This document shows, one piece after another, positions 1 through 64,000 of a stretch of 64,000 bases of DNA; the stretch's first letter is position 1, and every line of letters starts with the position of its first letter. This DNA is from a virus. Location of the stretch: IMG/VR virus record IMGVR_UViG_3300036799_000043, positions 47,055-111,054 of that record, one strand, 5' to 3'. A model generated the notes under the pieces. That model saw only the letters and a list, made by a program, of their open reading frames with translations, ran no database searches and was not told where the DNA came from. Position numbers and translations under genes: made by a program.

Positions 1-161
1 TCCGACACGGTTTCTACGATGATTGGTCTATCGCTGACACTGCGCTGATCGAGCGCGTGCTGAGGTGTCCGATCAAAATCGAGCAGACTATCGATGAGCT
101 TGAATTCGATGCAGTCGTGCTTGAATTGCCAGTTGTCGTAGACAACGTTCTGGTTCAGTAG
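1..161 (+). CDS. 3' end of an unidentified gene (partial)
   Basis: Only the last 52 codons are in the window; the frame is open from base 3 and stops at TAG. The peptide is acidic with a hydrophobic stretch near its end (VVLELPVVVDNVLV). No family recognised. It lies 32 bases upstream of the next gene on the same strand and may share its transcript. Confidence 0.5.
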   Translation, partial: RHGFYDDWSIADTALIERVLRCPIKIEQTIDELEFDAVVLELPVVVDNVLVQ

Positions 162-193
162 AGCCACCAATACACGACAAGGAGACTTACCCA

Positions 194-862
194 GTGACTT
201 CTCGACTTCGTATCGCCCTTGCATTCGCGCTACTGCTCGCTGTGGTGTTCCCAGCGGCGTCTGCGTTCGCGTGGACGTGTCAGCCGGGCGTAAAGGACAC
301 GCCCGCTAACGAGCAGGCAGGACTCTGCGTTTTGCATCCAACACCGACCCAAATCCCGACGACTGCACCTACTCCGCAGCCGACAGTGCAAACACCTGCA
401 CCGACCCCGCCGATTGTCGTCGTACCCACGTCAGCGCCGCCCGTGAGCGCACCGCCGCAGACCAATACGAGCAGCGCGCCGAGCTTTGAGAACATCTGCG
501 TCACGAGTGTGAGCGACAACGTGCAGCACACGGACATCGTGCGCACGAGCGACGCCAATGCGTATCTCGCGCAGCACGCTAACGCATATCACATGCCAGA
601 CATCGGCAACTGCGGACCGACAGACGTGTACTTGCAGACTGCAAAGCCGACTGTGGCGATCACGCCCGTCCCCGTCACAGCGACGCCAGTAGCAACTGTC
701 GAGTCGACGCCCGCGCCAACTGTGACGCCAGAAGCGACGCCGACTGCTACTGCTACGCCAGTTATGACGACGCCGACTGCGACGCCAGAAGTCGTCGAGA
801 CACCAGTACCCGCTGTGCCTGACACGGGCGACGGAACTGCCGCCGATGAGATCGCTCCTTAG
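194..862 (+). CDS. secreted Pro/Thr-rich stalk protein, possible sortase substrate
   Basis: A 222-residue protein starting at GTG, with a good ribosome site (AAGGAG) 9 bases upstream. Residues 1-26 form a signal peptide ending A-F-A. Two low-complexity stalks rich in Pro, Thr, Val and Ala flank a short globular segment (about 95-150) with cysteines. Near the C-terminus, residues 208-212 read VPDTG, which resembles LPxTG-type sorting motifs, but no hydrophobic helix or basic tail follows. The next gene overlaps it by 17 bases and encodes a sortase. The pairing suggests a cell-surface or virion-displayed protein processed by that sortase; this is inference, since the sorting signal is incomplete. 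Confidence 0.7.
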   Translation: MTSRLRIALAFALLLAVVFPAASAFAWTCQPGVKDTPANEQAGLCVLHPTPTQIPTTAPTPQPTVQTPAPTPPIVVVPTSAPPVSAPPQTNTSSAPSFENICVTSVSDNVQHTDIVRTSDANAYLAQHANAYHMPDIGNCGPTDVYLQTAKPTVAITPVPVTATPVATVESTPAPTVTPEATPTATATPVMTTPTATPEVVETPVPAVPDTGDGTAADEIAP

Positions 863-1313
863 CATCACCGCAGCGCTGCTTGTCGCGGTGCTCAGCGTGT
901 CGAGCGCCTACGCTGACGATCTGACTGTCTCGATCCCAGACATCAGCGTCAGCGCAGCGACAGAGCGACTGGGTGTCGTCGATGACGTGCTCAGCGCTCC
1001 AGACGATCCCGACTCGCTCGGCGTATTCGAGTTTGGCGAGCAGACGATCATTGCCGGTCACCGAGACTGGCAGTATCGTCTGCGCGCTTTCTCTCGCCTG
1101 GATCAGCTACAGCAAGGCGCAGAGGTCGACTTGAGTGACGGTCGCAGCTACAGCGTCGACTCGACTGCGGTGCTCGACGTAGACGACGCAGACGCGTGGT
1201 CGAGCTATCTGACTGGTGACGACTCGCTCGTACTCGTAACGTGTACAGGCCCGTTCTCCTTGAGTCGACACGAGTACTTGCAGCGCTTCGTCGTGCTCGC
1301 GTTGCCAAATTAG
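846..1313 (+). CDS. sortase (class D/E/F-like transpeptidase)
   Basis: A 155-residue exported sortase-fold protein. Residues 1-23 are a signal peptide (AYA/DD). The sortase triad is visible: His72 in AGHRD, Cys133 in LVTCTG, and Arg147 in LQRFVVLA, in canonical order and spacing. The enzyme is small, near the lower limit for sortases, and has no C-terminal membrane anchor. It starts inside the end of the preceding Pro/Thr-rich gene, so the two are translationally coupled and the upstream VPDTG protein is the obvious candidate substrate. Sortases are rare in phage genomes; a role in remodelling the host surface is inference. Confidence 0.85.
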   Translation: MRSLLSITAALLVAVLSVSSAYADDLTVSIPDISVSAATERLGVVDDVLSAPDDPDSLGVFEFGEQTIIAGHRDWQYRLRAFSRLDQLQQGAEVDLSDGRSYSVDSTAVLDVDDADAWSSYLTGDDSLVLVTCTGPFSLSRHEYLQRFVVLALPN

Positions 1314-1316
1314 TAC

Positions 1317-1345
1317 TTGCGCTGCGATATGCAGTGCTGTATAGT
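1317..1345 (+). promoter_or_regulatory. early-type promoter with CAGYGCTG box (copy 1)
   Basis: TTGCGC (1317-1322), 17-bp spacer, TATAGT (1340-1345). The spacer ends in GCAGTGCTG, part of a near-palindromic box shared with many other intergenic sites in the window. The ATG of the next gene is 7 bases after the -10, about where transcription should begin, so the mRNA is probably leaderless. Confidence 0.8.
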
Positions 1346-1352
1346 GAGAGCA

Positions 1353-1577
1353 ATGAACACGACGACAGAGATCAAGCGCACGACACTCACCGCTACAGCC
1401 GCAGCCAAGCTGCACTGCTCGCAGACCCACCGCTGCACCGACAGCGTTGTGGTCGTGCTGAGCTACCAGTTCGCAGACGGCGCTCGGCTCAACCACTACC
1501 CACTGTGCGAGTCGCATCAGGGCGACTATTCGCGCGACAGCCAAACGCTGCGCGCAATCAAGGAGATCGTGCGATGA
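1353..1577 (+). CDS. small promoter-proximal protein, unknown
   Basis: 74 residues beginning MNTTTE. The start at 1353 is chosen because it sits 7 bases after a strong -10 and begins with the ATGAACACGACG sequence seen at many promoter-proximal genes here. It contains C-x4-H-x2-C and C-x2-H groups (CSQTHRC, CESH), suggesting metal binding. It is first in an operon; its stop overlaps the next ATG. Confidence 0.7.
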   Translation: MNTTTEIKRTTLTATAAAKLHCSQTHRCTDSVVVVLSYQFADGARLNHYPLCESHQGDYSRDSQTLRAIKEIVR

Positions 1578-2071
1578 GCAGCGTTCTGCCAGCGATGCCG
1601 AAGAACGCGATCCAGCGCAGCAAGCTCGAACTCGACGCAGAGAAAGCAGCGCGCAAGTCGCTTGAGGACAGCATCACCAATCTGCGTTCGCTGATGCACA
1701 GCGACAAGTTCCGCGAGAACCCGTACGTCAACATCGTCGACATCCTGACGTGGGCAGAGCAAGCGATGAGTGCTGCGAGCGACGCCGAGTCTGCTTCGTA
1801 CGCAGTCGGCCGTATGCGCCAAGCTGTGTACAGCAACATCACTACAGCGCTCGACACGAACGGCGCCAACGCTCTGTACAAAGTCGACGCGTTCGCTCTC
1901 GAAGGACCTGAGACGCGCACTGTGTACGTGCTCAAGTCAGATGTCGAATTCGCGCTTGAAGTGCTGCGCGCTGATGGCATCTACTATCGCGCCGAACTGA
2001 GCGAATGGGAAGATGCACGACCGTGGGAGCGCGAAGGTCGCTGGCTCTACGCACAGTCGGTGACGCTGTGA
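1574..2071 (+). CDS. hypothetical protein, helical N-terminus
   Basis: 165 residues; the start is fixed by an ATGA overlap with the previous stop. The first 100 residues are strongly helical with a charged region (KLELDAEKAARKSLED), followed by a more beta-like C-terminal part containing tyrosine and tryptophan residues. No family recognised. Second gene of the operon starting at 1353. Confidence 0.65.
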   Translation: MSSVLPAMPKNAIQRSKLELDAEKAARKSLEDSITNLRSLMHSDKFRENPYVNIVDILTWAEQAMSAASDAESASYAVGRMRQAVYSNITTALDTNGANALYKVDAFALEGPETRTVYVLKSDVEFALEVLRADGIYYRAELSEWEDARPWEREGRWLYAQSVTL

Positions 2072-2406
2072 AGCACGAACAGACCGAATACACGCTCGGG
2101 CCTGCGCCAACCTTTTACCATCACGCGCACTGCTCGTGCGGCTGGAGAAGTAAGGGCAGAGGTCACGTTGAGACTGTGCGGCGAGACTGGGAGCAGCACG
2201 AGCGAGAATCCAACTTGCCGAAGCTCGTCGAAGGCGAGTGCTCGTGGTGCTGTGAGCGGTCTGCGCGTTGCGTCGAATTCTTCTCCGGACTGTCGTACGC
2301 GCGACTGTGCCCAGACTGCATCAAGCGCATGCACAAGCGTAACAACCAGCTTGCGACAGCAGATCGTCACGTGCGCTATGCGGAGAGGGCTGGACATGCC
2401 AGATAG
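2068..2406 (+). CDS. zinc-ribbon-like protein
   Basis: 112 residues; GTGA overlap with the upstream gene fixes the GTG start. Two cysteine groups are visible: HCSC (residues 21-24) after a His pair, and C58/C61-C62 with C81-x2-C84, typical of a treble-clef or ribbon zinc site. A basic tail follows (KRMHKRNNQ). Probably a nucleic-acid or protein binding early phage protein; function unknown. Confidence 0.6.
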   Translation: MKHEQTEYTLGPAPTFYHHAHCSCGWRSKGRGHVETVRRDWEQHERESNLPKLVEGECSWCCERSARCVEFFSGLSYARLCPDCIKRMHKRNNQLATADRHVRYAERAGHAR

Positions 2407-2734
2407 GGTGCAGTCAATGGAAGGCATGATGCTCGAAGCTGAGCAGCACGCGGCGCGCAACGAAGCCGACAAACAGGCCCTTGAGCGCATTGTCGAGAAC
2501 CGACGACAAGCGTTGCAGATCGCAGAGACGAAGTGGACGGAAGTGCGCGATGGTCTTGTGTTGCAGCTACAGTGCTGCACAGGACCTCGTGACAACTTCG
2601 CGCTGCCGAGTGTCGTTGCGCACAGCGCAGACAAGCTCAATCAGTGGTTGACAGCCTACGATCAAGCGAGTGAGGAATACTACGCCGCACGACGGGCGCT
2701 GCGCTGCTTGAGAGGGGAGCCAGAAGATAGCTAA
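2396..2734 (+). CDS. coiled-coil hypothetical protein
   Basis: 112 residues, overlapping the previous gene by 11 bases. Residues 10-60 form a long charged helix (MMLEAEQHAARNEADKQ and onward), followed by a CC pair and a second helix. No catalytic motif. Last gene of the 1353 operon. Confidence 0.6.
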   Translation: MPDRVQSMEGMMLEAEQHAARNEADKQALERIVENRRQALQIAETKWTEVRDGLVLQLQCCTGPRDNFALPSVVAHSADKLNQWLTAYDQASEEYYAARRALRCLRGEPEDS

Positions 2735-2749
2735 CGTTAGACTGTCAAC

Positions 2750-3247
2750 GTGAGCGAACCAGCAGCGAGCGACGTTGTAGAGGCGTTTTGCGACGCGCTC
2801 GCTATTGCGGTCAGATACGCCACAAGAGCGCAGCGAATATATCTGCGCATCAATGGGAAGCGAGGAACCGGAACAGTGGTAGATATTCCTGATGATCGCG
2901 CATTCGGCCTTGTCGTCGACTTTGAAGACAAATTTGGCGAACAGGCGCGCGAGCCGGGCGCAGTCACTTTCAGCAGCGACCAGACTGATCTCGTCACGAT
3001 CACGCCGAACACGATGCTTGACGCCGACGGCAATGTCGTGCCCGCAACTGACGACATGCACGCGACTGCTATGGCGAACGCCGGCAGCGGCAGCTTCAAT
3101 CTGTTCGCGAGCAGCGGCACGCTGAATCTCGAAACGCCCGAGGCGTGCAACATCGTCGCTGGTTCTGCGGTGACCGGCCACGTGGTCGTCGAATTGACGC
3201 AACCCGCTGCGTCGTCGGCACATCACCGCACTCACAAGGACAAGTAG
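2750..3247 (+). CDS. hypothetical beta-rich protein
   Basis: 165 residues from GTG. A TAGACT hexamer ends 6 bases before the GTG, so it may be leaderless, although no good -35 is seen. The N-terminal half (to about residue 60) looks helical then small-barrel-like; residues 85-155 alternate hydrophobic and polar residues with Gly/Ser/Asn turns, as in a beta sandwich, and the tail is rich in His and Lys. Followed directly by a terminator-like hairpin. No family recognised. Confidence 0.6.
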   Translation: MSEPAASDVVEAFCDALAIAVRYATRAQRIYLRINGKRGTGTVVDIPDDRAFGLVVDFEDKFGEQAREPGAVTFSSDQTDLVTITPNTMLDADGNVVPATDDMHATAMANAGSGSFNLFASSGTLNLETPEACNIVAGSAVTGHVVVELTQPAASSAHHRTHKDK

Positions 3248-3253
3248 CTCACA

Positions 3254-3284
3254 GGCGTCGCAGTTTATCTGCGGCGCCTTCTCT
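3254..3284 (+). terminator. intrinsic terminator-like hairpin
   Basis: A 10-bp stem (3254-3263 with 3269-3278, one G-T pair) and 5-base loop, followed by TTCTCT. It ends the transcript of the gene at 2750. Confidence 0.6.
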
Positions 3285-3313
3285 GACACACACGACGAAT
3301 GGTGGGGCCACCG

Positions 3314-3790
3314 ATGAGTGACTTATTGATCGAGCGCGCGACACACGACGATTACTGGCTTATTCAGCAGATTGTAGAGTCTGCAAATTTGCCATCAGAC
3401 AATGTGCATTCGACACCGTTTCTGATTGCGCGCAAAGATCAAATACCAGTAGGCGTGATTGGCTACAGTATCGAGAGAGAGGGCTGGGTGCATGTGCGCT
3501 CACTCAGCGTACGTAAGTCGTTTCGGCGTCAAGGTATTGGCGAAGCACTGATACAAGCGCTCGTGGACTATCTCAAGACGCGCGATGACGCAACGGTGTT
3601 GATCGTTATGTGCATGTACTGGAACATTCGTTTCTACAAGAATCGAGGTTTTCAGCGCATCTCGTCGCAGGCGAAGCAACACGATCCAGTCGCAGCGCTT
3701 GAGGAACATTCGCACTGCACGTGCTTCGCTCTGCGACTACAGCAGCCTATTGAGGACGTGCTCGCGCCGCAGATGCTAAATGCCAAGTAG
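3314..3790 (+). CDS. GNAT family N-acetyltransferase
   Basis: 158 residues. The acetyl-CoA binding motif A is clear: RSLSV then RRQGIGEALI (residues 62-80, R-x-x-G-x-G), followed by a hydrophobic strand and the usual Y-rich motif B (WNIRFYKNRGF). An ATG at 3299 in frame would add five residues; 3314 is preferred because GTGGGG lies just upstream. Substrate unknown. It overlaps the DUF1643 gene by 11 bases. Confidence 0.8.
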   Translation: MSDLLIERATHDDYWLIQQIVESANLPSDNVHSTPFLIARKDQIPVGVIGYSIEREGWVHVRSLSVRKSFRRQGIGEALIQALVDYLKTRDDATVLIVMCMYWNIRFYKNRGFQRISSQAKQHDPVAALEEHSHCTCFALRLQQPIEDVLAPQMLNAK

Positions 3791-4367
3791 GCCACCGCTA
3801 CCCGACAGTGACGCTGCGTACGTTTGCCGTAACCATCACACGGACGAGCTTGTCAGCGGCGCATTGTTCTCTCAAAACAACGAGCATCGATACGCGCTCT
3901 GGCGCATGTGGGGAGACGGTGCGTACGTGCTGTTTTGCGGATTGAACCCGTCGACTGCTGACGATCTCAAGAACGATCCGACGTGTACGCGTGAAGTGAA
4001 CTGGGCGCGAGCATGGGGCTTCGATGGCTTCGTCAAAGTGAACTGGGGCAGCTATCGCTCGACGAGTCCGCTCGTGCTCAAGGGTCTTGGGCCTGACACT
4101 GCGACTGGTGGGTTATTCAACGATATCGCGTTGATCCACTACGCTCGTCAGGCCGCGCTCGTCGTGGTGTGTTGGGGCGTACACGGTGCGCTCTGGCAGC
4201 ACGGTAGGAAGGTCGTCAGAGCATTGCAGACGTGGGACGTGCAGCCATACGCGTTTCACTTCTATCGCGCTGGTAAGCGTTACGCAGAGGTGGCAAACGG
4301 TGAGCCTCGTCACACGCTGTACCTGCCAAATTCTGCTCGACTGCACGCGTATCAAACGCGCCTCTAA
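3780..4367 (+). CDS. DUF1643 family protein
   Basis: 195 residues. The signature of DUF1643 is present: RYALWRMW, then LFCGLNPSTADDLKNDPT, CTREVNWARAWGFDGFVKVN and a YRSTSP segment, with a hydrophobic VVVCWG strand near residue 125. Such proteins are common in phages and mobile elements and have no established biochemical role. Length is typical. Last CDS before the interrupted tRNA-like gene. Confidence 0.85.
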   Translation: MPSRPPLPDSDAAYVCRNHHTDELVSGALFSQNNEHRYALWRMWGDGAYVLFCGLNPSTADDLKNDPTCTREVNWARAWGFDGFVKVNWGSYRSTSPLVLKGLGPDTATGGLFNDIALIHYARQAALVVVCWGVHGALWQHGRKVVRALQTWDVQPYAFHFYRAGKRYAEVANGEPRHTLYLPNSARLHAYQTRL

Positions 4368-4422
4368 CGCCACGCTGATGCTGCTCTGATACGAGATGTC
4401 GCATTCTGATGTACGTAAACAG

Positions 4423-4615
4423 ACCGGGGTAGCTCAGTTGGTAGAGCACGGAGCGGGTACAAGTCGACACGATGAGCGCGCAGAGCACGTAGCTAGTGCC
4501 GAGCAGACTCAAAGCGAGAATTCGCGGCCCTTGCCGAAGCCAGACACGTTTGCAAGCGTGCGCGGAACAGGGAAAGAAACCTCCGAGGTCGTGGGTTCAA
4601 GTCCTGCCCCCGGTG
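4423..4615 (+). tRNA. tRNA-like gene with about 120-127 nt inserted in the anticodon loop
   Basis: All tRNA helices can be drawn. Acceptor: 4423-4429 with 4608-4614, 7 of 7 pairs. D arm: GCTC 4432-4435 with GAGC 4444-4447, loop AGTTGGTA. Anticodon stem: CGGAG 4449-4453 with CTCCG 4581-4585. T arm: GTGGG 4591-4595, loop TTCAAGT, CCTGC 4603-4607. The discriminator is G4615 and CCA is not encoded. Instead of a 7-base anticodon loop there are 127 bases (4454-4580). The 3' flank GAAAC would give anticodon GAA if the insertion were spliced out just upstream, but the expected U33 is missing. The insert is too short for an ordinary group I intron. It may be an intron-bearing gene, a decayed gene or a tRNA-like decoy. 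Confidence 0.55.
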
Positions 4616-5064
4616 CTAGATCGAGAGCAGGCGTACAGCTTCGCTGGCGTCAAGCTCTTGGCAGAGCAGAGTGCCCGTACGCGTACCGCTGGGTGCTGCC
4701 ACTCGGTCGCTTCGGCTCGATCAGGCTGCATCAGTGGTTGCGATCAGACGACGAGCGCGCAGCGCACGATCACCCGAGCGACTTTCTGACGCTCGTGCTG
4801 TTCGGCGGCTACGTCGACGCGCTTGAGCATGCAGACGGCTCGCAGAGTTACGACAGACTAGCTGTCGCAGCGGTGCGCTACAGACGCGCTGAGCACCGTC
4901 ACAGAGTCGTCCTGACGCATTCCCCAACGTGGACACTGCTGTACTTTGCGCCCGCGCGTCGTGACTGGGGTTTCTACAAGCGTCGAGCGATCGGTGGCTT
5001 TCGCTTTCTTCGGCAACACAAGTGGTTCGCGAGCTTCGGTCACCATCCGTGCGACCAGCAGTGA
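4591..5064 (+). CDS. cupin-like phage conserved protein
   Basis: The frame encodes a family common in actinophages: CPY..RW, RLHQWLRSDDERAAHDHP, a glycine-rich FGGY strand, an EHRHRV group, and WTLLYFAPARRDWGFY; the His pairs fit a metal-binding cupin barrel. The start is uncertain. The only in-frame candidates are GTG at 4591, which overlaps the tRNA-like 3' half and gives 157 residues (near the usual family length), and GTG at 4693, which would remove the CPY..RW segment. Enzymatic activity unknown. Confidence 0.6.
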   Translation: MGSSPAPGARSRAGVQLRWRQALGRAECPYAYRWVLPLGRFGSIRLHQWLRSDDERAAHDHPSDFLTLVLFGGYVDALEHADGSQSYDRLAVAAVRYRRAEHRHRVVLTHSPTWTLLYFAPARRDWGFYKRRAIGGFRFLRQHKWFASFGHHPCDQQ

Positions 5065-5085
5065 CGCGTCCGTAATGTTTAGCTC

Positions 5086-5114
5086 TTGTCTAAGCAGCCG
5101 TGATTACACATACT
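5086..5114 (+). promoter_or_regulatory. promoter for secreted protein gene at 5164
   Basis: TTGTCT (5086-5091), 17-bp spacer, CATACT (5109-5114). It lacks the CAGYGCTG box and, unlike the early promoters, leaves a leader of about 40 bases with a strong ribosome site (AAGGAG, 5152-5157). Confidence 0.6.
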
Positions 5115-5163
5115 GCGCTCGCTGACAGCGAAGACTGTCAAGCACACGACTAAGGAGCGAACG

Positions 5164-5628
5164 ATGTTTCGCACAATCTCTCGCACTGTCACTGTTCTCG
5201 CCGCCGCTGCAGTTCTCGCCGCCTTCGCTGTTGCACCCGCGTCAGCGTATATGCCAACGCAGAGCGACTATCTGCATCTCGACAACTTCAACCTGAAAGC
5301 TCAAGACGTTGGCGGCAATAACTGGCTGACGCTGGGTGATCTCAAGACGACTCGCTATGCCGTAGTGCGAGCCACGAACGTCAAAGGCGCTGCCGGCGTG
5401 ACTATGACGCTCTGGGTGAGCGGTCGCGAGGACAAGCTTTACGTGCAGAACAACCAGACCGTGCTCGTCGACTTCGGCAAGTACATCAACACTGACACGT
5501 TCACCGAGATGCAGATGCAGTTCCCGCGCGGCACTCAGGTGACCAACGTCACGCTCGACGTGTACGCAGTGTCGAGTGGCTTCTTCTCTGCTATCGCTGC
5601 GCCGACGCCAGCGCCGTACGTTCCCTAG
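5164..5628 (+). CDS. secreted hypothetical protein
   Basis: 154 residues with a textbook signal peptide (residues 1-28, ending ASA/Y). The mature part is a beta-rich single domain without cysteines, ending in a Pro-rich tail (PTPAPYVP). Strong Shine-Dalgarno 7 bases upstream of ATG, its own promoter, and a terminator immediately after the stop make it a monocistronic unit. A secreted or surface protein of unknown role. Confidence 0.7.
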   Translation: MFRTISRTVTVLAAAAVLAAFAVAPASAYMPTQSDYLHLDNFNLKAQDVGGNNWLTLGDLKTTRYAVVRATNVKGAAGVTMTLWVSGREDKLYVQNNQTVLVDFGKYINTDTFTEMQMQFPRGTQVTNVTLDVYAVSSGFFSAIAAPTPAPYVP

Positions 5629-5646
5629 CTTTCAGCGCTCGCGTCA

Positions 5647-5682
5647 CAAAACGCCACGAGTCTTCGGATTCGTGGCGTTTTC
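5647..5682. terminator. bidirectional intrinsic terminator
   Basis: A 12-bp perfect stem (AAAACGCCACGA with TCGTGGCGTTTT) and 10-base loop, with A-run on the left and T-run on the right. It ends the 5164 gene and lies directly against the next promoter. Confidence 0.9.
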
Positions 5683-5684
5683 TA

Positions 5685-5714
5685 TTGCGCTCGCAGTATG
5701 CAGCACTGTATATT
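5685..5714 (+). promoter_or_regulatory. early-type promoter (copy 2)
   Basis: TTGCGC 5685-5690, 18-bp spacer ending TGCAGCACTG, TATATT 5709-5714; ATG follows after 9 bases. A GTCACA box lies at 5643-5648, here overlapped by the terminator stem. Confidence 0.8.
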
Positions 5715-5723
5715 GAAAGAGTC

Positions 5724-6566
5724 ATGAACACGACGACGCGAACAGATGTCCACTCACCGAAGAACCTCATCACTGAGGACTACGAACTCGTCAACTGCTT
5801 CGACAACCAGACTGCCTGGGCAATCACTGAGTACGGCTTGACGATCTCGCGCAAGCTGCACGCTGATGACGAGCTTGGTCGCGGTGCGAACCAGTGCCAC
5901 CACTGCGGCGCTCACATTCGCTACTTTGCAGTGCTTGAGCACACGCCGACCGGCAAGTACATCGTTGCTGGCGAGACCTGCGTCGACAATCGATTCTCGC
6001 GAGCGACCGCTGACTTCCAGCGCCTCCGCAAGCAAGCTGAGCTAGATCGCGCGCAGCAGCGCATCAAGCGAGCGCTCGAACAGTTCGCCGCTGACAACAG
6101 CGATGTTGCGTTTCTCGCGACTGGCGAGCTTCCGGAGAGCATCTCGTGGAACAACTTCGTGAGTGACATCTCGCGCAAGCTGCGCATGTACGGCGAGATC
6201 AGCACTCGTCAACTGACCGCCGTTCGCGACGCCATCCAGCGCGCCGAGCAGCAGAACGCAGAGCGCGCCGCTCGCAAAGCAGCCGAAGCGACGCAGATCA
6301 CGAGCGATGTCGTTGAGGGCCGCATCGAGATCAGCGGCGAAGTGCTCTCGACCAAGTGGATCGAAAGCCAGTTCGGTAGCTCACTCAAGATGCTCGTACG
6401 CGACGCTCGTGGCTTCAAAGTCTTCGGCAGTGTCCCGAGCAGCATCAGCGCGAATCGTGGCGACCGCGTTCGCTTCGTCGCGACAGTCGAGCGCTCGCGC
6501 GACGACTCGCAGTTTGGATTCTTCTCTCGCCCGAGCAAAGCAGCGGTCATTACGACCGCTGCGTAG
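5724..6566 (+). CDS. zinc-finger and OB-fold-like phage protein
   Basis: 280 residues. N-terminal domain: C58-x2-C61 in QCHHCGAHIRY followed by G-x-x-C86, a treble-clef layout known from conserved actinophage hypotheticals. Middle: long charged helices (residues 95-205, QRLRKQAELDRAQQR and onward). C-terminal 75 residues: beta strands with VRDARGFKVFGSVP and GDRVRFVATV, suggesting an OB-fold and hence single-stranded nucleic acid binding. It begins MNTTTRTD next to a leaderless-type promoter. A replication or recombination accessory role is likely but unproven. Confidence 0.65.
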   Translation: MNTTTRTDVHSPKNLITEDYELVNCFDNQTAWAITEYGLTISRKLHADDELGRGANQCHHCGAHIRYFAVLEHTPTGKYIVAGETCVDNRFSRATADFQRLRKQAELDRAQQRIKRALEQFAADNSDVAFLATGELPESISWNNFVSDISRKLRMYGEISTRQLTAVRDAIQRAEQQNAERAARKAAEATQITSDVVEGRIEISGEVLSTKWIESQFGSSLKMLVRDARGFKVFGSVPSSISANRGDRVRFVATVERSRDDSQFGFFSRPSKAAVITTAA

Positions 6567-6567
6567 C

Positions 6568-6596
6568 TTGCACGTGAGTTAGCAGTAGAGTAGACT
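6568..6596 (+). promoter_or_regulatory. promoter with leadered transcript
   Basis: TTGCAC (6568-6573), 17 bp, TAGACT (6591-6596). Downstream leader ACACACGACAAGGAGACAG carries a strong ribosome site and resembles the leaders at 171-193 and 30588-30607. Confidence 0.65.
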
Positions 6597-6625
6597 GAGA
6601 CTACACACGACAAGGAGACAGTCAG

Positions 6626-6772
6626 ATGCCTAAACTCGAACGCGCCGCTCGCCGCGACGCACGCGAAAAAGCCGAACCACGCCGCAACGTGCACCAGAAG
6701 TCGGCTCGGCGCCGACAACTGCGCCGCTCAAGCGTCATGCGACTTACGGCCGCTTACGGCCGAGCCGCATGA
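6626..6772 (+). CDS. 48-residue arginine-rich microprotein
   Basis: Begins ATG 10 bases after AAGGAG and ends TGA overlapping the next ATG (ATGA). The 48-residue product is extremely basic (about one third Arg or Lys), with ARRDAREKAEPRRN and ARRRQLRR runs and no hydrophobic core. Likely binds nucleic acid; it could be a histone-like or packaging peptide. Good ribosome site and coupling make it a real gene. Confidence 0.65.
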   Translation: MPKLERAARRDAREKAEPRRNVHQKSARRRQLRRSSVMRLTAAYGRAA

Positions 6773-6972
6773 CGAGCATCGATAAGCTCCCGAATGCACT
6801 CGTCGAAGCAGCGCGCCAGACTCTCGGCGTCGACGCTGGCGACACAAGCCGCGACGCACTGATTGAGAGTATGAACGCGCGCACGCTCGTCAGCAAGTAC
6901 ACACAGTGGCATCTTGGCGATAGATCATGGGGCACGGCCATCTACGACTACATCAAGGAGATCGAGCCGTGA
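6769..6972 (+). CDS. small helical hypothetical protein
   Basis: 67 residues, ATGA-coupled to the Arg-rich gene upstream and GTGA-coupled to the next. Mixed amphipathic helices, Trp near the end (WHLGDRSWG). No family recognised. Confidence 0.6.
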   Translation: MTSIDKLPNALVEAARQTLGVDAGDTSRDALIESMNARTLVSKYTQWHLGDRSWGTAIYDYIKEIEP

Positions 6973-7253
6973 CACTCAACTATCAGCCAATCCCGAGTGT
7001 CAGTGGCAATGGCTACACCGCGCTCACACTGCGCGAACCAGGCGAATGGTTCGACCAGCCGACGTGGTTCGTGTTCGTGGGAGGTTGCGGTGTTGCGCAG
7101 ACCACGACACAAGCTGACGCCGAGCGCGAGCTACTCGCGCGCGCTGTTAGCTACTGTGACCGACACATCGCGTACGCCAAGACGCAGATTGAGCACTACG
7201 AGCGTCAGAAACGGGTGCTGCAATCGAATGGACTGATAAGGCAGGTTGACTGA
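6969..7253 (+). CDS. hypothetical protein, 94 aa
   Basis: GTG start fixed by 4-base overlap. N-terminal half has beta character with FVFVGGCGV; the C-terminal half is a long helix (AERELLARAVSYCDRH). Unknown function. Confidence 0.6.
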   Translation: MTLNYQPIPSVSGNGYTALTLREPGEWFDQPTWFVFVGGCGVAQTTTQADAERELLARAVSYCDRHIAYAKTQIEHYERQKRVLQSNGLIRQVD

Positions 7254-7457
7254 GTGGCTTCCGGCAATATCGACGATCCAGAATTCACGTTCAACGATCT
7301 AGTCGACTGGGCGGCGAGCTACTTGCTGATCGAACTGATAGCTGGTCGCTTCCGTCAGGGTGTTTGGATGGTGTGTTCACAGTCCGTACGTTGGCGAGCG
7401 ATGCGCAGTGATGAGGCTGTTGGCGCAAATATGTCGTGGACGAAGAAAGTCAAATGA
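7254..7457 (+). CDS. hypothetical protein, 67 aa
   Basis: GTG start immediately after the previous stop; its own stop overlaps the next ATG. Contains a hydrophobic helix (ASYLLIELIAG) too short and charged to be a confident membrane segment. No homology recognised. Confidence 0.55.
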   Translation: MASGNIDDPEFTFNDLVDWAASYLLIELIAGRFRQGVWMVCSQSVRWRAMRSDEAVGANMSWTKKVK

Positions 7458-7807
7458 CCGACGACGAGCGCATGTCACTCGACGAGCTACAGCGCCTCAT
7501 GCAAGCGCATCAGGCTGAGTGGGTAATCATCCCCGAACAGAAGCTAGACGAGCTTGGCATTGTCGACTACACGAGTCTCAACACGACCATAAGCTCGTCG
7601 CGCGAACTGCTGTGTCGTGAGTGCTTTATCGCGACACGATCCATCGTGGTTGCGGCGTGGCCGTGTACGACGCACAAGCTGCTCGCGCGTAACCAGGAGA
7701 TGACCGAATTGGTACAGCGCTTGTGGGGAGCGGTGCATCACTTGGATCGTGAGAATCCCTTTATACGCCAGGCATACGAGCACCTCGGGCTACACGTCGA
7801 GCGCTGA
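7454..7807 (+). CDS. hypothetical protein, 117 aa
   Basis: Starts at the ATGA overlap. Helical N-terminus (MSLDELQRLMQAHQAEW), a central C-x2-C pair (LLCREC) and a C-terminal helical segment (QRLWGAVHHLDREN). Possibly one structural zinc site; function unknown. Confidence 0.6.
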   Translation: MTDDERMSLDELQRLMQAHQAEWVIIPEQKLDELGIVDYTSLNTTISSSRELLCRECFIATRSIVVAAWPCTTHKLLARNQEMTELVQRLWGAVHHLDRENPFIRQAYEHLGLHVER

Positions 7808-7820
7808 AAATGGAGCATCA

Positions 7821-7961
7821 ATGTCGATAACGCTTGTGTTTCCAGACTGGCCAGCGTGGGTCTACGTAGTCGTTGTTGCCCTGTTGGTACTCATTGGCTC
7901 GATAGGTGAGCAGATCGGGCGTGATCTGTACGACTTTTTCGCTCGACGCGTACGACGATGA
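7821..7961 (+). CDS. single-pass membrane microprotein
   Basis: 46 residues with one transmembrane helix (residues 11-29, AWVYVVVVALLVLIGSIG) and a basic tail (ARRVRR), so the C-terminus is probably cytoplasmic. ATG preceded by TGGAG. Stop overlaps the next ATG. Could be a holin-like or regulatory membrane peptide; nothing specific identified. Confidence 0.65.
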   Translation: MSITLVFPDWPAWVYVVVVALLVLIGSIGEQIGRDLYDFFARRVRR

Positions 7962-8368
7962 CTGACAAGCTGCTACATGGCCTACGACCACTGACGCTGC
8001 AGTACGCCGGCATGATCGCGCTCGCGCTGCTCGAAAGCGACGAGTTTCGCTGCACCGCTGAGAAGTGGATGGACGACGACGCAGATCAGCACGAAGACTG
8101 GTACGACGACAAGGATCGCTGTACACACGTGCTGACCGTCGAGATCGAACACGAGTATGGCGAGTACGGGTCGCTGCTGTCTAGCGCGCTCGTCGTGCGC
8201 GGTGTGTGTGCAGCGTGGCACAGATACGAGTGGGGCGAAGGTGGCGTATACGAGGAGATCGCGCATCGCTACAGCGAGCGTCAGCAGCTACTCCGTCGTG
8301 TGCGCGAAGTGATGCGCCTGGGTGATCTACCAATCAAGCACAAGATGTGGGATGTGATGCCATTCTGA
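7958..8368 (+). CDS. hypothetical acidic protein, 136 aa
   Basis: ATGA-coupled. Centre is very acidic (WMDDDADQHEDWYDDKDR) and the rest is mixed helix and strand with aromatic residues (WHRYEWGEGGVY). No family recognised. A DNA-mimic style acidity is noted but not argued. Confidence 0.55.
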   Translation: MTDKLLHGLRPLTLQYAGMIALALLESDEFRCTAEKWMDDDADQHEDWYDDKDRCTHVLTVEIEHEYGEYGSLLSSALVVRGVCAAWHRYEWGEGGVYEEIAHRYSERQQLLRRVREVMRLGDLPIKHKMWDVMPF

Positions 8369-8988
8369 TGCCAACAGCTATTACAACAGACGCTAGCTGC
8401 GAGACATGCGGTAAGCGTGTCGAATTCTGGTACACGTCAAGCGGTCCCGTCGATGTCGGCGCGTGCACAAACTGCGGTGCGTCGGCGGTCTTTGCGCATG
8501 TGGTGTCTTCGACGATTGCTAATTACGGCGACACGGGCATGTCGCTCGAACAGCTTGGCAAGCTACCTGCACACGAAGCCGACTCTCTGCTCATGCGCAA
8601 GCTGTATGAAGTCAAGCAGCAGATCAACGCTCTGACCGCCGCCGCTAATCAACTCGATTCAATGCTGTACGAGCGCGTCAGGTCGCGCGGTCCCAAAGCA
8701 GATCGTACGAGCGACGGCGTGTACGAATACCGAGTACACGAGACAGTCGGCAAGTGGTCTTTCAATCTCGAAACACTTGCCGAGTTACAGCAGCACATCA
8801 CACCAGACGAATTCGACAATGCCGTTGTGTTCGTGCCAGAGCAAGTGATTGCAGCGACGCGCAAGCCGAATAAGACGAAGCTCAACGAACTCGCGAAGCG
8901 CGGTGGCGACATCGAGCGCATCGTAGACGCGGGTTGCTCGCCAGAATCGACGAGCATCAAGACAGAAGTGACACGGAAGAAGAAGTGA
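8368..8988 (+). CDS. zinc-ribbon protein with conserved phage C-terminal domain
   Basis: 206 residues; the ATG at 8368 shares its A with the upstream TGA. C11-x2-C14 and C33-x2-C36 form a zinc ribbon, followed by a helical linker (LYEVKQQINALTAAANQLDS). The C-terminal region (VFVPEQVIAATRKPNKTKLNEL then GGDIERIVDAG) resembles a segment recurring in phage hypothetical proteins. Ends in a basic tail. Function unknown. Confidence 0.6.
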   Translation: MPTAITTDASCETCGKRVEFWYTSSGPVDVGACTNCGASAVFAHVVSSTIANYGDTGMSLEQLGKLPAHEADSLLMRKLYEVKQQINALTAAANQLDSMLYERVRSRGPKADRTSDGVYEYRVHETVGKWSFNLETLAELQQHITPDEFDNAVVFVPEQVIAATRKPNKTKLNELAKRGGDIERIVDAGCSPESTSIKTEVTRKKK

Positions 8989-9191
8989 CACGTCTGTCGC
9001 AGGCGGCGCGTGTGCGGTGTCAGTCATGCGATTGGCGTGGCTATCGTACGTACTTCACAGAGTGTGAGCACGACACCGCCTGCTCATGCGCGCACCTCAG
9101 CGTTGTCGCAAACCCGTGTCCGCGCTGTGGCAGCAGACTGCTCGGTGAGTATCCAAGGTATGCACGTGAGGAGGTCACACGACGAAAATGA
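8985..9191 (+). CDS. zinc-ribbon microprotein, 68 aa
   Basis: GTGA-coupled. Seven cysteines with His: CQSC (12-15), C27-x-H, CSC (33-35) and CPRC (45-48), enough for two zinc sites. Probable nucleic-acid or protein binder. Confidence 0.65.
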   Translation: MTRLSQAARVRCQSCDWRGYRTYFTECEHDTACSCAHLSVVANPCPRCGSRLLGEYPRYAREEVTRRK

Positions 9192-9700
9192 GCGACAGCC
9201 AGGAGCACTATCTGGTGGTGCGTAACGCGCTCGACGAGCAGAACCCAGACAAGTACACCCACCTACTGCGCAGTGGCATTGGTTCTGCTGCACAGTGGAG
9301 TATCACAACTGCACTGCAGGAGCTTGGCGTCAAACACCGCTATAGCGTCAGCGTGCAAGACATTGCAATTTGGACGACGCCAGATGACGCCGAACGCGCC
9401 GAGTGGATCGCGCACCGCGTCGAGGAGCGCTCCAAGACGTGGGAATTCGTGCAGCGCTTCGCTACAGTTATGGAGCACAAGTTCTCACTGAATCGCCACA
9501 AGGGTGATCGTGATGGCTGGCTTGTAATGTCGCCAAACGAGATCATGCTCAAGCTACGCGCTGAGATGTGTGAGCTTGAAGCCGCATATCACGAGTGGTA
9601 TCTAAACTCAACAGTTGAGGCAGCGCGTGCTGTGCTGCTGGAAGCTGCAGACGTTGGTAACTTCTGTGTCGAGCTAACCGACAAGATTGGTGCCCTCTGA
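9188..9700 (+). CDS. MazG-like NTP pyrophosphohydrolase domain protein
   Basis: 170 residues. The second half fits the all-alpha MazG pattern: E126-M-C-E-L-E131 on one helix and L-E152-A-A-D155-V-G-N-F on the next, the acidic residues that bind Mg2+ in this superfamily. The N-terminal 90 residues are not recognised. Lies upstream of dCTP deaminase and ribonucleotide reductase genes, consistent with nucleotide-pool control (hydrolysis of an NTP or dNTP to the monophosphate). Substrate cannot be told. Confidence 0.6.
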   Translation: MSDSQEHYLVVRNALDEQNPDKYTHLLRSGIGSAAQWSITTALQELGVKHRYSVSVQDIAIWTTPDDAERAEWIAHRVEERSKTWEFVQRFATVMEHKFSLNRHKGDRDGWLVMSPNEIMLKLRAEMCELEAAYHEWYLNSTVEAARAVLLEAADVGNFCVELTDKIGAL

Positions 9701-9936
9701 TGGCGGCCATTGTCGCGCGCGAACCTGGTAAGTCAGCGTCGGTAGTCAACAGTCAAAACGTGGCGTTTGTCGATGCTGACTACCGACGCAAGACAGTGAC
9801 CGTGTACTTTGCGCCAAGTCCAGCGAATGTCTTGAGCAAAACATGGTTATTCGACTCCAGAGAAGGTGTTGACAGGATGCTGGACACGTGCGCTGCTGCG
9901 TTCGACGCCGACGCTGGGATTGGTAGCAATGATTGA
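9700..9936 (+). CDS. hypothetical protein, 78 aa
   Basis: Shares one base with the previous stop. Beta-rich N-terminus (VAFVDADYRRKTVTVYFAP), then a short helix. Overlaps the next gene by 8 bases. Unknown. Confidence 0.55.
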   Translation: MAAIVAREPGKSASVVNSQNVAFVDADYRRKTVTVYFAPSPANVLSKTWLFDSREGVDRMLDTCAAAFDADAGIGSND

Positions 9937-10288
9937 CGCTATCGAGGCGCGACTCATCAGCGGTTGCACAGAATGGACGACAGCCGACGTGCAAGCGCTC
10001 GTCGACGAGATGCGTAAGCCGCTACGACACGAGTACGACCCAGTTTCGCTGCTTGAGGCCGCACAGTGGCTAGAGACGTTGCGCTCGCTGTATCACCGAG
10101 AGGAGGCGTACTGCAAAAGGCTTGAGGCCGCCAACGCAGCGATGCGCGAAGTCGTCGAGTTTGCCGGCTACTGGGCGACCGCTCGCGGCAAGCATATCGA
10201 GCGCTGGGCGCGACGCCTCAAAGAGGTGTACCGCGAGTATCGCGCTACGACACCGCAAGAGACTGCCGCAGGGAGCTACATGGGATGA
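9929..10288 (+). CDS. helical hypothetical protein, 119 aa
   Basis: ATG at 9929 overlaps the upstream gene by 8 bases. Almost entirely helical and charged (EEAYCKRLEAANAAMREV, RWARRLKEVYREYR), likely a coiled coil. Stop overlaps the next start. Confidence 0.6.
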   Translation: MIDAIEARLISGCTEWTTADVQALVDEMRKPLRHEYDPVSLLEAAQWLETLRSLYHREEAYCKRLEAANAAMREVVEFAGYWATARGKHIERWARRLKEVYREYRATTPQETAAGSYMG

Positions 10289-10428
10289 GCGTAGAAGCCG
10301 CATTGACGTTGGCTGTTGTGTTTGACATTATCATGCTCGCCTGGCTGTTCGCGCTGACAGCGAACGTGCGCGCACTTGAGTCCGATCTGCTGGCGATGTA
10401 TCGGGAGACACGCGAGCGCACAAAGTGA
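10285..10428 (+). CDS. single-pass membrane microprotein, 47 aa
   Basis: ATGA-coupled at 10285 and GTGA-coupled at its end. One transmembrane helix (residues 6-26, LTLAVVFDIIMLAWLFALT) followed by a charged amphipathic helix (MYRETRERTK), resembling the Rz-like or regulatory membrane peptides of phages. No specific assignment. Confidence 0.6.
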   Translation: MSVEAALTLAVVFDIIMLAWLFALTANVRALESDLLAMYRETRERTK

Positions 10429-10895
10429 GTGGGCCACACTGCGACGTGTGCGGTGCTGACAGCATTGCTGTCGCGTGCAGTGCCCTGGGTGCGGTCAGCT
10501 TCGCTTACTGTCGAGACTGCGCTATCAATGGTGCAGAGCCGCGCGGCATTCTTGAGGGCATGGTGCTCGACATGATGAGCGGTCCAGTTCCGTTCACGCC
10601 AGAAGTCGAGACAGCTAATTGGCTGCTCGACGGTGTGACAACGCTGATCGACGGCGAGTACGTCGTCGCGCGCGAAGCGCTCAAGCTGCCGAGTGATGAC
10701 GACATCGCGCGCTATCTCGACGACGGTGGGCCTGTCGACCTGATGGGCTGGGCACATCGAGTGATGCGCGCGTCCAGAGAAGCGACTGACATGTCAAACA
10801 AGCTGCACTGCGAAGGTGTGCCACATGTCGACTGTCACTGCACGTGCTCGTGCTGTTTTCGCGTGTGTGATCCTGATGCGACATGTGCGTTCTGA
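10425..10895 (+). CDS. cysteine-rich zinc protein
   Basis: 156 residues, GTG start by overlap. N-terminal CDVC ... CRDC suggests a zinc ribbon; the C-terminus carries a second dense cluster (VDCHCTCSCCFRVC). The centre is an acidic helical region. Overlaps the dCTP deaminase-like gene by 13 bases. Function unknown. Confidence 0.6.
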   Translation: MSGPHCDVCGADSIAVACSALGAVSFAYCRDCAINGAEPRGILEGMVLDMMSGPVPFTPEVETANWLLDGVTTLIDGEYVVAREALKLPSDDDIARYLDDGGPVDLMGWAHRVMRASREATDMSNKLHCEGVPHVDCHCTCSCCFRVCDPDATCAF

Positions 10896-11338
10896 GTGAT
10901 GGATCGCTGCTGCGCGCGCTGATGAGCGGTGTACTCGTCATACGCCCCTGGGACGTAAAGTACATACAGCCGTGTAGCTACGATCTGCACTTAGCACAGG
11001 ACATCGACCTTGAGCCATTCGAGAGCGCACTTGCCGACACGGTCGAGTGGATCGAGATGCCACCGCACCTGCGCGGTACGCTCGCTGGCAGGTCGTCAGT
11101 TGCACGACTGTTCGTGCAGCCGCACTGTCAGGGTGGCTACATAGATCCTGGCTTTCACGGCACGCTGACACTTGAGATTACCAACTTGAGTCGCGAGCAT
11201 CGACACTTCGACGCTGGCGACAGACTGCTACAGATGGAGGTAAGTCAACTCGACAAAGCCGCGCTCAATCCGTATCACGGTCGTTACTTAGACCAATCAG
11301 GACCTACGTCGAGTCGTTTCGGGCACGGCGACAACTAG
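10883..11338 (+). CDS. dcd: dCTP deaminase/dUTPase superfamily protein
   Basis: 151 residues. Starts MCVLSDGSLLRAL, matching the family's conserved beginning. Hallmarks follow: IQPCSYDLHL, GRSSVARLFVQPH, then GGYIDPGFHGTLTLEITN with the catalytic glutamate and the nucleotide-binding Ser/Arg. Expected reaction: dCTP to dUTP (or dUTP if bifunctional), feeding pyrimidine supply. Slightly shorter than bacterial Dcd. Adjacent to the ribonucleotide reductase gene, so a nucleotide-synthesis cluster. Confidence 0.85.
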   Translation: MCVLSDGSLLRALMSGVLVIRPWDVKYIQPCSYDLHLAQDIDLEPFESALADTVEWIEMPPHLRGTLAGRSSVARLFVQPHCQGGYIDPGFHGTLTLEITNLSREHRHFDAGDRLLQMEVSQLDKAALNPYHGRYLDQSGPTSSRFGHGDN

Positions 11339-11363
11339 CTTTCCCACACGCGAAAGGTTGCAC

Positions 11364-13631
11364 GTGACACTTAGCTTAGAAGAACAGCGCGCAGTCACAG
11401 AGGCAGTACCGCCCAAGCAGATCACGAAACGTGACGGCAGAGTCGTCGACTTCGACGCCACACGTATTCGACGAGCGTTGGCGTTGTGCTTCACCGGCGT
11501 CGGTAAATACGACGCAGAGCGCATTGACGAGATCGCGGGTCGCGTCGTTATGGCGGTGTCGTATCGAGACTCGATCACTGTCGAGCAAGTGCAGGACATC
11601 GTTGAGGTGATTCTGCAAGCTGCTGGCGAGTACGCTGCAGCGAAGCACTACATCCTGTATCGTGCAGAGCACGCCAAGCAGCGCGCAGAGCGTCCTGTGC
11701 CGGACGACATGCGCGCGCTGTTCGAGTCGAGCGCGACGTACTTTCCAACGCAGCTACAGCAGTTCCAGTTCTTCGATAAGTACTCGCGCTTCGACTACGA
11801 CAAGGGCAGGCGTGAGACGTGGGAGGAGACCGTCAATCGTTCGGTCGACTTCCTGCACGAGCTTGTCGCCAGTCGCACGCGCATCGACCTTGGCGGCAAC
11901 TTCTACGACACAATCCGACGTGGCATGCTCGACATGCGCGCCATGCCCAGTATGCGTCTGCTCGCGATGGCTGGCCCCGCAGCACGACGCGACAACTCGT
12001 GCATTTACAACTGCACGTACTTGCCCATCAGCGACATGGGCGCGTTCGCAGAGACGCTGCTACTCAGCATGGCAGGTTGCGGTGTCGGTTTCTCTGTCGA
12101 GTCGCGCTATGTCGAGCAGTTTCCTCGAGTTTCTCGCCAAAATACGCGTGACGCGATGCCGTACCTTATCGACGACAGCACGGAAGGCTGGGCGCAAGCA
12201 CTGCTGTTCGGACTCGAATGCTGGTTCAGCGGCTGGGATGCCAAGTTCAACTACGACGAGATTCGACCAGCAGGCACGCCGCTGCGCACGAAAGGCGGTC
12301 GTGCGAGCGGGCCCGAGCCGCTGCGTAAAATGCTCGACTTCACACGCGCTCGAATCCTTGCACGTCAAGGGCGTACGCTGCGCACGATAGACGCGCACGA
12401 CATAGCGTGCATGGTCGGCTCAGCAGCGGTCAGCGGCGGTATGCGACGCACTGCAATGATCTCGCTCTTTGACTTCGACGACACCGCAATGCGTCTGTGC
12501 AAGAGCGGTGACTTTGAGCGCGAGAATTCGCAGCGCTGGAATGCCAATAACTCTGCAGTCTGGCCAGACGAGGACCTAGACCAGCTACAGGTAATCGAGC
12601 AGGTGATGGACATGGTGAAGTCGCAGCGCGGAGAGCCGGGTATCTTCAACCTGCGTGCTGTGCGTCTGACGCTGCCTGAGCGACGCACGTACAGCGACGA
12701 GCTACGTACGAACCCATGCGGCGAGATCATTCTGCCACCGTATGGCATGTGTAATCTGAGCATCGCTGTCGCGCGTGCTGGTGACACGCTGTACGACTTG
12801 CGTCAGAAGGTCGAGCTTGCAGCGCAGATCGGCACAATCCAGTCACTCGCAACACACTTCCCGAATCTACGTGCAGACTGGAAGAGTAACTGCGAGCGTG
12901 AGCGCTTGCTGGGCGTCGACATCACTGGCCAGCTAGACTGCATTGCTGCACAGGTTCCAGAAGTGCAGCGCGATCTACGGCGTCACGCTGTCGATGTCAA
13001 CAAACGACTTGCAGACGTGCTTGGCATCAATCAAGCAGCGAGCGTGACGTGCGTCAAGCCAAGTGGCAATAGCTCGCAACTGCTCGACTGCTCAAGCGGT
13101 CTGCACGCGCGCTGGAGCAAGTTCTACGAACGCAACGTACGCGTCTCTGCACACGGCACGCTGTACAAGGTGCTCAGAGACGCGGGTGTGCCTATGGACC
13201 CGGAGAACGGTCAATTTGCGGGCACCGCAAATACGTACGTCGCGCACTTCGTCGTCAAGGCGCCTGATCGAGCGATCACGCGCGACTCGCGTACTGCGCT
13301 CGAACAGTGTCGCTACTGGCTGCAGTGCAAGCGAGAGTGGACTGAGCACAACCCGTCGGTGACGATCACGTACGCGCCAGACGAGATCGCTGGTCTGATT
13401 ACGTGGATATGGGAGAACCGCGACGTGATCGGCGGCATGGCCTTCCTGCCGATCAACGATGCCAAGTACGCGCAGCTTCCATACATCGAGATCGACGAAG
13501 CCGAGTACGAGCGACGCGCAGCAGCGTTTCCCACAATCGACTTCTCGAAGATTTACCGATACGAATCGGTCGATCTGACAACAGCGGCGCAGGAGCTTGC
13601 ATGTCTCGCTGGAGTCTGCGAAGTCGAGTAA
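11364..13631 (+). CDS. nrdJ: adenosylcobalamin-dependent (class II) ribonucleoside-triphosphate reductase
   Basis: 755 residues from GTG at 11364, six bases after AAAGG; an in-frame TTG at 11358 is the alternative. Residues about 15-105 form an ATP-cone (KRDGRVVDFDATRI). The catalytic barrel follows: cysteines in NSCIYNC (about 212-217), FAETLLLSMAGCGVGFSVE, and NPCGEIILPPYGMCNLS (about 450), the thiyl-radical and redox cysteine region. KPSGNSSQLLDCSSG is a class II RTPR signature. The C-terminal ACLAGVC pair near residue 750 is the shuttle dithiol. No NrdB, NrdF or glycyl-radical motif, so B12-dependent. Supplies dNTPs to phage replication. Followed by a strong terminator. Confidence 0.92.
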   Translation: MTLSLEEQRAVTEAVPPKQITKRDGRVVDFDATRIRRALALCFTGVGKYDAERIDEIAGRVVMAVSYRDSITVEQVQDIVEVILQAAGEYAAAKHYILYRAEHAKQRAERPVPDDMRALFESSATYFPTQLQQFQFFDKYSRFDYDKGRRETWEETVNRSVDFLHELVASRTRIDLGGNFYDTIRRGMLDMRAMPSMRLLAMAGPAARRDNSCIYNCTYLPISDMGAFAETLLLSMAGCGVGFSVESRYVEQFPRVSRQNTRDAMPYLIDDSTEGWAQALLFGLECWFSGWDAKFNYDEIRPAGTPLRTKGGRASGPEPLRKMLDFTRARILARQGRTLRTIDAHDIACMVGSAAVSGGMRRTAMISLFDFDDTAMRLCKSGDFERENSQRWNANNSAVWPDEDLDQLQVIEQVMDMVKSQRGEPGIFNLRAVRLTLPERRTYSDELRTNPCGEIILPPYGMCNLSIAVARAGDTLYDLRQKVELAAQIGTIQSLATHFPNLRADWKSNCERERLLGVDITGQLDCIAAQVPEVQRDLRRHAVDVNKRLADVLGINQAASVTCVKPSGNSSQLLDCSSGLHARWSKFYERNVRVSAHGTLYKVLRDAGVPMDPENGQFAGTANTYVAHFVVKAPDRAITRDSRTALEQCRYWLQCKREWTEHNPSVTITYAPDEIAGLITWIWENRDVIGGMAFLPINDAKYAQLPYIEIDEAEYERRAAAFPTIDFSKIYRYESVDLTTAAQELACLAGVCEVE

Positions 13632-13667
13632 GCTTGTAGCGATCCGTCGTACGGGTCTCCTGTTTCT

Positions 13668-13700
13668 GAAACGCCACTCGTTGCCGCGAGTGGCGTTTTC
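13668..13700. terminator. bidirectional intrinsic terminator
   Basis: 13-bp stem (GAAACGCCACTCG with CGAGTGGCGTTTTC, about) with a small TTGCCG loop and T-run. It closes the nucleotide operon ending with nrdJ and abuts the next promoter. Confidence 0.9.
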
Positions 13701-13703
13701 TTA

Positions 13704-13732
13704 TTGCGCTCAGCAATACAGTGCCGTATAGT
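13704..13732 (+). promoter_or_regulatory. early-type promoter (copy 3)
   Basis: TTGCGC 13704-13709, 17 bp, TATAGT 13727-13732; box reads CAGTGCCG, a one-base deviation from CAGYGCTG. ATG after 9 bases. Confidence 0.75.
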
Positions 13733-13741
13733 GTCAGAGAC

Positions 13742-13987
13742 ATGAGCAAGCGACGACAGGGAACGAACGCAGCGCTTGAGAGCTATGACGAGACGTTGAG
13801 CGCGAGCTACATCGCCAGGCAGCAAGCACGCGAGAGCGAAGCGCAACTCCTTGAAAGTCGCGCGCTCGAAGCCGACCAGAACGCGAGCGAGTGGGAGCAC
13901 GACGACGACGACTGCGGATGTCACTGCATGTACGTTCGTATGGCCGAGAGCTACCGCGAGCGCGCTAGCACGACACGAAGGGGATAA
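13742..13987 (+). CDS. small acidic/Cys protein, 81 aa
   Basis: Starts MSKRRQGTN, 9 bases after the -10. Helical (ASYIARQQARESEAQLLESR), then an acidic patch with DDDDCGCHC that could bind metal. Unknown. Confidence 0.6.
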   Translation: MSKRRQGTNAALESYDETLSASYIARQQARESEAQLLESRALEADQNASEWEHDDDDCGCHCMYVRMAESYRERASTTRRG

Positions 13988-13991
13988 CGCC

Positions 13992-14228
13992 ATGACAGCA
14001 CGACAGATTGACACGACGCGCATGATCGCCAGCTTCGACTCGATCAGCAAGAAGAACGGCCAGAGCGCTCGACACTACGTCGCACTCGGATTCAGAGCGG
14101 TGCAAGCGTGCGACGGTCGCAGCATCAGCGCCGTCTCTGTCAGCGCGACAGACGAGCGCTACAAGACATGCGTACGCTGCGCGAAGCTTGCTGCGTCACA
14201 AACTGGCGAAACACTTGCGTCGACGTAA
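13992..14228 (+). CDS. hypothetical protein, 78 aa
   Basis: ATG preceded by AGGGGA at good spacing. Two beta segments and a C-terminal C-x2-C (TCVRCAKL). No family recognised. Its 3' end contains the -35 region and upstream box of the next promoter. Confidence 0.55.
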   Translation: MTARQIDTTRMIASFDSISKKNGQSARHYVALGFRAVQACDGRSISAVSVSATDERYKTCVRCAKLAASQTGETLAST

Positions 14229-14243
14229 ACAGCGCTGTATATT
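14215..14243 (+). promoter_or_regulatory. early-type promoter (copy 4) with upstream GTCACA box
   Basis: TTGCGT 14215-14220, 17 bp, TATATT 14238-14243, box CAGCGCTG. GTCACAAACTGGCGAAACAC lies immediately upstream (14195-14214), inside the preceding coding region. ATG after 9 bases. Confidence 0.8.
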
Positions 14244-14252
14244 GTGAGAGTC

Positions 14253-14636
14253 ATGAACACACGACGAAAGCCCCGCTGGGTGATGTATGCAGAGAATCAG
14301 GAAGCTCGCAAAGCAGCAGCGCGCGACGCGCTCAAGAACCCCATGACCGTAATCAACGGCCGCGTGCGCAGCAGCAGCGAGTACGCATCCGCAGTCGAGC
14401 GCTGCGCCGCCGCCATCACCGCTTTCTACTCGCGCGATCTGACAGACGAGCAATTTACTGCAGAGTTTCGCGCTCGTGGTGGACGCACGAAGATTCGATG
14501 CGAGATCGTCTCGGAGACGCTCGCTGGCGAGACAGTCTTCGGCAGCGAACTTGCTGGAAACATTCCGATGGAATGCTTTATCTCGCTCGAAGACATGCAG
14601 CTAGTCGAGATACGCGCGCTCCGATCGCGCGAATGA
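14253..14636 (+). CDS. hypothetical protein, 127 aa
   Basis: Begins MNTRRKPRW at a leaderless-type start. Central alanine-rich helix (EARKAAARDALKN), then a beta-rich half with two cysteines. Operon head for 14645 and 14857. No family recognised. Confidence 0.6.
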   Translation: MNTRRKPRWVMYAENQEARKAAARDALKNPMTVINGRVRSSSEYASAVERCAAAITAFYSRDLTDEQFTAEFRARGGRTKIRCEIVSETLAGETVFGSELAGNIPMECFISLEDMQLVEIRALRSRE

Positions 14637-14644
14637 GGAGAGTC

Positions 14645-14860
14645 ATGAACAACACGACACCAGAGTACCTGTTGAGTGGTTGCGAGCGCGATATCTGCTA
14701 CGGCGGACACGAGGACGCCGTCAAGCAGCGCAAGAGCGACGCGCGCTGGTTCATCACAATGGGCCACCCAGGCTTCAATAGCGCGACAAACAACGGGCGT
14801 GGCTACAGAACATACGCGACCGCTTACGCTGCGCTGGATCGATACGGAGCCCGCAAGTGA
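14645..14860 (+). CDS. hypothetical protein, 71 aa
   Basis: ATG preceded by GAGGAG. Starts MNNTTPEYL; contains CERDIC and a glycine/aromatic C-terminus (NGRGYRTYATAYAALDRYG) that could bind a sugar or nucleic acid. GTGA-coupled to the next gene. Confidence 0.6.
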   Translation: MNNTTPEYLLSGCERDICYGGHEDAVKQRKSDARWFITMGHPGFNSATNNGRGYRTYATAYAALDRYGARK

Positions 14861-15084
14861 TTGCTCGTGCCGAGACGCGTGAGTATCGAGCCGCGTACAC
14901 ACGCGGCTGGAGCTACTCGCAGCGCGAGACAGCGACTCTCGATCACGTCGACTCGCAGTACGGCCGAGATCCGCGTTACAACGCGATTCTTGACGGCTAC
15001 CTAGATGCCGCTGCGGGACGTGAGAAGTACCACATGCTGCAGTGCTCGCTTGGCAAGATCGAGTGCAGCGAGCACGACTGGTGA
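14857..15084 (+). CDS. hypothetical protein, 75 aa
   Basis: GTG start by overlap. Polar helical protein with several tyrosines; C-terminal CSLGKIECSEHDW may hold a metal. Unknown. Confidence 0.55.
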   Translation: MIARAETREYRAAYTRGWSYSQRETATLDHVDSQYGRDPRYNAILDGYLDAAAGREKYHMLQCSLGKIECSEHDW

Positions 15085-15117
15085 AATGTAACAGAAGTCA
15101 CAGAGTGGCGTAATCGC

Positions 15118-15146
15118 TTGCGCTTTAGTATGCAGCGCTGTATATT
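15118..15146 (+). promoter_or_regulatory. early-type promoter (copy 5) with upstream box
   Basis: TTGCGC 15118-15123, 17 bp with GCAGCGCTG, TATATT 15141-15146. Upstream AACAGAAGTCACAGAGTGGC at 15090-15109. ATG only 6 bases after the -10. Confidence 0.85.
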
Positions 15147-15152
15147 GAACGC

Positions 15153-15800
15153 ATGAACACGATGAAGACACCGCTGCAACAGCAACAGTTCGCGACCGCC
15201 CTCAAAGTGCAGACGACAGAGGCAATCAAGCAGTACACAATCATCCAAGCGCGATTGATTCAACTGGGTTTTGGCGAATATTGCGGGCGCTGCGGTGGCA
15301 GTGGCCACTACTCGTTCAATCTGCGCGATGGAACGATCTGCTTCGGATGCGCCGGCAGCGGCTGGGTCGCTCGCAAGCTCACCGCGAAGCTGCTCGCTGA
15401 GATCACTGCGATTGGCGACGACAAGCTCGCTGCAGCTATCGAGGAGATCACCGAGCGCACGCGACTGCGCAAAGCAGCGACAAATGCAGCCAAGCGCGTA
15501 CTCGACACGTGGAGCGCGACTGACGTTAGCAAAGCATACAAGTGGACGAATGCGTACAAGTCGAGCCACACGTACAGCGAGCGGGACGAGTACATCGCTG
15601 ACACGTTCAATAAGCCGATGCACGATCTCTACAAAGCAGTCGAGCAGGAGAGCGCGCAAGTCGCGTGGATGAGCCAGCGACTCGCGACGCGCGATCCCGA
15701 ACTGCTCGCAGCGCAGCGCACGCTCGTCGAGCACGCTGACGCCGCAGTCGTGTCGATCAACGCCCTTGCAGAGCAGCTACGCAGCTTTCTCGCTGCGTAG
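15153..15800 (+). CDS. DnaJ-type zinc-finger protein
   Basis: 215 residues. Two C-x2-C-x-G-x-G repeats (CGRCGGSG 44-51 and CFGCAGSG 63-70) form a DnaJ central-domain-like zinc finger. Before it is a helical N-terminus rich in Gln; after it about 140 residues of charged helices. No J domain, so not a chaperone proper. Leaderless start MNTMKTP. Confidence 0.65.
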   Translation: MNTMKTPLQQQQFATALKVQTTEAIKQYTIIQARLIQLGFGEYCGRCGGSGHYSFNLRDGTICFGCAGSGWVARKLTAKLLAEITAIGDDKLAAAIEEITERTRLRKAATNAAKRVLDTWSATDVSKAYKWTNAYKSSHTYSERDEYIADTFNKPMHDLYKAVEQESAQVAWMSQRLATRDPELLAAQRTLVEHADAAVVSINALAEQLRSFLAA

Positions 15801-15803
15801 TTC

Positions 15804-15833
15804 TTGCGCATTGCACACTCAGCGCTGTATAGT
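15804..15833 (+). promoter_or_regulatory. early-type promoter (copy 6)
   Basis: TTGCGC 15804-15809, 18 bp, TATAGT 15828-15833, box CAGCGCTG. The ATG is 13 bases downstream, an exception to the leaderless spacing. Confidence 0.8.
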
Positions 15834-15846
15834 GCGACTACACACG

Positions 15847-16053
15847 ATGACAACAGCAACGAACGCCCTGTGGTTCTTAGGACCACCGCTGCCACAAGCA
15901 GAACGCGCTTACGCCGCCGCTCAGCAACGCGCTACAGAACGCCAGAGCGAGAGTGCTCAGCGTGACGCAGCAGCAGTCAGACGAGCGCGTAACGCGCGCT
16001 TCGCGATGCTGCACGATCTCAACGTCAAAAGCTGGAAAGGAAGTCAACGATGA
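15847..16053 (+). CDS. helical hypothetical protein, 68 aa
   Basis: Starts MTTATNALWF; the rest is one long charged helix (RATERQSESAQRDAAAV). Overlaps the next gene by 4 bases. Unknown. Confidence 0.55.
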   Translation: MTTATNALWFLGPPLPQAERAYAAAQQRATERQSESAQRDAAAVRRARNARFAMLHDLNVKSWKGSQR

Positions 16054-16478
16054 TACAGCGAGTCACCGAGCGCCCAGCATCGTACTGGGTCGCTCAGCAG
16101 AAAGATTGGATCGCACGCTGCGGCGGCGATCTCGAAGGCTACATCGCGAACTACGGCAGCGTGCACGACGAGCAGCACAGCGGCGACGGCGGTGAAGCGA
16201 TCTACGCTGCAGACATCGCGTATTTGCGCCAGCTTGAAGCTCGACACGCCGACGAGCGCGACCTGCGACGCGTAAACGACAGCCGTGCCGGGCGTGCGCA
16301 GAGCGAGCGTCGCTTGCGCGCTGAAACGGCGCTTACGCATCTCGCGCACGCCATTGGCTGTATCGAGCGCATACGCGACATGTACCCGCTGGCGCTCAGT
16401 GAGGACGCGCGCTCGCTAAGCATGGCTATTGAGGACTTAGACGATGTGCGCAACTTCGTCTCGTCAACACTGCAATGA
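16050..16478 (+). CDS. hypothetical protein, 142 aa
   Basis: ATGA-coupled. Mostly helical with an Arg-rich central helix (RDLRRVNDSRAGRAQSERR). No family. Its stop overlaps the ATG of a 14-codon mini-ORF (16475-16519) that links it to the HNH gene. Confidence 0.6.
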   Translation: MIQRVTERPASYWVAQQKDWIARCGGDLEGYIANYGSVHDEQHSGDGGEAIYAADIAYLRQLEARHADERDLRRVNDSRAGRAQSERRLRAETALTHLAHAIGCIERIRDMYPLALSEDARSLSMAIEDLDDVRNFVSSTLQ

Positions 16479-16515
16479 CGCCCGAGCCGCGCATCAGAGA
16501 CGGCAGTATCGCGCG

Positions 16516-16911
16516 GTGAGTGACTATTCGAGCTTCGCTGTGCCGAAGCCCGTCAAGCGCGTGAAAGCCCAGAAGCGTCGGAAACCGCTCGGAGCGCGCG
16601 CTGACCGTGTTGATGATTCGCTGCGCGTCGAAGTACTCAAGCGCGACGGCGTATGCTTTCTACGCACGCTGTATGAGGACCACGTGTGCTTCGACAAATT
16701 CGACGAGCAGCACGCGTCGACCGACCTCGACAAGCTCGAAGTCGATCACTTCTGGCTCGACGGTGCGCACATGGGCGACAGAGCGCCGAGCGACCTCGCG
16801 CATCTCGTTGCGATGTGCCACTGGGCGAACGTGATCCACAAACCAACACGCGAAGAAAGGGCCGCAGAGCGTGACTACAGCAGACGACTCTACCCAGACG
16901 CGCACGACTGA
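16516..16911 (+). CDS. HNH endonuclease
   Basis: 131 residues from GTG at 16516. A very basic N-terminus (KPVKRVKAQKRRKP) precedes the HNH fold: RVEVLKRDGVC, EVDHFW (D77-H78), MGDRAPSDLAHL, and CHWANVI with N105 and a trailing His. Spacing and the MGDRAPSD segment match phage HNH nucleases. Could act in packaging or as a free-standing homing-type nuclease; it is distant from the terminase here. An alternative upstream start is blocked by frame; the GTG overlaps the TGA of a mini-ORF, suggesting coupling. Confidence 0.75.
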   Translation: MSDYSSFAVPKPVKRVKAQKRRKPLGARADRVDDSLRVEVLKRDGVCFLRTLYEDHVCFDKFDEQHASTDLDKLEVDHFWLDGAHMGDRAPSDLAHLVAMCHWANVIHKPTREERAAERDYSRRLYPDAHD

Positions 16912-17107
16912 GACGCACTGTCGCGAGTGCCAGCACCCGCTCGACAAGCATCAACAGGTCAACGATCACACCGACTGCACCGCTATCTACGTCGATCCAT
17001 TCAACGGTGAGGAGACATTCTGCGCCTGCTCGCGTGGCTGCTGCCTCGTCGAGCAGTGTCCAGGCAGGAGTCCAACGCATGAGTGCTGCATCTGTCTCGT
17101 CTGCTGA
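16871..17107 (+). CDS. cysteine-rich zinc protein, 78 aa
   Basis: GTG start inside the end of the HNH gene (41-base overlap). CRECQHPLDKH, then CTAIYVDP, CACSRGCC, C and CCICLVC: about a dozen Cys/His ligands in a protein of 78 residues, so probably two or more zinc sites. The first motif resembles small zinc proteins common in actinophages. Confidence 0.6.
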   Translation: MTTADDSTQTRTTETHCRECQHPLDKHQQVNDHTDCTAIYVDPFNGEETFCACSRGCCLVEQCPGRSPTHECCICLVC

Positions 17108-17309
17108 TCCTCCGAAGTGGGGAGCGTGGTCTGCACGTCGTCTCGTCGCGCGCAAGCTGCACGACTGCAACGAATGCGGACACTTGATCCTAGTTGGGGC
17201 GGTGTATTTTCGACGCTACGGTCGCATGGGCGAATCGACACAACCATGGACGTATCTGTCGTGCGAGTCGTGCGAGCGTAGGCTACGTCGAGAATTTGTG
17301 GCGAAATAG
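17079..17309 (+). CDS. zinc-ribbon protein, 76 aa
   Basis: ATG 8 bases after AGGAG; overlaps the preceding gene by 29 bases. C-x2-C pairs (CNEC, CESC) separated by about 33 residues give a classic ribbon; KPPKWGAWSARRLVARKLHDC-like start with an aromatic VYFRRYGRMG between. Confidence 0.6.
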   Translation: MSAASVSSADPPKWGAWSARRLVARKLHDCNECGHLILVGAVYFRRYGRMGESTQPWTYLSCESCERRLRREFVAK

Positions 17310-17311
17310 TC

Positions 17312-17340
17312 TTGCGCTCGAATACGCAGTGCTGTATAGT
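17312..17340 (+). promoter_or_regulatory. early-type promoter (copy 7)
   Basis: TTGCGC 17312-17317, 17 bp with GCAGTGCTG, TATAGT 17335-17340; ATG after 8 bases. Confidence 0.85.
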
Positions 17341-17348
17341 GAGAAGCA

Positions 17349-17639
17349 ATGAACACGACGACGAGCGCAACAGTCACGATCAAGGGCACGACATACGACA
17401 TTCTGACAAGCGACACAGTAGAGACGCATCGCGCAGCGAATCGCCCGAATCTCGCCAGCGTGCTTGAGCATCGCGGGATTTTACGGGACATGGCGATTGT
17501 TCGACAGAACGGATCGCTCGTGTATCACGTCTACGAATTTGCCAACGTGCGATTCTCGCGTGTGACGAGCCAGTTCTTTCACGTCACGCCTGCCGAAAAA
17601 GCAGAGATGCAGGCGAAGCTGTCAGAGGTGCTGTCATGA
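17349..17639 (+). CDS. hypothetical protein, 96 aa
   Basis: Starts MNTTTSAT. Beta-rich with TVTIKGTTYDIL near the start and YHVYEFANVRFSRV; C-terminal helix. No family recognised. Confidence 0.6.
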   Translation: MNTTTSATVTIKGTTYDILTSDTVETHRAANRPNLASVLEHRGILRDMAIVRQNGSLVYHVYEFANVRFSRVTSQFFHVTPAEKAEMQAKLSEVLS

Positions 17640-17866
17640 TCGTCGACTACAGCACAGTCGCACGCGAGACGCGTGCCAGCGTCGCTGAGAGTGACGCACT
17701 GCTCGCGCGACTGCGACGCAGTGAAGACTTGATTATCGGCCGCTCTGATGCGGAGATCCGTGCTGCTCGTATCGTCGAGTTACGCCAAGAGTGCGCGCGA
17801 CATGCTGAGCTTGAGTCGATGCTCGCTCGCTGGTCGCGCACGGTTCGGGAGATGCCACGACGATGA
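17636..17866 (+). CDS. helical hypothetical protein, 76 aa
   Basis: ATGA-coupled. Almost wholly alpha-helical, Arg/Glu-rich (LLARLRRSEDLIIG, AEIRAARIVELRQE), likely a coiled-coil dimer. Confidence 0.6.
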   Translation: MIVDYSTVARETRASVAESDALLARLRRSEDLIIGRSDAEIRAARIVELRQECARHAELESMLARWSRTVREMPRR

Positions 17867-18036
17867 GCGACGAGAATACGAAGCCAACCATTGCTGAGTG
17901 CTGCGAGCTACGCGAGTGCTGTCCGTGTTGCCCAAACGGCTACTGCGAAGACGAGACGGCGACTGCTGACGACTGTCACCGACTGCAGAGCGAGACTGAT
18001 CTGTACGGCGAGTGCTGCGACTGTTGCAAGCCATGA
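17863..18036 (+). CDS. 57-residue microprotein with twelve cysteines
   Basis: ATGA-coupled at both ends. Cysteines at about 13, 14, 19, 20, 22, 23, 28, 38, 51, 52, 54 and 55, in CC-x4-CC-P-CC and CC-D-CC patterns. No signal peptide, so metal clusters (metallothionein-like or multi-zinc) are more likely than disulfides. Acidic rather than basic, unlike nucleic-acid-binding fingers. No known family recognised. Confidence 0.65.
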   Translation: MSDENTKPTIAECCELRECCPCCPNGYCEDETATADDCHRLQSETDLYGECCDCCKP

Positions 18037-18248
18037 CGATACTACAAGGACGCACGCTCGTCGAGCTACGCAGAGATCACGTCGAGATCGCGCTTATCTG
18101 GCTGCGCGAGGCGCGAGATCAGCGCTCGACGCTGACTGGTCGACAGCACGCGTATCTACTCGCGAAAGCAGCGTGGGCGCGTCGCTCAGCACTTGCTGTC
18201 ACACAGACGATAGAGATGGTGAGACGTGAGCACTCAGAGTCACGTTGA
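18033..18248 (+). CDS. helical hypothetical protein, 71 aa
   Basis: ATGA-coupled. Continuous amphipathic helices rich in Arg and Leu (LVELRRDHVEIALIWLREA). Unknown. Confidence 0.55.
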   Translation: MTILQGRTLVELRRDHVEIALIWLREARDQRSTLTGRQHAYLLAKAAWARRSALAVTQTIEMVRREHSESR

Positions 18249-18459
18249 CGAATTCGAGCGCATCGCGCGCAACTACACGCGTCGTATGAAAAACGACGCC
18301 AGACGCCGCTACGCCGTTGCCTACGCGACTGCGCTGATCGCTACAGACCTACTCGTCGACGACGTGCAGGCGCCGTCCTGTGACTATCTGAGCGCGTGTC
18401 AGCAGCAGGGAGTCCAAGCGATGCTCGACGACGTAGCAAAGCGCGTGCTGGCAAAGTAA
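18226..18459 (+). CDS. helical hypothetical protein, 77 aa
   Basis: GTG start within the end of the previous gene. Helical with a basic patch (YTRRMKNDARRRYAV). Ends TAA, directly followed by the CAGAAGTCACA box of the next promoter. Confidence 0.55.
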   Translation: MSTQSHVDEFERIARNYTRRMKNDARRRYAVAYATALIATDLLVDDVQAPSCDYLSACQQQGVQAMLDDVAKRVLAK

Positions 18460-18485
18460 CAGAAGTCACAAAGACGTGGATACTC

Positions 18486-18514
18486 TTGTGTCTCTGTCTA
18501 CAGCGCTGCATACT
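18486..18514 (+). promoter_or_regulatory. early-type promoter (copy 8) with upstream box
   Basis: TTGTGT 18486-18491, 17 bp with ACAGCGCTG, CATACT 18509-18514. Upstream AACAGAAGTCACAAAG at 18458-18473. ATG after 9 bases. Confidence 0.75.
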
Positions 18515-18523
18515 ATGAGAGTC

Positions 18524-18805
18524 ATGAGCACTTACGTTTCACTCACCGAGCGCGCAATCGCAGCGCACATCGCTTGGATCGATGCCGTCAACGACGCGAA
18601 CACTCAGCGCGTAAGCAATCACGCTGACGCAATGCTGCTGATCGAGATCGCGCGAGACGAGTGGAAAGCAGCGATGAGCGAGCAAGACGAGCAGATCGCG
18701 AGTGGCGAGCTTGTAGTCGATACGCAAACGTTCGCACAGCGCAAAGCAGAGCAAAGCGCTCGCAACGCTGCACAGCAGATCATCGCGCGACAGTCAGTCG
18801 CGTAA
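18524..18805 (+). CDS. helical hypothetical protein, 93 aa
   Basis: Starts MSTYVSLTERA. All-alpha with a charged Gln/Ala C-terminal helix. Heads a three-gene operon (18524, 18822, 19258). Confidence 0.6.
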   Translation: MSTYVSLTERAIAAHIAWIDAVNDANTQRVSNHADAMLLIEIARDEWKAAMSEQDEQIASGELVVDTQTFAQRKAEQSARNAAQQIIARQSVA

Positions 18806-18821
18806 GAAAGAGAGCACACGC

Positions 18822-19283
18822 GTGAGCACACGACGCGAAACGACTTTAGAGACATGTCACTGCGGTGCGAGCTTCGACCGCAGCGACCATTGCCCAGAGT
18901 GCTACTGCGAGCAATTCGAGGCATACTGTGAGCACGTACACGTGCCAGAAAGCGGACGCATGAACACGACGACAGAGCACAACCACTTCATGTCCAGCTA
19001 CGACACGATCATCGACTCGCTCGACAGTGAGTACCGTTGCGACTGCGACGACAACATCGTCGGTGGCCCGCGCGAGCACTCAGGCGAGCGCTTCGTCGAG
19101 CACATGCGTCGAGAGGACGGTCAGTGCAACCTGGCGCTCGTGTGTGCGGCGCACCTGCCGTTTTCTGTCGTCTTCGTCTCGCGTGAGATAGCCGACATCG
19201 AGAGCATCGAGCTTGAGTCGCTGACTGCAGAGCGCGAGCTTGAACTGCGAGCGCAGCATGCCAACGACACCGCCGCTGACTGA
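18822..19283 (+). CDS. zinc-finger protein with internal MNTTT segment
   Basis: 153 residues from GTG. N-terminal zinc cluster CHCGASF-x-R-S-DHCPECYCEQ with further Cys/His. At residue 47 the DNA reads ATGAACACGACGACAG, identical to the start of several promoter-proximal genes, followed by a second domain (CDCDDN, C-x6-C). This suggests fusion of a zinc-ribbon gene to a former promoter-proximal gene that lost its promoter; translation from the internal ATG is also possible. Confidence 0.6.
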   Translation: MSTRRETTLETCHCGASFDRSDHCPECYCEQFEAYCEHVHVPESGRMNTTTEHNHFMSSYDTIIDSLDSEYRCDCDDNIVGGPREHSGERFVEHMRREDGQCNLALVCAAHLPFSVVFVSREIADIESIELESLTAERELELRAQHANDTAAD

Positions 19284-19677
19284 CTTGCTCAAGCCGACTC
19301 GGCTCAAGCTGCGCGTGCTCAGTCTCGCCATAGCCGCAATCGCTCTGTACGGGCTCGCACAGCGTGACCCGCAGGACGTAGCTCTACTGAGCGCGTGTCT
19401 GATCGGCTTCGCGCTGTCACCGCTGTCTGTGCGGCGAGAGGTGCTGTATGACGTTGAGCACATCGTCGTCAAAGAGCCACGTGCGCACAAAACTGCGCAG
19501 CGTGCAGAGATCGTCGAAGACGAAGTAGACGCGATAGACGAGCGCGAGCTAGCGACAACGCTGCTCAAGAACAACCCGAAGCTCGTTAACAAAGACTTGG
19601 CGCTCGTGATCGCGCGACGCATGATCGCTGATGGAAGTGTCATGTCACAAAATGGCAAAATACTTGCATCGCAGTAA
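19258..19677 (+). CDS. two-helix membrane protein
   Basis: 139 residues from ATG at 19258 (an upstream in-frame TTG is less likely). A membrane hairpin spans about residues 22-58 (VLSLAIAAIALYGLA and VALLSACLIGFALSPL), followed by an acidic helical cytoplasmic domain (EIVEDEVDAIDERELATTLL). The 3' end contains the upstream box and -35 of the next promoter. Confidence 0.6.
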   Translation: MPTTPPLTDLLKPTRLKLRVLSLAIAAIALYGLAQRDPQDVALLSACLIGFALSPLSVRREVLYDVEHIVVKEPRAHKTAQRAEIVEDEVDAIDERELATTLLKNNPKLVNKDLALVIARRMIADGSVMSQNGKILASQ

Positions 19678-19692
19678 GCAGCGCTGTATAGT
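19664..19692 (+). promoter_or_regulatory. early-type promoter (copy 9) with upstream box
   Basis: TTGCAT 19664-19669, 17 bp with GCAGCGCTG, TATAGT 19687-19692. Upstream GTCACAAAATGGCAAAATAC 19644-19663. ATG after 7 bases. Confidence 0.8.
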
Positions 19693-19699
19693 GTCAGTA

Positions 19700-19906
19700 A
19701 TGAACACGACAGCGATCTACAGCAGCGCCAGTGAAGCGCAGCGCTACAGCACAAACGCGACGTACCGCCAGACGAGCGACCTATTTGTCAAAGCTCAGCA
19801 GTTGCAGCGCCTCGCCGCTGAGATCGCCGCGCTTGCGACCGAGATCGTTGAGAACGGCAATGCCCCTTCTCGCGAAGCTGCTCAGCAGATTCTGGCGGCA
19901 CTCTGA
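19700..19906 (+). CDS. hypothetical protein, 68 aa
   Basis: Starts MNTTAIYSS. C-terminal half is an Ala/Leu helix (LQRLAAEIAALATEIV). Shares its final A with the next ATG. Confidence 0.55.
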   Translation: MNTTAIYSSASEAQRYSTNATYRQTSDLFVKAQQLQRLAAEIAALATEIVENGNAPSREAAQQILAAL

Positions 19907-20121
19907 TGAGCCGCGCTCGCCCGATCGAAGTCATGTTCCACGAGCTTCGCGCGAACGCTGCCGCCGACCGCGCTAAGTACGGCGTGTTCTCAATCAAGAA
20001 GAATGGCGAGCGCTATGCGAAGCCCAGCGTGGTTGAGTCGACAGAAGCGTACGCCGAGCGACGCGCGCAGTGGATGCGCGATGCGAATCCTGGTCGAGAC
20101 TTTGTGGTACTCCCTCTGTGA
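19906..20121 (+). CDS. hypothetical protein, 71 aa
   Basis: Overlaps neighbours at both ends (1 and 4 bases). Contains KYGVFSIKKNGERYAKPS, strand-turn-strand, then a helix and DANPGRDFVVLPL. Unknown. Confidence 0.55.
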   Translation: MSRARPIEVMFHELRANAAADRAKYGVFSIKKNGERYAKPSVVESTEAYAERRAQWMRDANPGRDFVVLPL

Positions 20122-20378
20122 AACAAGCACAGCGCACACCACTTCAACGCGAAAGGCAACGCGCGATGATTACGTACGAGCGAGTCGACGTGAACTACGC
20201 ACGACTGAGCTATCAGCACGAGCTATTCCACATCGTTGCGCATGGCAAGAGACTCAAGCCGCGCGCAACTGCGCTGTGCGGCCTCAAGCGCGACAACGTG
20301 TGGGAGGACTGCCGCGTGCGTCGACCCGAGCAAGTGTGCGGCATGTGCCAGCGCAAGCTCGACGAAATCGACAAGTAA
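20118..20378 (+). CDS. zinc-binding hypothetical protein, 86 aa
   Basis: GTGA overlap supports GTG at 20118; an ATG at 20166 (70 residues) is the alternative. The C-terminal half has a His and C..C-x4-CGMC pattern (ALCGLKRDNVWEDC then VCGMCQRKLDEI), a spaced zinc site seen in actinophage early proteins. Confidence 0.55.
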   Translation: MKQAQRTPLQRERQRAMITYERVDVNYARLSYQHELFHIVAHGKRLKPRATALCGLKRDNVWEDCRVRRPEQVCGMCQRKLDEIDK

Positions 20379-20425
20379 CAGAGGTCACAGAATGGACGAA
20401 GTGCTCGAATTGAGTGCTTTTAGTC

Positions 20426-20454
20426 TTGCGCTCTAGTATGCAGCGCTGTATATT
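20426..20454 (+). promoter_or_regulatory. early-type promoter (copy 10)
   Basis: TTGCGC 20426-20431, 17 bp with GCAGCGCTG, TATATT 20449-20454. The GTCACA box (20384-20389) lies further upstream than usual. ATG after 6 bases. Confidence 0.85.
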
Positions 20455-20460
20455 TAGTAC

Positions 20461-20706
20461 ATGAGCAAGACAGTTTCAGCCACGACAGTCGCACGACTCG
20501 CAGAGCACAGCGCGATTCGCACCACGGGTGCTTTCGTTCATCAGATTTACGGTGGCCGTGGATCGATCAACGGTCAGACCAACTGCGGCCTGCGCAATGG
20601 CCGAAGCTCGCGCCGCGCGCTCGTCAACCTCGCTGAGGTGAGCGTCGACAAGCTCTGTCACAAGTGCTTCCAAGTCGAGCGAATCACGCGCGAAGCGGGC
20701 GAATAG
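20461..20706 (+). CDS. zinc-binding hypothetical protein, 81 aa
   Basis: Starts MSKTVSATTV. Contains a H..H..TNCGLRNGRSSRR...LCHKC arrangement similar to the C-terminal half of the 20118 product, suggesting the two are distant paralogues. Confidence 0.55.
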   Translation: MSKTVSATTVARLAEHSAIRTTGAFVHQIYGGRGSINGQTNCGLRNGRSSRRALVNLAEVSVDKLCHKCFQVERITREAGE

Positions 20707-20737
20707 CCCGCTCAACACACGAAGGGAAACAAGAATC

Positions 20738-20953
20738 ATGAGCACGCTCAGCACCGGCTATCAGCAGTACGTCACAGTCGACAACTGCTCAGACATTCGC
20801 AACTGTGTGTACTGTGGCAATTACAGTGAGCCACTCAAGGACAATAGTCGCGGGCAGGTCGTCTGTCGCGACTTCGAGAACTGCGTTTGGAATCGAGTCG
20901 ACAACGGCGAGATCGATTCAGATCGCGCTTGGAAATTGATCGGGAGGAAGTAG
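20738..20953 (+). CDS. zinc-ribbon protein, 71 aa
   Basis: ATG preceded by AAGGGAAA. C-x4-C-x2-C (CSDIRNCVYCGNY) and C-x4-C later (VCRDFENC). Ends directly before the next ATG. Confidence 0.6.
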   Translation: MSTLSTGYQQYVTVDNCSDIRNCVYCGNYSEPLKDNSRGQVVCRDFENCVWNRVDNGEIDSDRAWKLIGRK

Positions 20954-21421
20954 ATGCAACTCGACCACGTGCAGATCAGCGTCGCGCGCGTGCTGCAGAC
21001 AGATGCGGAGATAACGCTGCTCAACGCTCGCAGCCAAGAGCTATGCGAAGCCGATAGCAGGCTGAGCAGCGTACGCAGCGTCGAGATCGCTGCCGCCGAG
21101 CTACTCGCACGTTACCAACGCGAGCAAGACGAGCTAGACAAGTTCATGCGTCAGTTTCGTCTCGTGCCACCAACGCTTCCCGCGGATATTCTGATCGAGC
21201 GACTCGTGCGGCGTCTACAGGAACTCGACGAAGTAGAGAGCTTCGCGAGCTACCTCGTCAGCATGAGCGGCAGCCGCACGCTGATCGAAGACGCAGAGCA
21301 GATCCAGGACCTGTTGAATCGGCATAGACTCGCGCGCACAGTGTCGCCTAGCCGCCGTCAGCGACGACTCAGACGTGTCGTGCATACGTCTGAGTGCTCG
21401 ATCATTCCGTGCCTCTGCTGA
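20954..21421 (+). CDS. coiled-coil protein, 155 aa
   Basis: ATG immediately after the previous stop. Long helices (ARYQREQDELDKFMRQF, LVRRLQELDEVESF) and an Arg-rich tail (SPSRRQRRLRRVV) that may bind nucleic acid. No family. Confidence 0.6.
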   Translation: MQLDHVQISVARVLQTDAEITLLNARSQELCEADSRLSSVRSVEIAAAELLARYQREQDELDKFMRQFRLVPPTLPADILIERLVRRLQELDEVESFASYLVSMSGSRTLIEDAEQIQDLLNRHRLARTVSPSRRQRRLRRVVHTSECSIIPCLC

Positions 21422-21452
21422 TGCGGTGATCGTCGGCAATAGAGCTATTGGC

Positions 21453-21638
21453 ATGCTGACGTTCGAGCAGCAGTGTGAAGCCGAACTAGCGCAACAGTCC
21501 TCAGACCCTCCAGAGAACTGGCACAGAGCTAGCGGTGAGATGTTGTGCAGTTGTCAGCGTGAGTACTGGCGTCACGCTCGACATTGGCCACACATCTGGC
21601 TACATGCGTTGTGCGATGGGAGCTACGTAAAGCTCTAA
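21453..21638 (+). CDS. small His/Trp-rich protein, 61 aa
   Basis: Start uncertain: ATG at 21453 chosen, GTG at 21426 would add nine residues. Contains LCSCQREYWRHARHWPHIW, a cluster of Cys, His and Trp. Last gene before convergent transcription; a terminator hairpin follows. Confidence 0.45.
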   Translation: MLTFEQQCEAELAQQSSDPPENWHRASGEMLCSCQREYWRHARHWPHIWLHALCDGSYVKL

Positions 21639-21644
21639 GCCTGA

Positions 21645-21685
21645 AAGTGCGCATCTGCCGTCCTGCGAGCCAGTTGCGCACTTCC
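21645..21685. terminator. terminator between convergent operons
   Basis: 9-bp perfect stem AAGTGCGCA (21645-21653) with TGCGCACTT (21675-21683) and a 21-base loop. It separates the plus-strand early block from the minus-strand secretion operon. Confidence 0.7.
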
Positions 21686-21728
21686 TATTCGATTCGAGCG
21701 CTGTGGTGCGGCGCTCACTGACAGCGTA

Positions 21729-23774
21729 TCAGTTCGCGATCAGATCGACCTCAGTCTCGACCTCGTGCTGCCACTTCGTGAGTGCCTTACGTCGATGCGC
21801 GTGCCAGAGCTTTGCATTTTCTCCAGGAGCTTCCCAGCGGCAGTCGCGCTCGACATTGACACAGCGTGGGTTTTCGCACATGTGCTCGACTGACAGTACC
21901 CGAGCTTTCATGAGCATCGCGACTTCGTTGAGATCGAGACCTTCCTTGACTGCGAGCAGCAGCGCGTAGACGAGCCATTGACGCCCCATATACGTACAGC
22001 GTGGACGACCGTTGCTGCCCTCCTGACTGAGTGAGTAGCTTGTCTCTGTACAGCCGTTGATACCGTACGGCCAGACGTGTCGTTTCCAGATCGCTAGTAG
22101 CTGCTCTGCGTCTCGTTGATCCGCACGTAGTCGACTACCTGTGATCCACTCTGGCATCGCTACAGGACCCGCTACAGGTAGCTTGTGTTCGACGATGGAT
22201 AGCGTCGCTTCGTCCTCTTCCAGGAACTTCTCCGCGTCTGCATCAAAAACCTCTGCATCCAACTCATCGCTGTACTGTTGCAGCGGTGCGAGTGCAGCCC
22301 GCTCTTGTGGTGCAGCGGCTTCGTCGTCGTCTAAGCCGCCCTCTATTCTCGGCGCTACTCTGACGTGCTCTCTGTGTACAGCAGCGCGAGTGATGTACGG
22401 CGCGAGGGATACGGCTTGCACGCCGGGTCTGCCTGCGACTAAGTAACCCTCTAACTGATCGAGCGTCACGTTGAGTACAAGCTCGCTCGCGCGCACTGCG
22501 AGTCCGGGTAAGTCTTTGAGAATATCCTCGCACCATTGACGACTTTGACGCGCGAGTGGACCGAGTCCCATGATGAGTGAAACCGCAGCGTTCGCTTGCA
22601 GCACAGTGCCCAAGTCTTGCGGGTCTTGCGACAGATACAGAATGCGCCAACCGCGGGCGCGCATCGAGCGAAAAAGGTCGTCCATCTCTGTGCGTCGAGT
22701 CTTGAGAAACGCCGCTTCCTCGAGGACGAGAATGACATCGTGCACGACTTCGGCTGCACGCTTGCACTGCACAATACCCGCGACACCGATCAACGGTGTC
22801 AGCTTTGGATTCGTGTAGCTGTTGCCGCTAAGGTGAATGATGACGGGCTCGTCACGGCTAAGCTCTGACACGAGATCGAAGTCATTGCCGAGTGATTCTG
22901 AGCACACACGCGACAGCGACTTGAGTCGGCGCAGCCACGTCTTTCTCGCGAGCGCTGGGACTTCTTCGTCCTCTTCCATGATGCGCTGACAGCGAGCGAT
23001 CATGTCTGGCCACGTGCGCTGTCTGTTCGCGCTGTCAATCTCCTCAAGCGCTTGAGAGATAGCGTCGCTCATCAACTGCGAGAAGAAGCCGGTACTTCCG
23101 GGTGACTCCGGCCAGATCGTCGGGATTGCTTCGGCGATCATCTCGCGATCACCGTCGAGCACGTTCCAGCCCAATCCCATACGAATGCGCCAGCGCAGCA
23201 CGCGCATGCCCATGTCTTCGGCTTCGTTCGTTGCTTCCTCAATCGGGTCGCTGCGATCAAAGCTCAGCACAACGACTTTGCGGCGCTTCCAGAAGCCAAG
23301 CGAGCGCATGATCCGCATCTTGAGTCCGATAGTTGGCTGCAAAATCATCGACACGACTGCGGTGCTCTTGCCGCTACCAGAGCCACCGACGATGAGTGCG
23401 TGCGTCTGATCGAGATACGTCATGACGCCGCCGACGTACCAGTACCAGGGCTGCACGAAAAAGTTACGCCGCCACGATGCGAAGCGTCGATGCCAGGGTT
23501 GTCGTCTGACGCGTATTGGGCGAACTTCCTTGGCGAGTTTCGATGTCACTGCAAAAGACATTCGCACTCGATTGATGACGAGCGCGAGCATGAGCCACAG
23601 CACGCCGAAGACGATGACGAAGCCAGCCCATGCGTCGACGCCAAGGTCTGCGAGATGCGTCAGGTCTTGATTCTGCCACGCGTCTTTGAGCGCGTCGACT
23701 GTCGGGCTTAGCTGCGACAGCGTGTCTGGTAGCTGTCGCAGCCCAGGCGCGATCTGATCGAGCCAGTCGCGCAT
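21729..23774 (-). CDS. VirD4/TraG-like coupling ATPase with C-terminal HNH-like segment
   Basis: 681 residues. A membrane segment at about 49-69 (AGFVIVFGVLWLMLALVI) precedes a P-loop ATPase: Walker A GGSGSGKST (130-138), Walker B VILVLEEAAF (347-356), and an LSQDP motif (381-385), as in FtsK/HerA-type DNA pumps and T4SS coupling proteins. After about residue 540 the tail contains EHMCENPRCVN (630-640) with a further cysteine, resembling the H-x-C-x-NPxC-x-N zinc motif of HNH3-type nucleases; a catalytic assignment is uncertain. Last gene of the minus-strand operon. Expected role: bring a substrate, probably DNA, to the channel. Confidence 0.75.
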   Translation of the reverse strand: MRDWLDQIAPGLRQLPDTLSQLSPTVDALKDAWQNQDLTHLADLGVDAWAGFVIVFGVLWLMLALVINRVRMSFAVTSKLAKEVRPIRVRRQPWHRRFASWRRNFFVQPWYWYVGGVMTYLDQTHALIVGGSGSGKSTAVVSMILQPTIGLKMRIMRSLGFWKRRKVVVLSFDRSDPIEEATNEAEDMGMRVLRWRIRMGLGWNVLDGDREMIAEAIPTIWPESPGSTGFFSQLMSDAISQALEEIDSANRQRTWPDMIARCQRIMEEDEEVPALARKTWLRRLKSLSRVCSESLGNDFDLVSELSRDEPVIIHLSGNSYTNPKLTPLIGVAGIVQCKRAAEVVHDVILVLEEAAFLKTRRTEMDDLFRSMRARGWRILYLSQDPQDLGTVLQANAAVSLIMGLGPLARQSRQWCEDILKDLPGLAVRASELVLNVTLDQLEGYLVAGRPGVQAVSLAPYITRAAVHREHVRVAPRIEGGLDDDEAAAPQERAALAPLQQYSDELDAEVFDADAEKFLEEDEATLSIVEHKLPVAGPVAMPEWITGSRLRADQRDAEQLLAIWKRHVWPYGINGCTETSYSLSQEGSNGRPRCTYMGRQWLVYALLLAVKEGLDLNEVAMLMKARVLSVEHMCENPRCVNVERDCRWEAPGENAKLWHAHRRKALTKWQHEVETEVDLIAN

Positions 23775-23775
23775 G

Positions 23776-23931
23776 TCAGACCCACGTGAAGATCAGCGCG
23801 ACAGCATCAGCGAGCAACGAAAACGTGCCGCTGATAAGCCGACCGATCAGACTGAGCGTCATGCGCGGTGAGAAGATCAAGCCAGCGACAAGTACTGCCG
23901 CGATGCCGATCAGAGTGATTGTCTGCTCCAT
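23776..23931 (-). CDS. small membrane protein of the T4SS-like operon
   Basis: 51 residues from the ATG at 23931, seven bases after AGGAGG, which decides this start over an upstream ATG. Two hydrophobic helices (LIGIAAVLVAGLIF and LADAVALIFTWV) joined by a short polar turn. Size and position fit a minor T4SS subunit, but no family assigned. Confidence 0.6.
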   Translation of the reverse strand: MEQTITLIGIAAVLVAGLIFSPRMTLSLIGRLISGTFSLLADAVALIFTWV

Positions 23932-23960
23932 ACTGCCACCTCCTTTCAACGTAGATGCCA

Positions 23961-24368
23961 TTACTCTACAGCATCCATTGGCTCGTGCAGAGTAGGCAGA
24001 TCGGGACCATGCCTGAATAGCCCTCTAGCAAGGCCGTAACGCACTGCGCGCTCGACAAGCACTGCTAGCGAGTACGCGGCGAAGTACAGCAGCAGAGCGG
24101 CGGCGACGAGCGCTCCCACCGCAACCTGCTGCGTTAGCTCGACAACGTGTGGGTCTGCGTTGATTGTCGGTGAGCCGTACATCGCTCGCCAGAGAACTGG
24201 GAACTGTGTCGGCAGTAGCGTCGTGAGCAGCGCGCAGATGATGACGTGTCTCGCCATTTTCGTGCGATTGAACTTGAATATAGCGGTGATGAGTAAGCCG
24301 GCTGACAGCCAGACGGCGACACCAAACACGAACCAATCGAGAAAATATGCCGAGTCAGACTTGAGCAT
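23961..24368 (-). CDS. three-helix membrane protein of the T4SS-like operon
   Basis: 135 residues with transmembrane segments at about 10-30, 43-60 and 83-110, and a basic then acidic tail. Shares one base with the VirB4-like stop, so translation is coupled. No motif of VirB8 or VirB6 is seen. Confidence 0.6.
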   Translation of the reverse strand: MLKSDSAYFLDWFVFGVAVWLSAGLLITAIFKFNRTKMARHVIICALLTTLLPTQFPVLWRAMYGSPTINADPHVVELTQQVAVGALVAAALLLYFAAYSLAVLVERAVRYGLARGLFRHGPDLPTLHEPMDAVE

Positions 24369-26629
24369 CAGGCAGCCACCATTTCAACGCGACGCGCGCG
24401 TTTTTCGTCTGGGTCTGTCGTGTACAGCGTTTGCTCCTCGGGGCACGCTTCAATTTTGAAGCTGACGACTCGTCGACCAATGCGCATGACCGCGTTGCGT
24501 ACACGAGCGGCGTCAGTGTCCCCAGGGTTCGGCTGGAATTTCATGACCTCAGCGCTCGCAGCGTCTCCCAACTGCAGCGCAGCAACGATGCTCGCGACTT
24601 CGTTCGGTGCCTGCGCGAGCACGATGAGCACTGGCGACATGCTGATTGCCTTGCGCGTTTGTTCGTTCTTGAGAAAGTCCCAGGCTTCTTGCGACGCGAA
24701 GACGCCAACAATGTTCGCGTTACGCCCTTGCGTCGCGACGCGCTCGATAAAGTCGCGTCCCGCGTGTGTCTTGGCGAGTACGTTCGCCTCGTCACAGCCG
24801 AAGATACGTGGTGTCAGTGAGTCAAGCTGTCGCGCCCACTCGTACTCAGCGATATACGCGAGCGCTTCTGCCTGCTGCTGCTGATTGAGACTTGCCAAGT
24901 TGTAGCAAATAGCGTCACTCTCGACGTATGGGATGTCCAGCGGGTCAGTGACGACGATGTAGTCTCCGCCGCATGCGCGCATTAGCGGCCAATAGTCGCC
25001 GTGCTTTCTCTCGCTCAGATGCGGCTTGAGATCGATCAGCGTGAACGGCAGCCCAGAGCGCACGATGAGCATCTGGATTAGAAACGTCTTGCCAGCGCCA
25101 GTCGCGCCCAGCATCGCGATCATCTTTGCGTATAGCGCTTTGTCTTCGATGTCGAGCATGACGACTTCTTGTGCGCCGCGCGCAGTGCCGAGCACGAAGC
25201 CGTTATTGCGCAGGCCAGACTGCCCGAATGGATGCACTGCAGCAACAGTCTCGCCGAGGTATGGTCGTGTCGGTCCCAATGGCGGTAAGCCGCCGATCGG
25301 CAGCGTTGCCCAGCGCCCCTGCATGTGCTCGAAGGTTGCTTCGCGAAAGATCGCATTTGCTTTGCGTAGACGGTTCTTGACACGCGGTGCGAACGCTTTT
25401 GGCATTGTCAGCGCGAGTGTCACGCGCTGCACGCTGTCCTCGTTGCGCTTGAGCTTCGCCTCGACGTACTGCAGATCAGCGAGCGCGTCGCGATGCTCTG
25501 TTGCTGCGGTTGGAAGCATGCACGCGCCTTCAAACCACTCCATGATCTTCGTCACCCACGCTGCGTCGTCAGGCTCGAAGAACAGACCAATATCAACTGG
25601 CAGTCCAGACACGATGTACATGATCCACGCGACGACGACGTTACGTGGAAAGTAGCGCACGACGATTGTCACCCAGTCCGTGTTGTCGATACCAAAGCTC
25701 GTCGTCGAGTGCGGGAAGTACTTACGTGTGCCGAGCACGCTGTCGAGAATGTCGTGCATCTCGTCGAGCTTCGTTTCGCGCACTTGCAGTCCAGCGTCAG
25801 TCAGCGCGCCAGTCACATCGCGCACGTGCTCGACGAGCTTGTCAGCAGACGGTGCTGAGCACACGACGACGATTCGGCGACGAGTGAGCGCTACTGCACG
25901 CTGACGCATCCAGCGCTCGATAGCAGCGCGCAGAAACGCGAAGCGACTGCCTACTGGAGGCATTGTGTGCTCGACGAGCCAGTCAGGGTCTTCTGGTCGA
26001 CACTGCGCGACGATCTGCACTGGGTACGTTGTCGCCTTGATACCAGCAGTAAAGCCTGCCCAGCGTGACGCTCTGTCGCTGTCGGTCATAAGCTCGATAG
26101 CGCCTTGTGCGTCGACTGGAATCATCATGCGGTGCGGTACATGATGCTCCCAGTACGTAGTCTTCCAGGGCGTGTGCTGCATGATGCGCCAGAACGGTGG
26201 TTCGCGTACGAACGTGAGCGACTCGCCCTGCAGTCGCATGCGCAGCATCTTCTCCGCATCGACTGGGAAATAGGTCGCACCGCGTGGGTCGTCGTACACG
26301 TCATACACGGCGTCGCTGCGTAGAAACCAGTGCTTGAGCGCAACGAACAGCCATAGGTGCATCCAGCGACCGCCGGGATGCACGATCACGAACGACATGC
26401 CGAGTGTCAGCACAACGACACGCGCGAGCATCATTGGCGAGATCAGCGTGCCCTCCTGAAACGGCGTATCGTCGAGATGTATCCAATTGTCGAGGCCGAA
26501 CGTCAGCCCGACAGTCAACAGGGTGGCAGCTACCTGCCACCCTGTTGCATCGAACGGTTTGCGAAGCGGTATCCAGGGCGGGTCGTCACCGAGACGCACT
26601 GGAACATAGCACTCATCGGCGCGCATCAT
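24368..26629 (-). CDS. PrgI/VirB4-like conjugation ATPase
   Basis: 753 residues. N-terminus: hydrophobic segments (about 32-48 and 66-98) like a PrgI/VirB3-type anchor fused to the ATPase, then a long VirB4-like N-domain. ATPase: Walker A GATGAGKT (508-515), Walker B IFGCDEAN (609-616), a TQGRNANIVGVFASQ sensor segment and the RKAISMSPVLIVLAQ stretch typical of TraC/VirB4. It powers assembly or substrate transfer in type IV secretion. A length near 750 and the PrgI-like head match Gram-positive systems. Confidence 0.85.
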   Translation of the reverse strand: MMRADECYVPVRLGDDPPWIPLRKPFDATGWQVAATLLTVGLTFGLDNWIHLDDTPFQEGTLISPMMLARVVVLTLGMSFVIVHPGGRWMHLWLFVALKHWFLRSDAVYDVYDDPRGATYFPVDAEKMLRMRLQGESLTFVREPPFWRIMQHTPWKTTYWEHHVPHRMMIPVDAQGAIELMTDSDRASRWAGFTAGIKATTYPVQIVAQCRPEDPDWLVEHTMPPVGSRFAFLRAAIERWMRQRAVALTRRRIVVVCSAPSADKLVEHVRDVTGALTDAGLQVRETKLDEMHDILDSVLGTRKYFPHSTTSFGIDNTDWVTIVVRYFPRNVVVAWIMYIVSGLPVDIGLFFEPDDAAWVTKIMEWFEGACMLPTAATEHRDALADLQYVEAKLKRNEDSVQRVTLALTMPKAFAPRVKNRLRKANAIFREATFEHMQGRWATLPIGGLPPLGPTRPYLGETVAAVHPFGQSGLRNNGFVLGTARGAQEVVMLDIEDKALYAKMIAMLGATGAGKTFLIQMLIVRSGLPFTLIDLKPHLSERKHGDYWPLMRACGGDYIVVTDPLDIPYVESDAICYNLASLNQQQQAEALAYIAEYEWARQLDSLTPRIFGCDEANVLAKTHAGRDFIERVATQGRNANIVGVFASQEAWDFLKNEQTRKAISMSPVLIVLAQAPNEVASIVAALQLGDAASAEVMKFQPNPGDTDAARVRNAVMRIGRRVVSFKIEACPEEQTLYTTDPDEKRARRVEMVAA

Positions 26630-26630
26630 G

Positions 26631-26879
26631 TCAGTGCGGCATCGAGACGGTCTGTACGCCGCCGACAGCTTTGAGTAGCAGATTGAACACGTCGTTTGGA
26701 CGCACGATGAAAATCAGCGCGAGCACAAGGCTACCGATCTCCGTCAGCGCGAAGGCGAAGCCCTTGGCGCCGCCCGTTGCGACTTTGTAGCCGAGCAGCA
26801 GCAGCATGACGACGATGATGGCAATGCCGACAAGCTGCAGTGTTCCGGCAAAATTGATAACGGCACTTTCTGGTTGCAT
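26631..26879 (-). CDS. VirB2/TrbC-like two-helix membrane protein
   Basis: 82 residues, two transmembrane helices (about 13-30 and 43-60) with a glycine-rich basic loop (GYKVATGGAKG) between, the layout of VirB2-type pilins and small T4SS channel subunits. No cleavable signal peptide. Directly upstream of the VirB4-like gene, the usual gene order. Confidence 0.65.
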   Translation of the reverse strand: MQPESAVINFAGTLQLVGIAIIVVMLLLLGYKVATGGAKGFAFALTEIGSLVLALIFIVRPNDVFNLLLKAVGGVQTVSMPH

Positions 26880-26937
26880 CGTTTGTTATCTCCAGAACGC
26901 TCGTACGAGCAGGGCGAATGTAGACGCGAAGTACCTC

Positions 26938-27264
26938 CTACTCCTCATTGGGAATTTCAGCGCTGACATCGCAGCGCTCGTCGTTTGCGAAGCACGGCGT
27001 ATCGCTCATCTTTGCGAGCACGTGCACAGTGCATTGCGGTGTGTCGTCGTCGATAGGCGTCAGCACGACCCAATTAGGGTCGTCAGAGAGCCACACCGTG
27101 ACGTTTTCGTACGTCGTGAAGTCAGCGCAGCCGCCCGGCGCCTCAGCGCGATAGCGACCGTCAGTCAGCGCTAGACCAAAGCGCGTTGCGTCGACCGTGT
27201 CGGGCGTCGTGTAGCCCGTAGTCGGGAACAAGCTCTGCGCGAGTAGCAGTAAGGCGAAGATCAT
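26938..27264 (-). CDS. secreted small protein of the T4SS-like operon
   Basis: 108 residues. Residues 1-17 look like a signal peptide. The exported part is acidic and contains four cysteines (in GGCADF, PQCTV, TPCFAN, ERCDV) that could form two disulfides. ATGA-coupled to the lysozyme gene. No homologue recognised. Confidence 0.6.
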   Translation of the reverse strand: MIFALLLLAQSLFPTTGYTTPDTVDATRFGLALTDGRYRAEAPGGCADFTTYENVTVWLSDDPNWVVLTPIDDDTPQCTVHVLAKMSDTPCFANDERCDVSAEIPNEE

Positions 27265-28253
27265 GGGCGTGCGAAGCGTGGGTTATGACTCGCGTAGAAA
27301 CCAGTGAAAATGTCGTTGATCTGCACGTGCGTACCTCCTGCATCGATCATTTTTCCGTTTCCAATGTACATACCTTCGTGAGTCGGATTGGCACCGCAGT
27401 CAGTGCACGTGTTGTCGAAAAATACGATATCGCCAGGTACGATCTGCTCGCGCGTGAGTGGCGTTGCCCAGAGAATCTGCTGTGTCGTCACACGTGGTGC
27501 GCTGATGTGCTCGTGAGCAAGCACGTTCTGCACGAAGCACGAGCAGTCGATGCCGTTACGTGAGCAGCCACCGAACAGATACGGCACGCCCAGCCACGAC
27601 GCTGCGTAGTCGAGCGCGTCGGCGAACCACGCGTTTGGATGCGCCTGTGCGACAGCGAGTGCGGCTTGTGACATGAACGCGAGATACGCGCCAGTGTGAT
27701 TCGGCCCACACGACACCGCGTACGTGAACCACGGGCAAAAGCCATGCTGCGCGAGCACAAATGCCGCATGCGCGTTGACTGCCGGAGTCTTGAGCGCGTC
27801 GACGCCACCGAACTGGGCTGCGTTGCGGTCGTTTATTTGCCATAGGCCAGTGTCGACACTCCCGTCGTTATTGTGGTGTTGCAGCGCGGGATCGCCGTCG
27901 TGATTCTCAGCGAGTGAGACTGCGACAGCTTCAATCAGTGCGTCACCAGTGAAGCCAGCTTGCTCCGCGAGCACAGCGCGCTCGACGACACTGGTGATGC
28001 CTGATGAGCCTGCAGCGATCACGACGGGATTGCCATTGATCGCGACATCGTTGCCTGTGCGCGTGACAAATTGCGGCCCAAACTGCGAAGCAGCCCACCA
28101 CTGGCCCCACGGCTGAGCGAATATCGATTGCGTCACACCAGCCGTCTCGACGAAGACGAAGCAGGCAATACCAGCGAGCAGATACAGCGCGTAACGCACG
28201 ATCTCATCGCCAAAGAAGAACGCGACGACAGAGCGAACAGCGGCGAGCATCAA
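27261..28253 (-). CDS. VirB1/CwlT-like lysozyme plus NlpC/P60 endopeptidase
   Basis: 330 residues. Membrane anchor at about 21-36. Domain 1 (about 85-205) is a lysozyme/transglycosylase fold: catalytic Glu116 in SLAENHDGD and the substrate loop DTGLWQIN (134-141). Domain 2 (215-330) is NlpC/P60: Cys237 in GIDCSCFVQ and His292 in THEGMYIGNGKMI. This bifunctional arrangement is that of CwlT of ICEBs1 and other Gram-positive conjugation hydrolases, which open the peptidoglycan for the channel. A phage endolysin is the alternative, but the operon and the anchor favour T4SS. Confidence 0.85.
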   Translation of the reverse strand: MMLAAVRSVVAFFFGDEIVRYALYLLAGIACFVFVETAGVTQSIFAQPWGQWWAASQFGPQFVTRTGNDVAINGNPVVIAAGSSGITSVVERAVLAEQAGFTGDALIEAVAVSLAENHDGDPALQHHNNDGSVDTGLWQINDRNAAQFGGVDALKTPAVNAHAAFVLAQHGFCPWFTYAVSCGPNHTGAYLAFMSQAALAVAQAHPNAWFADALDYAASWLGVPYLFGGCSRNGIDCSCFVQNVLAHEHISAPRVTTQQILWATPLTREQIVPGDIVFFDNTCTDCGANPTHEGMYIGNGKMIDAGGTHVQINDIFTGFYASHNPRFARP

Positions 28254-29473
28254 GCGGCTCCGTAGGCGGGTCTGTACGGGCGATTCGTTGCGGCAGAGCC
28301 AATACCAGTACCGTTGTAGCTACCCATCTGCTGTATCGGGTTGTGCGTTACGCCAGACGCAACTGCGCCTCCTGTCGTGCGAAACGAATTGACGCCCTGC
28401 TGAGCACGTCGAAACAGGAACATAAGTCCAGCTAGCCCGAACATGCTGCCAGCGCCGAGTCCCATCGGAGCGAAGATCGTCACGGCTTTGATCGCCATGA
28501 ACAGCACAGCGAGCTTGACGAGCACGGTCGCACCACTGTCAACGCCGTTGAAAAAGGTAAGTACGCTCGACGCGATGCTCAGACAGATGACGACGATTGG
28601 CTGGCCGAACAGCCAACCGAAGAACGAACGAAAGAGCAGCACGCCGTAGCTGCGCGTGACAGAGAACGCGAACAGCACACCTGAGATTGGCATGACTGTC
28701 GTCGTCAGAATCAACACGCCATCGCGCACGATCATCTTGACTTCGAGGATGAGCAGCACAATGGCGTAAATGAGACTCGTCAGCATACTTGAGAAGAACG
28801 TTGCGGGCACGCCGATGATGCCAGGGGGGCCCTCAGGCTGAGTGACACCTGGAATCTGCGGCTGAGGCGGCATCGTCAGTGAGTCCGCAGAGAACGTCAT
28901 GAGCGATGGATCGCCAAACTGAGCGCTGAGCGCGTTGCAGATGTCGACGCTGTGTATCGCGATGCTGTCGCTAAACATTGCGATGAGAAAGCCAACAACC
29001 ATGATTGGTAACAACTGCTGCATAGAAGTCGTACCCATCAGATTGCCAAACGCAAGCTGCACACCGACGTACACGATGCCGAGCAGAAACAGTGACAGGG
29101 CGACGAGACGCGCGACACCTCTGAGCTTTGCTGCGGTGTCGACGTTGATGAGATTCCACGGCGTGTTCGTGAAAATGTTCGGCCCTTTGAGCATCGCAGA
29201 CGCCATGTTGACGGGTACGCTCGCGTGATCGAACTCAGTATTTGCGACGAGAAAGTCCATCATGCCGACTGTTGCTTTGGGATCAGGCGATGGCGGTGTG
29301 ATGTTGACTGTCACGTTCGCGGGTGCAGACGGCGCCGGGTTTTGCACGATTGGATTGCCCGATCCAGGTGCAGGAATCGGCACGGGTTCGATGCCTGCTG
29401 GCGCAGCATTTGCAATAAGAGTCGTCAGAGTAAACGCGCAGATTGCAAGTGGCAATGCCATTCGACATTTCAT
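28250..29473 (-). CDS. VirB6-like polytopic membrane protein
   Basis: 407 residues; the ATG at 29473 is chosen because it gives a signal peptide (MALPLAICAFTLTTLIANA). A Pro-rich linker follows (PVPIPAPGSGNP), then about six transmembrane helices between residues 130 and 370 (LVALSLFLLGIVYVGVQLAF, MVVGFLIAMF, LIYAIVLLILE and others), then a polar tail with Gly/Asn/Thr. This is the VirB6/TrbL-like channel layout of Gram-positive T4SS. First gene of the minus-strand operon. Confidence 0.7.
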   Translation of the reverse strand: MKCRMALPLAICAFTLTTLIANAAPAGIEPVPIPAPGSGNPIVQNPAPSAPANVTVNITPPSPDPKATVGMMDFLVANTEFDHASVPVNMASAMLKGPNIFTNTPWNLINVDTAAKLRGVARLVALSLFLLGIVYVGVQLAFGNLMGTTSMQQLLPIMVVGFLIAMFSDSIAIHSVDICNALSAQFGDPSLMTFSADSLTMPPQPQIPGVTQPEGPPGIIGVPATFFSSMLTSLIYAIVLLILEVKMIVRDGVLILTTTVMPISGVLFAFSVTRSYGVLLFRSFFGWLFGQPIVVICLSIASSVLTFFNGVDSGATVLVKLAVLFMAIKAVTIFAPMGLGAGSMFGLAGLMFLFRRAQQGVNSFRTTGGAVASGVTHNPIQQMGSYNGTGIGSAATNRPYRPAYGAA

Positions 29474-29548
29474 GGTCGAGAAGTGTACACGCCGATGCGC
29501 CGTATTACTACGCAAACATCGGCAATACACACGTGTTACTCTCGCGGC

Positions 29549-29731
29549 GTGACGAGTGGCGATGGACTGCTGACCGTGCATGAGGTTGCTCAGCGCTTGA
29601 GAACGTCAGACGAGACAATCAGACGTTGGCTACGTAAGCGGCGTATACGCGGGACGAAGTTGTCGGCCAGAGGTAGATCAGGCTGGCGTGTGACAGAAAG
29701 CGAGCTACGACGAGTGCTAAGCTCTGACTGA
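29549..29731 (+). CDS. excisionase/MerR-type helix-turn-helix protein
   Basis: 60 residues. LLTVHEVAQRLRTSDETIRRWLR (7-29) is a winged helix-turn-helix of the HTH_17/excisionase type; RGTKL and GWRV form the wing. GTG at 29549 lies 6 bases after an extended -10 (TGTTACTCT), so probably leaderless. Transcribed divergently from the T4SS operon (75-base gap) and next to a long inverted repeat: it could be the regulator of that operon or a recombination directionality factor. Confidence 0.75.
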   Translation: MTSGDGLLTVHEVAQRLRTSDETIRRWLRKRRIRGTKLSARGRSGWRVTESELRRVLSSD

Positions 29732-29777
29732 CTGTCGAGGGGGTGAGCCACATGTGAGCGCATGCTGAGCAGTTTGC

Positions 29778-29856
29778 AACGACACTGCGCTAGCGACTCA
29801 ATCGCCCTCTAGGCATGCGGTGTGACGAGTCCACTTCGGTCAAGCGCAGTGTCGTT
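29778..29856. repeat. 14-bp perfect inverted repeat with 51-base loop
   Basis: Arms AACGACACTGCGCT (29778-29791) and AGCGCAGTGTCGTT (29843-29856). The loop has its own GACTC/GAGTC pairing. It ends in a short T-run, so it may terminate the HTH gene, but the long loop and arm length also fit a structured RNA, an origin of transfer or an attachment site. It lies in a 188-base gene-free gap. Confidence 0.6.
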
Positions 29857-29881
29857 TTAGGTCACAAAAGTGGCGAAAGTA

Positions 29882-29910
29882 TTGCGCTCTAGTATTCAGT
29901 CGTGCATACT
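29882..29910 (+). promoter_or_regulatory. early-type promoter (copy 11) with upstream box
   Basis: TTGCGC 29882-29887, 17 bp, CATACT 29905-29910; the box is degenerate (CAGTCGTG). GTCACAAAAGTGGCGAAAG at 29861-29879. ATG after 9 bases. Confidence 0.75.
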
Positions 29911-29919
29911 GAGAGAGTC

Positions 29920-30300
29920 ATGAGCACAGCACGCGACAAAGCCCGCGCAGAACTCGCAGAGTATCTCAAGGGCAGCAAGCACGAGATCGCCAATCCTCTC
30001 GCAGAGCCAACACTCGAACAGCGCGCGATGCGCGCACAGTCGATGCTCAGTTTCGTGTCAGGCGTTGCAGTGCGCTTCGCAAGCAACGTCGACACGACAG
30101 ATCGCTACACGCGCTCGCTCGTCGAGCGCACTGAGCGCGACATTCGCGACATCCGCGATCTGTACAAGAGCGAGCTTGGCGAGTGCCGACGCTGCAAGCA
30201 TGCACTCGTCGGCGAGATCGTCGAGATTGTGTCTGGCGTGACTGCAAGTCGTTTCTACGCGCATCTCGATTGCGTCGAAGACGGCGACGAGCTTGCGTAA
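29920..30300 (+). CDS. zinc-finger hypothetical protein, 126 aa
   Basis: Starts MSTARDKARAEL. Helical N-terminal two thirds; C-terminal CRRCKHALVGE ... H-x2-C (HLDC) gives one zinc site. The stop is followed directly by the AACAGATGTCACA box. Confidence 0.6.
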   Translation: MSTARDKARAELAEYLKGSKHEIANPLAEPTLEQRAMRAQSMLSFVSGVAVRFASNVDTTDRYTRSLVERTERDIRDIRDLYKSELGECRRCKHALVGEIVEIVSGVTASRFYAHLDCVEDGDELA

Positions 30301-30326
30301 CAGATGTCACAACACTGGCTAAATGC

Positions 30327-30356
30327 TTGCGATTGCGCTCTACAGTGCTGTATATT
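30327..30356 (+). promoter_or_regulatory. early-type promoter (copy 12) with upstream box
   Basis: TTGCGA 30327-30332, 18 bp with ACAGTGCTG, TATATT 30351-30356. GTCACA at 30306-30311. ATG after 9 bases. Confidence 0.8.
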
Positions 30357-30365
30357 GAAAGAGTC

Positions 30366-30584
30366 ATGAACACGACAGCAGCGACGACGACGAAGCTCGG
30401 CAGCGACATTCGCAGCGGCGACATTCTCGTAAACAACTGGAACTCAGATCGACTGCCAGTCTCGATTGTGAAGTCGAGCGAATCACTGCAGATCAAGGGC
30501 GTCGTCGCTGTCGCGGGCATTGCGACGCATGCACAGCGCATGTACATCTGGGCTGCTCGCGAATACACAGTACTCGCCAAGTAA
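30366..30584 (+). CDS. hypothetical protein, 72 aa
   Basis: Starts MNTTAATTTKL. Small beta-barrel-like sequence (IRSGDILVNNW, LPVSIVKSS, IKGVVAVAGIA). Unknown. Confidence 0.6.
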   Translation: MNTTAATTTKLGSDIRSGDILVNNWNSDRLPVSIVKSSESLQIKGVVAVAGIATHAQRMYIWAAREYTVLAK

Positions 30585-30607
30585 CACACGACAGGAGACA
30601 CTCTCTG

Positions 30608-30850
30608 ATGACTTTTAGCATTGACCAATTCACGTACAGCAGCGAACGTCGCATGCTCGTTGCCGAAGCGAGCGACCTTCGACTCAGCAGCACTCCTCGC
30701 GAATTCGATGTAGTCGGCCGCACTCGCACTGTGCGCTTTGTGCTCACCGGCCAGAACTACGATGCACAAGGCGACGATACTGTCGCTTGGATCTACTCGA
30801 CGTACGACAACGTGCGACACACTGTCAGCGTGCACATTCTCAATGACTGA
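30608..30850 (+). CDS. hypothetical protein, 80 aa
   Basis: ATG preceded by AGGAGA in a CACGACAGGAGACAC leader. Beta-rich (TFSIDQFTYS, RTVRFVLTG, TVSVHIL). Overlaps the next gene by 8 bases. Confidence 0.6.
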   Translation: MTFSIDQFTYSSERRMLVAEASDLRLSSTPREFDVVGRTRTVRFVLTGQNYDAQGDDTVAWIYSTYDNVRHTVSVHILND

Positions 30851-31046
30851 CATAGATTTCAGCCAGTGGACAACTGCGCAGCTTCGTGCTGCTGAGCACC
30901 TCGCCAAGTCGTCAGCACACGGCGCAGCACTGCTCGCAGAGATCAAACGACGCGAAGTAGCGGGCACGCTCGACGACGGCTCTGAGCAGCGTGTACGCGA
31001 CTTTCTGCAGCGCAACAGACGCAGACGCGTCAGTCGCGAGCGCTAA
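30843..31046 (+). CDS. basic helical protein, 67 aa
   Basis: Helical (TAQLRAAEHLAKSSAHGAALL) with an Arg-rich C-terminus (QRNRRRRVSRER) suited to nucleic-acid binding. Followed by a strong terminator. Confidence 0.6.
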   Translation: MTDIDFSQWTTAQLRAAEHLAKSSAHGAALLAEIKRREVAGTLDDGSEQRVRDFLQRNRRRRVSRER

Positions 31047-31050
31047 GTAC

Positions 31051-31078
31051 GAAAGCTCCCGCAAGGGAGCTTTTTTTG
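31051..31078 (+). terminator. strong intrinsic terminator
   Basis: 9-bp stem AAAGCTCCC (31052-31060), GCAA loop, GGGAGCTTT (31065-31073), then T-run. The clearest terminator in the window. Confidence 0.95.
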
Positions 31079-31104
31079 TTGCTCGTCGAGCAGCTACAGT
31101 CGTG

Positions 31105-31110
31105 TATACT
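31105..31110 (+). promoter_or_regulatory. early-type promoter remnant (copy 13)
   Basis: TATACT 31105-31110 preceded by ACAGTCGTG, a degenerate box; the -35 is poor. ATG 7 bases downstream keeps the leaderless spacing. Confidence 0.55.
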
Positions 31111-31117
31111 GAGCGCG

Positions 31118-31285
31118 ATGACAACTCTCGATCAGCGCAGATGTGCTGTGTGCTCGCGAAAGCTCGCAGCGACACACGACGCCAATGAGCCCTTGTGCGC
31201 GACGTGCGCCGAGCTATCGCCAGAGTTTGTCGCGATGAGCGCAAAGCTTGCTGCTCAGCGTGGCATTCCATTTGACGACGAGTAA
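31118..31285 (+). CDS. zinc-ribbon microprotein, 55 aa
   Basis: CAVC-x-R-K then CATC, a minimal zinc ribbon, followed by a helix. Start fixed by the -10 spacing. Ends directly before the next ATG. Confidence 0.65.
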   Translation: MTTLDQRRCAVCSRKLAATHDANEPLCATCAELSPEFVAMSAKLAAQRGIPFDDE

Positions 31286-31792
31286 ATGAGTCAAGTGCTG
31301 CTGTATCGCGCTGTTGTGTCAGAGACACTGGTCACAGCGTTCAAGCGTCGAGTGATGTTGCACTTGCGCAGCTATGGACTTGAAGCAGCACGCTACATCG
31401 AGTGGAATCAGAACGCTTGGCCAGAGCTACGCGATTCAACCGAAGCGCTCGCGATTGTCGAGGAAGTCATGTGGGCGACGTACGCGACCGAATCACCAGC
31501 AGTGCAGATAATCTGGCACTTACCCGATGCTGACGCGCAGACGCCGATGTACACACACGTCGATCAAGCTGACGCTGGCATGCAGTTCACGCGCATCATC
31601 GGCGTTGCGCTGAGTGATTGGCGAGCAGCGAACGGCGCACCGTGGTACTTGAGCGACGGCGAGCGCTGCAGTGTCGAGATCAATACGGGTGATATCTACA
31701 GCATGACTCCTGACACGCCGCACAGCGCTGGATTGAACCTGTCCAGTGAAGCTCGATTCGGCATGTACTTACGCTGGCAGAAACCGATGTGA
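31286..31792 (+). CDS. 2OG-Fe(II) oxygenase-like protein
   Basis: 168 residues. Pattern of a double-stranded beta-helix dioxygenase: H91-V-D93 in MYTHVDQAD, then VEINTGDIYSM, H146 in TPHSAGL and R157 in EARFGMYLRW, i.e. the H-x-D...H iron triad with the 2-oxoglutarate-binding Arg about 11 residues later. Substrate unknown: hydroxylation of a base, amino acid or protein is possible. Coupled to the zinc-ribbon gene upstream. Confidence 0.6.
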   Translation: MSQVLLYRAVVSETLVTAFKRRVMLHLRSYGLEAARYIEWNQNAWPELRDSTEALAIVEEVMWATYATESPAVQIIWHLPDADAQTPMYTHVDQADAGMQFTRIIGVALSDWRAANGAPWYLSDGERCSVEINTGDIYSMTPDTPHSAGLNLSSEARFGMYLRWQKPM

Positions 31793-31888
31793 CTGACGAT
31801 GCACACAGACTGCACGCGCAGGCTGATTGCGGTGATGCGTACTCAAAAGTGATGCACACCAGTTATGCTCGTATGCAAGAGGAAAGCC

Positions 31889-32401
31889 ATGCCTGATCGC
31901 TTCAACGAAGACATACGACGCAACGCAGTAGATAGAGCACGCGAACTGATCGAAGATCAAGGCTATAGCCAAAATCGCGCGTGCACAGCAGTCGCCGAAG
32001 ACCTCGGCCTCAAGTCGCCACGTACAATCGCGATCTGGGCGGTCGATCTAGAGCAGCCGCTTCCAAGTGGCGCAGATGCACGCGCAAAGACAGCAAAAGC
32101 AACTGCGAGCACGGTCGTGTATCACCAGTTGGAGCGTCTTGGGCTGAGTGATCGAGCGTTCAGGAAGCTCGAAGAACTGCTGCCAAAGATCGTCGAAGCA
32201 GCCGAGATGTGGAAGTGGACGACAGCGTTCGACATCTTGATTGAGAAGCGCAGATTAGAAGAAAACAAGAGCACAGCGAACACGTTCGTTGGTATTCAGT
32301 CGAACGAGCCAAGCACGCTCGACGAGCTAGCAACGGGTACGATCACACGTCAGCCAGCGCTACCGCCGAACGTCTCGCCGCTCGCAAGGAGACAAGCGTG
32401 A
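31889..32401 (+). CDS. HTH protein, possible small terminase-like
   Basis: 170 residues from ATG at 31889 with AGAGGAAA upstream. N-terminal HTH (RFNEDIRRNAVDRARELIEDQ then SQNRACTAVAEDLGL) of the transposase/terminase-small type, then long helices (LERLGLSDRAFRKLEEL and EKRRLEENK) and a disordered Pro-rich tail. Such architecture occurs in small terminase subunits, but the large subunit is 6 kb away, so a DNA-binding regulator is equally possible. Confidence 0.5.
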   Translation: MPDRFNEDIRRNAVDRARELIEDQGYSQNRACTAVAEDLGLKSPRTIAIWAVDLEQPLPSGADARAKTAKATASTVVYHQLERLGLSDRAFRKLEELLPKIVEAAEMWKWTTAFDILIEKRRLEENKSTANTFVGIQSNEPSTLDELATGTITRQPALPPNVSPLARRQA

Positions 32402-32622
32402 CACGCGATGCACATCGCATCCAACCGATGCTCGAACGCTTGAGCGCGCTCTGGCAATCAAACCCAGACATGCGCTTGGGACAGATCATCGTCAACGCTG
32501 CGCGAGAGCTACAGCACAGCGATGCGTACTACCTCGAAGACAGCAGCTTGTACTACCTCGAAGATGCAAGTCTGCTCGACGGCATCGAGCTACTCGCGAG
32601 ACGCATTGAGGTAGGTGCATGA
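32398..32622 (+). CDS. small conserved protein with duplicated YYLED segment
   Basis: 74 residues, GTGA-coupled. The pattern RIQPMLERLSALWQSNPDMRLGQ and then YYLED-S-SL resembles a small uncharacterised family (RI..L..LW...PD.RLGQ...ED..L) found in bacteria and phages. The segment YYLEDSSL-YYLEDASL is a tandem duplication not expected in that family. Confidence 0.6.
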   Translation: MTRDAHRIQPMLERLSALWQSNPDMRLGQIIVNAARELQHSDAYYLEDSSLYYLEDASLLDGIELLARRIEVGA

Positions 32623-32735
32623 AAGTGCGTCACCTCGTCGTGCTGACCGTGTTCTTCGTTGTCTGGACGCTAATTGATCTGCCCTTGTACGTACTGCGCC
32701 GTATGGGCCTTGCTGTGAAGGAATTGGGTGCATGA
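32619..32735 (+). CDS. membrane microprotein, 38 aa
   Basis: ATGA-coupled both ends. One transmembrane helix (residues 6-25, VVLTVFFVVWTLIDLPLYVL) with basic flanks. Unknown. Confidence 0.6.
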   Translation: MKVRHLVVLTVFFVVWTLIDLPLYVLRRMGLAVKELGA

Positions 32736-32893
32736 ACGACGACGACGAGAACTACGTCGAGATCGGATTCGAGCTATTCGGTGGAAGGCATGATTGGGGA
32801 CTGTACGGCGCAGCAGCGGACGTTTTCGCACGCGTCTGCATACTCGTCGTCGTATGCCTGCTGATGCTTGCTGGGTATCTGCTGCACTCATGA
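32732..32893 (+). CDS. membrane microprotein, 53 aa
   Basis: ATGA-coupled both ends. Acidic N-terminus (MNDDDENYVE) then one transmembrane helix at 33-51 (ARVCILVVVCLLMLAGYLL). Sits with the 38-residue membrane peptide; a holin/antiholin-like or signalling pair is possible but not shown. Confidence 0.6.
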   Translation: MNDDDENYVEIGFELFGGRHDWGLYGAAADVFARVCILVVVCLLMLAGYLLHS

Positions 32894-33222
32894 GCGACGA
32901 GCTACACGTGGGCGAGTTCACGTTGACTGACGCAGACGGCAACGTGCATCACGGGACGCATGGTGTGATCTCTGGCGAAGGCGTGACGCGGCTCGTCACC
33001 GAAGCGCGCTTGCTGCACGTTGCCATCGATGCGCACGGCGTGACGCCCGCGTATGAGGTGCTGCAGTCGCACAACTGTCGAGCAGAGCCGCACTGTACGT
33101 GCGATCACAACTCGTGGTATCACCGCGACACAGATGATGAGGGCATGTCTGGCGCTGCTGAGTGTGGCGCAGACGGTTGTAGCTGCACGAGCTACGACAG
33201 ATGCCACGCGTTCAAGCCGTGA
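32890..33222 (+). CDS. zinc-binding hypothetical protein, 110 aa
   Basis: ATGA-coupled. Beta-rich first half; second half with HNCRAEPHCTCDHN and CGADGCSCTSYDRC, eight Cys and several His, so probably two zinc sites. Confidence 0.6.
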   Translation: MSDELHVGEFTLTDADGNVHHGTHGVISGEGVTRLVTEARLLHVAIDAHGVTPAYEVLQSHNCRAEPHCTCDHNSWYHRDTDDEGMSGAAECGADGCSCTSYDRCHAFKP

Positions 33223-33431
33223 AAGAGCAGATCGAGTTTTGCGAAGCGGTTGTAGCTGATCTGCGGCGACTCTTTCCAGGCTATCTGGTTACGTCAAACT
33301 CACGAAGCGTCAAACTTGGCTCAATACTGACAGTCACGATGACTGCTGAGATTGCACGACGACTGCTCGATAGCCATCAAGCGTCGCTCTTGTGCTCCAG
33401 TATTCAGTGCTGTATACTACGAGAGTCATGA
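33219..33431 (+). CDS. hypothetical protein, 70 aa
   Basis: GTGA overlap chosen; ATG at 33201 would give 76 residues. Helix then strands (LRRLFPGYLVTSN, SILTVTMTAEIARRLL). The last 14 codons contain the promoter of the next gene and its stop overlaps that gene's ATG, so coding and regulatory sequence are superposed. Confidence 0.55.
   Translation: MKEQIEFCEAVVADLRRLFPGYLVTSNSRSVKLGSILTVTMTAEIARRLLDSHQASLLCSSIQCCILRES
33390..33418 (+). promoter_or_regulatory. early-type promoter (copy 14), inside upstream gene
   Basis: TTGTGC 33390-33395, 17 bp with TCAGTGCTG, TATACT 33413-33418; ATG after 9 bases. Confidence 0.8.
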
Positions 33432-33661
33432 ACAACACGAGCGAACGTAACTGCGGCAAGTGCAACGGTAGCGGAACCTTTCTTCACTTCGGTGCATGCT
33501 TCGAGTGCAACGGAACGGGAGTCTCGAAGGCTCGCCGCGTCGCTACTCTTAGCCCGAGCCGTCTTGCTTCGCTAGACGATCTCGAAGCGCGCGAGCAACT
33601 CCGATACGAACTGCTCGCAGACGCCGCCTACCGTGCATACCGTGCCCGACGGGCACGGTAG
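33428..33661 (+). CDS. DnaJ-type zinc-finger protein, 77 aa
   Basis: Starts MNNTSERN. CGKCNGSG and CFECNGTG (C-x2-C-x-G-x-G twice, 12-residue gap) form one DnaJ-like zinc module. The C-terminus AYRAYRARRAR is encoded in part by a perfect hairpin that includes the stop codon. Confidence 0.65.
   Translation: MNNTSERNCGKCNGSGTFLHFGACFECNGTGVSKARRVATLSPSRLASLDDLEAREQLRYELLADAAYRAYRARRAR
33638..33660 (+). repeat. perfect 10-bp hairpin overlapping a stop codon
   Basis: TACCGTGCCC, GAC loop, GGGCACGGTA. It covers the last seven codons and the first two bases of the TAG of the zinc-finger gene. No T-run follows, so it is not an ordinary terminator; it might pause transcription, protect mRNA or hide the next start. 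Confidence 0.75.
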
Positions 33662-33667
33662 TCGCTA

Positions 33668-33940
33668 ATGCCGCGTCCAATCGATACGCCGTTTGGCGAA
33701 CACTTACGCAAATGGCGCAATGATCGAGCGCTGTCGTCAGACAAGCTCGCTCAACTGCTCGGCGTCCACCCGCGTGCAATCGCCAGACTCGAGGAATTGA
33801 CCATTGAAACCGCCGAGACGCAAGAGATCGAGCAGAAATGTCGCGAGCTACAGCAGAAAATGCACGAGCCGACGCTGCTCAGCGTGTCTGCAGCGCGCTC
33901 GATCTGGGAGCTAGAACGCATGAAATTGACACGCGTGTAA
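33668..33940 (+). CDS. XRE-type helix-turn-helix protein
   Basis: 90 residues. FGEHLRKWRNDRALSSDKLAQLLGVHPRAIARLE is a Cro/C1-type HTH (8-42), followed by a helical dimerisation-like segment (EIEQKCRELQQK). A candidate regulator of the repeated CAGYGCTG promoters or of the TGGCA sites just downstream. Confidence 0.75.
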   Translation: MPRPIDTPFGEHLRKWRNDRALSSDKLAQLLGVHPRAIARLEELTIETAETQEIEQKCRELQQKMHEPTLLSVSAARSIWELERMKLTRV

Positions 33941-34086
33941 GACTTTTGGCACATGGCAATGACGGATTCGACACGATCCGTCGAAAATCCTCGGGTTACA
34001 GGCGGTCAGTGTCGAAACACACGTGCCAATGTATGTTGCCAAACTTACACGCCAGTCAGACTTGACGAATACGCGATACTGAGCGC
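33941..34086. promoter_or_regulatory. regulatory intergenic region with TGGCA half-sites
   Basis: 146 gene-free bases after the XRE gene. Four TGGCA/TGCCA half-sites in mirror arrangement: TTTGGCA 33945-33951, ATGGCAA nearby, GTGCCAA 34022-34028 and TTGCCAAA 34036-34043, plus a 7-bp hairpin GACGGAT/ATCCGTC (33961-33982). GATACT at 34075-34080 lies 6 bases before the next GTG. Likely operators or a structured site. Confidence 0.5.
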
Positions 34087-34356
34087 GTGATAGCACACAT
34101 GTTCGCTCGCAGCGTGCTCGACACGTCACCCACGTATCTCGATCCCTCTTGTCGTTGCGGTGAGAAGTTCAGTCGCCACATGATGCCTGCACACGAGATG
34201 GGAGTAGATGATCGCGACGTGCCCGTACGCACGCGCGTGAGAGTCGAGCGTATCGCACGTCAGATCAATACGCCAAGTGCCATCGACGGCATCGGCAACT
34301 TCGTCTCGTGGGATGATATCGACTGGCTCGTCAAAGAGCTTCGCAAGCGCACGTAG
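34087..34356 (+). CDS. hypothetical protein, 89 aa
   Basis: GTG 6 bases after a GATACT -10, so probably leaderless. C-R-C near residue 23 with flanking His could bind metal; the rest is helical (VERIARQINTPSAIDG) ending WLVKELRKR. Unknown. Confidence 0.6.
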   Translation: MIAHMFARSVLDTSPTYLDPSCRCGEKFSRHMMPAHEMGVDDRDVPVRTRVRVERIARQINTPSAIDGIGNFVSWDDIDWLVKELRKRT

Positions 34357-34361
34357 TGCTG

Positions 34362-34367
34362 TATACT
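34362..34367 (+). promoter_or_regulatory. early-type promoter remnant (copy 15)
   Basis: TAGTGCTG then TATACT (34362-34367); no clear -35. Here a 26-base leader with AAGGAG precedes the ATG at 34394. Confidence 0.55.
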
Positions 34368-34393
34368 AAGCAGAGCACGACGAAGGAGCACTT

Positions 34394-34618
34394 ATGGACT
34401 ATCCCAACGACATGGAGCTACGTGATGGTGACTCGCTTGAGTTTACCGTCCAGATCAGTGACGGACAGCCTGTCACGCTACAGAGCATGCGCAAGCTCGT
34501 GCGGCGGGTTCGCACCGGGCAGACACCGCTGTTTGCCACGACTGACAGCGCACCAGTTATGACTGAGCTACACAAGCTCTGGGGTACTGCTCGACGCCCA
34601 GCAAGGCCACCTAAATGA
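34394..34618 (+). CDS. hypothetical protein, 74 aa
   Basis: ATG 7 bases after AAGGAG. Small beta-barrel-like start (LEFTVQISDGQPVTL), basic linker. Its stop overlaps a 13-codon mini-ORF (34615-34656) that ends on the next start. Confidence 0.6.
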   Translation: MDYPNDMELRDGDSLEFTVQISDGQPVTLQSMRKLVRRVRTGQTPLFATTDSAPVMTELHKLWGTARRPARPPK

Positions 34619-34655
34619 CACAACTCAAGCCATCTGACATTGAGGCGTGGCCCTG

Positions 34656-34961
34656 ATGATCGTCACGTGTCACCTCGCACGAGACGAGATTGGCGACACA
34701 CTCGTCGACACTGTCGACGTGGTGAGCAACTCCATGCGCGGCAGCTTGTCGCCGCGTACTGTCGAGCGCTGGTTGCTCGCACAGCACTACGATGGTGGGC
34801 GATACGAGACGATGGTTTGCATCGGTAGCAATGAGCCATCGTTGTATCGCACAAGGACATGGCAGGCCGCGCTGTGCTGTCACCGATGGTGGATGCGATA
34901 CGCAGAGCAGCGACGCATCAATGTGATATGGCCTGCAACTTACATGGCGTTGTCAAAATGA
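34656..34961 (+). CDS. hypothetical protein, 101 aa
   Basis: ATG overlaps the TGA of the mini-ORF. Mixed protein with CHLARDEIGDTLVDT and a Trp/Arg-rich C-terminus (CCHRWWMRYAEQRR). GTG at 34647 is an alternative start. Confidence 0.5.
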   Translation: MIVTCHLARDEIGDTLVDTVDVVSNSMRGSLSPRTVERWLLAQHYDGGRYETMVCIGSNEPSLYRTRTWQAALCCHRWWMRYAEQRRINVIWPATYMALSK

Positions 34962-35440
34962 CGTTCGGCGGTGAGCACTCGACGCACCGCACGTTCTATC
35001 TGCGGCGCTATCCAGACCACTGGACGGTTGAGAACGTCAATGATCCTGTCGCACCGCTCAGCGACAATGACCAGTTTCGACTGATCGAGCAAGCACTGCA
35101 TGCCTGGCCTGCAGAGACGTGGATCGCAGTGCAAGTGCCGTGGAGGCTAAACCCGCGCATTGCACCCTGGAAGTCAGTCACGATGTCACTGCGAGGCAGG
35201 GAAGGCTGGCGCGTCGAGCGACTATATGACACTGGCGCAGAGGTCCAACCGAGTGACAGGCAGTTTGAGCTTGTCGTCGCATCGGTCATTATCATGCCAG
35301 AACACTACGACAGATCGCTCAACATCAACGAGCCAATGCGCGTGTTGACGCAGAGCATGCGTCTCCTGTCAGAGACGCTCGACGTGCTCAGCGCGCACAC
35401 GTCGACGCGCGGTGTGGCGGAAGCGGTGGTGCTGCGATGA
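34958..35440 (+). CDS. hypothetical protein, 160 aa
   Basis: ATGA-coupled. Alpha/beta with a Trp-rich centre (WPAETWIAVQVPWRLNPR) and a helical C-terminus (MRVLTQSMRLLSETLDVL). No family recognised. Confidence 0.55.
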   Translation: MTFGGEHSTHRTFYLRRYPDHWTVENVNDPVAPLSDNDQFRLIEQALHAWPAETWIAVQVPWRLNPRIAPWKSVTMSLRGREGWRVERLYDTGAEVQPSDRQFELVVASVIIMPEHYDRSLNINEPMRVLTQSMRLLSETLDVLSAHTSTRGVAEAVVLR

Positions 35441-35832
35441 CAGCCGTAAGCTGCATAGATATGGCGCACGTCCCATGCGACGAGTGCGGCGGCTTTCACC
35501 CGCCAATGTGGAGTCACAAGTTTGCGCCGTGTTGCAACCTAGACGCGCAAGCTCGTCAGCACTCGCGTGATCGCGCCATAGCCGTTCTGGAGACACAGAC
35601 AGCGGGCGATACGCCGCAGACTGAGCGCAACATGACACTGCGCGAGCGCATACGTGTAGCAGAGGCAACGCGCAACGTTGACCGTGTCGGGCGTGTCGAG
35701 ATACGTCAGACGCAGGACGGCACTGTTGTTGAGTCGCTATGGCTCAACGGCGTCGATCTGTTCAAGTGGTTCGGCACTGCCTGTCTGCACGATCTGACAG
35801 TGCACGTTCGACTGGAGGTCGTCGACGAATGA
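35437..35832 (+). CDS. zinc-binding protein, 131 aa
   Basis: ATGA-coupled. N-terminal CDECGGFHPPMWSHKFAPCC makes a compact zinc site; C-terminal 60 residues are beta-rich (RVEIRQTQDGTVVESLWLNG). Unknown. Confidence 0.6.
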   Translation: MTAVSCIDMAHVPCDECGGFHPPMWSHKFAPCCNLDAQARQHSRDRAIAVLETQTAGDTPQTERNMTLRERIRVAEATRNVDRVGRVEIRQTQDGTVVESLWLNGVDLFKWFGTACLHDLTVHVRLEVVDE

Positions 35833-36284
35833 GCCGCTTTGAGTACGACGACTACGACTCGACGATCACCCAAGAAATGTGGCAGCACAACGTCGATCTC
35901 GCATTGCGCGGTCGCAAAGGCCAGAAAGCACTACGTGAGCTACTGCTGGCGCTCGACGCTGTACCTGGTCACCGCCTGATACGTGACTATCTCGTCAATC
36001 CCGAGCAGGGCGAAGCGTGTGCAGTTGGCGCATGGCTTGCGTACAAACGCATTGCTAGTGGTCAGACAACCGACTGGAATGACACGCTGCGCGCGCTGTA
36101 TCAGCAGTATGGCGAGACAGAGGGCTGGGAAACCGGTGACATCGGCCGCAGAGAGCTTCGCGTCACAGGCACGCTCGCGCAGCACATTGCATATCGCAAC
36201 GACGACTATTACCGCTCAGCGACGACGCCCGAGCAGCTATGGCAAGCGACGTACGACTGGGTACGGTCGCAGATCGTCGACTGA
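35829..36284 (+). CDS. conserved phage hypothetical protein, 151 aa
   Basis: ATGA-coupled. The segment MWQHNVDLALRGRKGQKALREL with GEACAVGAWLAY belongs to a family often seen in actinophage and other phage genomes, without known function. Mostly helical. Confidence 0.65.
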   Translation: MSRFEYDDYDSTITQEMWQHNVDLALRGRKGQKALRELLLALDAVPGHRLIRDYLVNPEQGEACAVGAWLAYKRIASGQTTDWNDTLRALYQQYGETEGWETGDIGRRELRVTGTLAQHIAYRNDDYYRSATTPEQLWQATYDWVRSQIVD

Positions 36285-36538
36285 TGCACCGCTTCAAGCG
36301 CGACACCGCTGACACGTGCGAGTGTGGTCAGCCACCGTGCGTTGCGCAGCACGAGGACAATTTCAGATTGCCGCACGTGCTCTTTGGCTATTCTGCAAGC
36401 CTGTTCGATACGCGCTATCTCGTCGTGCGCTGCAAGTGTGGCGCAGAGGCGCGTTACGACACTCAGTGGGGTACGGTGATTGCTGGTGCTACAGGCAACT
36501 GGCGATCTGTCGAGACAGCACTGCAGGAAGCCTCATGA
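36284..36538 (+). CDS. zinc-binding protein, 84 aa
   Basis: Shares one base with the previous stop. CECGQPPC and CKCGAEA pairs, His between; about half of the protein is the zinc module. Confidence 0.6.
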   Translation: MHRFKRDTADTCECGQPPCVAQHEDNFRLPHVLFGYSASLFDTRYLVVRCKCGAEARYDTQWGTVIAGATGNWRSVETALQEAS

Positions 36539-36750
36539 CACAGCCACTTGACGCTCGCACGTGCCCGAAGTGCAAGCGGCCGAAGTCGCCTACTGCAGTT
36601 GCGGGTAAGTGCTATCACTGCTCGACAGGCAAGAGCATTCGACTTGACGCTGTGACGCGCGTCGAGCAGCCTGTCAGTGTGATTCGCTTACAAGACAGAC
36701 TGCGCATGCGCGCGAAGCAAGACAGCGCTGAGCGCCTTCCTGCGACGTAA
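36535..36750 (+). CDS. zinc-ribbon protein, 71 aa
   Basis: ATGA-coupled. CPKCKRPKSP then CYHCSTG, 13 residues apart, followed by a basic tail. Probably binds nucleic acid or RNA polymerase; unknown. Confidence 0.65.
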   Translation: MTQPLDARTCPKCKRPKSPTAVAGKCYHCSTGKSIRLDAVTRVEQPVSVIRLQDRLRMRAKQDSAERLPAT

Positions 36751-37376
36751 TGCCGTACGCGTGCTACTGGCTCGAACCGACGCACAAAGCGTACGTGTCA
36801 CTTCGCCGCTACACATACCACGACGACAAGCCGTGTCCCAGTACTGACTGGGGACATGACGCTGAGACGCGTATCGAGGACGAACCAGCGCAGATCGTCG
36901 ACGGCATACTCAGAGTCGACGATGCGTCGACGTTCGCGAGCGATGCACGCTGGCCGACACAGTGCACAGCGTGCGGGTATGCGTTCGACGCTGACGACCA
37001 TCAGACCGTCATGCACCACTTGATCTACACGCGCAGTGACACTGGCGATGAGATGCTGCTGCGCGACGCGACGCCGGGTGCTGTGTGGGACGCGCCCTGG
37101 ATGGGTGTCTTCTACAGAGGCCCTGATGAGCGCTGCGTCGTCGTCATGACGCCAGGGCATGAGTGGTTCGTCGACTCGCGTGCTGCGAATTGCGGCTCAC
37201 CTGACGACAAATGGGACTCCCCAGGGCACCATTACTGTTGGGTGCGTCACGGTGATCCAACACACCCTGAGACACTGCACGTCGACAAGAATGGGCATAC
37301 GTGCGCTGCCGGTGCTGGCTCGATTCAGGCAGGCAACTATCACGGCTTTCTGCACAATGGGCAACTGACAGACTGA
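36750..37376 (+). CDS. conserved phage hypothetical protein, 208 aa
   Basis: Recognisable widespread phage family: YWLEPTHKAYVSLRRYT, QCTACGYAF, LLRDATPGAVWDAPW, DSRAANCGSPDDKWD, HHYCWVRHG and VDKNGHTCAAGAGSIQ near the end. Several conserved Cys/His suggest metal. Function not established. Confidence 0.7.
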   Translation: MPYACYWLEPTHKAYVSLRRYTYHDDKPCPSTDWGHDAETRIEDEPAQIVDGILRVDDASTFASDARWPTQCTACGYAFDADDHQTVMHHLIYTRSDTGDEMLLRDATPGAVWDAPWMGVFYRGPDERCVVVMTPGHEWFVDSRAANCGSPDDKWDSPGHHYCWVRHGDPTHPETLHVDKNGHTCAAGAGSIQAGNYHGFLHNGQLTD

Positions 37377-37377
37377 G

Positions 37378-37722
37378 ATGTTCCAGAAGTTCTCGACGTA
37401 CGTCAGCGCTGTCACTGGTAGCCCGTACGCGTTCGTTGCTTCTGTCGCAATCGTCGTGCTCTGGGCACTGTCTGGACCGTTGTTTCACTTCTCGGATACG
37501 TGGCAGCTTGTTATCAACACGGGCACGACGGTTATCACGTTCCTGATGGTGTTCTTGATTCAGAACAGCCAGAATCGTGACGTACGTGCATTACACTTGA
37601 AGCTCGACGAATTGCTACACGCGCAGCCACAAGCACAGGACATCTTTATGCACATCGAGACCGCTGACGCTGCACATCTCGACGAGCTTGAGGCGGCACT
37701 CGCTCGACGACGTAATGCCTGA
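37378..37722 (+). CDS. low-affinity iron permease family membrane protein
   Basis: 114 residues. FQKFSTYVSAVTGSPYAF, VVLWALSGPLFHFSDTWQL and NTGTTVITFLMVFLIQNSQN, with a KLDELLHA follow-up, are the hallmarks of the low-affinity iron permease-like family (PF04120). Two transmembrane helices. An actual transport role in bacteria is not shown; phage copies may alter the host membrane. Confidence 0.75.
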   Translation: MFQKFSTYVSAVTGSPYAFVASVAIVVLWALSGPLFHFSDTWQLVINTGTTVITFLMVFLIQNSQNRDVRALHLKLDELLHAQPQAQDIFMHIETADAAHLDELEAALARRRNA

Positions 37723-37927
37723 ATACGCAATGCCGTCGAGCGGCGACGACGATGCTGATCGCGCAGCGCTTGAGGCGTTCAAGCAACGCCAACTACTGCT
37801 CGCAGAAGGTCTATGCCCGAACGTGCAGCAGCATGGGCCTGTTGCGCTCGAACAGATCGCGTCGAACGTACGTGAGTGCCCAAAGTGTGGGTTTACGCAC
37901 ACGTCCATACCGATCAGTGCTGAGTGA
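37715..37927 (+). CDS. small zinc protein, 70 aa
   Basis: Overlaps the permease-like gene by 8 bases. Acidic start, helix, and a C-terminal C..H-x-C-x2-C set (LCPNVQQH, ECPKCGFTH). Confidence 0.55.
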   Translation: MPEYAMPSSGDDDADRAALEAFKQRQLLLAEGLCPNVQQHGPVALEQIASNVRECPKCGFTHTSIPISAE

Positions 37928-38078
37928 CAAACTCACTGTTATTGCCAAGTTTGTGCTCGTGGCGCTACTCGCTGCCGCACTGTTCGCACCTACGCGCGAC
38001 GCTCGTATACAACTGCTGCTGATACTGATCGGCGTGTCTATCTTCTGCATCGTCGTCGAGCACTACACGCGCGAGTGA
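37917..38078 (+). CDS. two-helix membrane microprotein, 53 aa
   Basis: GTG start within the end of the previous gene. Hydrophobic helices at about 8-24 (IAKFVLVALLAAALFA) and 32-47 (LLLILIGVSIFCIVV). Ends four bases before the terminase ATG. Could be holin-like; unproven. Confidence 0.55.
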   Translation: MLSDKLTVIAKFVLVALLAAALFAPTRDARIQLLLILIGVSIFCIVVEHYTRE

Positions 38079-38081
38079 CGC

Positions 38082-39731
38082 ATGGTAGTCGAGCAGTACG
38101 CGCCCGATGATGGGGGTTTCGACCGACTCTCGCTGCTCGAACAGCTTGAAGCTGACTACGCGTGGTGGCTCTGGCGACTGTTCCCGCAGTACTTCACAGA
38201 CGAATCTGGCAACGTCATTCCAATGGCAGACCATCACCACGACGCGTGGGAGTGGTTCTGGGAAATGCCAGATGCACGCCCGCGTCCGCTGATCTTCTTG
38301 CTGCCGCGTGGTGGCGGAAAGTCGACGACTGTTGAGCTTGGCGTGGTGTCGCTCGGCTGTCGCAACAAACGCAACTACGTGCTGTACGTGTCAGCGACGC
38401 AAGAGCAAGCTGACGATCACGTCACGAGCATTGGCGCGATGCTCGAATCACGCCGTCTAGAGATCGCGTACCCACAGATGTCAGATCGCTATGTCAACAA
38501 GTACGGCTCATCGAGAGGTTGGCGGCGAGATCGTCTGTGGACGAAAACGGGCTTTGTAATCGATGCGCTCGGACTCGACACTGCGAGTCGTGGCGTAAAA
38601 CTCGAGGATCGACGCCCAGACGTGATCGTGTTCGACGACATCGATGAGGATGGAGATACCGACAAAGAAGTGCGCAAGAAGGTGCGCATCATCACTCGTC
38701 GCTTACTGCCTGCTGCTGCGTCAGGTGGTAACACCGCAATAATCTTCTGTCAGAACCTCGTGCATGAGCGTTCGATAGCTGCTCTGCTGTGCAACCGCCA
38801 CCCTGATCCCAAGGGTGCGCAGCTTGACGACTTTCTCGTTGACAGACGCGTGATTGGTCCGATACCTGCTGTGCGCGACGCGGACGTACGCTTTCAGAAT
38901 AACCACTTTGAGCTAATCGCTGGCGAAGCGACATGGGCCGGTCAGTCGATTGAGGTCAATCAACGTCTGATCGATACAGACGGCTACTCGTCGTGGAAGC
39001 AAGAGCGTCAGCACGACGTAGAACCACCCGCTGGCGGCATGTTCTCGCATCTCGACTTTGAGGCTATGACTGTCGAGATGGCTGACGTACCGCCACTCGT
39101 GCGTATCGTCGGTGCGCTCGATCCCGCGGTGACGAATACAGACGACAGTGACTCTATGGCGCTGCAATTCGACGGCATTGGTGTCGACGACTGCATCTAT
39201 CGTCTGTGGTCGTGGGAGCAGCGTTCGACACCTGAGACAGCGATGGAGCTAGGCCTGCGGCGCTGCGTTCACTTCGGCGCAGATGCGCTCATCATCGAGA
39301 CAGATCAGGGCGGTGATCTGTGGCTAGAGAAAGCACCAGAGACATGGCTGCATCTCATCGCGAAGTGTGACGGTCGCGAGACAGATCAAGACTTTGCACC
39401 GCACTCAACAGCAGACGCGTGTCCGTATCTCGTGCACATCACTGAGAACTCGATCTTTCCAAGCGTGATCGGTATGAAAGCTGGCTCGACGCAGATGCCA
39501 AAAGCGCACCGTGCGTCACTCATGCTGCAGGACTACGAACGCCCGAATCAGATACGTCACGTGCGCAGTGGCACACATCAGGTGCTACGTGCTGCGCTGA
39601 ATCGCTTTCCGAAAACGAAGCCCCTGGACCTGACCGATGCCTCATTCTGGGCATGGAACGAACTGCGCAATCCGTCTGTCGTGCCGAGCTTCGTGCTGCA
39701 AGCTGCAGTCAGCGGGTGGTCACCGCGCTGA
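38082..39731 (+). CDS. terL: terminase large subunit
   Basis: 549 residues. ATPase: Walker A LLPRGGGKSTT (about 73-83), Walker B VIVFDDIDE (182-190) with a GNTAIIFCQN motif III. Nuclease: GALDPAVTNTDDSDS (about 344) gives the first catalytic Asp, IIETDQGGD the second and a later DASFWAWNEL region closes the RNase-H-like fold. Motor that cuts and translocates genome DNA into the prohead. Downstream hairpins end the transcript. Confidence 0.92.
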   Translation: MVVEQYAPDDGGFDRLSLLEQLEADYAWWLWRLFPQYFTDESGNVIPMADHHHDAWEWFWEMPDARPRPLIFLLPRGGGKSTTVELGVVSLGCRNKRNYVLYVSATQEQADDHVTSIGAMLESRRLEIAYPQMSDRYVNKYGSSRGWRRDRLWTKTGFVIDALGLDTASRGVKLEDRRPDVIVFDDIDEDGDTDKEVRKKVRIITRRLLPAAASGGNTAIIFCQNLVHERSIAALLCNRHPDPKGAQLDDFLVDRRVIGPIPAVRDADVRFQNNHFELIAGEATWAGQSIEVNQRLIDTDGYSSWKQERQHDVEPPAGGMFSHLDFEAMTVEMADVPPLVRIVGALDPAVTNTDDSDSMALQFDGIGVDDCIYRLWSWEQRSTPETAMELGLRRCVHFGADALIIETDQGGDLWLEKAPETWLHLIAKCDGRETDQDFAPHSTADACPYLVHITENSIFPSVIGMKAGSTQMPKAHRASLMLQDYERPNQIRHVRSGTHQVLRAALNRFPKTKPLDLTDASFWAWNELRNPSVVPSFVLQAAVSGWSPR

Positions 39732-39792
39732 TATACTGCGCACGCGACTGGCCTTGTCCAGGTATCCCCTGGCAGATTCCGGCCGCTTAGGG

Positions 39793-39832
39793 GTCTTGAG
39801 CTTGCTGGGATCGCACGGCTCAAGACACCTTC
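39793..39832. terminator. bidirectional terminator after terL
   Basis: Stem GTCTTGAGC (39793-39801) with GCTCAAGAC (39818-39826), 16-base loop, then ACCTTCTTT. A smaller CCAG-CTGG hairpin precedes it at about 39760. The stem overlaps the stop of the converging gene. Confidence 0.65.
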
Positions 39833-40227
39833 TTTGTGTAGACTCGACTCGCGATACGTGAATTGTGTGCGATGCACCTGTCACGTACTTCGCGCTCAGC
39901 TTGCATGTCTTGCTCTGTTTGCACGCGTAGAAATGGTCTGCCATTGACCCACTGCACGCGTACAGCACGCTTACCGTCGACAAGCACGTCAACCCAAGTG
40001 GCGCCACCGTATTGTTGCTCTGCTTCTGGCTCGTACTGCAGTGTGACGTTGGGCATGTTAGTTCCTTTCTGAGCGCGCATAGCGTAGGTGAGATAGCAGT
40101 ACGTCGTGCGTCTCATGCGGTGCTCGCGTCGAAGGCACGTACAGCGTGTCCTGACTGACGCATAGCGCCCGAGCACGCTCTGCTGACACAGATAGTGGTT
40201 GCCGACTGCGCAGTAGATACATTCCAT
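39820..40227 (-). CDS. zinc-binding protein, 135 aa
   Basis: Begins CIYCAVGNHYLC and continues ...RCTC...H, a zinc signature of actinophage hypotheticals; the start overlaps the upstream stop. The second half (from residue 58) begins at an in-frame ATG (40056) preceded by AAAGGA, so a shorter 78-residue beta-rich protein (PNVTLQYEPEAEQQYGG) may also be made. Possibly a fusion of two genes. Confidence 0.55.
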   Translation of the reverse strand: MECIYCAVGNHYLCQQSVLGRYASVRTRCTCLRREHRMRRTTYCYLTYAMRAQKGTNMPNVTLQYEPEAEQQYGGATWVDVLVDGKRAVRVQWVNGRPFLRVQTEQDMQAEREVRDRCIAHNSRIASRVYTKKVS

Positions 40228-40448
40228 TATGGTTTCTCATCTGCTGCGAAACACGCTCGACACAGTTGTTGTACGCCGTGTTTCTCAATCATCATTCGGT
40301 ACGCAGCTTTCACCACGTCGAGCATTGCATCGTTGGTCAGATCACTCGTCGATCCCTCACCATGCGCGATGTAATCAACTGTGATTGGTTGATCGCAACG
40401 CGTACAGTTTAGCCCGACTGCAACGTCAGATAAGCCAGCATTGTTCAT
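40227..40448 (-). CDS. zinc-ribbon protein, 73 aa
   Basis: CTRCDQPITVDYIAHG near the start and LCRACF near the end, with a helix between; coupled to neighbours on both sides. Confidence 0.6.
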   Translation of the reverse strand: MNNAGLSDVAVGLNCTRCDQPITVDYIAHGEGSTSDLTNDAMLDVVKAAYRMMIEKHGVQQLCRACFAADEKP

Positions 40449-40891
40449 ACTGGCATCGCCCAGACTTTGTTGGGTTCAGCGGGGTTGTACGACGCAACAT
40501 CGAGACGCAGGTTCGAGCGCGTCAGCAACACTTCTCGCCAATCTTTTTTCTCGATCTCGTGAGTGCAGACGTACCAGTGTGTCGGGTCGCCGCCTGTGCG
40601 CGCGAGAATGACGTACCACTGACGCTTGATGTGCTGTTTACGTGCGAACTCTGGCCACGGCATTGCATTGACGTTGACAGTGAAGCGCACTGCGAGCTTG
40701 TCGAGACTCGGGTGAGTCCACTTCGCACCGCTCGTCGCGAGATCAGCCTGACGCGTCAACCACACGACATCCGGCCCTGCATGCTGCTTGAGCAGGTCGA
40801 CGTTACTGTCTGTCAGTGTGAGCTTTTGATCGTGCAAGATGTTCGGCAGATGCAGGACTGACGTGTAGTGGTAGAGCCTCACGTTGCCCAC
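40445..40891 (-). CDS. ADP-ribosyltransferase-fold-like protein
   Basis: 148 residues. LYHYTSVLHLPNILHDQKLTL, then PDVVWLTRQ, and a late EIEKKDWREV resemble the H-Y-E arrangement of small ADP-ribosyltransferase-fold (RNA phosphotransferase-like) proteins: a conserved His-Tyr at the start, an NAD-region strand VVWLT, and a late Glu. The key residues are only suggestive. If active it could modify host proteins or nucleic acids, as T4 ModA and Alt do. Confidence 0.45.
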   Translation of the reverse strand: MGNVRLYHYTSVLHLPNILHDQKLTLTDSNVDLLKQHAGPDVVWLTRQADLATSGAKWTHPSLDKLAVRFTVNVNAMPWPEFARKQHIKRQWYVILARTGGDPTHWYVCTHEIEKKDWREVLLTRSNLRLDVASYNPAEPNKVWAMPV

Positions 40892-41067
40892 CGCTTTTGT
40901 TCGCTGACGATCTCAACGGCGATACGCATGCGCACCGCACGCTGCGAGCCATTGCCTTCTGAGAAGTAGGTGTACATGCTGCTGCGCCCTTGCTCGCGCT
41001 GCATGATCTCGACATCTTGCGGTAGCAAGTCGATAAACAATTCGCCGTTGATGTCTCTAACGCGCAT
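40879..41067 (-). CDS. small beta-rich protein, 62 aa
   Basis: ATG at 41067 chosen from the AAGGGAGA site upstream. Beta-rich (INGELFIDLLPQ, VRMRIAVEIV). Overlaps its neighbours. Unknown. Confidence 0.5.
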   Translation of the reverse strand: MRVRDINGELFIDLLPQDVEIMQREQGRSSMYTYFSEGNGSQRAVRMRIAVEIVSEQKRWAT

Positions 41068-41374
41068 TGGCGTTTCTCCCTTCAATGATGCACAGTGCTG
41101 GATCGATGTATTCGAGCATCTCTGCGTCTGCCCGAGGCAGCCAATTTTGAGCGTGCTGCGCGCAGTAGAACGCGCCTTCGCCGTTCAGCATGTTGTGTGC
41201 GCGCGACAGCACGCGATAGTCACCTCGTACGCCGCCGCACAGCTTGCAGGCATTGCCGACGAGTGCGCCACGTGCATTCGTGCTCGCGCGCGGTAGGTCG
41301 ATCTGCACGCGCGCGAAGTCCGCGTCCGTGTACACGATGCGCTGATCGGTGCGAGTCGGCAGAATGACGCTCAT
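41057..41374 (-). CDS. zinc-finger hypothetical protein, 105 aa
   Basis: Coupled (ATGA) to the upstream zinc protein. CKLCGG ... C-x2-H (YCAQH) gives one zinc site; N-terminal part beta-rich. Confidence 0.55.
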   Translation of the reverse strand: MSVILPTRTDQRIVYTDADFARVQIDLPRASTNARGALVGNACKLCGGVRGDYRVLSRAHNMLNGEGAFYCAQHAQNWLPRADAEMLEYIDPALCIIEGRNANAR

Positions 41375-41691
41375 GCGCATGCCTCCAGTTCGTGTCGACG
41401 CATGTAGCCCCAGTTGCGTCGACGATCTCGTTCTGACTGCTGTCCCTTGCCGGTGCACTGATAGCAGATGCCCCACGTGCCCTTGCGTTCGTTGACGTAT
41501 TCGCCGCTACCGTCGCACTTGTCGCAATGCGTCCACGTCGATTGATCGCCGTCGAGCTTGCGTATCTCGTCGATTGTCTGCTCGATCTGTCGCTTGTCGT
41601 ACTTGAAGCTCGGCGAACGCATCGCCATATCGAACATGCTGTCCTGAATCTGGCGACGCTGCATCGCGTACGGGTCAGTCGGGTAGCTCAT
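41371..41691 (-). CDS. DnaJ-type zinc-finger protein, 106 aa
   Basis: Start at 41691 from the ATGA overlap. Helical N-terminus, then CDKCDGSGEY and CYQCTGKG (C-x2-C-x-G-x-G twice), as in the products at 15153 and 33428. Ends with an Arg-rich tail. Confidence 0.65.
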   Translation of the reverse strand: MSYPTDPYAMQRRQIQDSMFDMAMRSPSFKYDKRQIEQTIDEIRKLDGDQSTWTHCDKCDGSGEYVNERKGTWGICYQCTGKGQQSERDRRRNWGYMRRHELEACA

Positions 41692-41846
41692 CGCTGGCCT
41701 CGCACGTGATTGGTGACGCCACGGCAAAATGCGCATTGATCTTTTGCGAAAGCTGCGATCACGCGTGGGGTGAGTGCATACAGTCGATGGCCGCATGCGT
41801 AACGCGGTCCTTCGGGTGGTCGAGTCTTCGGGCGGTTCTTGCTCAT
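41688..41846 (-). CDS. small zinc protein, 52 aa
   Basis: First gene of the minus-strand operon. Basic N-terminus (SKNRPKTRPPEGPRY), then CGH ... CAFC, a zinc site. ATG preceded by GAGAG and a leader of about 25 bases. Confidence 0.6.
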   Translation of the reverse strand: MSKNRPKTRPPEGPRYACGHRLYALTPRVIAAFAKDQCAFCRGVTNHVRGQR

Positions 41847-41877
41847 CTGCTTGCTCTCTCTCGCTCGTGTTGAACAC

Positions 41878-41906
41878 ACTATACAGCACTGCTTACAAGA
41901 GCGCAA
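41878..41906 (-). promoter_or_regulatory. early-type promoter on minus strand (copy 16)
   Basis: Read on the minus strand: TTGCGC (41906-41901), 17 bp with GCAGTGCTG, TATAGT (41883-41878). It drives the operon 41846-39820. It overlaps the promoter region of the divergent portal gene. Confidence 0.85.
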
Positions 41907-41908
41907 GT

Positions 41909-41916
41909 GTTACGCT
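41909..41916 (+). promoter_or_regulatory. extended -10 promoter of portal gene
   Basis: TGTTACGCT (extended -10 form) immediately right of the divergent early promoter; the ATG of the portal gene is 8 bases after it, so also leaderless-type. Confidence 0.5.
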
Positions 41917-41924
41917 CAGACGCA

Positions 41925-43757
41925 ATGGCTGAGCGTCGTAAGACTGCGCGAGTGACGAAAGCGCCGCTCGCCACGAATGATCCATCAGCGCGTGCTGTAG
42001 CTCAAGCTGCTCGACAGTCCGCAGTTGGCAATCTCGCGAGCGTGCCGGGCATCACGGGTGTCGCAACAGCAACGCGCAAGACAGTCGACTCGCTTGGCGT
42101 ATTCTTCGGCAGTACGCCCGTAATCGTGCCACCTCCAAACTACGAAGGTGAGTGGCAGGTCTTCAATCTCGACGCGAACACGTTCGCGAAGCTCGGTCCG
42201 CAAGCGCTCGTCAATCGCATGATCGAGCTATCGCCAGACATCTCGCGAGCGCTCTGGGACTATCTGCGACTGTTCAACCCTGGCTGGACGCTTACGTGCT
42301 TCAACGTTGGAACTGACTCGCAGAACACGCGTGCACAGGCGATTGCTGACGCGATTGTCGCGAAGCTGAATCGTATGTACGGCACTGTCGACGTGCTGCA
42401 CGGTCGTATGGGCATGTCGATGTTTCTGCGCGGTGCACTGTTCTCGGAACTCGTGCTCGCGTTGAACGGCAGGGACTTCGTTGACATGCCAGTGATCGAT
42501 CCCGTCAGCGTGCGCTTCCGGCGTATGCAAGACGACGAGCGCGGCCAGTACTTTGAACTCGGCCAGATGCAAGTAACTGGCTACGTTCAACTCGATCAGT
42601 ACGAGACGATCACGTACATACCCGTTGACCCATCGCCAGACACTCCCTACGGTCGACCGATGGTGTCGCCAGCGATCTTCGCGAGCTTGTTCTTGCTCGG
42701 TCTGCTGCACGATCTGCGACGCGTCATCGCTCAGCAGGGTTACCCGCGCATCGATATCACAGTCGATCTGTCAGCGTTGTTTGACGAAGCGAAGAAGGCG
42801 ATGCCGAGCATTGTCAACAACCCGACAAAGTATGGCGAGTGGGTATCGAAAGTCTTCGACGGCATCAAAGACGTGTACGCGAATTTGCAGCCAGACGACG
42901 CGTACATCCACGGCTCGTCTGTCACTGTCAACAAACCCGTTGGCACCGCAGATCCGTCGAGTCTGGGTGCGATTCCGTCAATTATCGAGATCATCGAGCG
43001 TTGGCTTGTACGTGCGCTCAAGACGATGCCGCTACTCATGGCGACGCGTCAGTCGACGAGCGAGACGCAGGCGAACCGTGAGTGGGAGATTCACGCTGCA
43101 GGCATCAAGTCGCTGCAGCACTACGCCGAAGTGATCTGGGAGCGCCACATGTCGCTTGCGCTGCGCGCTCAGGGTATCCAGTGCGATGTACAGTTTCGTT
43201 ACGCCGAGCTACGCGCGAGCGAGATGATGCGCGATCAGCAGACGATGCAACTGCTTATCCAAAATGCGTTCGCCAAGTATGCGCTCGGCGTTGAAGATAT
43301 CGACGCAATGGCGACAGAGATCGCTGGTCATCCCGCGGTCGAGGAAGAGCCATTGTTCATCCCGAAAGCGTGGAGCAGTGGCGCACCAACTCCCGCTGAG
43401 CAGCAGAACCCAGACGGCACAGAGATCGCTGCGGGTGAGGGCGGTGACAAAGCGCGTGTTATCGAGTGGATGCCAAACCCGAACAGACTCAATATTACGC
43501 GTAAGATCGACGGTGCTGAGTACGTGCCGGTGCAGACCATGACGAATCGTGGTCGAGTCATCATGTGGCGCAAGCGTGGTACACGTGAAATTCGCGCTCC
43601 AGGCGGCGCTACAGGCAAGATCGAGTCGCACGGTGCAGTGCTCGCCGTACCTGACGTGAAAGTCGACAAGCGCTCGCTGCGTAAGGCTGTGACACGCTTC
43701 GACGACAGCGTGCCTGACTGGGCTGGCATTCTCGACGCGCGTGAGAAGACAGCATGA
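41925..43757 (+). CDS. portal protein
   Basis: 610 residues; ATG at 41925 preferred over GTG 41907. A disordered N-terminus is followed by the portal core with MFLRGALFSELVLALNG, IDPVSVRFRRM, YETITYIPVDPSPDTPYGRPM, a long helix LLHDLRRVIAQQGYPRIDITVDL, and SETQANREWEIHAAGIKSLQ. Order between terL and head morphogenesis genes, length and the phospho-site-like PYGRP motif fit. A polar tail after residue 500 is probably flexible. Forms the dodecameric packaging vertex. Confidence 0.85.
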   Translation: MAERRKTARVTKAPLATNDPSARAVAQAARQSAVGNLASVPGITGVATATRKTVDSLGVFFGSTPVIVPPPNYEGEWQVFNLDANTFAKLGPQALVNRMIELSPDISRALWDYLRLFNPGWTLTCFNVGTDSQNTRAQAIADAIVAKLNRMYGTVDVLHGRMGMSMFLRGALFSELVLALNGRDFVDMPVIDPVSVRFRRMQDDERGQYFELGQMQVTGYVQLDQYETITYIPVDPSPDTPYGRPMVSPAIFASLFLLGLLHDLRRVIAQQGYPRIDITVDLSALFDEAKKAMPSIVNNPTKYGEWVSKVFDGIKDVYANLQPDDAYIHGSSVTVNKPVGTADPSSLGAIPSIIEIIERWLVRALKTMPLLMATRQSTSETQANREWEIHAAGIKSLQHYAEVIWERHMSLALRAQGIQCDVQFRYAELRASEMMRDQQTMQLLIQNAFAKYALGVEDIDAMATEIAGHPAVEEEPLFIPKAWSSGAPTPAEQQNPDGTEIAAGEGGDKARVIEWMPNPNRLNITRKIDGAEYVPVQTMTNRGRVIMWRKRGTREIRAPGGATGKIESHGAVLAVPDVKVDKRSLRKAVTRFDDSVPDWAGILDAREKTA

Positions 43758-43999
43758 TCGAGATCAATCGTGTGATCGAGCAGAACGCGTCTGGTGGCGC
43801 GCGCCCGTCGATACGCGCATGGATCGATTGGTATCGCAACTTGCTGCACGTCGAGACAGATTCGTACGAGCTAGCCACAGTGACACACGAGTATGGCGAT
43901 GCCACGGTGCACGTCGCGTCAATCACGTCACGCGATGCACATTTGGTCGATCTACGCATGCAGCACCCTCACAACTGCGAGTGCGATGCACATCCTTGA
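43754..43999 (+). CDS. small protein after portal, 81 aa
   Basis: ATGA-coupled. Mixed, ending with a His/Cys group (HPHNCECDAHP). Unknown. Confidence 0.5.
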   Translation: MIEINRVIEQNASGGARPSIRAWIDWYRNLLHVETDSYELATVTHEYGDATVHVASITSRDAHLVDLRMQHPHNCECDAHP

Positions 44000-44091
44000 G
44001 CGACGATAGGATGGCGGCTGTTGTGATCGTCATTGTCGCGCTTGTGTTCCTGTACTTAGCCACAGGCGGATTCAGCAATGCCATTCGGTGA
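43996..44091 (+). CDS. tiny membrane peptide, 31 aa
   Basis: TTG start overlapping the previous TGA, or ATG at 44011 (26 residues). Nearly all one transmembrane helix (AAVVIVIVALVFLYLATGG). Overlaps the head morphogenesis gene by 14 bases. Confidence 0.45.
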   Translation: MSDDRMAAVVIVIVALVFLYLATGGFSNAIR

Positions 44092-44899
44092 CCATTGCCA
44101 ATACAAGAAATTCTCTGATTGCACCAAGGCGCACTCTGACAAAGATGATCCAGCGGCGTACTGCGCGACGATTCAGGACAAGACTGAGGAACACTGCAAG
44201 CGCAGCATGCGTATCGAGCTACGCCGTAAGGTGCTGCATGTCGCCGCAATCAGACAGGCTGTCGACGATACGTACGAGTGGGACGAAGACAAGCACCATT
44301 ACCTACGTGATGGTGCTGTCGTGTCGCTCGCGACGATCCTGACGCTGCGCGATCAGCTACTAGACGCGCAGTACGCAGACGCTATCGAGCTTGCTGACGC
44401 GCTTGAGGAAGACGGCGATCTAGAGGCGTGGCAAGAGGCAATGCGCGATCTCATCCAGGAGACGCATTCGGCCGCTTACATGCTTGGTCGCGGTGGCATC
44501 AACTTCACTCAAGCTGCAGAACGTCTCGCGCTCGCTGGCATCGTTACGGCGCAGTTTGAGTATCTGCGTCAGTTCGCCGCAGATGTGCAGGCCGGCAAAG
44601 TGTCGATAGCTGACGCGCGCAATCGAGCTTCGCAGTACATGTCATCAGCGACGTACGCGTTCTCACTCGGCTTTGCAGATGCGTATGGCGACGAGCTACA
44701 GCTACCAGCGTATCCGGGCGATGGTGGCTCAAAATGCCTGATGAATTGTCGCTGCGCGTGGGACATCGAAGAAGACACGAAAGAGTGGCGCTGTTACTGG
44801 ATCGCCACAGGTGACGACGAGCAATGCACAGACTGCGATGATCGAGCGCAGTTATACAACCCGTACGTGCAAAAGCGTGTCGTTGCAGCCGCCGCATAA
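44078..44899 (+). CDS. minor head / head morphogenesis protein
   Basis: 273 residues. N-terminal CQYKKFSDCTKAHSDKDDPAAYC module recurs in phage head proteins. Then a long helical part (LGRGGINFTQAAERLALAG) and a C-terminal KCLMNCRCAWDIEEDTKEW ... QCTDCDDRAQLYN segment with the CRC motif typical of SPP1 gp7/Mu gpF-like minor head proteins. Position between portal and protease agrees. Confidence 0.75.
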   Translation: MPFGDHCQYKKFSDCTKAHSDKDDPAAYCATIQDKTEEHCKRSMRIELRRKVLHVAAIRQAVDDTYEWDEDKHHYLRDGAVVSLATILTLRDQLLDAQYADAIELADALEEDGDLEAWQEAMRDLIQETHSAAYMLGRGGINFTQAAERLALAGIVTAQFEYLRQFAADVQAGKVSIADARNRASQYMSSATYAFSLGFADAYGDELQLPAYPGDGGSKCLMNCRCAWDIEEDTKEWRCYWIATGDDEQCTDCDDRAQLYNPYVQKRVVAAAA

Positions 44900-45152
44900 G
44901 CCGGCGCTGTTCGTTGACCTTCGTGGGCATGGTTGGCACGTTGCACTCGATCAGAACCCACCGAACTTCGTGCTGCCGCTAGTGTGTCGCTGTGGGCTGA
45001 GAATTGAGACGTACACAGAGCCATCTCCGCATCACTTTCTCGTCATGTCGTATTCCTATAATCATCATGGCGAGTGCTGTGTAGACTGCCTGAAAGGAGA
45101 ACGGCGTGCTTCCCAACGACCTGATGTCACGCTCGATGCAGATGGCACGTAA
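44877..45152 (+). CDS. zinc-binding hypothetical protein, 91 aa
   Basis: GTG at 44877, overlapping the minor head gene; TTG 44883 is possible. CRCGLR and CCVDC pairs with a His-rich segment (PSPHHFLVM). Small beta-rich zinc domain. Confidence 0.5.
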   Translation: MSLQPPHKPALFVDLRGHGWHVALDQNPPNFVLPLVCRCGLRIETYTEPSPHHFLVMSYSYNHHGECCVDCLKGERRASQRPDVTLDADGT

Positions 45153-45402
45153 TCTCGTCGGTGCAAACGAACTGCAGCTATCGCGTGAGGTCGCGTTGCG
45201 CGTGTTTCGTCAGCACGGCGGCCAATTCGATCAAGACGGTGCACCGATAACTGCTGGCTGCTACATGTGTCGCGCGTCGAGTGCATGCGAGCATCAATCG
45301 CTGGCGTTCTCGATTCTGCTGTCGCTGTCAGTGTTCGAGACCGCGCGTGAGGCGCTTGTAGACTCTGTTATCGACGAGCTACGCAAGAGGGCACGAGAAT
45401 GA
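45106..45402 (+). CDS. hypothetical protein, 98 aa
   Basis: GTG 7 bases after AAAGGAGA. Helical with C-x2-C..C-x-H (CYMCRASSACEH) and a helical tail. Unknown. Confidence 0.55.
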   Translation: MLPNDLMSRSMQMARNLVGANELQLSREVALRVFRQHGGQFDQDGAPITAGCYMCRASSACEHQSLAFSILLSLSVFETAREALVDSVIDELRKRARE

Positions 45403-45623
45403 GTCCACAGAGGTTGCACGAAGGCGACGACGCGGCATGGATCATGCAGCAGCCACACAAGGAAAACTATCGACTCGTCACGGACATCAGCGGACATACA
45501 GCAGGTGAAATTGGCCTGCTGCTGGAGCAGTCTGTCGAGCCGTCGCTGTTCATTCTGCGCTTTGCGAATGACGCGACGCCAGTCGCGTGTACGCCCGATC
45601 AGGTCGAGCATGTCAACGCCTGA
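45399..45623 (+). CDS. hypothetical protein, 74 aa
   Basis: ATGA-coupled. Alpha/beta with DDAAWIMQQPHKENY; resembles nothing I can name. Confidence 0.5.
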   Translation: MSPQRLHEGDDAAWIMQQPHKENYRLVTDISGHTAGEIGLLLEQSVEPSLFILRFANDATPVACTPDQVEHVNA

Positions 45624-45786
45624 GCAGTTGCCACGCTGCCCGCTGTGTGGTGCAGCAACGCACAAGATCGACAACGACCGAGCACAGTGCGCGCAGTGCA
45701 ATCACGTCATCAGCATCAGCACTCGCCGCAAACTCGATGCGCGTCGAGCGTTCACTGACGATCCGCGTCAGAAAGGGCCGATCTGA
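45610..45786 (+). CDS. zinc-ribbon protein, 58 aa
   Basis: Overlaps the previous gene by 14 bases. CPLCGAATH and CAQCNHV give a textbook ribbon, then a basic helix. Shares one base with the next ATG. Confidence 0.65.
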   Translation: MSTPEQLPRCPLCGAATHKIDNDRAQCAQCNHVISISTRRKLDARRAFTDDPRQKGPI

Positions 45787-45938
45787 TGTTCAACCCAATA
45801 CACGCGTGGGATGAACTGTTCTGCCAGTTTTTTCACATTCCGTTTTTGCGCATTCAGCATTACTCCGGTGGTCGCTGGTTGTGCACAAAGCCAAACTGTC
45901 GCGCGCAGCGACGACGCAAGCCGAACCTGCCAGTGTGA
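45786..45938 (+). CDS. small basic protein, 50 aa
   Basis: Aromatic/basic (LFCQFFHIPFLRIQHY, then CTKPNCRAQRRRKPN). One possible Cys pair. Its stop overlaps a 10-codon GTG mini-ORF (45935-45967). Confidence 0.5.
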   Translation: MFNPIHAWDELFCQFFHIPFLRIQHYSGGRWLCTKPNCRAQRRRKPNLPV

Positions 45939-45960
45939 GCATGGAGCTACGTTTGCGCTG

Positions 45961-46284
45961 GTGGTAGACGCTGTATCGCGCGAGCAGGTTGTGGGTGAGA
46001 TAGGCGAGCTATTCCAACGTCTCGCGAACGGCGGCGCTATCAACGCGCTCGAACTGTCAGCAATGCGCGAGCACATCGCACAGAGCTTGACAGACGCTAA
46101 CTCACCAATGACAACGTACTATTGCAATCAGCGACGCGACGATGGCACGCGCTGCGGTGCTGTCGTGACAGAAACGAACGCGCCGTATGGACGTGCGAAG
46201 CAGCGTTGTCGCATTTGTGGCAAGGTAAATACGATCTACTACGGCGGCTACGCGCGTTACGCAGACTCGCCGGCAAGCCGCTAG
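45961..46284 (+). CDS. zinc-ribbon protein, 107 aa
   Basis: Start uncertain: GTG 45961 gives a helical N-terminus plus ribbon; ATG 46109 would give only the ribbon. CNQRRDDGTRCGAVV ... CRICGKVN is the zinc site. Last gene before the virion promoter. Confidence 0.5.
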   Translation: MVDAVSREQVVGEIGELFQRLANGGAINALELSAMREHIAQSLTDANSPMTTYYCNQRRDDGTRCGAVVTETNAPYGRAKQRCRICGKVNTIYYGGYARYADSPASR

Positions 46285-46286
46285 CA

Positions 46287-46315
46287 TTGACGCTGTTGCA
46301 TCTATCTCGCATACT
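46287..46315 (+). promoter_or_regulatory. strong late-type promoter for the capsid/tail operon
   Basis: TTGACG (46287-46292), exactly 17 bp, CATACT (46310-46315). No CAGYGCTG box. An 80-base leader with AAGGAG before the ATG at 46403 contains an ACCAG/CTGGT hairpin. A distinct promoter class from the early ones. Confidence 0.75.
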
Positions 46316-46402
46316 CTGACCAGAACGTCGTCCTGGTGTCACCGATGTGTGGCGCCGCGAGTGTAAGCCTATGCGCTCACTGTTTCACACAAGGAGCGCT
46401 AC

Positions 46403-47842
46403 ATGCCAGACATTCCAGACGACACTCAGCAGGACGACGCTGCACGTGAGAGTGGCGACGCGACTATTCTGGTTTATCAATCGCCGCTGACGCGCATCAA
46501 GTCTGTCGAAGACACGAATAGCCTGCTCGATCTCGCGAAAGCGGATCACGCGTTCGATCCAAGTGTGTTCGACGAGAACCCGCCGTTTTTCTGGCGTACG
46601 GTACCGTCGACGCAGCTTATCGATTCGTACGGCACGCGCATGATGGACGACTCGCTGCAGAACTTCGCTGCAGACGCGACCGACGGACGCTCGTTCATGG
46701 CGGCGCATGACAGTCGCGACATGCCGCTGGGTCGCTCGTTACGCGGCGAGTACAAGAACGGTCGCACGAGCGGCGGCAAGCGCACCGAAGTCGACTTTTA
46801 CACGATCCCTGGCATGAAAACGCGCACGTTCAACACCGACGACTTTATTCTGGGCGTGCGCAGTGGCATCAATCACGACGTGTCGATTGGCTTTCACGGT
46901 GGCGAGATTCGCTGCTCAGTGTGCGGTGAGCGCTGGTGGTCATTCTTCGGCATGTCGTTTAGCGAGTGCGAGCACATGCCTGGCATGACCTATAAGAAGC
47001 TCGACGCAAAGGGTGCAGAGACAGACACCGACATCGTTGCGTCAGGCGACGTGTACGGCGCGCACATGTCAGAGGTGAGTGCTGTCTACGACGGCGCGAC
47101 ACCTGGTGCAGCAATCATTGGCATTCTGCGCGCAGAGCGCATGGTCGACGCCGGTCGAGTCTCGCCGGACAATGCGCGCAAACTCGAAGCGCGCTACCGC
47201 ATCAGTCTGCCAGTGCAGCACAACTGGCAGGGTTCGTCAACGCGTCAAGCTGGCGCAGCATCAACTACCTCTGAGGAGGAGGACACAATGCCGAAGGACG
47301 ACGCGCCGAAGACTGGCGCTAACGACAACGCTGCTGGCGACAACAACTCGTCTGCTGCAGCTAACAACAGCGCCGCTGGCGACAACAACTCTGCATCTGG
47401 CAACAACAATTCCAGTTCGGACGTTGCTGCTGCTGAGTCGCGTGGGCGTGCTGCTGGCGTGTTGAGCGTACGTTCGATGCTCGCTGAATACAGCATTATC
47501 AAGGGCGACGACCAGCGCGATCTGCCCACGATTCTGCGCGAGATCGGGCAGCAGCAGACACAGCAGCGCAGTCAAGCCGCCGACGGCGTGCAGTACCGCA
47601 AGGACCTCGTCGCAACTGCATTGGAAGAAGGAGTGCGTGCGCTGGGCGAGAGCTTCAACGCTGACACGTACAGGCCGGTTCTCGAAAGCGCAGACATCGA
47701 CACGATCAAACGTTTCCGAGACGACTGGAAAAAGGTCGGCGACGAGAAGCTCGCCGGTGGTCGCAAGACGACTGACGTAAACGGCCACGAGAACGGCACG
47801 AGCGGTCAGTTCAAGCCGCCGGCCAGCGTGCATCGCGGCTAG
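46403..47842 (+). CDS. prohead protease with fused scaffold
   Basis: 479 residues. N-terminal half: FMAAHDSRDMPLGRSL, NHDVSIGFHGG (likely catalytic His/Ser region) and a CSVCGERW ... CEHMPGM insert, as in some phage capsid maturation proteases. From about residue 296 it becomes low-complexity (Asn/Ser/Ala/Gly/Asp) and then a helical scaffold-like tail (LPTILREIGQQQTQQRSQ). A strong internal ribosome site and in-frame ATG at 47288 predict a separate scaffold product. Cleaves and clears the scaffold during head maturation. Confidence 0.75.
   Translation: MPDIPDDTQQDDAARESGDATILVYQSPLTRIKSVEDTNSLLDLAKADHAFDPSVFDENPPFFWRTVPSTQLIDSYGTRMMDDSLQNFAADATDGRSFMAAHDSRDMPLGRSLRGEYKNGRTSGGKRTEVDFYTIPGMKTRTFNTDDFILGVRSGINHDVSIGFHGGEIRCSVCGERWWSFFGMSFSECEHMPGMTYKKLDAKGAETDTDIVASGDVYGAHMSEVSAVYDGATPGAAIIGILRAERMVDAGRVSPDNARKLEARYRISLPVQHNWQGSSTRQAGAASTTSEEEDTMPKDDAPKTGANDNAAGDNNSSAAANNSAAGDNNSASGNNNSSSDVAAAESRGRAAGVLSVRSMLAEYSIIKGDDQRDLPTILREIGQQQTQQRSQAADGVQYRKDLVATALEEGVRALGESFNADTYRPVLESADIDTIKRFRDDWKKVGDEKLAGGRKTTDVNGHENGTSGQFKPPASVHRG
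47288..47842 (+). CDS. nested scaffolding protein (internal start)
   Basis: In frame with the protease gene: GAGGAGGAGG directly precedes ATG at 47288, giving 184 residues with an Asn/Ser-rich start and a helical C-terminal part. The arrangement is that of lambda C/Nu3 and other protease-scaffold pairs. Predicted from sequence only. Confidence 0.7.
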   Translation: MPKDDAPKTGANDNAAGDNNSSAAANNSAAGDNNSASGNNNSSSDVAAAESRGRAAGVLSVRSMLAEYSIIKGDDQRDLPTILREIGQQQTQQRSQAADGVQYRKDLVATALEEGVRALGESFNADTYRPVLESADIDTIKRFRDDWKKVGDEKLAGGRKTTDVNGHENGTSGQFKPPASVHRG

Positions 47843-47858
47843 AAAGGGGCTAAACGCA

Positions 47859-48290
47859 ATGGCGAATCCACGTCAAAAGATCGCGTTCGACCAGATTCAG
47901 CCTGATCGGACCAGTTACATGGCCGACAAGGTGACGATTGTCCCAGACAAGACATTGACTGGTGGCTGCGCACAAGTCGGCAAAGCTGTCACTCTCGTCG
48001 CTGGCGGTGGCCCTGGTGTCGTCGCGCTGACGCAGGATGGCAACTTCGTCGTAGGCACTATTGAGTCGTGCGACCCGGATGGTGTGCTCACGATTCTCAC
48101 TGGTGACTACGTACAGGTGCCAGCAGCAGCAGCGATGTCAGTCGGTCAGCGTATGGTCGGCGCGCTCAACACCGGCAATCGTGGGTATGTACGTGCTGTC
48201 GTACCCGCGACGCTCGCTGATGTCGCACAAGCTCGCGGTGTCGTTGTCGACGCGACCGACCCGCTCAATCCATGGGTCTTCACTGACTAG
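47859..48290 (+). CDS. head decoration-like protein
   Basis: 143 residues, AAAGGGG upstream. Beta-rich with VTIVPDKTLTGGCAQ, VAGGGPGVVAL and GDYVQVPAAAAMSVG, the signature of capsid decoration proteins (lambda gpD type). Lies between scaffold and major capsid, as usual. Confidence 0.7.
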   Translation: MANPRQKIAFDQIQPDRTSYMADKVTIVPDKTLTGGCAQVGKAVTLVAGGGPGVVALTQDGNFVVGTIESCDPDGVLTILTGDYVQVPAAAAMSVGQRMVGALNTGNRGYVRAVVPATLADVAQARGVVVDATDPLNPWVFTD

Positions 48291-48316
48291 CAAGGGCTGA
48301 GGAGGGACTGCACAGC

Positions 48317-49591
48317 ATGTCCAAAAAGCGACAATTCGACTTGCGGATCCAGGCTTCAAGCCCGCAAGAGATCGCAGAGCGCGTCAGCGTTGAGATGTAT
48401 CGCGACGCGATGCAGGCTGGCATGTCTCTCAGCGCGTGGATGGAGCGACTCTGCCCGACCGACCCCGCCGACATGCGCATCGGCAACGACGCGTTCTCGC
48501 GCGTGCTCGCTGCGAAGGATGTCTACACGCGCAGCATGCCAGAATCTGGCATATGGGCTGACACGTGGAGTGATGTCTTCGAGGATCAGCCGAGTGATCG
48601 ACTCATCGGACTCGAATGGGTTGCGCGTCGCTGGCGCGAAGCGAAGACGAGCAAGCCAGCGATTTATCAGACGCAGGGTCAGCGCGATCTGTACATGGCG
48701 TCTGACTACCCGCCTGGTACGAACGCACGCCCGTACGTCGACGCTGCTGAGCCACGCTGGACGCAGATCGCGCCGGCGATCCCGCTGGATCGTCTCGTCG
48801 CGCTGACAACGCCGATCACGGGTATCGACTATCGCGCGGTGTATCTGCAGAACGTCAACCCTGACCAGAAGCGCATGGTTCGTGTCGGTGAGGCCACCGA
48901 ACCCCCGCGCATGAAGCTCATCACGACTGCGCATCAGATCAACCTCTTCAAGTATGGTCGAATCCTGGAGGCGTCGTACGAGGTACTGCGTCGACAGCGA
49001 CTTGATCGCATCGCGATGGAAATCGCTCTCATGGCGATCCAGGCCGAGGTTGACAAGGTTGCGACAGTCATTGACATCATCCTCAATGGTGATGGCAACG
49101 CGGGTACGTCAGCGACGAACTACAACCTCACGACGATGGACCCGACCGCGTCGACGACAACGCCTGCACCGCCATACAACTTGACCGTGCGTGGCTGGTT
49201 GAACTTCAAGGCGCAGTTCCAGAACCCGTACCAACTGACGACAGCGCTCGTGCAGCGTGACACCGCTGTATCGCTGCAGATGTTGAACATGGGCAGCGCC
49301 AACGTCATGCTGACGCAGATTCAAGCCGCGTCGGGCTTCGGTGGCTTCGAGGCCATCAACCCGTCACTACGCGACAACGTTGCGCTCGGCTGGACCTCTG
49401 ACGCACCGCCACTCAAGGTGCTCGGTTTCGATGCACGTCGCGCGATTGAGCGTGTCGTCGAAGTCGGCTCGAACATTCAAGAGGTCGAGCGTCACGCGAC
49501 GACTCAGACGCAGGACCTCGTCATGACCGAAGTCGAAGGCTACGACGTGCTCGATCCGTTCGCCACAGCCGTACTGACACTCACCGCGTAA
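48317..49591 (+). CDS. major capsid protein
   Basis: 424 residues. Long helical N-terminal arm, then QNVNPDQKRMVRVGEATEPPRMKL, the E-loop/spine region, and KVATVIDIILNGDGNAG with the HK97-fold-like P-domain features; C-terminal VEGYDVLDPFATAVLTL. Position after decoration gene and before connector genes agrees. Largest copy-number virion protein expected. Confidence 0.85.
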   Translation: MSKKRQFDLRIQASSPQEIAERVSVEMYRDAMQAGMSLSAWMERLCPTDPADMRIGNDAFSRVLAAKDVYTRSMPESGIWADTWSDVFEDQPSDRLIGLEWVARRWREAKTSKPAIYQTQGQRDLYMASDYPPGTNARPYVDAAEPRWTQIAPAIPLDRLVALTTPITGIDYRAVYLQNVNPDQKRMVRVGEATEPPRMKLITTAHQINLFKYGRILEASYEVLRRQRLDRIAMEIALMAIQAEVDKVATVIDIILNGDGNAGTSATNYNLTTMDPTASTTTPAPPYNLTVRGWLNFKAQFQNPYQLTTALVQRDTAVSLQMLNMGSANVMLTQIQAASGFGGFEAINPSLRDNVALGWTSDAPPLKVLGFDARRAIERVVEVGSNIQEVERHATTQTQDLVMTEVEGYDVLDPFATAVLTLTA

Positions 49592-49620
49592 CTCTCGCTG
49601 CAGGAGGTAAGTCACTAACC

Positions 49621-50292
49621 ATGCCAACTCAAAATCGACCAACTGCTGGTGCCCCGAGCGCTGCTGGCGGCGCATCGAACACCGACGCAGAGCGTGCGGA
49701 GGCCGAGCGGCAAGAGCACGCCACGCCGTCAGGCGGCGAACTGACAGACGAGCAGCGCGAGAGCAACGTTCGATACCGCGAGCAGTATCAGCGCTCGTCT
49801 GGCTCGACGCTGACTGAGCTTGAGCGCGAGCGACTCGACACGCTCGGCTCTGGTGCACACGGGCCAGGCTCGCTGTCGCGCTCGACAAAGACCGCGATCA
49901 CGTCGCAGGGTCCCATCGATCACGTTGATCCCGAGATGCGCGACAAAGACTTGTGGAAGCGCCAAGAGCAAGCGCACATCAAGCACAACCAGGACGAGGT
50001 CGAGCGCGCTGCGAAGTTCTGCGAGCAGAACGGACTTGAAGGTCTTACGACCGTCAAGTCGGGTCTGGTCGGCATCAACAAGGATCGCGTCGCGTTCACC
50101 GAGTACAACGATGCGCACCCGCATGGCTTCGCATACGTTGCTGGCTCAGACTCGCCGCCAGTCATCGTTGCGCTCACGCCCGAGGTGCAAGGTGCGTTGC
50201 TCACGTCGCGTATCGTCGAGGCCGAAGCCGACGTGCCGAGTGGCTCAAGCGAGCACGTGCAGAAAGTACAGCCGAGAGGCCGACGCCGCTAA
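49621..50292 (+). CDS. hypothetical head-region protein
   Basis: 223 residues, strong AGGAGG. N-terminal 60 residues are disordered and charged; the centre is helical (HIKHNQDEVERAAKFCEQ), the C-terminus beta. Located between capsid and connector genes; may be a head-associated or neck protein. Confidence 0.55.
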   Translation: MPTQNRPTAGAPSAAGGASNTDAERAEAERQEHATPSGGELTDEQRESNVRYREQYQRSSGSTLTELERERLDTLGSGAHGPGSLSRSTKTAITSQGPIDHVDPEMRDKDLWKRQEQAHIKHNQDEVERAAKFCEQNGLEGLTTVKSGLVGINKDRVAFTEYNDAHPHGFAYVAGSDSPPVIVALTPEVQGALLTSRIVEAEADVPSGSSEHVQKVQPRGRRR

Positions 50293-50295
50293 GAC

Positions 50296-50766
50296 GTGGG
50301 CCTTCTGCTCGACATAGGCGACGCTGCTGAGGTGCGCGGTGCAATCGGCGTACAGGTCACCTCAGCAGATGTGCCTGATGAACTTGTCATGCTCGACGTG
50401 TACGTTGGTGTCGCGTCTGATCGCGTACTTGAGTGGCGCGATTCTATCGACACGTCGATTGCAGACGACAATCCCTATCTACGTCGAGCGGCTATCTATC
50501 TGACTGCGGCGCTTATCGCGCCCACCGTGCCACACCTATTGAATGAGCGTACGCCAGACTATCAAGTACAGCAGCAAGCATTGCCAGACCCGACCGCACG
50601 TGTTGACTGGCTGCAAGCGGAGGCGTTCAACGCAGTCACGAAAGCTGCCGGACCTGATGCTGTCGTGCGCTCATTCACCGAATTCGATGTAGCACACGGC
50701 ACGCGTGGTTGGATAGACGGTACTGTTTTACGTGAAACAGATGTGCCAGGCAGGTTGTTCTGGTGA
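50296..50766 (+). CDS. head-tail connector protein
   Basis: 156 residues from GTG. Repeated helices (DRVLEWRDSIDTSIADD, RRAAIYLTAALIAPT) like small connector/adaptor subunits (gp15-type). Lies first in the usual connector series. Overlaps the next gene by 4 bases. Confidence 0.6.
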   Translation: MGLLLDIGDAAEVRGAIGVQVTSADVPDELVMLDVYVGVASDRVLEWRDSIDTSIADDNPYLRRAAIYLTAALIAPTVPHLLNERTPDYQVQQQALPDPTARVDWLQAEAFNAVTKAAGPDAVVRSFTEFDVAHGTRGWIDGTVLRETDVPGRLFW

Positions 50767-51185
50767 GTGTCACGACAAACATCGCCAGACTCGTGCAGCG
50801 TCGACCGCATGACTTCTTCGTGCTGCAGACAGTGCGCGTACAGAGCGACGGTGGGCTGTCGAACGTGACGAAGCGCTACGGCCCATTTCAGGGCGCATTC
50901 TTCGATCCAGCACTCGCTGCACCGGGTGGTCCAAACACAGAAATACAGGACATTCGCGACGACAAAGGCTATCGACTCAACTTCTTACCGCTCGTCGTGC
51001 CTGTTGGTTCGCCCGATGGTCGTGCTGGCGACGCTGTGACGCTGCGAGATCGGCCTACAGAGCGCGACAAGATAGACGCGCTCGATCTCGGCACGTTCAA
51101 CGTGCTCAAGGTGTCGAACCTGGGCTACGACCCTAACAACAAGTCGCCAGAAGCGTATCGAGCGATTCTAGAGCGTCAAAGCTGA
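50763..51185 (+). CDS. head closure / stopper-like protein
   Basis: 140 residues, GTGA-coupled. Beta-barrel-like with RYGPFQGAFFDP and GYRLNFLPLVVPVG; second in the connector set. Confidence 0.6.
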   Translation: MSVTTNIARLVQRRPHDFFVLQTVRVQSDGGLSNVTKRYGPFQGAFFDPALAAPGGPNTEIQDIRDDKGYRLNFLPLVVPVGSPDGRAGDAVTLRDRPTERDKIDALDLGTFNVLKVSNLGYDPNNKSPEAYRAILERQS

Positions 51186-51547
51186 TGGGTAATCTCGCTA
51201 TCTGGCTCGAACGTCGCGTTATGGCACACCGATCACAACAGACCGCAGCGACGCGCAACGCGCTCGCGTCAATCGCGAGCAACATCAGCAAAGACATGAA
51301 AGCGAAGCATCCCTGGACGAATCGCACGACTGACGCAGAGAAGTCGCTTGGCGTCATCTCTGAATTCGATCAGAAGGGCAATGAGGGTACGTTTACGCTG
51401 CGCGTTGGCTACGTCAACCCACCGCAGGTGAGCTACGGTATCTGGCTTGAGCTTGCGCATGCTGGTGTTTGGGCAATCGTGCGCCCGACAGTACAGCGCT
51501 ATCGCAGCATCGTCCAGAAGAATGTCGCGCAAGCGAGGCGCGTGTGA
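51185..51547 (+). CDS. HK97 gp10-like tail component
   Basis: 120 residues. Helical start (RSQQTAATRNALASIASNIS), KAKHPWTNRT, and the YGIWLELAHAG then AIVRPTVQRYRS pattern typical of gp10/minor tail completion proteins. Confidence 0.7.
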   Translation: MGNLAIWLERRVMAHRSQQTAATRNALASIASNISKDMKAKHPWTNRTTDAEKSLGVISEFDQKGNEGTFTLRVGYVNPPQVSYGIWLELAHAGVWAIVRPTVQRYRSIVQKNVAQARRV

Positions 51548-52665
51548 CTCAGACAGTCTGGCCGCCGACGCAAGTACCCGTCACTGCGCGCGAGCTTGTA
51601 CGTCGACTGATCGCGACAGGCGTGCCCGAGTTTGAGGGTCGTGTGTACGAAAACGACTTGCCCGAACCTGGCACGCCAACACCGTTCGCTGTCATTCGCA
51701 TGGGCAACGACTCGACAATTACGAATTGGGGTGCGAAAGCGACACCGCTGATGGTGTGGCCGTTTATCGGCATGTCTGACGATGCGGTGACGTATCGCCT
51801 GCTCGATCTGCTCATCAGCAAGATTGTTGCGGTGCTGACGCCTAACGGTGAATCGGGCATCATCGACGAAGCTGCTGCACTCGGCACGTCTGTCAGTCAG
51901 ACACCTGGCGCGCTCGGTCAGCGTTACTTCGTCACCTACACGGGCGTCATGACGCAGGACACGCGTGATGAGACGTTGCAAGCGCTGACGCGACCGATGG
52001 AATTCACGTTGTCGACACTCGTCTGGCGCAATGAGGAAACGCAGCCGTTCATTGCGACGCTCGCGCAAGCGACGCAGAACGCGATGCCGACTGCACAGAT
52101 TGATCCAACGCTGTCAGCGCCGACTGATGTCGCGCCGTTCGTGTACTGGCGCTGGGCGCAGTCACCTGTACCTGTCGAGCAGCTAACACTTGACGCATGG
52201 TGGGAAGAAGGCACGGTTATGGGTCATGTGCTGACACCGAATGCGATCAATCGACAAGATGTCGTCGAGCGCGTCGTATCTGTGTTCACACCGAATCTTG
52301 TCGAAGGTTGGCACTTGATGCACTCACCGAACGGCTGGCCGTTTCAAGTGCTCGTGTCGCGCGCTGACGCAACTGCAGACCCATTCGCCATCGGGCAGAT
52401 TACGCTGCGCGCGCGTACAGTCAATGCAGATGGTGACCCGTCACAGTGGTATGGCGAAGGTGATGGCGTGCACACGCCGCCAGACGTGCCGCCGACACCC
52501 ATTGTCTTTGGCCCTGACGCACCGCCACTCAATCAACCTCCAAACGTCGACCCGAATGCACCTCCAGGTCCGAACGGCGAGCCGCCTGGTGAAGACTGGC
52601 CGTACCCGAAGATTCGCCGAGTCATACTAACCCAACCTGTAAAGGGGCAAGTCGATGCCAGCTAA
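51544..52665 (+). CDS. tail terminator-like protein with C-terminal extension
   Basis: 373 residues from GTG. First 170 residues resemble tail terminator/completion proteins. The rest is a beta-rich domain (fibronectin-like: QVLVSRADATADPFAIGQITLRARTV) followed by a Pro/Asn-rich linker (PPLNQPPNVDPNAPPGPN). The unusual extension could decorate the neck. Confidence 0.65.
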   Translation: MTQTVWPPTQVPVTARELVRRLIATGVPEFEGRVYENDLPEPGTPTPFAVIRMGNDSTITNWGAKATPLMVWPFIGMSDDAVTYRLLDLLISKIVAVLTPNGESGIIDEAAALGTSVSQTPGALGQRYFVTYTGVMTQDTRDETLQALTRPMEFTLSTLVWRNEETQPFIATLAQATQNAMPTAQIDPTLSAPTDVAPFVYWRWAQSPVPVEQLTLDAWWEEGTVMGHVLTPNAINRQDVVERVVSVFTPNLVEGWHLMHSPNGWPFQVLVSRADATADPFAIGQITLRARTVNADGDPSQWYGEGDGVHTPPDVPPTPIVFGPDAPPLNQPPNVDPNAPPGPNGEPPGEDWPYPKIRRVILTQPVKGQVDAS

Positions 52666-53029
52666 TCGAACGCGAGACGAAGACACTGAGCCTGAGCAGG
52701 TTGCGCAGAGCACAGTACGTGACGCTACGCACGAGCTAGAGAGCGCAGACGCACTGCGTCTCGCGTTGTTGCACGGTGCAGAGCAGCAACGCGCTGAGGG
52801 CCCGCGCACGAGCGTTTTAGAGCGTGTCGCGCGTCGACGCGCAGCAGAGGACGACAGACTCGTCACTGCTGGCTCGGGCATCGATCAGTCTGAGATCGAG
52901 CACTACGCTGCATTGTGGAACGTTGACTACTCAATTCTGCGCGCGACGTTCGCGCTGCTCGGCAGAAAACGCGTCGACGCAGACGAGCTACGTGCAGCGG
53001 TGACACACGTCGGCGGACGGGAGGTCTAG
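52655..53029 (+). CDS. small tail-region protein, 124 aa
   Basis: Overlaps the previous gene by 11 bases. Charged helices throughout (TVRDATHELESADALRLALLHG). May be a chaperone or a neck/collar protein; no family seen. Confidence 0.55.
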   Translation: MPANRTRDEDTEPEQVAQSTVRDATHELESADALRLALLHGAEQQRAEGPRTSVLERVARRRAAEDDRLVTAGSGIDQSEIEHYAALWNVDYSILRATFALLGRKRVDADELRAAVTHVGGREV

Positions 53030-53031
53030 GC

Positions 53032-54504
53032 ATGGGCCAGATCGCATTTGGCGTCATCCTGCGACCAGGAACTGTACCCCAGATTCCTGGTGGCTACACA
53101 CGTTTCACTACGTCGCAGAGCATCGCGCTTGGCGTACGCGGTCTGGTTGGTATCGTTGCGCGCGCTGACGCGGGCGATGTCAACATGCCGAAAATTTGCT
53201 ACAGCGTCGACGACACGGTGCGCTACTTCGGCAACAACAATGGCTTTGCACCGCTCATCGCGCAAGCTCTTGCTGGCGGTTCAATCGCCGCGTACTGCTC
53301 GCGTGCAGGTACTGGCGGCACTGCTGCGGTGCTCGTACTCAACAACGACACTGGCTCGCCTGGCACGCCAACTGTCACACTGACAGCAAAGTCGGCTGGC
53401 TCACGAGCGCTGCCAGTCACGATCCGCAGTAGCGTGACACAGCCTGGCACGTTCGAGATCGTCGTGTACGAGGCGGGTGTCCCGCTCGAAACGAAGAACG
53501 TTGGTAGCGTCAATCAAGCGAGCGCATTCATTGCGACGATCAACGCTGCAAACACGGGTTCGAGCTACTACACAGCGGCTCTGACAGGCGTCGCTAATGA
53601 TCCACTCTCGCTCGTAACGCAGGTTGCGCCGACGACCGTAGGCACAAACCCGACTGTCGATGCGACAGCAATGGCAAATGCACGTACTGCTCTGCGTTCG
53701 TTCGCATGGTTCACGCTCATCGAAGACAGCGAGGACCCAGTCGAGCACATCGCGGGCGCAGCGTTCATCGACCAGTGCATCTCTGACGGTCTGCGTCGTA
53801 CCGCGTACTTTGGTCAGAACATCGCGAACGTGACGCTCGACACGATGCTCACGACCATCGCGACAATCAACGACCCGGCTGTCGGCTACGTCACCAACGA
53901 CTTTGCGACAGCGACTGGTACGATTGCGGGTGCGCAAGCTGCAGCGCGTTACGCTGGCATTCTGTCGACGATGCTGACGCATCAGACGATGGCTGGTCGA
54001 CAGATTCCAGATGCGACGATGATCCCGCACGATCTCGTGCAGAGCGACATCATTCGCGCACAGAACGGCGGTGCATCTGTGTTCATGCTCGATCACCGCC
54101 GACGCATCGTCACTGGCAAAGAAGTCAACACGCTCGTGAACCCAGCGTTGCCACCCGTGTGGGCAGAGGCGCTCGACGCGGCGTGGCAGCGCTGGGGCCG
54201 TACAGTACGCGCGTTCACCATCGTTGATGATGTGATGTTGTCGATGCTGGATGTGCTGTTCGATCCTGATCCCGATGCGCGACCTCGCCAGAACAGCATT
54301 GGCTTGAACTTCTTGCTCGCAACGGGTCAGACAACGCTCAACAAGTACGTGCCTGACTCACTGACGACAAACACGAAGCTACTGCTTGATCCAGCGGTAG
54401 CCGCTGTCGCTGGTACGTACGCGTTCAAAATCGACCCATTCGAGGACCTCGGAGGCGTCGACACGATCATCGTCAAACTCAACACCAATCAGGCCACGAG
54501 CTAA
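53032..54504 (+). CDS. contractile tail sheath protein
   Basis: 490 residues. Starts with GVILRPGTVPQIPGGYTRF, the common sheath opening, then Rossmann-like and insert domains, and ends with the C-terminal domain GRTVRAFTIVDDVMLSMLDVLF and YAFKIDPFEDLGGVDTIIVKL. Position before the tail tube gene is canonical. Shows the phage is myovirus-like. Confidence 0.85.
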   Translation: MGQIAFGVILRPGTVPQIPGGYTRFTTSQSIALGVRGLVGIVARADAGDVNMPKICYSVDDTVRYFGNNNGFAPLIAQALAGGSIAAYCSRAGTGGTAAVLVLNNDTGSPGTPTVTLTAKSAGSRALPVTIRSSVTQPGTFEIVVYEAGVPLETKNVGSVNQASAFIATINAANTGSSYYTAALTGVANDPLSLVTQVAPTTVGTNPTVDATAMANARTALRSFAWFTLIEDSEDPVEHIAGAAFIDQCISDGLRRTAYFGQNIANVTLDTMLTTIATINDPAVGYVTNDFATATGTIAGAQAAARYAGILSTMLTHQTMAGRQIPDATMIPHDLVQSDIIRAQNGGASVFMLDHRRRIVTGKEVNTLVNPALPPVWAEALDAAWQRWGRTVRAFTIVDDVMLSMLDVLFDPDPDARPRQNSIGLNFLLATGQTTLNKYVPDSLTTNTKLLLDPAVAAVAGTYAFKIDPFEDLGGVDTIIVKLNTNQATS

Positions 54505-54516
54505 GGAGTTACCGCT

Positions 54517-54963
54517 ATGCCGGCTGCATCACCCGCCGATATCGCCAAGGTGGCCGAAGGCTACAAAGGTTCCTTCTACTGGAATGGCCAGAAGGTCGCG
54601 ACGTGTACTCAGTGGCACGTTGACCGCACTGTACGTCGTGACGGCGTGCAGGTACTCGACGACGACATGGAGTACTCGAAGCGCACGAGCACGAGCTACG
54701 CGCTGACGTTCGAGGAACTGACGATCTCGCACAAGCTCGTCAAGCAACTGCTCGACGCTGACGCTGCAGGCGACGATCCGGCGTTCAAGTTCATTGGCGT
54801 CGAGAAGCGCGGCGACAATCTCGAAGCCCAGTGGATCATGAATGAGGCGTACAGCGACGGCGACCTGCAGATGGGCGGTGCGCAGACCGGCACGATTCGT
54901 CGCAAGACGTACACGTGGCGCTTGAACGGTCGCCCAGACTTGCAAGGCGGATGGGACCTGTAG
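54517..54963 (+). CDS. tail tube protein (XkdM-like)
   Basis: 148 residues. KGSFYWNGQKVATCTQWHVD, the DDMEYSKRTSTSYALTFEELTI strand pair and the YTWRLNGRPDLQGGW ending match tube proteins of contractile tails. Follows the sheath gene directly. Confidence 0.8.
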   Translation: MPAASPADIAKVAEGYKGSFYWNGQKVATCTQWHVDRTVRRDGVQVLDDDMEYSKRTSTSYALTFEELTISHKLVKQLLDADAAGDDPAFKFIGVEKRGDNLEAQWIMNEAYSDGDLQMGGAQTGTIRRKTYTWRLNGRPDLQGGWDL

Positions 54964-54996
54964 CCGCGTAAACTTCACAGCGAAAGAGAGGGAGCA

Positions 54997-55581
54997 ATGC
55001 CTCCGCAGAAACCAGCGTCCGACGAGATGCTCACGGATGTGGATCGTGCCAACGGGCACGCGTCTATCGACGATGCAGTCAAAGCAGCACTCAAGTCACG
55101 CGCACACCGGCGTGCAGAGATCATTCCGGTTGCGCGTATTGTCGTCAATGGCATGCTGGTACCCAAAGTCGACGAGTCGGGTAAGCCAGTTGTTGTCAAC
55201 GGTATCTTGCAAGAAGTGCCATTCTCGTTTCGCATTCGACGTTTGCAACGTGCCGAGCGCTTGCAGTGCGAGCTACTCGCGACACACGACGAGTCTGTCG
55301 ACAGATTCGATTCGCCAAACATCACGCGCTCTGTCTACGATCAGAACGAAGGCGAACTGCGCATGCTGTATCGCGCGACTGTGCGCGAGGATCGCGAACG
55401 CTGGTGGGACGACACCGAGCTACAGCAGGAATGGGGCGTTGGCACTGGTTGGGAACTCATCGGCCAGTTTCTCGGTGATCGCCAGCAAATTGAAGCAATC
55501 TTGGCGATGCACAATCTCGGTGATGGCATTACATCGGAGATCAGCCGCCTAAAAGTCGCCTCAGAGCCGGCGGCAATGTAA
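54997..55581 (+). CDS. tail assembly chaperone, 0-frame product
   Basis: 194 residues. Helical, with FRIRRLQRAERLQCEL and TGWELIGQFLGDRQQIEAIL; typical length and site for the gpG-like chaperone. CTAAAAG at 55549-55555, shortly before the stop, allows -1 slippage at codon 186 into a long open -1 frame, giving a 247-residue gpGT-like product. Confidence 0.7.
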   Translation: MPPQKPASDEMLTDVDRANGHASIDDAVKAALKSRAHRRAEIIPVARIVVNGMLVPKVDESGKPVVVNGILQEVPFSFRIRRLQRAERLQCELLATHDESVDRFDSPNITRSVYDQNEGELRMLYRATVREDRERWWDDTELQQEWGVGTGWELIGQFLGDRQQIEAILAMHNLGDGITSEISRLKVASEPAAM

Positions 55582-55739
55582 CGCTCTTGCACGAGATATT
55601 CCATCGCACGCGCGGTCGCTTCGCGCCGTGGGACCTCGACGAGCTAGAACCGATGCAGCGTGCTTTTGTCGAGGAAAGCGTGCTGTTTCGCATCGAGCAA
55701 GAGACTGAGCTTTATGAGGCGCTAGGGGGCAACCGCTGA
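55524..55739 (+). CDS. -1 frame tail assembly chaperone extension
   Basis: The -1 frame is open from 55524 to the TGA at 55739. No good start or ribosome site is present (TTG at 55587 is the only candidate), but the 50 residues from there (FHRTRGRFAPWDLDELEP...) are protein-like. It is most easily explained as the C-terminal part of a frameshifted fusion made by slippage at about 55552. Confidence 0.6.
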   Translation, partial: WHYIGDQPPKSRLRAGGNVTLLHEIFHRTRGRFAPWDLDELEPMQRAFVEESVLFRIEQETELYEALGGNR

Positions 55740-55742
55740 TCG

Positions 55743-58700
55743 ATGTCGATGGTCGATCAAGTGTCCTATCAAGAGCGCATCGTCGTTGTCATCGACGAAG
55801 CCAAGCTCAGCGCGTCTATCGCGACTGCTGAGAAGAACTACAACGCGTTCATCCAGAAGATCGCAAAACAGAAGAACATCGAGCTACAGATAAACGCGAA
55901 AGACAATGCCACATCTGCGTTCGCGAAAGTCGCGAGTCAAGGTCGACGGCTAACAAGCAGACCGCACGTTGTCACCGTCAACACGAGCGGTAACGCAGAG
56001 ACGCAGCTACGCACGATGCGGACGCAAGCGACGCAGCTAGGCGCACGCGCAGTCACGATACGTGTCAATGCGTCAGGCACCGCACAGCAGACGATCTCGA
56101 ATCTGACGCGTACAGCACGCCAGGGTATCAACGTACCTGTACGTGCAGCGAGCAACGTTATCGGTGCAGTCGCGCCAAGTGTTATCGGCATGGAGGCGCC
56201 TGCTGTTGGCGGTGCACTTATGGCTGGTGGTGCTGTTGCTGGTGGACTCGCTATCGCGACGACGCTCGGCGTTGCGACAAAGAACGCCATGGACTTCAAC
56301 AACGAAATTGTGCAAGTCCAGAACAACACAACCATGACGAGCGACGAGACAGCGACGCTCAGTCGCAACGTGCTCGATCTGTCAGCAAAGTTTGGACTGT
56401 CGCAAGAGCCACTCATCACCGCTGCTCGACAGATCCAGGACTTGACGCAGAACGCCGACGCAATGAACGGCATCTTGAACGTTGCAAGCGAGACTGCTGC
56501 AGCGACAGGTGCAGATGTCGGCCAGACTGGTGCGGTGCTCGCGAACACACTGCATCAGTACAAGCTCGATCAGGGCAGCGTATCGCAGGTCCAGTTGAAC
56601 GCAGCGCATGCCATGGGCGTGCTGCATCTCGCGTCTGCTGAGGGCAATATGACGATGCAGCAATTCGCTGACTCGTCAGGTCGAGCTATCGCGCTCGCCG
56701 GTCAGCTTGGCGTGCCGCTTGAGCAAGTGACTGCTGGTATGGCCGCTTTGACGCGTAATGGCTACGACGCCGCGCAGTCACAGACACAGTTGGTGAACAT
56801 CTTCACGCGCATCATCAAGCCCGCCGCAGACTCACAGAAACAGATCGAGGCATTGTCGAAGACGAGCGGTGTTGACCTCGTGTCTGCGTACTCAGCAACC
56901 GGCCTGTCGACACTCGGTCTGACAGGCATCTTTGCGCGCACGACTGAGGCGTACCAGAAAATGGGTATGTCGCAATCAGACGCGACTGCTGAGACGTTGA
57001 AGCTCATGAACGCGCAGCGCGGCGGCTTGGGTGCGGCGCTGTTGATGGGCAAAGGCGCTGACGACTTCAACCAGATTCTTGGCGATCTCACGAACACACA
57101 GCTAACCGACACGTACGTCAATCAAGCGTGGGACCGCTCGATGCAGCAGCCGTCAGTGCAGATGCAGATACTTGGGCAGCGTATCCACGTCGCGATGATC
57201 GAGCTTGGTGACCACTTCGTACCCGCTGTCAATCACGCGTTTACGTGGCTCGATCAACTACGCGGCCCGCTTGCAGACGTTGGCGAGCAGCTAGGGCGTT
57301 TCATCGGGCCGATTCTAGGTGTCAGTGACCCGTTGGGCGGCATGGACACAATCGTGCAGGACCTCGCGCTCGGCTTGCACAACATGTCGACGTGGCTAGG
57401 TGAGGTCGCGACTGAGGCCGACAAGAACGGCGCGCTCTCTGATCTGCACACAGCTTTTACCAACATCGTCGACGCGCTCGGCCCTGCTATGGCAGTGCTC
57501 GATCCATTCCGAGCCGGCCTGAGTGATGTAGACACGTCAGCACACGGCATCGACGATGGCTCACACGGTGCTGCAGAAGGCATAAAAGCGTTTGCCGAAG
57601 CTGCAAAAGCAGTCACTGGTGAGATACAACCGTTTCTCGATCTGCTGACTGACATCGAGAAAAAGCTCAACGCGATCACCGCATTCGAGAACGCGCACCG
57701 GCCGCAAGTGACTGTCGCTGGACAAGAGCAAAAGGGTTTGGTCAACACCGTCCCATTGCAAGTCGAGCAAGCTGCTGGCGAAGGCGTGACGCCAGTGCAA
57801 GCAGTCCAGAACATGTGGGACTATTGGTTTGGCGGTCGACAGCAGAAAATCTCAGAAGCCGAGCGCGCTATGGGTACGCAGTCAGCAACAGTCGGTGAAG
57901 CGATCACCAAGGGCATGGCTGACTCGATCAACACTCACGCGCCAGATGTGTACGACGAGACGCGTGCGCTCGCGCAGCAGACGATCTCGACGACACAGGA
58001 CGAACTCGACTCTCACTCACCGTCTGGCAAGTTTATGAAAGAAGGCCAGAACATCGTACTTGGCTTCGCGCAAGGCATCAGTACGCAATCGTCGCTGTCG
58101 ATACCTGGCGCAGTGCAAGACATGGTGTCGCTCGTGCGTTCGAGCTTCTCGGGCGCAATGAGCGCTAACGCTGCAGGCCCGTCTGCGGGCGGTGCTGTGT
58201 CTGGCTCACTCAACGACTGGATCAACAGCGCTATATCGCAGTCGAATGTTGATCCTAACCACTGGGCTGGCAATCTGCAAGCGCTCATCATGCACGAATC
58301 GAGTGGCAATCCGAACGCGCGCAACGACTGGGATGTCAACGCCAAAGCAGGGAACGCGAGCGTCGGCCTAGGGCAGCTTACTGGCACGAATCGCGCTGCG
58401 TACACGCCCGCGGGAATGGATCCGATGGACCCAACTGCGCAGGTGATGGCGACTATCAACTACATCAAAGATCGCTACGGCGACATCTCGAACGTGCCGG
58501 GTATCAGATCGCTCGCTGCTGGCGGTGCGTACAAGCCATATGCGTCTGGTGGCCTTGTGACAGAACCAAGCTTGATGGTGAGTGCGCGCACTGGTCGAGC
58601 GTGGGGCACAATCGCTGAGAGCGGTGCAGAGCGTGTGATCCCGACTGCGCTGTCAGCAGGCGCTGCTGGAACAGCAGTCGTAGGTGGTCAGTTTGCGCCG

Positions 58701-58856
58701 AGCTTCACCATTGTGCAGCAGCCTGGCGAAGACGGTGCAGAGCTTGCTGGACGCATCAACACTCATCTGCAGAACCTCGTGCCGCAGTACTTGCACCGAT
58801 TCTCGCAGCATATCGGTGAGTCGCTGTCGAATATGCCGACTGAATCGTTCTCATGA
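55743..58856 (+). CDS. tail tape measure protein with lytic transglycosylase domain
   Basis: 1037 residues. N-terminal coiled-coil and Gly/Ala-rich repeats, hydrophobic central segments, a DSINTHAPDVYDETRALAQ stretch and DSHSPSGKFMKEGQNIVLGF near residue 760, typical of contractile tail tape measures. At about 830-935 an SLT transglycosylase domain: HESSGNPNARNDWD with catalytic Glu, SVGLGQLTGTNR and YIKDRYG. Sets tail length; the enzyme domain helps the DNA through the peptidoglycan. Confidence 0.88.
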   Translation: MSMVDQVSYQERIVVVIDEAKLSASIATAEKNYNAFIQKIAKQKNIELQINAKDNATSAFAKVASQGRRLTSRPHVVTVNTSGNAETQLRTMRTQATQLGARAVTIRVNASGTAQQTISNLTRTARQGINVPVRAASNVIGAVAPSVIGMEAPAVGGALMAGGAVAGGLAIATTLGVATKNAMDFNNEIVQVQNNTTMTSDETATLSRNVLDLSAKFGLSQEPLITAARQIQDLTQNADAMNGILNVASETAAATGADVGQTGAVLANTLHQYKLDQGSVSQVQLNAAHAMGVLHLASAEGNMTMQQFADSSGRAIALAGQLGVPLEQVTAGMAALTRNGYDAAQSQTQLVNIFTRIIKPAADSQKQIEALSKTSGVDLVSAYSATGLSTLGLTGIFARTTEAYQKMGMSQSDATAETLKLMNAQRGGLGAALLMGKGADDFNQILGDLTNTQLTDTYVNQAWDRSMQQPSVQMQILGQRIHVAMIELGDHFVPAVNHAFTWLDQLRGPLADVGEQLGRFIGPILGVSDPLGGMDTIVQDLALGLHNMSTWLGEVATEADKNGALSDLHTAFTNIVDALGPAMAVLDPFRAGLSDVDTSAHGIDDGSHGAAEGIKAFAEAAKAVTGEIQPFLDLLTDIEKKLNAITAFENAHRPQVTVAGQEQKGLVNTVPLQVEQAAGEGVTPVQAVQNMWDYWFGGRQQKISEAERAMGTQSATVGEAITKGMADSINTHAPDVYDETRALAQQTISTTQDELDSHSPSGKFMKEGQNIVLGFAQGISTQSSLSIPGAVQDMVSLVRSSFSGAMSANAAGPSAGGAVSGSLNDWINSAISQSNVDPNHWAGNLQALIMHESSGNPNARNDWDVNAKAGNASVGLGQLTGTNRAAYTPAGMDPMDPTAQVMATINYIKDRYGDISNVPGIRSLAAGGAYKPYASGGLVTEPSLMVSARTGRAWGTIAESGAERVIPTALSAGAAGTAVVGGQFAPSFTIVQQPGEDGAELAGRINTHLQNLVPQYLHRFSQHIGESLSNMPTESFS

Positions 58857-59614
58857 CGACAGCCGTACTTTACGCCGCTGACGATCCCACAGAGTCGGTG
58901 ATACTGCCGTTCGCACCGCAGTTCGCGTCGCACGATGCAGCAGTCAAGCTCACGTGGTCTGTCTCGCAGCGCGGCGGTGTCTCTCGGCCACGTGGTCGTC
59001 AAGAGCGCGAATTTACGTTCAAGATGCAGCTACCCAGCAAGCGCGATCAGTCTAAGCCATGGGTTACGAATTGGGTGCCGCCTGCTGAGATCGAGCGGCA
59101 ACTGCAATCTTGGCATGCACCGATCGCGAAGCAAGGGACGCGACTGCGTTTTGTCGTCAATGGCGACGAGCGTCAGGTCGACGCGACCGTGTACATCTCA
59201 ACGCTTGATGTGTCACATGAGGGTGTTGGTGACTACAACCTGTCGCTGACGCTGACAGAGTGGCGCGTCTTCTCTGTGCGCTTCGACAACGAAAGCGGTG
59301 ACGCAGCGCCCGGCGATCCTGACTCAGGTGCTGGTCAGAACCCAATACAGCAAGACCCACCCGCGGGACCAGACACGCCCGATCAGTACGCAGTGCAGGA
59401 TGGCGACACGCTTTGGGGAATCGCGCAGACAGAGCTTGGCGACGGTAGTCGCTGGCCTGAGATATGGGCACTGAATCAAGGCGCGCAACAGCCTGACGGC
59501 TCGACGTTCGATGATCCTGACCTGATCCTGGTCGGGCTTGTACTGCAGCTTCCATCGTCAACACCTGGCGAAGCAGACACGAACGATCCCGGTGGCGACA
59601 ATCAGGTTCAATGA
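58853..59614 (+). CDS. LysM-domain baseplate protein (XkdP-like)
   Basis: 253 residues. N-terminal 150 residues match gp-like baseplate/tail proteins; a Pro-rich linker precedes LysM (about 179-235: YAVQDGDTLWGIAQTELGDG ... DLILVGLVLQLP). Acts at the baseplate, probably binding peptidoglycan. Confidence 0.75.
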   Translation: MTTAVLYAADDPTESVILPFAPQFASHDAAVKLTWSVSQRGGVSRPRGRQEREFTFKMQLPSKRDQSKPWVTNWVPPAEIERQLQSWHAPIAKQGTRLRFVVNGDERQVDATVYISTLDVSHEGVGDYNLSLTLTEWRVFSVRFDNESGDAAPGDPDSGAGQNPIQQDPPAGPDTPDQYAVQDGDTLWGIAQTELGDGSRWPEIWALNQGAQQPDGSTFDDPDLILVGLVLQLPSSTPGEADTNDPGGDNQVQ

Positions 59615-59623
59615 TTGTAGCAG

Positions 59624-61198
59624 GTGAGTGCCGTTCCTAGGGATATCTCGGCCGATACAGCAGAGGTAATCGTTCAATCGTCTGACGGGCCATACTCTAT
59701 TCCGTACCTCAGCTTGACATGGGCAGACGACTCACGCGAGCTAGCTATGCGCGTCGCAATGCAGGTGCCTGACCAACCAGACGAGAACTGGGACCCGAAT
59801 CTTGTCGCTGATGGTCAGCCGTTCGTGTTACTCGCCGGCCCACCGTCGTCACCTATCGAAGTCTGTCGTGGACGCTTCAAGGGACACGGCTTCGGCTTCT
59901 CGATAGGAGAGCCGATTACGCCGCGTGGTTACTCTTTGCTGTACGAGATGCTCAACAGCAAAGACGATGTGGTGTATCCCGATCAGACAACTGGCGGTTT
60001 CATCATCAGCGACTTGTGTCAGCAGTACGAGGTGCCTATCTCGCGCATCGACGGGCCGCTCGTTGACGTAGGGCCGCTCGTTGGTCGCCGCAAGAGCATC
60101 GCTGACGTATTCACTGAGATACTCAAGCGCGCACGCGGCAGTGGTGATGGTTCGTGGGTCATGCGCTGGACGCAGAACGGCTTTGAGGTCGTGCGACCTG
60201 GCGGCAATGATACCGTGTACTGGTTCGTCGAAGGCGAGTCGATTCTGGGTGGTAGCGGTGATAGCTCAATCGAGCAACTCATCACCCGCGTCAAGATCGT
60301 GCGCCTAGACAAGACAGACTCAGCAACGCTCGAACGCGATCAGTACGGACGATGGATCGCCAATACTCAGAAGTCAGAGCACGCGAGCGAGATCACGACA
60401 CTGCATGGTCGCGAAGAACTTGGCATTTTGCAAGAAGTCGTGTATGCAAAGAAAGGCTCGACAGACGAGGACGCAATCACACTCGGCAACGCAGTGCTCG
60501 ACATGTACGGCGCGCCAGTTGTCACCGCAACCATAGTCATTCCACTGCTATCAGACATTCAGCGTGGCGATAAGCACCACGTTACTGGCGGCATGTTTGA
60601 CGGCTATATGTACGTGCTCGGCTATTCTGCTGACACAAGCACAAAGACGATGCAGTGCGAAGTTGCAAGCGAATGGAAAGACTCGTTTGCGCAGCCTGTG
60701 CTCGACATCGATCCTGACAACAGCGACGCTGGTCTGCCGCCACCTGGCACGACGGGCTACACGCCGTCGACAGACATCCCACTGCAGTCACAAGGTTGGA
60801 CATGCTCAGCAGCGTCGACAGCATGGATGCTGCGCTCTGTGGGTGTGCAAGCGACAGAGCAAGATGTCGTCAGTGCGCTCGGTGACAGCATCAACAGCGA
60901 CGTTGGCTTGACTGACGGCTCAGGCGCTGGACTGGCCGCAATGCTCAAGACAAAGTACAACCTCAGTGCTCGCAGTGGTGCGGTGACGTTCGACCAGGTC
61001 AGAGATATGGCCGGCAAGCTACCGACTGTGATGGGTGGGCATAACTTCAATCACTGGGTAGGCGTGCGCGGTACTGTCGACGACGACACGCTCACACTCG
61101 CTAACTCAGGGCCTGGCTGGATGGGCATCAGCGGCACATTGACCCGCGACCAATTTGACAGACTCGGGCCGTTCTATGCAGTTTGGATTGCACAGTGA
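59624..61198 (+). CDS. baseplate hub (XkdQ/gpD-like) fused to a cysteine-peptidase-like domain
   Basis: 524 residues from GTG. Residues 1-350 are a phage tail hub fold with LSLTWADDSRELAMRV and the ITPRGYSLLYEMLNSKDDVVYP beta region. After a Pro/Thr linker the last 150 residues look like a papain/C39-type peptidase: GWTCSAASTAWML (Cys about 394), NFNHWVGVRG (His about 475) and LANSGPGW (Asn about 491). The domain may cut cell-wall peptides or process the tail. Confidence 0.75.
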   Translation: MSAVPRDISADTAEVIVQSSDGPYSIPYLSLTWADDSRELAMRVAMQVPDQPDENWDPNLVADGQPFVLLAGPPSSPIEVCRGRFKGHGFGFSIGEPITPRGYSLLYEMLNSKDDVVYPDQTTGGFIISDLCQQYEVPISRIDGPLVDVGPLVGRRKSIADVFTEILKRARGSGDGSWVMRWTQNGFEVVRPGGNDTVYWFVEGESILGGSGDSSIEQLITRVKIVRLDKTDSATLERDQYGRWIANTQKSEHASEITTLHGREELGILQEVVYAKKGSTDEDAITLGNAVLDMYGAPVVTATIVIPLLSDIQRGDKHHVTGGMFDGYMYVLGYSADTSTKTMQCEVASEWKDSFAQPVLDIDPDNSDAGLPPPGTTGYTPSTDIPLQSQGWTCSAASTAWMLRSVGVQATEQDVVSALGDSINSDVGLTDGSGAGLAAMLKTKYNLSARSGAVTFDQVRDMAGKLPTVMGGHNFNHWVGVRGTVDDDTLTLANSGPGWMGISGTLTRDQFDRLGPFYAVWIAQ

Positions 61199-61689
61199 TT
61201 GATCCAAAAACAGACTCGTTACTGCGCCGTGCTGCGTCTGTCGCTTCACGCTCGATGCACGAGCGCGTACGTGACTCGCATGTACAGCGCGACCCAGACA
61301 TCGAGACGGGCAGCATTGACGCTCAGGGCAACCTAACGCCGTCACAGAGCACGCTACCGATCCCGCCAACGATGTGGCTCGTCGCACCGCGCGTGTTGCT
61401 CGACAAGCCTGATCTCGGTGAAGGCACAATCGTGCTGTTTGTTTGGGCAGATCAAGAGCGCTCGCGACGCGCGTACATCATCGACGTACTTGAGGATGTC
61501 GCACCGACATCTGAGACAGCTACGATCAATGGCGACGGCACGCTGACCACTGCACGTGGCACTGTCGTCGATGCGGCGAACTGGGCGCGTACTCAGTCGA
61601 CGAGCTTGACTGTCGACGGTGCTGGTGTTGTGATTGTTTGGGCCGATTCGTCTGCACTACGTAAAGCGTACGCCGTGGCTGAACTCTGA
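61195..61689 (+). CDS. baseplate spike/OB-like protein
   Basis: 164 residues, GTGA-coupled. PTMWLVAPRVLLDKP, TIVLFVWADQERSRRAY and IINGDGTLTTARG: a small OB/beta domain as in baseplate assembly or gpV-type proteins. Located between hub and gp25-like genes. Confidence 0.55.
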   Translation: MIDPKTDSLLRRAASVASRSMHERVRDSHVQRDPDIETGSIDAQGNLTPSQSTLPIPPTMWLVAPRVLLDKPDLGEGTIVLFVWADQERSRRAYIIDVLEDVAPTSETATINGDGTLTTARGTVVDAANWARTQSTSLTVDGAGVVIVWADSSALRKAYAVAEL

Positions 61690-62153
61690 TGCCTCTGCTT
61701 GTCTCTGCAACGTTTCCCATCGTCACGACATCGACTGGCGTTACAACAGCGAAACCTGTCGCGTTTCCGCCCGCGCCGCTGTTCGACTTCGAGCTTGGTG
61801 ACTTCGTTGTCGATGCTGCAGGTCGACTAGTTATGGCTGATGGTTACACCGCGTGGCAACAATGGTGCCTAAAAACGCTTATGACGCAGATGTCAGCATT
61901 CCCCATTTACCCGCGCATGTACGGGATGGATATCTCTGTCATCTTCAAGGGTCTATCCCGCCCAGTCGTCGAGTCTGACATTACGCATCGTGTGCGCTAC
62001 GCTCTCACCAGAACAGTGCGCACTATCGATGTAATCAACTTCGTCTTCGACTGGTCGCAAACGTACCAGTTGAACTATCAGTGCATGCCAGTTCCAGCAG
62101 CAGGCGCGCCGTTTATCTTACCTGGTCAATTCCCACCGAAAGGCGCGATCTGA
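61689..62153 (+). CDS. gp25/DUF2634-like baseplate protein
   Basis: 154 residues, sharing one base with the previous stop. VVDAAGRLVMADGYTAWQQWCLKTLMTQ and YALTRTVRTIDVINF recall XkdS/gp25-like wedge proteins with an internal lysozyme-like fold but no clear catalysis. Confidence 0.7.
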   Translation: MPLLVSATFPIVTTSTGVTTAKPVAFPPAPLFDFELGDFVVDAAGRLVMADGYTAWQQWCLKTLMTQMSAFPIYPRMYGMDISVIFKGLSRPVVESDITHRVRYALTRTVRTIDVINFVFDWSQTYQLNYQCMPVPAAGAPFILPGQFPPKGAI

Positions 62154-62154
62154 C

Positions 62155-63801
62155 ATGGTTATGGACCCGCAGTCTCCCATGTATATCGATCCGACGCAGA
62201 CAACGCCGGACGCCATACTCAACAGGCTACTGCTCACGTCACAACTGCTCGGTGGACTCGACAACTCGGTGGGAGCATGGGACTACGACGTGCTGCGGGT
62301 GTTCTCGATTGAACTTGCGCAAGCAGCGTTTCTGCCACAGAACCAATTCAAGCGTGTGTTTTCTGATACAGCGACTGGCAGCGATCTCGACAAACAAGCT
62401 GAGCAAGTCGGTATCGAGCCACGACTACCGGGTACAAACGCGTCTGGCTTGATTCAGATCACAGGTACTGCTGGCGCAACGATCCCAATTGGCACGCGCG
62501 TTGCGACAAACACCGCACCCGCTCGAACTGCGACGACAGACGAAGCCGTGACGATCCCAGTCGGTTCAACAGTCGCGGGCGTGAGCGCGACCGATCAGTC
62601 TGTCGGCATAGCAGGAAATCTGCCTGTAGGCGCGTACACGCGCATTCTCGACAACGTAGTGGGTGTGCAGTCGATCACGAACTCAACAGCGTTCACGGGC
62701 GGTACAGACCCGGAGGGCAACGCTGCACTGCAAGCTCGCATCAGTCAAGCGAAGAAAGAGCGTGGCGCGTCTGCGAACAGAGCCGAGACGCGCACGACAG
62801 CGCTCGGTGTCGCTGGTGTTGGCGGTGTCGAAGTTATGTACGCGAACGGTGGCTCACCGCCTGTACCGCTTGGTGAGATGCGCGTCACGCTTATCGACGC
62901 AACGGGTCAGCCTGCTTCACCGACGCTCGTCGAGAGTGTGCGCGATGCACTCAGTGAACCGTGGCGCATTGTCAGCGAAGCAGAAACACTCACGCTGTCA
63001 GCGGGCGCTGTCGTCGACGCAACGCAAGTCGGCTCCATCGGCACGTCAGTCGAGCTACCGCCAGCGTCGAGCGCAGAGATTGTGCAGTCGCGCATCGATC
63101 TCGTGCTGCCTCAGGGCGGTATCTACGAGCTACTCCCGCGCATGAAACGTGGCTCATCTGTCGGCGCAGGCAATCTCGTGCAGATTGGCGCATGGGACCT
63201 GATTGCTGCGGCGTGGTGTAAACAGTCACCACTCAGCACTGTTGACGCTCTGTACACACTCGATCACACAGCTATTCCGACGAGCTTCGACAACGTGTAC
63301 GTCGGTGACTTTTTCGCGAACCTGCTCGATCAGATCGAGCTACGTATCATCAGGCAGACTGCAGACGCGACGACTGACTTGTGGGTCGATGAGGTGTTTT
63401 ATCGCTCTGCGATGCAGCGCGCAGATATGGACCAGGCGCTACCTGGTTTCTTTCGTTTGCGCGTACAGCCAGCGGCTAACGTGCCAGTCGACGTACATGT
63501 CACGCTCACGTATGTGTCTGGCGCGACACCTGCATCAGTCAACGCAGCGATCAGAACAGCACTCGGCGGCCCGCCTGTCTCGACGAGCGCTGGCGGCTAT
63601 CTGACATCGATCCCATTCGGCACTGGACTCAATCAAGTCGTGCAAGTTGGTGCGATTGGCGATGCGATCTTCCGAACAACAGGCGTCGCTAGCTACGACT
63701 TCTCGACGCTGACAGTCAACGGTGCGCAGGCGAACATCACTATTTTACCAGAGCAACGCGCGACACTGCGCGATCTCGTCATCAATGGTGCATCTGCATG
63801 A
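62155..63801 (+). CDS. baseplate J-like protein
   Basis: 548 residues. Characteristic J/gp47 organisation: SDLDKQAEQVGIEPRLPG, IPIGTRVAT, AGNLPVGAYTRIL, and a C-terminal long beta region with ADMDQALPGFFRLRV. Wedge component that triggers sheath contraction. Overlaps the last gene. Confidence 0.85.
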   Translation: MVMDPQSPMYIDPTQTTPDAILNRLLLTSQLLGGLDNSVGAWDYDVLRVFSIELAQAAFLPQNQFKRVFSDTATGSDLDKQAEQVGIEPRLPGTNASGLIQITGTAGATIPIGTRVATNTAPARTATTDEAVTIPVGSTVAGVSATDQSVGIAGNLPVGAYTRILDNVVGVQSITNSTAFTGGTDPEGNAALQARISQAKKERGASANRAETRTTALGVAGVGGVEVMYANGGSPPVPLGEMRVTLIDATGQPASPTLVESVRDALSEPWRIVSEAETLTLSAGAVVDATQVGSIGTSVELPPASSAEIVQSRIDLVLPQGGIYELLPRMKRGSSVGAGNLVQIGAWDLIAAAWCKQSPLSTVDALYTLDHTAIPTSFDNVYVGDFFANLLDQIELRIIRQTADATTDLWVDEVFYRSAMQRADMDQALPGFFRLRVQPAANVPVDVHVTLTYVSGATPASVNAAIRTALGGPPVSTSAGGYLTSIPFGTGLNQVVQVGAIGDAIFRTTGVASYDFSTLTVNGAQANITILPEQRATLRDLVINGASA

Positions 63802-64000
63802 GTCGACCACGTTCAATCTACTTTGGTCACATGAAACCAGGCATGACTGGTTCATGGGCACGCGTGCTCGCTGATTCACAGAAGACCCCATCACTCGGCT
63901 CGCTGACGAGCTTTTGGCCGGCAACGTTCACGTCGATACAGACAGCGCTCAATTTTTTCATAACAAATGGCGCTATCCCGGTACTCGACTGGAACTCATG
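63798..64000 (+). CDS. tail/receptor-binding region protein (partial)
   Basis: Truncated by the window end. Starts MSRPRSIYFGHMKPGM; the phrase NGAIPVLDW near residue 60 hints at a glycoside-hydrolase-like barrel, but too little is visible. Position after the J-like gene fits a tail fibre or spike. Confidence 0.45.
   Translation, partial: MSRPRSIYFGHMKPGMTGSWARVLADSQKTPSLGSLTSFWPATFTSIQTALNFFITNGAIPVLDWNS

Follow-up and report, generated by a model that had tools for sequence, protein, structure and literature searches.

The operon and its gene products

The window analysed here is a stretch of 64,000 nucleotides, positions 47055-111054 of an IMG/VR virus record of 111,054 bp, and takes in the final 64 kb of that record; the remaining 47 kb of the record was also read, stretch by stretch. 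Within the window, eight consecutive minus-strand open reading frames run from position 29473 down to 21729; neighbouring frames overlap or are separated by short gaps, and all eight are open. An earlier note on this DNA had placed the eight genes between early phage genes and the terminase and virion genes, and had likened them to a type IV secretion system (T4SS), a machine through which bacteria hand DNA or proteins on to other cells. The arrangement was confirmed, with plus-strand phage genes flanking the operon on both sides of the same contig. We call the gene products P8 (encoded by the operon's first gene) to P1.

P4 (24368..26629, minus strand) is a VirB4 ATPase with an N-terminal extension of two transmembrane (TM) segments. 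The VirB4 label, proposed from the letters alone, is confirmed by NCBIfam matches (conju_CD1110, 4.7e-12; TraC-F, 4e-10; VirB4_CagE, 1.3e-8), by BLASTP to the VirB4 of an Embleya plasmid (2e-10, 27% identity) and by HHalign comparison with 72 VirB4s (99.8%, E = 1.4e-29, 411 columns), which was repeated without the phage G protein discussed below. Between Walker A and Walker B, P4 is shorter than other VirB4s by about 100 residues. The additional label of a PrgI-like N-terminus found no profile support: this region has two predicted TM helices and gave no profile match to three PrgI references or one SCO6880 reference.

The second ATPase, P1 (21729..23774, minus strand; 681 aa), has an N-terminal TM helix and is VirD4-like, i.e. 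of the T4CP class. In HHalign comparisons it matched VirD4 at 97.0% (E = 9.4e-11), with a score of 90 versus at most 21 in shuffled controls, and VirB4 at 95.7% (E = 9e-9); its match to FtsK was limited to the Walker A segment. These profiles support, less strongly than in the case of P4, a second HerA/FtsK-class ATPase for which VirD4 is the nearest family, only moderately nearer than VirB4. The VirD4/TraG-like label given earlier is thus supported. Secondary-structure prediction gave, at low confidence, the TM helix and a helical insert that separates Walker A from Walker B; AlphaFold reached pLDDT values of 37 and 45 for P1, which was modelled both by itself and together with 17 distant VirD4s, too low for a fold search. 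The C-terminus carries an HNH-like Cys motif with weak matches to phrog_6254 (0.011) and phrog_1872 (0.097), which appears to be without the third His; we treat this HNH-like tail as a weak lead and not as a result.

P8 (28250..29473, minus strand; 407 aa) is a polytopic membrane protein with a signal-peptide-like N-terminus and about seven hydrophobic segments. In phmmer searches it matched (2.5e-5) proteins whose genes directly precede that of VirB4 in T4SS loci of actinobacteria, and HHalign gave 88.6%, with 24% identity over 162 columns and a score of 50, whereas none of 30 block-shuffled controls exceeded 23. Some of these actinobacterial relatives match Pfam TrbL weakly. Together, these matches lend moderate strength to P8 as a VirB6/TrbL-like channel protein, and the earlier VirB6-like label is supported. 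P7 (27261..28253, minus strand; 330 aa) is a membrane-anchored hydrolase of the VirB1/CwlT type, with a lysozyme-like SLT_3 domain (Pfam 5.3e-16) and an NlpC/P60 endopeptidase domain (NLPC_P60, 7.3e-20), as had been read from the sequence; its phmmer matches (8e-18 to 1e-11) are to hydrolases within Firmicute and actinobacterial T4SS loci.

The remaining four products are small. P5 (26631..26879, minus strand; 82 aa) is a two-helix membrane protein and a possible VirB2/TrbC-like pilin. Of the VirB2-like two-helix label attached to it, the two-helix part holds, and the pilin match is weak (PF04956, TrbC/VirB2, E = 0.0066, under the curated cut-off). P6 (26938..27264, minus strand; 108 aa) is a small secreted protein with a signal-peptide-like start, P3 (23961..24368, minus strand; 135 aa) has about three hydrophobic segments, and P2 (23776..23961, minus strand; 61 aa, or 51 aa) has a single TM segment. 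P2, P3 and P6 had no family match in Pfam or NCBIfam, and no VirB8 was detected by family. As VirB3/PrgI and VirB8 were undetected and the pilin match is weak, the channel may be incomplete.

Divergent from the operon, on the plus strand, lies a gene for a 60-aa DNA-binding protein of the excisionase/MerR-like HTH_17 family (29549..29731, GTG start; Pfam HTH_17, 6.3e-11), which is the probable local regulator of the operon. Genes around the record are served by about 27 copies of a promoter with the palindrome TATACAGCGCTGTATA. The motif scan found copies of this promoter-operator within 1.5 kb of the operon on both sides, at 20425..20470 to the left and at 29881..29926 to the right, both on the plus strand. 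The 75-bp intergenic region between P8 and the HTH_17 gene (29474..29548) has no copy; on the operon strand the best motif score there is -6.8, versus more than 13 in real copies. Given its own divergent HTH_17 gene and the lack of a phage-wide operator copy upstream, we infer that the operon has its own switch and is controlled as a separate unit.

The phage genome and the relatives of the operon

The record that carries the operon also encodes, by PHROGs matches, a terminase large subunit (TerL; 38082..39731, plus strand; phrog_38, 5e-41), a portal, a major head protein (48317..49591, plus strand; phrog_3922, 2.6e-34; 15 viral relatives), a tail sheath (53032..54504, plus strand; phrog_279, 1.5e-23), a tape measure and a baseplate wedge, and thus represents a contractile-tailed phage, a myovirus. 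As this phage has its own TerL, packaging does not require P1 or P4. Their identification as FtsK/HerA packaging ATPases, a grouping that the earlier note had named as evidence against a T4SS, was ruled out by the separate TerL, by the 411-column match of P4 to VirB4 and by the HHalign results for P1, in which the ATPases group with VirB4 and VirD4. A PHROG match labelled 'terminase large subunit' (phrog_2666) was discounted in view of the separate TerL. Sortase and PLD-type lipoprotein genes are present elsewhere in the record.

The ends of the record overlap in a 214-bp repeat, 97% identical, that lies where two paralogous genes begin. A sister phage, whose major head protein is 70% identical to that of the window, is colinear with the window from portal to baseplate, and joins a homologue of the window's last complete gene directly to homologues of genes outside the window. 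The end overlap and this direct join make it probable that the record is a genome, circular or permuted, that was opened at the 214-bp duplicate. No relatives of the major head protein were found among 397 genomes sampled from Actinomycetota or among 380 sampled from presumed Patescibacteria.

In composition the operon resembles the rest of the record. Its codon usage lies at a distance of 1.64 from the record average, and 105 of 131 other contiguous blocks lie farther away; GC3 is 0.675 in the operon versus 0.659, and GC content is uniform across the operon. No convincing att-like repeats flank it, and Pfam scans of the called proteins found no ParA/partition protein, plasmid Rep, integrase or transposase/IS element in the record. 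At the level of sequence there was accordingly no sign of a separate ICE or an assembly artefact, the outcome that the earlier note had said would overturn its reading: codon usage and GC match those of the phage, and no integrase, relaxase or partition gene and no convincing att-like repeat was found. These sequence properties support the placement of the T4SS gene set inside a genuine tailed-phage genome.

Whole-cassette relatives were not found in IMG/VR by pattern scans, which have low sensitivity, or by profile scans, nor were cassette relatives found in phages (INPHARED) or plasmids (PLSDB) by tblastn at E < 1e-3. The 65.6-kb record of the sister phage shows no operon. Phages sharing TerL or the head protein, many of whose records are fragments, gave no P4 match and no convincing full-length P7 match; since the TerL relatives share little else with this phage, TerL is a poor marker of kinship. 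In genomes, the VirB4 relatives are, by record title, mostly from Actinomycetota; P4 matches 72 of 287 genomes, most of them 0.5-1.4 Mb in size, of a phylum presumed to be Patescibacteria, versus 2 of 397 in the actinobacterial sample, counts that rest on E-values influenced by the size of the genome. Among 66 VirB4s in a maximum-likelihood tree, P4 forms a very long branch (4.6) that lies, at a loosely defined position, outside the sampled Actinomycetota and Patescibacteria clades, and no recent donor is therefore visible.

With the Embleya VirB4 as query, Bacillus phage G surfaced, an isolated phage with a complete genome. Its gp153 is a TrbL (Pfam 1.8e-11), gp155 a VirB4 (HHalign 100%, E = 9e-62) and gp156 a VirD4 (HHalign 99.8%, E = 3e-30); about 15 kb separate these genes from the tail sheath gene. 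In GenBank only gp155 is noted as 'VirB-like', and gp156 is labelled 'MsbA-like'. As phage G shows by these matches, T4SS genes in a tailed phage are not necessarily an artefact. The search of other phages for the same cassette, proposed earlier, thus had a mixed outcome, with none in IMG/VR or INPHARED and a comparable set in phage G. Other candidates were set aside. Thermoanaerobacterium pTHETHE01, considered as a phage-plasmid with a T4SS, has no annotated virion genes in two stretches and carries Tad-type pili and replication-relaxation genes. Nor did we accept as phage T4SSs the Streptococcus phi-SgaBSJ records and the fecal 'Bacteriophage sp.' contigs that carry VirB4, as linkage to virion genes was not shown and both look ICE-like.

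Origin and possible function of the operon

Taken together, the sequence comparisons identify the operon, with high probability, as a genuine and intact T4SS of the single-membrane (Gram-positive) type that is borne by a phage and lacks a relaxase. An assembly chimera of a phage and a conjugative element, for which the metagenomic source of the record and its terminal 214-bp, 97%-identical repeat might speak, is very improbable: GC and codon usage are uniform across the operon, copies of the phage-wide promoter-operator lie less than 1.5 kb away on both sides, gene order elsewhere agrees with the sister phage, and the isolated phage G shows that the combination of tailed phage and T4SS exists. 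The operon could instead be a hitchhiker, an actinobacterial or Patescibacteria-like T4SS stretch that was recently inserted and has no function for the phage, and its absence from the sister phage record and the lack of phage relatives of the cassette would fit this. We consider such an insertion quite improbable, as the long P4 branch outside the sampled Actinomycetota and Patescibacteria clades points to no recent donor, codon usage fits the phage, all frames are intact, att-like repeats are not convincing and a transposase is absent.

If the operon belongs to the phage, it could pass the phage genome between cells during a carrier or lysogenic state, as the suggestion that this phage might also transfer by conjugation implied. 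VirB4, VirD4-like and VirB6-like proteins and a VirB1-type hydrolase come close to a minimal conjugation set, and the phage-wide palindromic operator fits a repressed carrier state. However, conjugation requires a relaxase, the DNA-nicking enzyme. The absence of a relaxase, noted before for the window, extends to the whole record: none appeared in Pfam scans of the called proteins, the Replic_Relax model had no match at E <= 1, and no HUH motif was found in the longer open reading frames. Classical conjugation is disfavoured for this reason, and the suggestion is not supported. In a variant of this idea, nicking would be done by a relaxase too divergent to match, or by the weakly HNH-like C-terminus of P1, but the third His of that motif is apparently missing, and no ParA, plasmid Rep or integrase was seen. 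Transfer of the genome in a carrier state is thus unlikely. Exclusion of superinfecting phages or plasmids, or takeover of the envelope, is about equally unlikely; here the complex and its hydrolase would alter the envelope of the infected cell and no substrate would be exported. An operon so rich in membrane proteins, with its wall hydrolase and a regulator of its own, does resemble a separately expressed moron, and the sortase and PLD-type lipoprotein genes suggest envelope remodelling, but one or two small membrane proteins normally suffice for exclusion, and two large ATPases would be a costly and unexplained addition.

Because both ATPases are kept, we favour active export over passive exclusion; hydrolase P7 is kept alongside them, and a passive exclusion protein would need none of these. 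Active export as the function of the operon remains a tentative assignment, which we place slightly short of even. On this reading the operon would neither package DNA nor be a classical conjugation module, and the best explanation of the whole, to which we give about even odds (roughly 0.5), is a relaxase-less phage T4SS that actively exports a substrate chosen by the phage across the host envelope. The phage would express the operon from its own switch in an infected or carrier cell, P7 would open the wall, P8 and the small membrane proteins would form the channel, P4 would power assembly and transport, and P1 would act as the receptor that recruits the substrate. This substrate could be an effector protein, or DNA that moves with no classical relaxase, and once exported across the host envelope it might perhaps enter neighbouring cells.

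A more far-reaching and rather doubtful possibility is that phage T4SSs are a second route of spread or a weapon, exporting the genome or an effector into neighbours independently of a relaxase while the phage is carried in the cell, and that they have arisen more than once in contractile-tailed phages (the phage of the window and phage G). T4SSs are usually credited to plasmids, ICEs and bacteria. If they also serve phages in export or transfer, the boundary customarily drawn between transduction and conjugation would need revision, as would typing rules that read VirB4 plus VirD4 as a plasmid or ICE. Targeted searches of 5.39 million open papers found no description of a phage-borne T4SS, and the word 'phage' is absent from a 2025 review of the T4SS superfamily (PMC12857230).

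Comparison with known systems

The operon is a T4SS of a known kind in a real but unusual setting in which it has gone unrecognised, a tailed phage. Like the MPF_FATA / MPF_FA systems (pCF10, pIP501, Tn916), it has single-membrane VirB1, VirB4, VirB6 and VirD4 types (PMC12857230), but VirB8 and PrgI/VirB3 are undetected, there is no relaxase, and it is borne by a phage. The T4SSs of actinobacterial plasmids and ICEs, such as the Embleya plasmid, keep VirB4, VirD4, VirB6-like and SLT plus NlpC/P60 genes together as the operon does, and actinobacterial T4SS loci hold homologues of P7 and P8. However, the Embleya cluster carries a replication-relaxation protein, whereas the operon, which is part of a virion-encoding genome, has no such protein.

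The chromosomal T4SSs of Patescibacteria are described as mostly lacking a relaxase and as co-opted for non-conjugative work (PMC12102498), a precedent in favour of our reading. They resemble the operon in the usual absence of the relaxase, in VirB2-like pilins, of which P5 would be a weak counterpart, combined with monoderm-type components, and in lysozyme/peptidase genes near virB4 (PMC12102498). They differ in being chromosomal and in belonging to epibiont bacteria (PMC12102498), and P1, P7 and P8 have no clear match there, while P4 falls outside the Patescibacteria clade.

A close parallel in setting is phage G, which shares with the phage of the window a contractile tail and TrbL/VirB6-, VirB4- and VirD4-like genes in one run (gp153-gp156), outside the virion module and with no relaxase assigned beside it. 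Unlike the operon, this run, which also has a small protein, shows no NlpC/P60 hydrolase, and phage G is a 497-kb jumbo phage of Bacillus megaterium. The components are not close to those of the operon (HHalign 68.7% for P4 versus gp155 and 1.5% for P1 versus gp156), so common descent of the two sets as a phage cassette is not supported. Phage G nevertheless makes the function of a phage-borne T4SS testable in a harmless host.

Repeated promoter and record ends

The phage record carries about 27 copies of one promoter, in which the palindrome TATACAGCGCTGTATA overlaps the -10 region, and many of these copies are followed by a start codon some 37-39 bp downstream. Copies lie on the plus strand at window positions 1316, 5685, 14214, 15117, 17311, 18485, 19663, 20425, 29881, 30327 and 33389, and on the minus strand at window position 41907 and, among further copies, at L003:2505 (L002, L003 and L004 are the stretches covering the rest of the record, each numbered locally). 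The copies form an operator network spanning the whole phage, as would fit a repressor.

The start of a large gene is present at both record ends as a 214-bp copy with 97% identity (L002:1-214 and window 63787-64000). The left-end gene encodes 1696 aa with laminin-G and fn3 domains. The genes at the two ends are paralogues coding for tail or adhesin proteins, and it is probably here that the assembly broke.

Surface and secreted proteins

The phage encodes a sortase (window 888-1313, plus strand; Pfam 3.8e-12), and the adjoining gene (window 194-862, plus strand) encodes a Pro/Thr-rich protein with VPDTG close to its C-terminus, without a membrane tail. Together these features point to a Gram-positive host as well as to surface display. 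One phage protein encoded within window 242-41691 belongs to the low-affinity iron permease family (PF04120, 1.8e-47).

At L004:5887-6543 (plus strand) lies a gene for a PLD-family protein (PLDc_2, 2.8e-21) that is secreted or lipoprotein-like; proteins of this kind at times accompany conjugation loci. A second secreted protein, from a lone minus-strand gene (L003:15771-16349), has weak SLT (0.0027) and LGFP (0.01) matches.

VirD4-like ATPase and Bacillus phage G

The C-terminal 140 aa of the VirD4-like ATPase P1 (window 21729-23774, minus strand) carry the motif VEHMCENPRCVN...N, which resembles that of HNH_3-type endonucleases (weak PHROG matches); the third His is seemingly missing.

In Bacillus phage G, an isolated jumbo phage, a single run (gp153-gp156, L077:12195-17759) encodes TrbL/VirB6, VirB4 and VirD4, of which the GenBank annotation notes only gp155 as VirB-like and gives gp156 as "MsbA-like".
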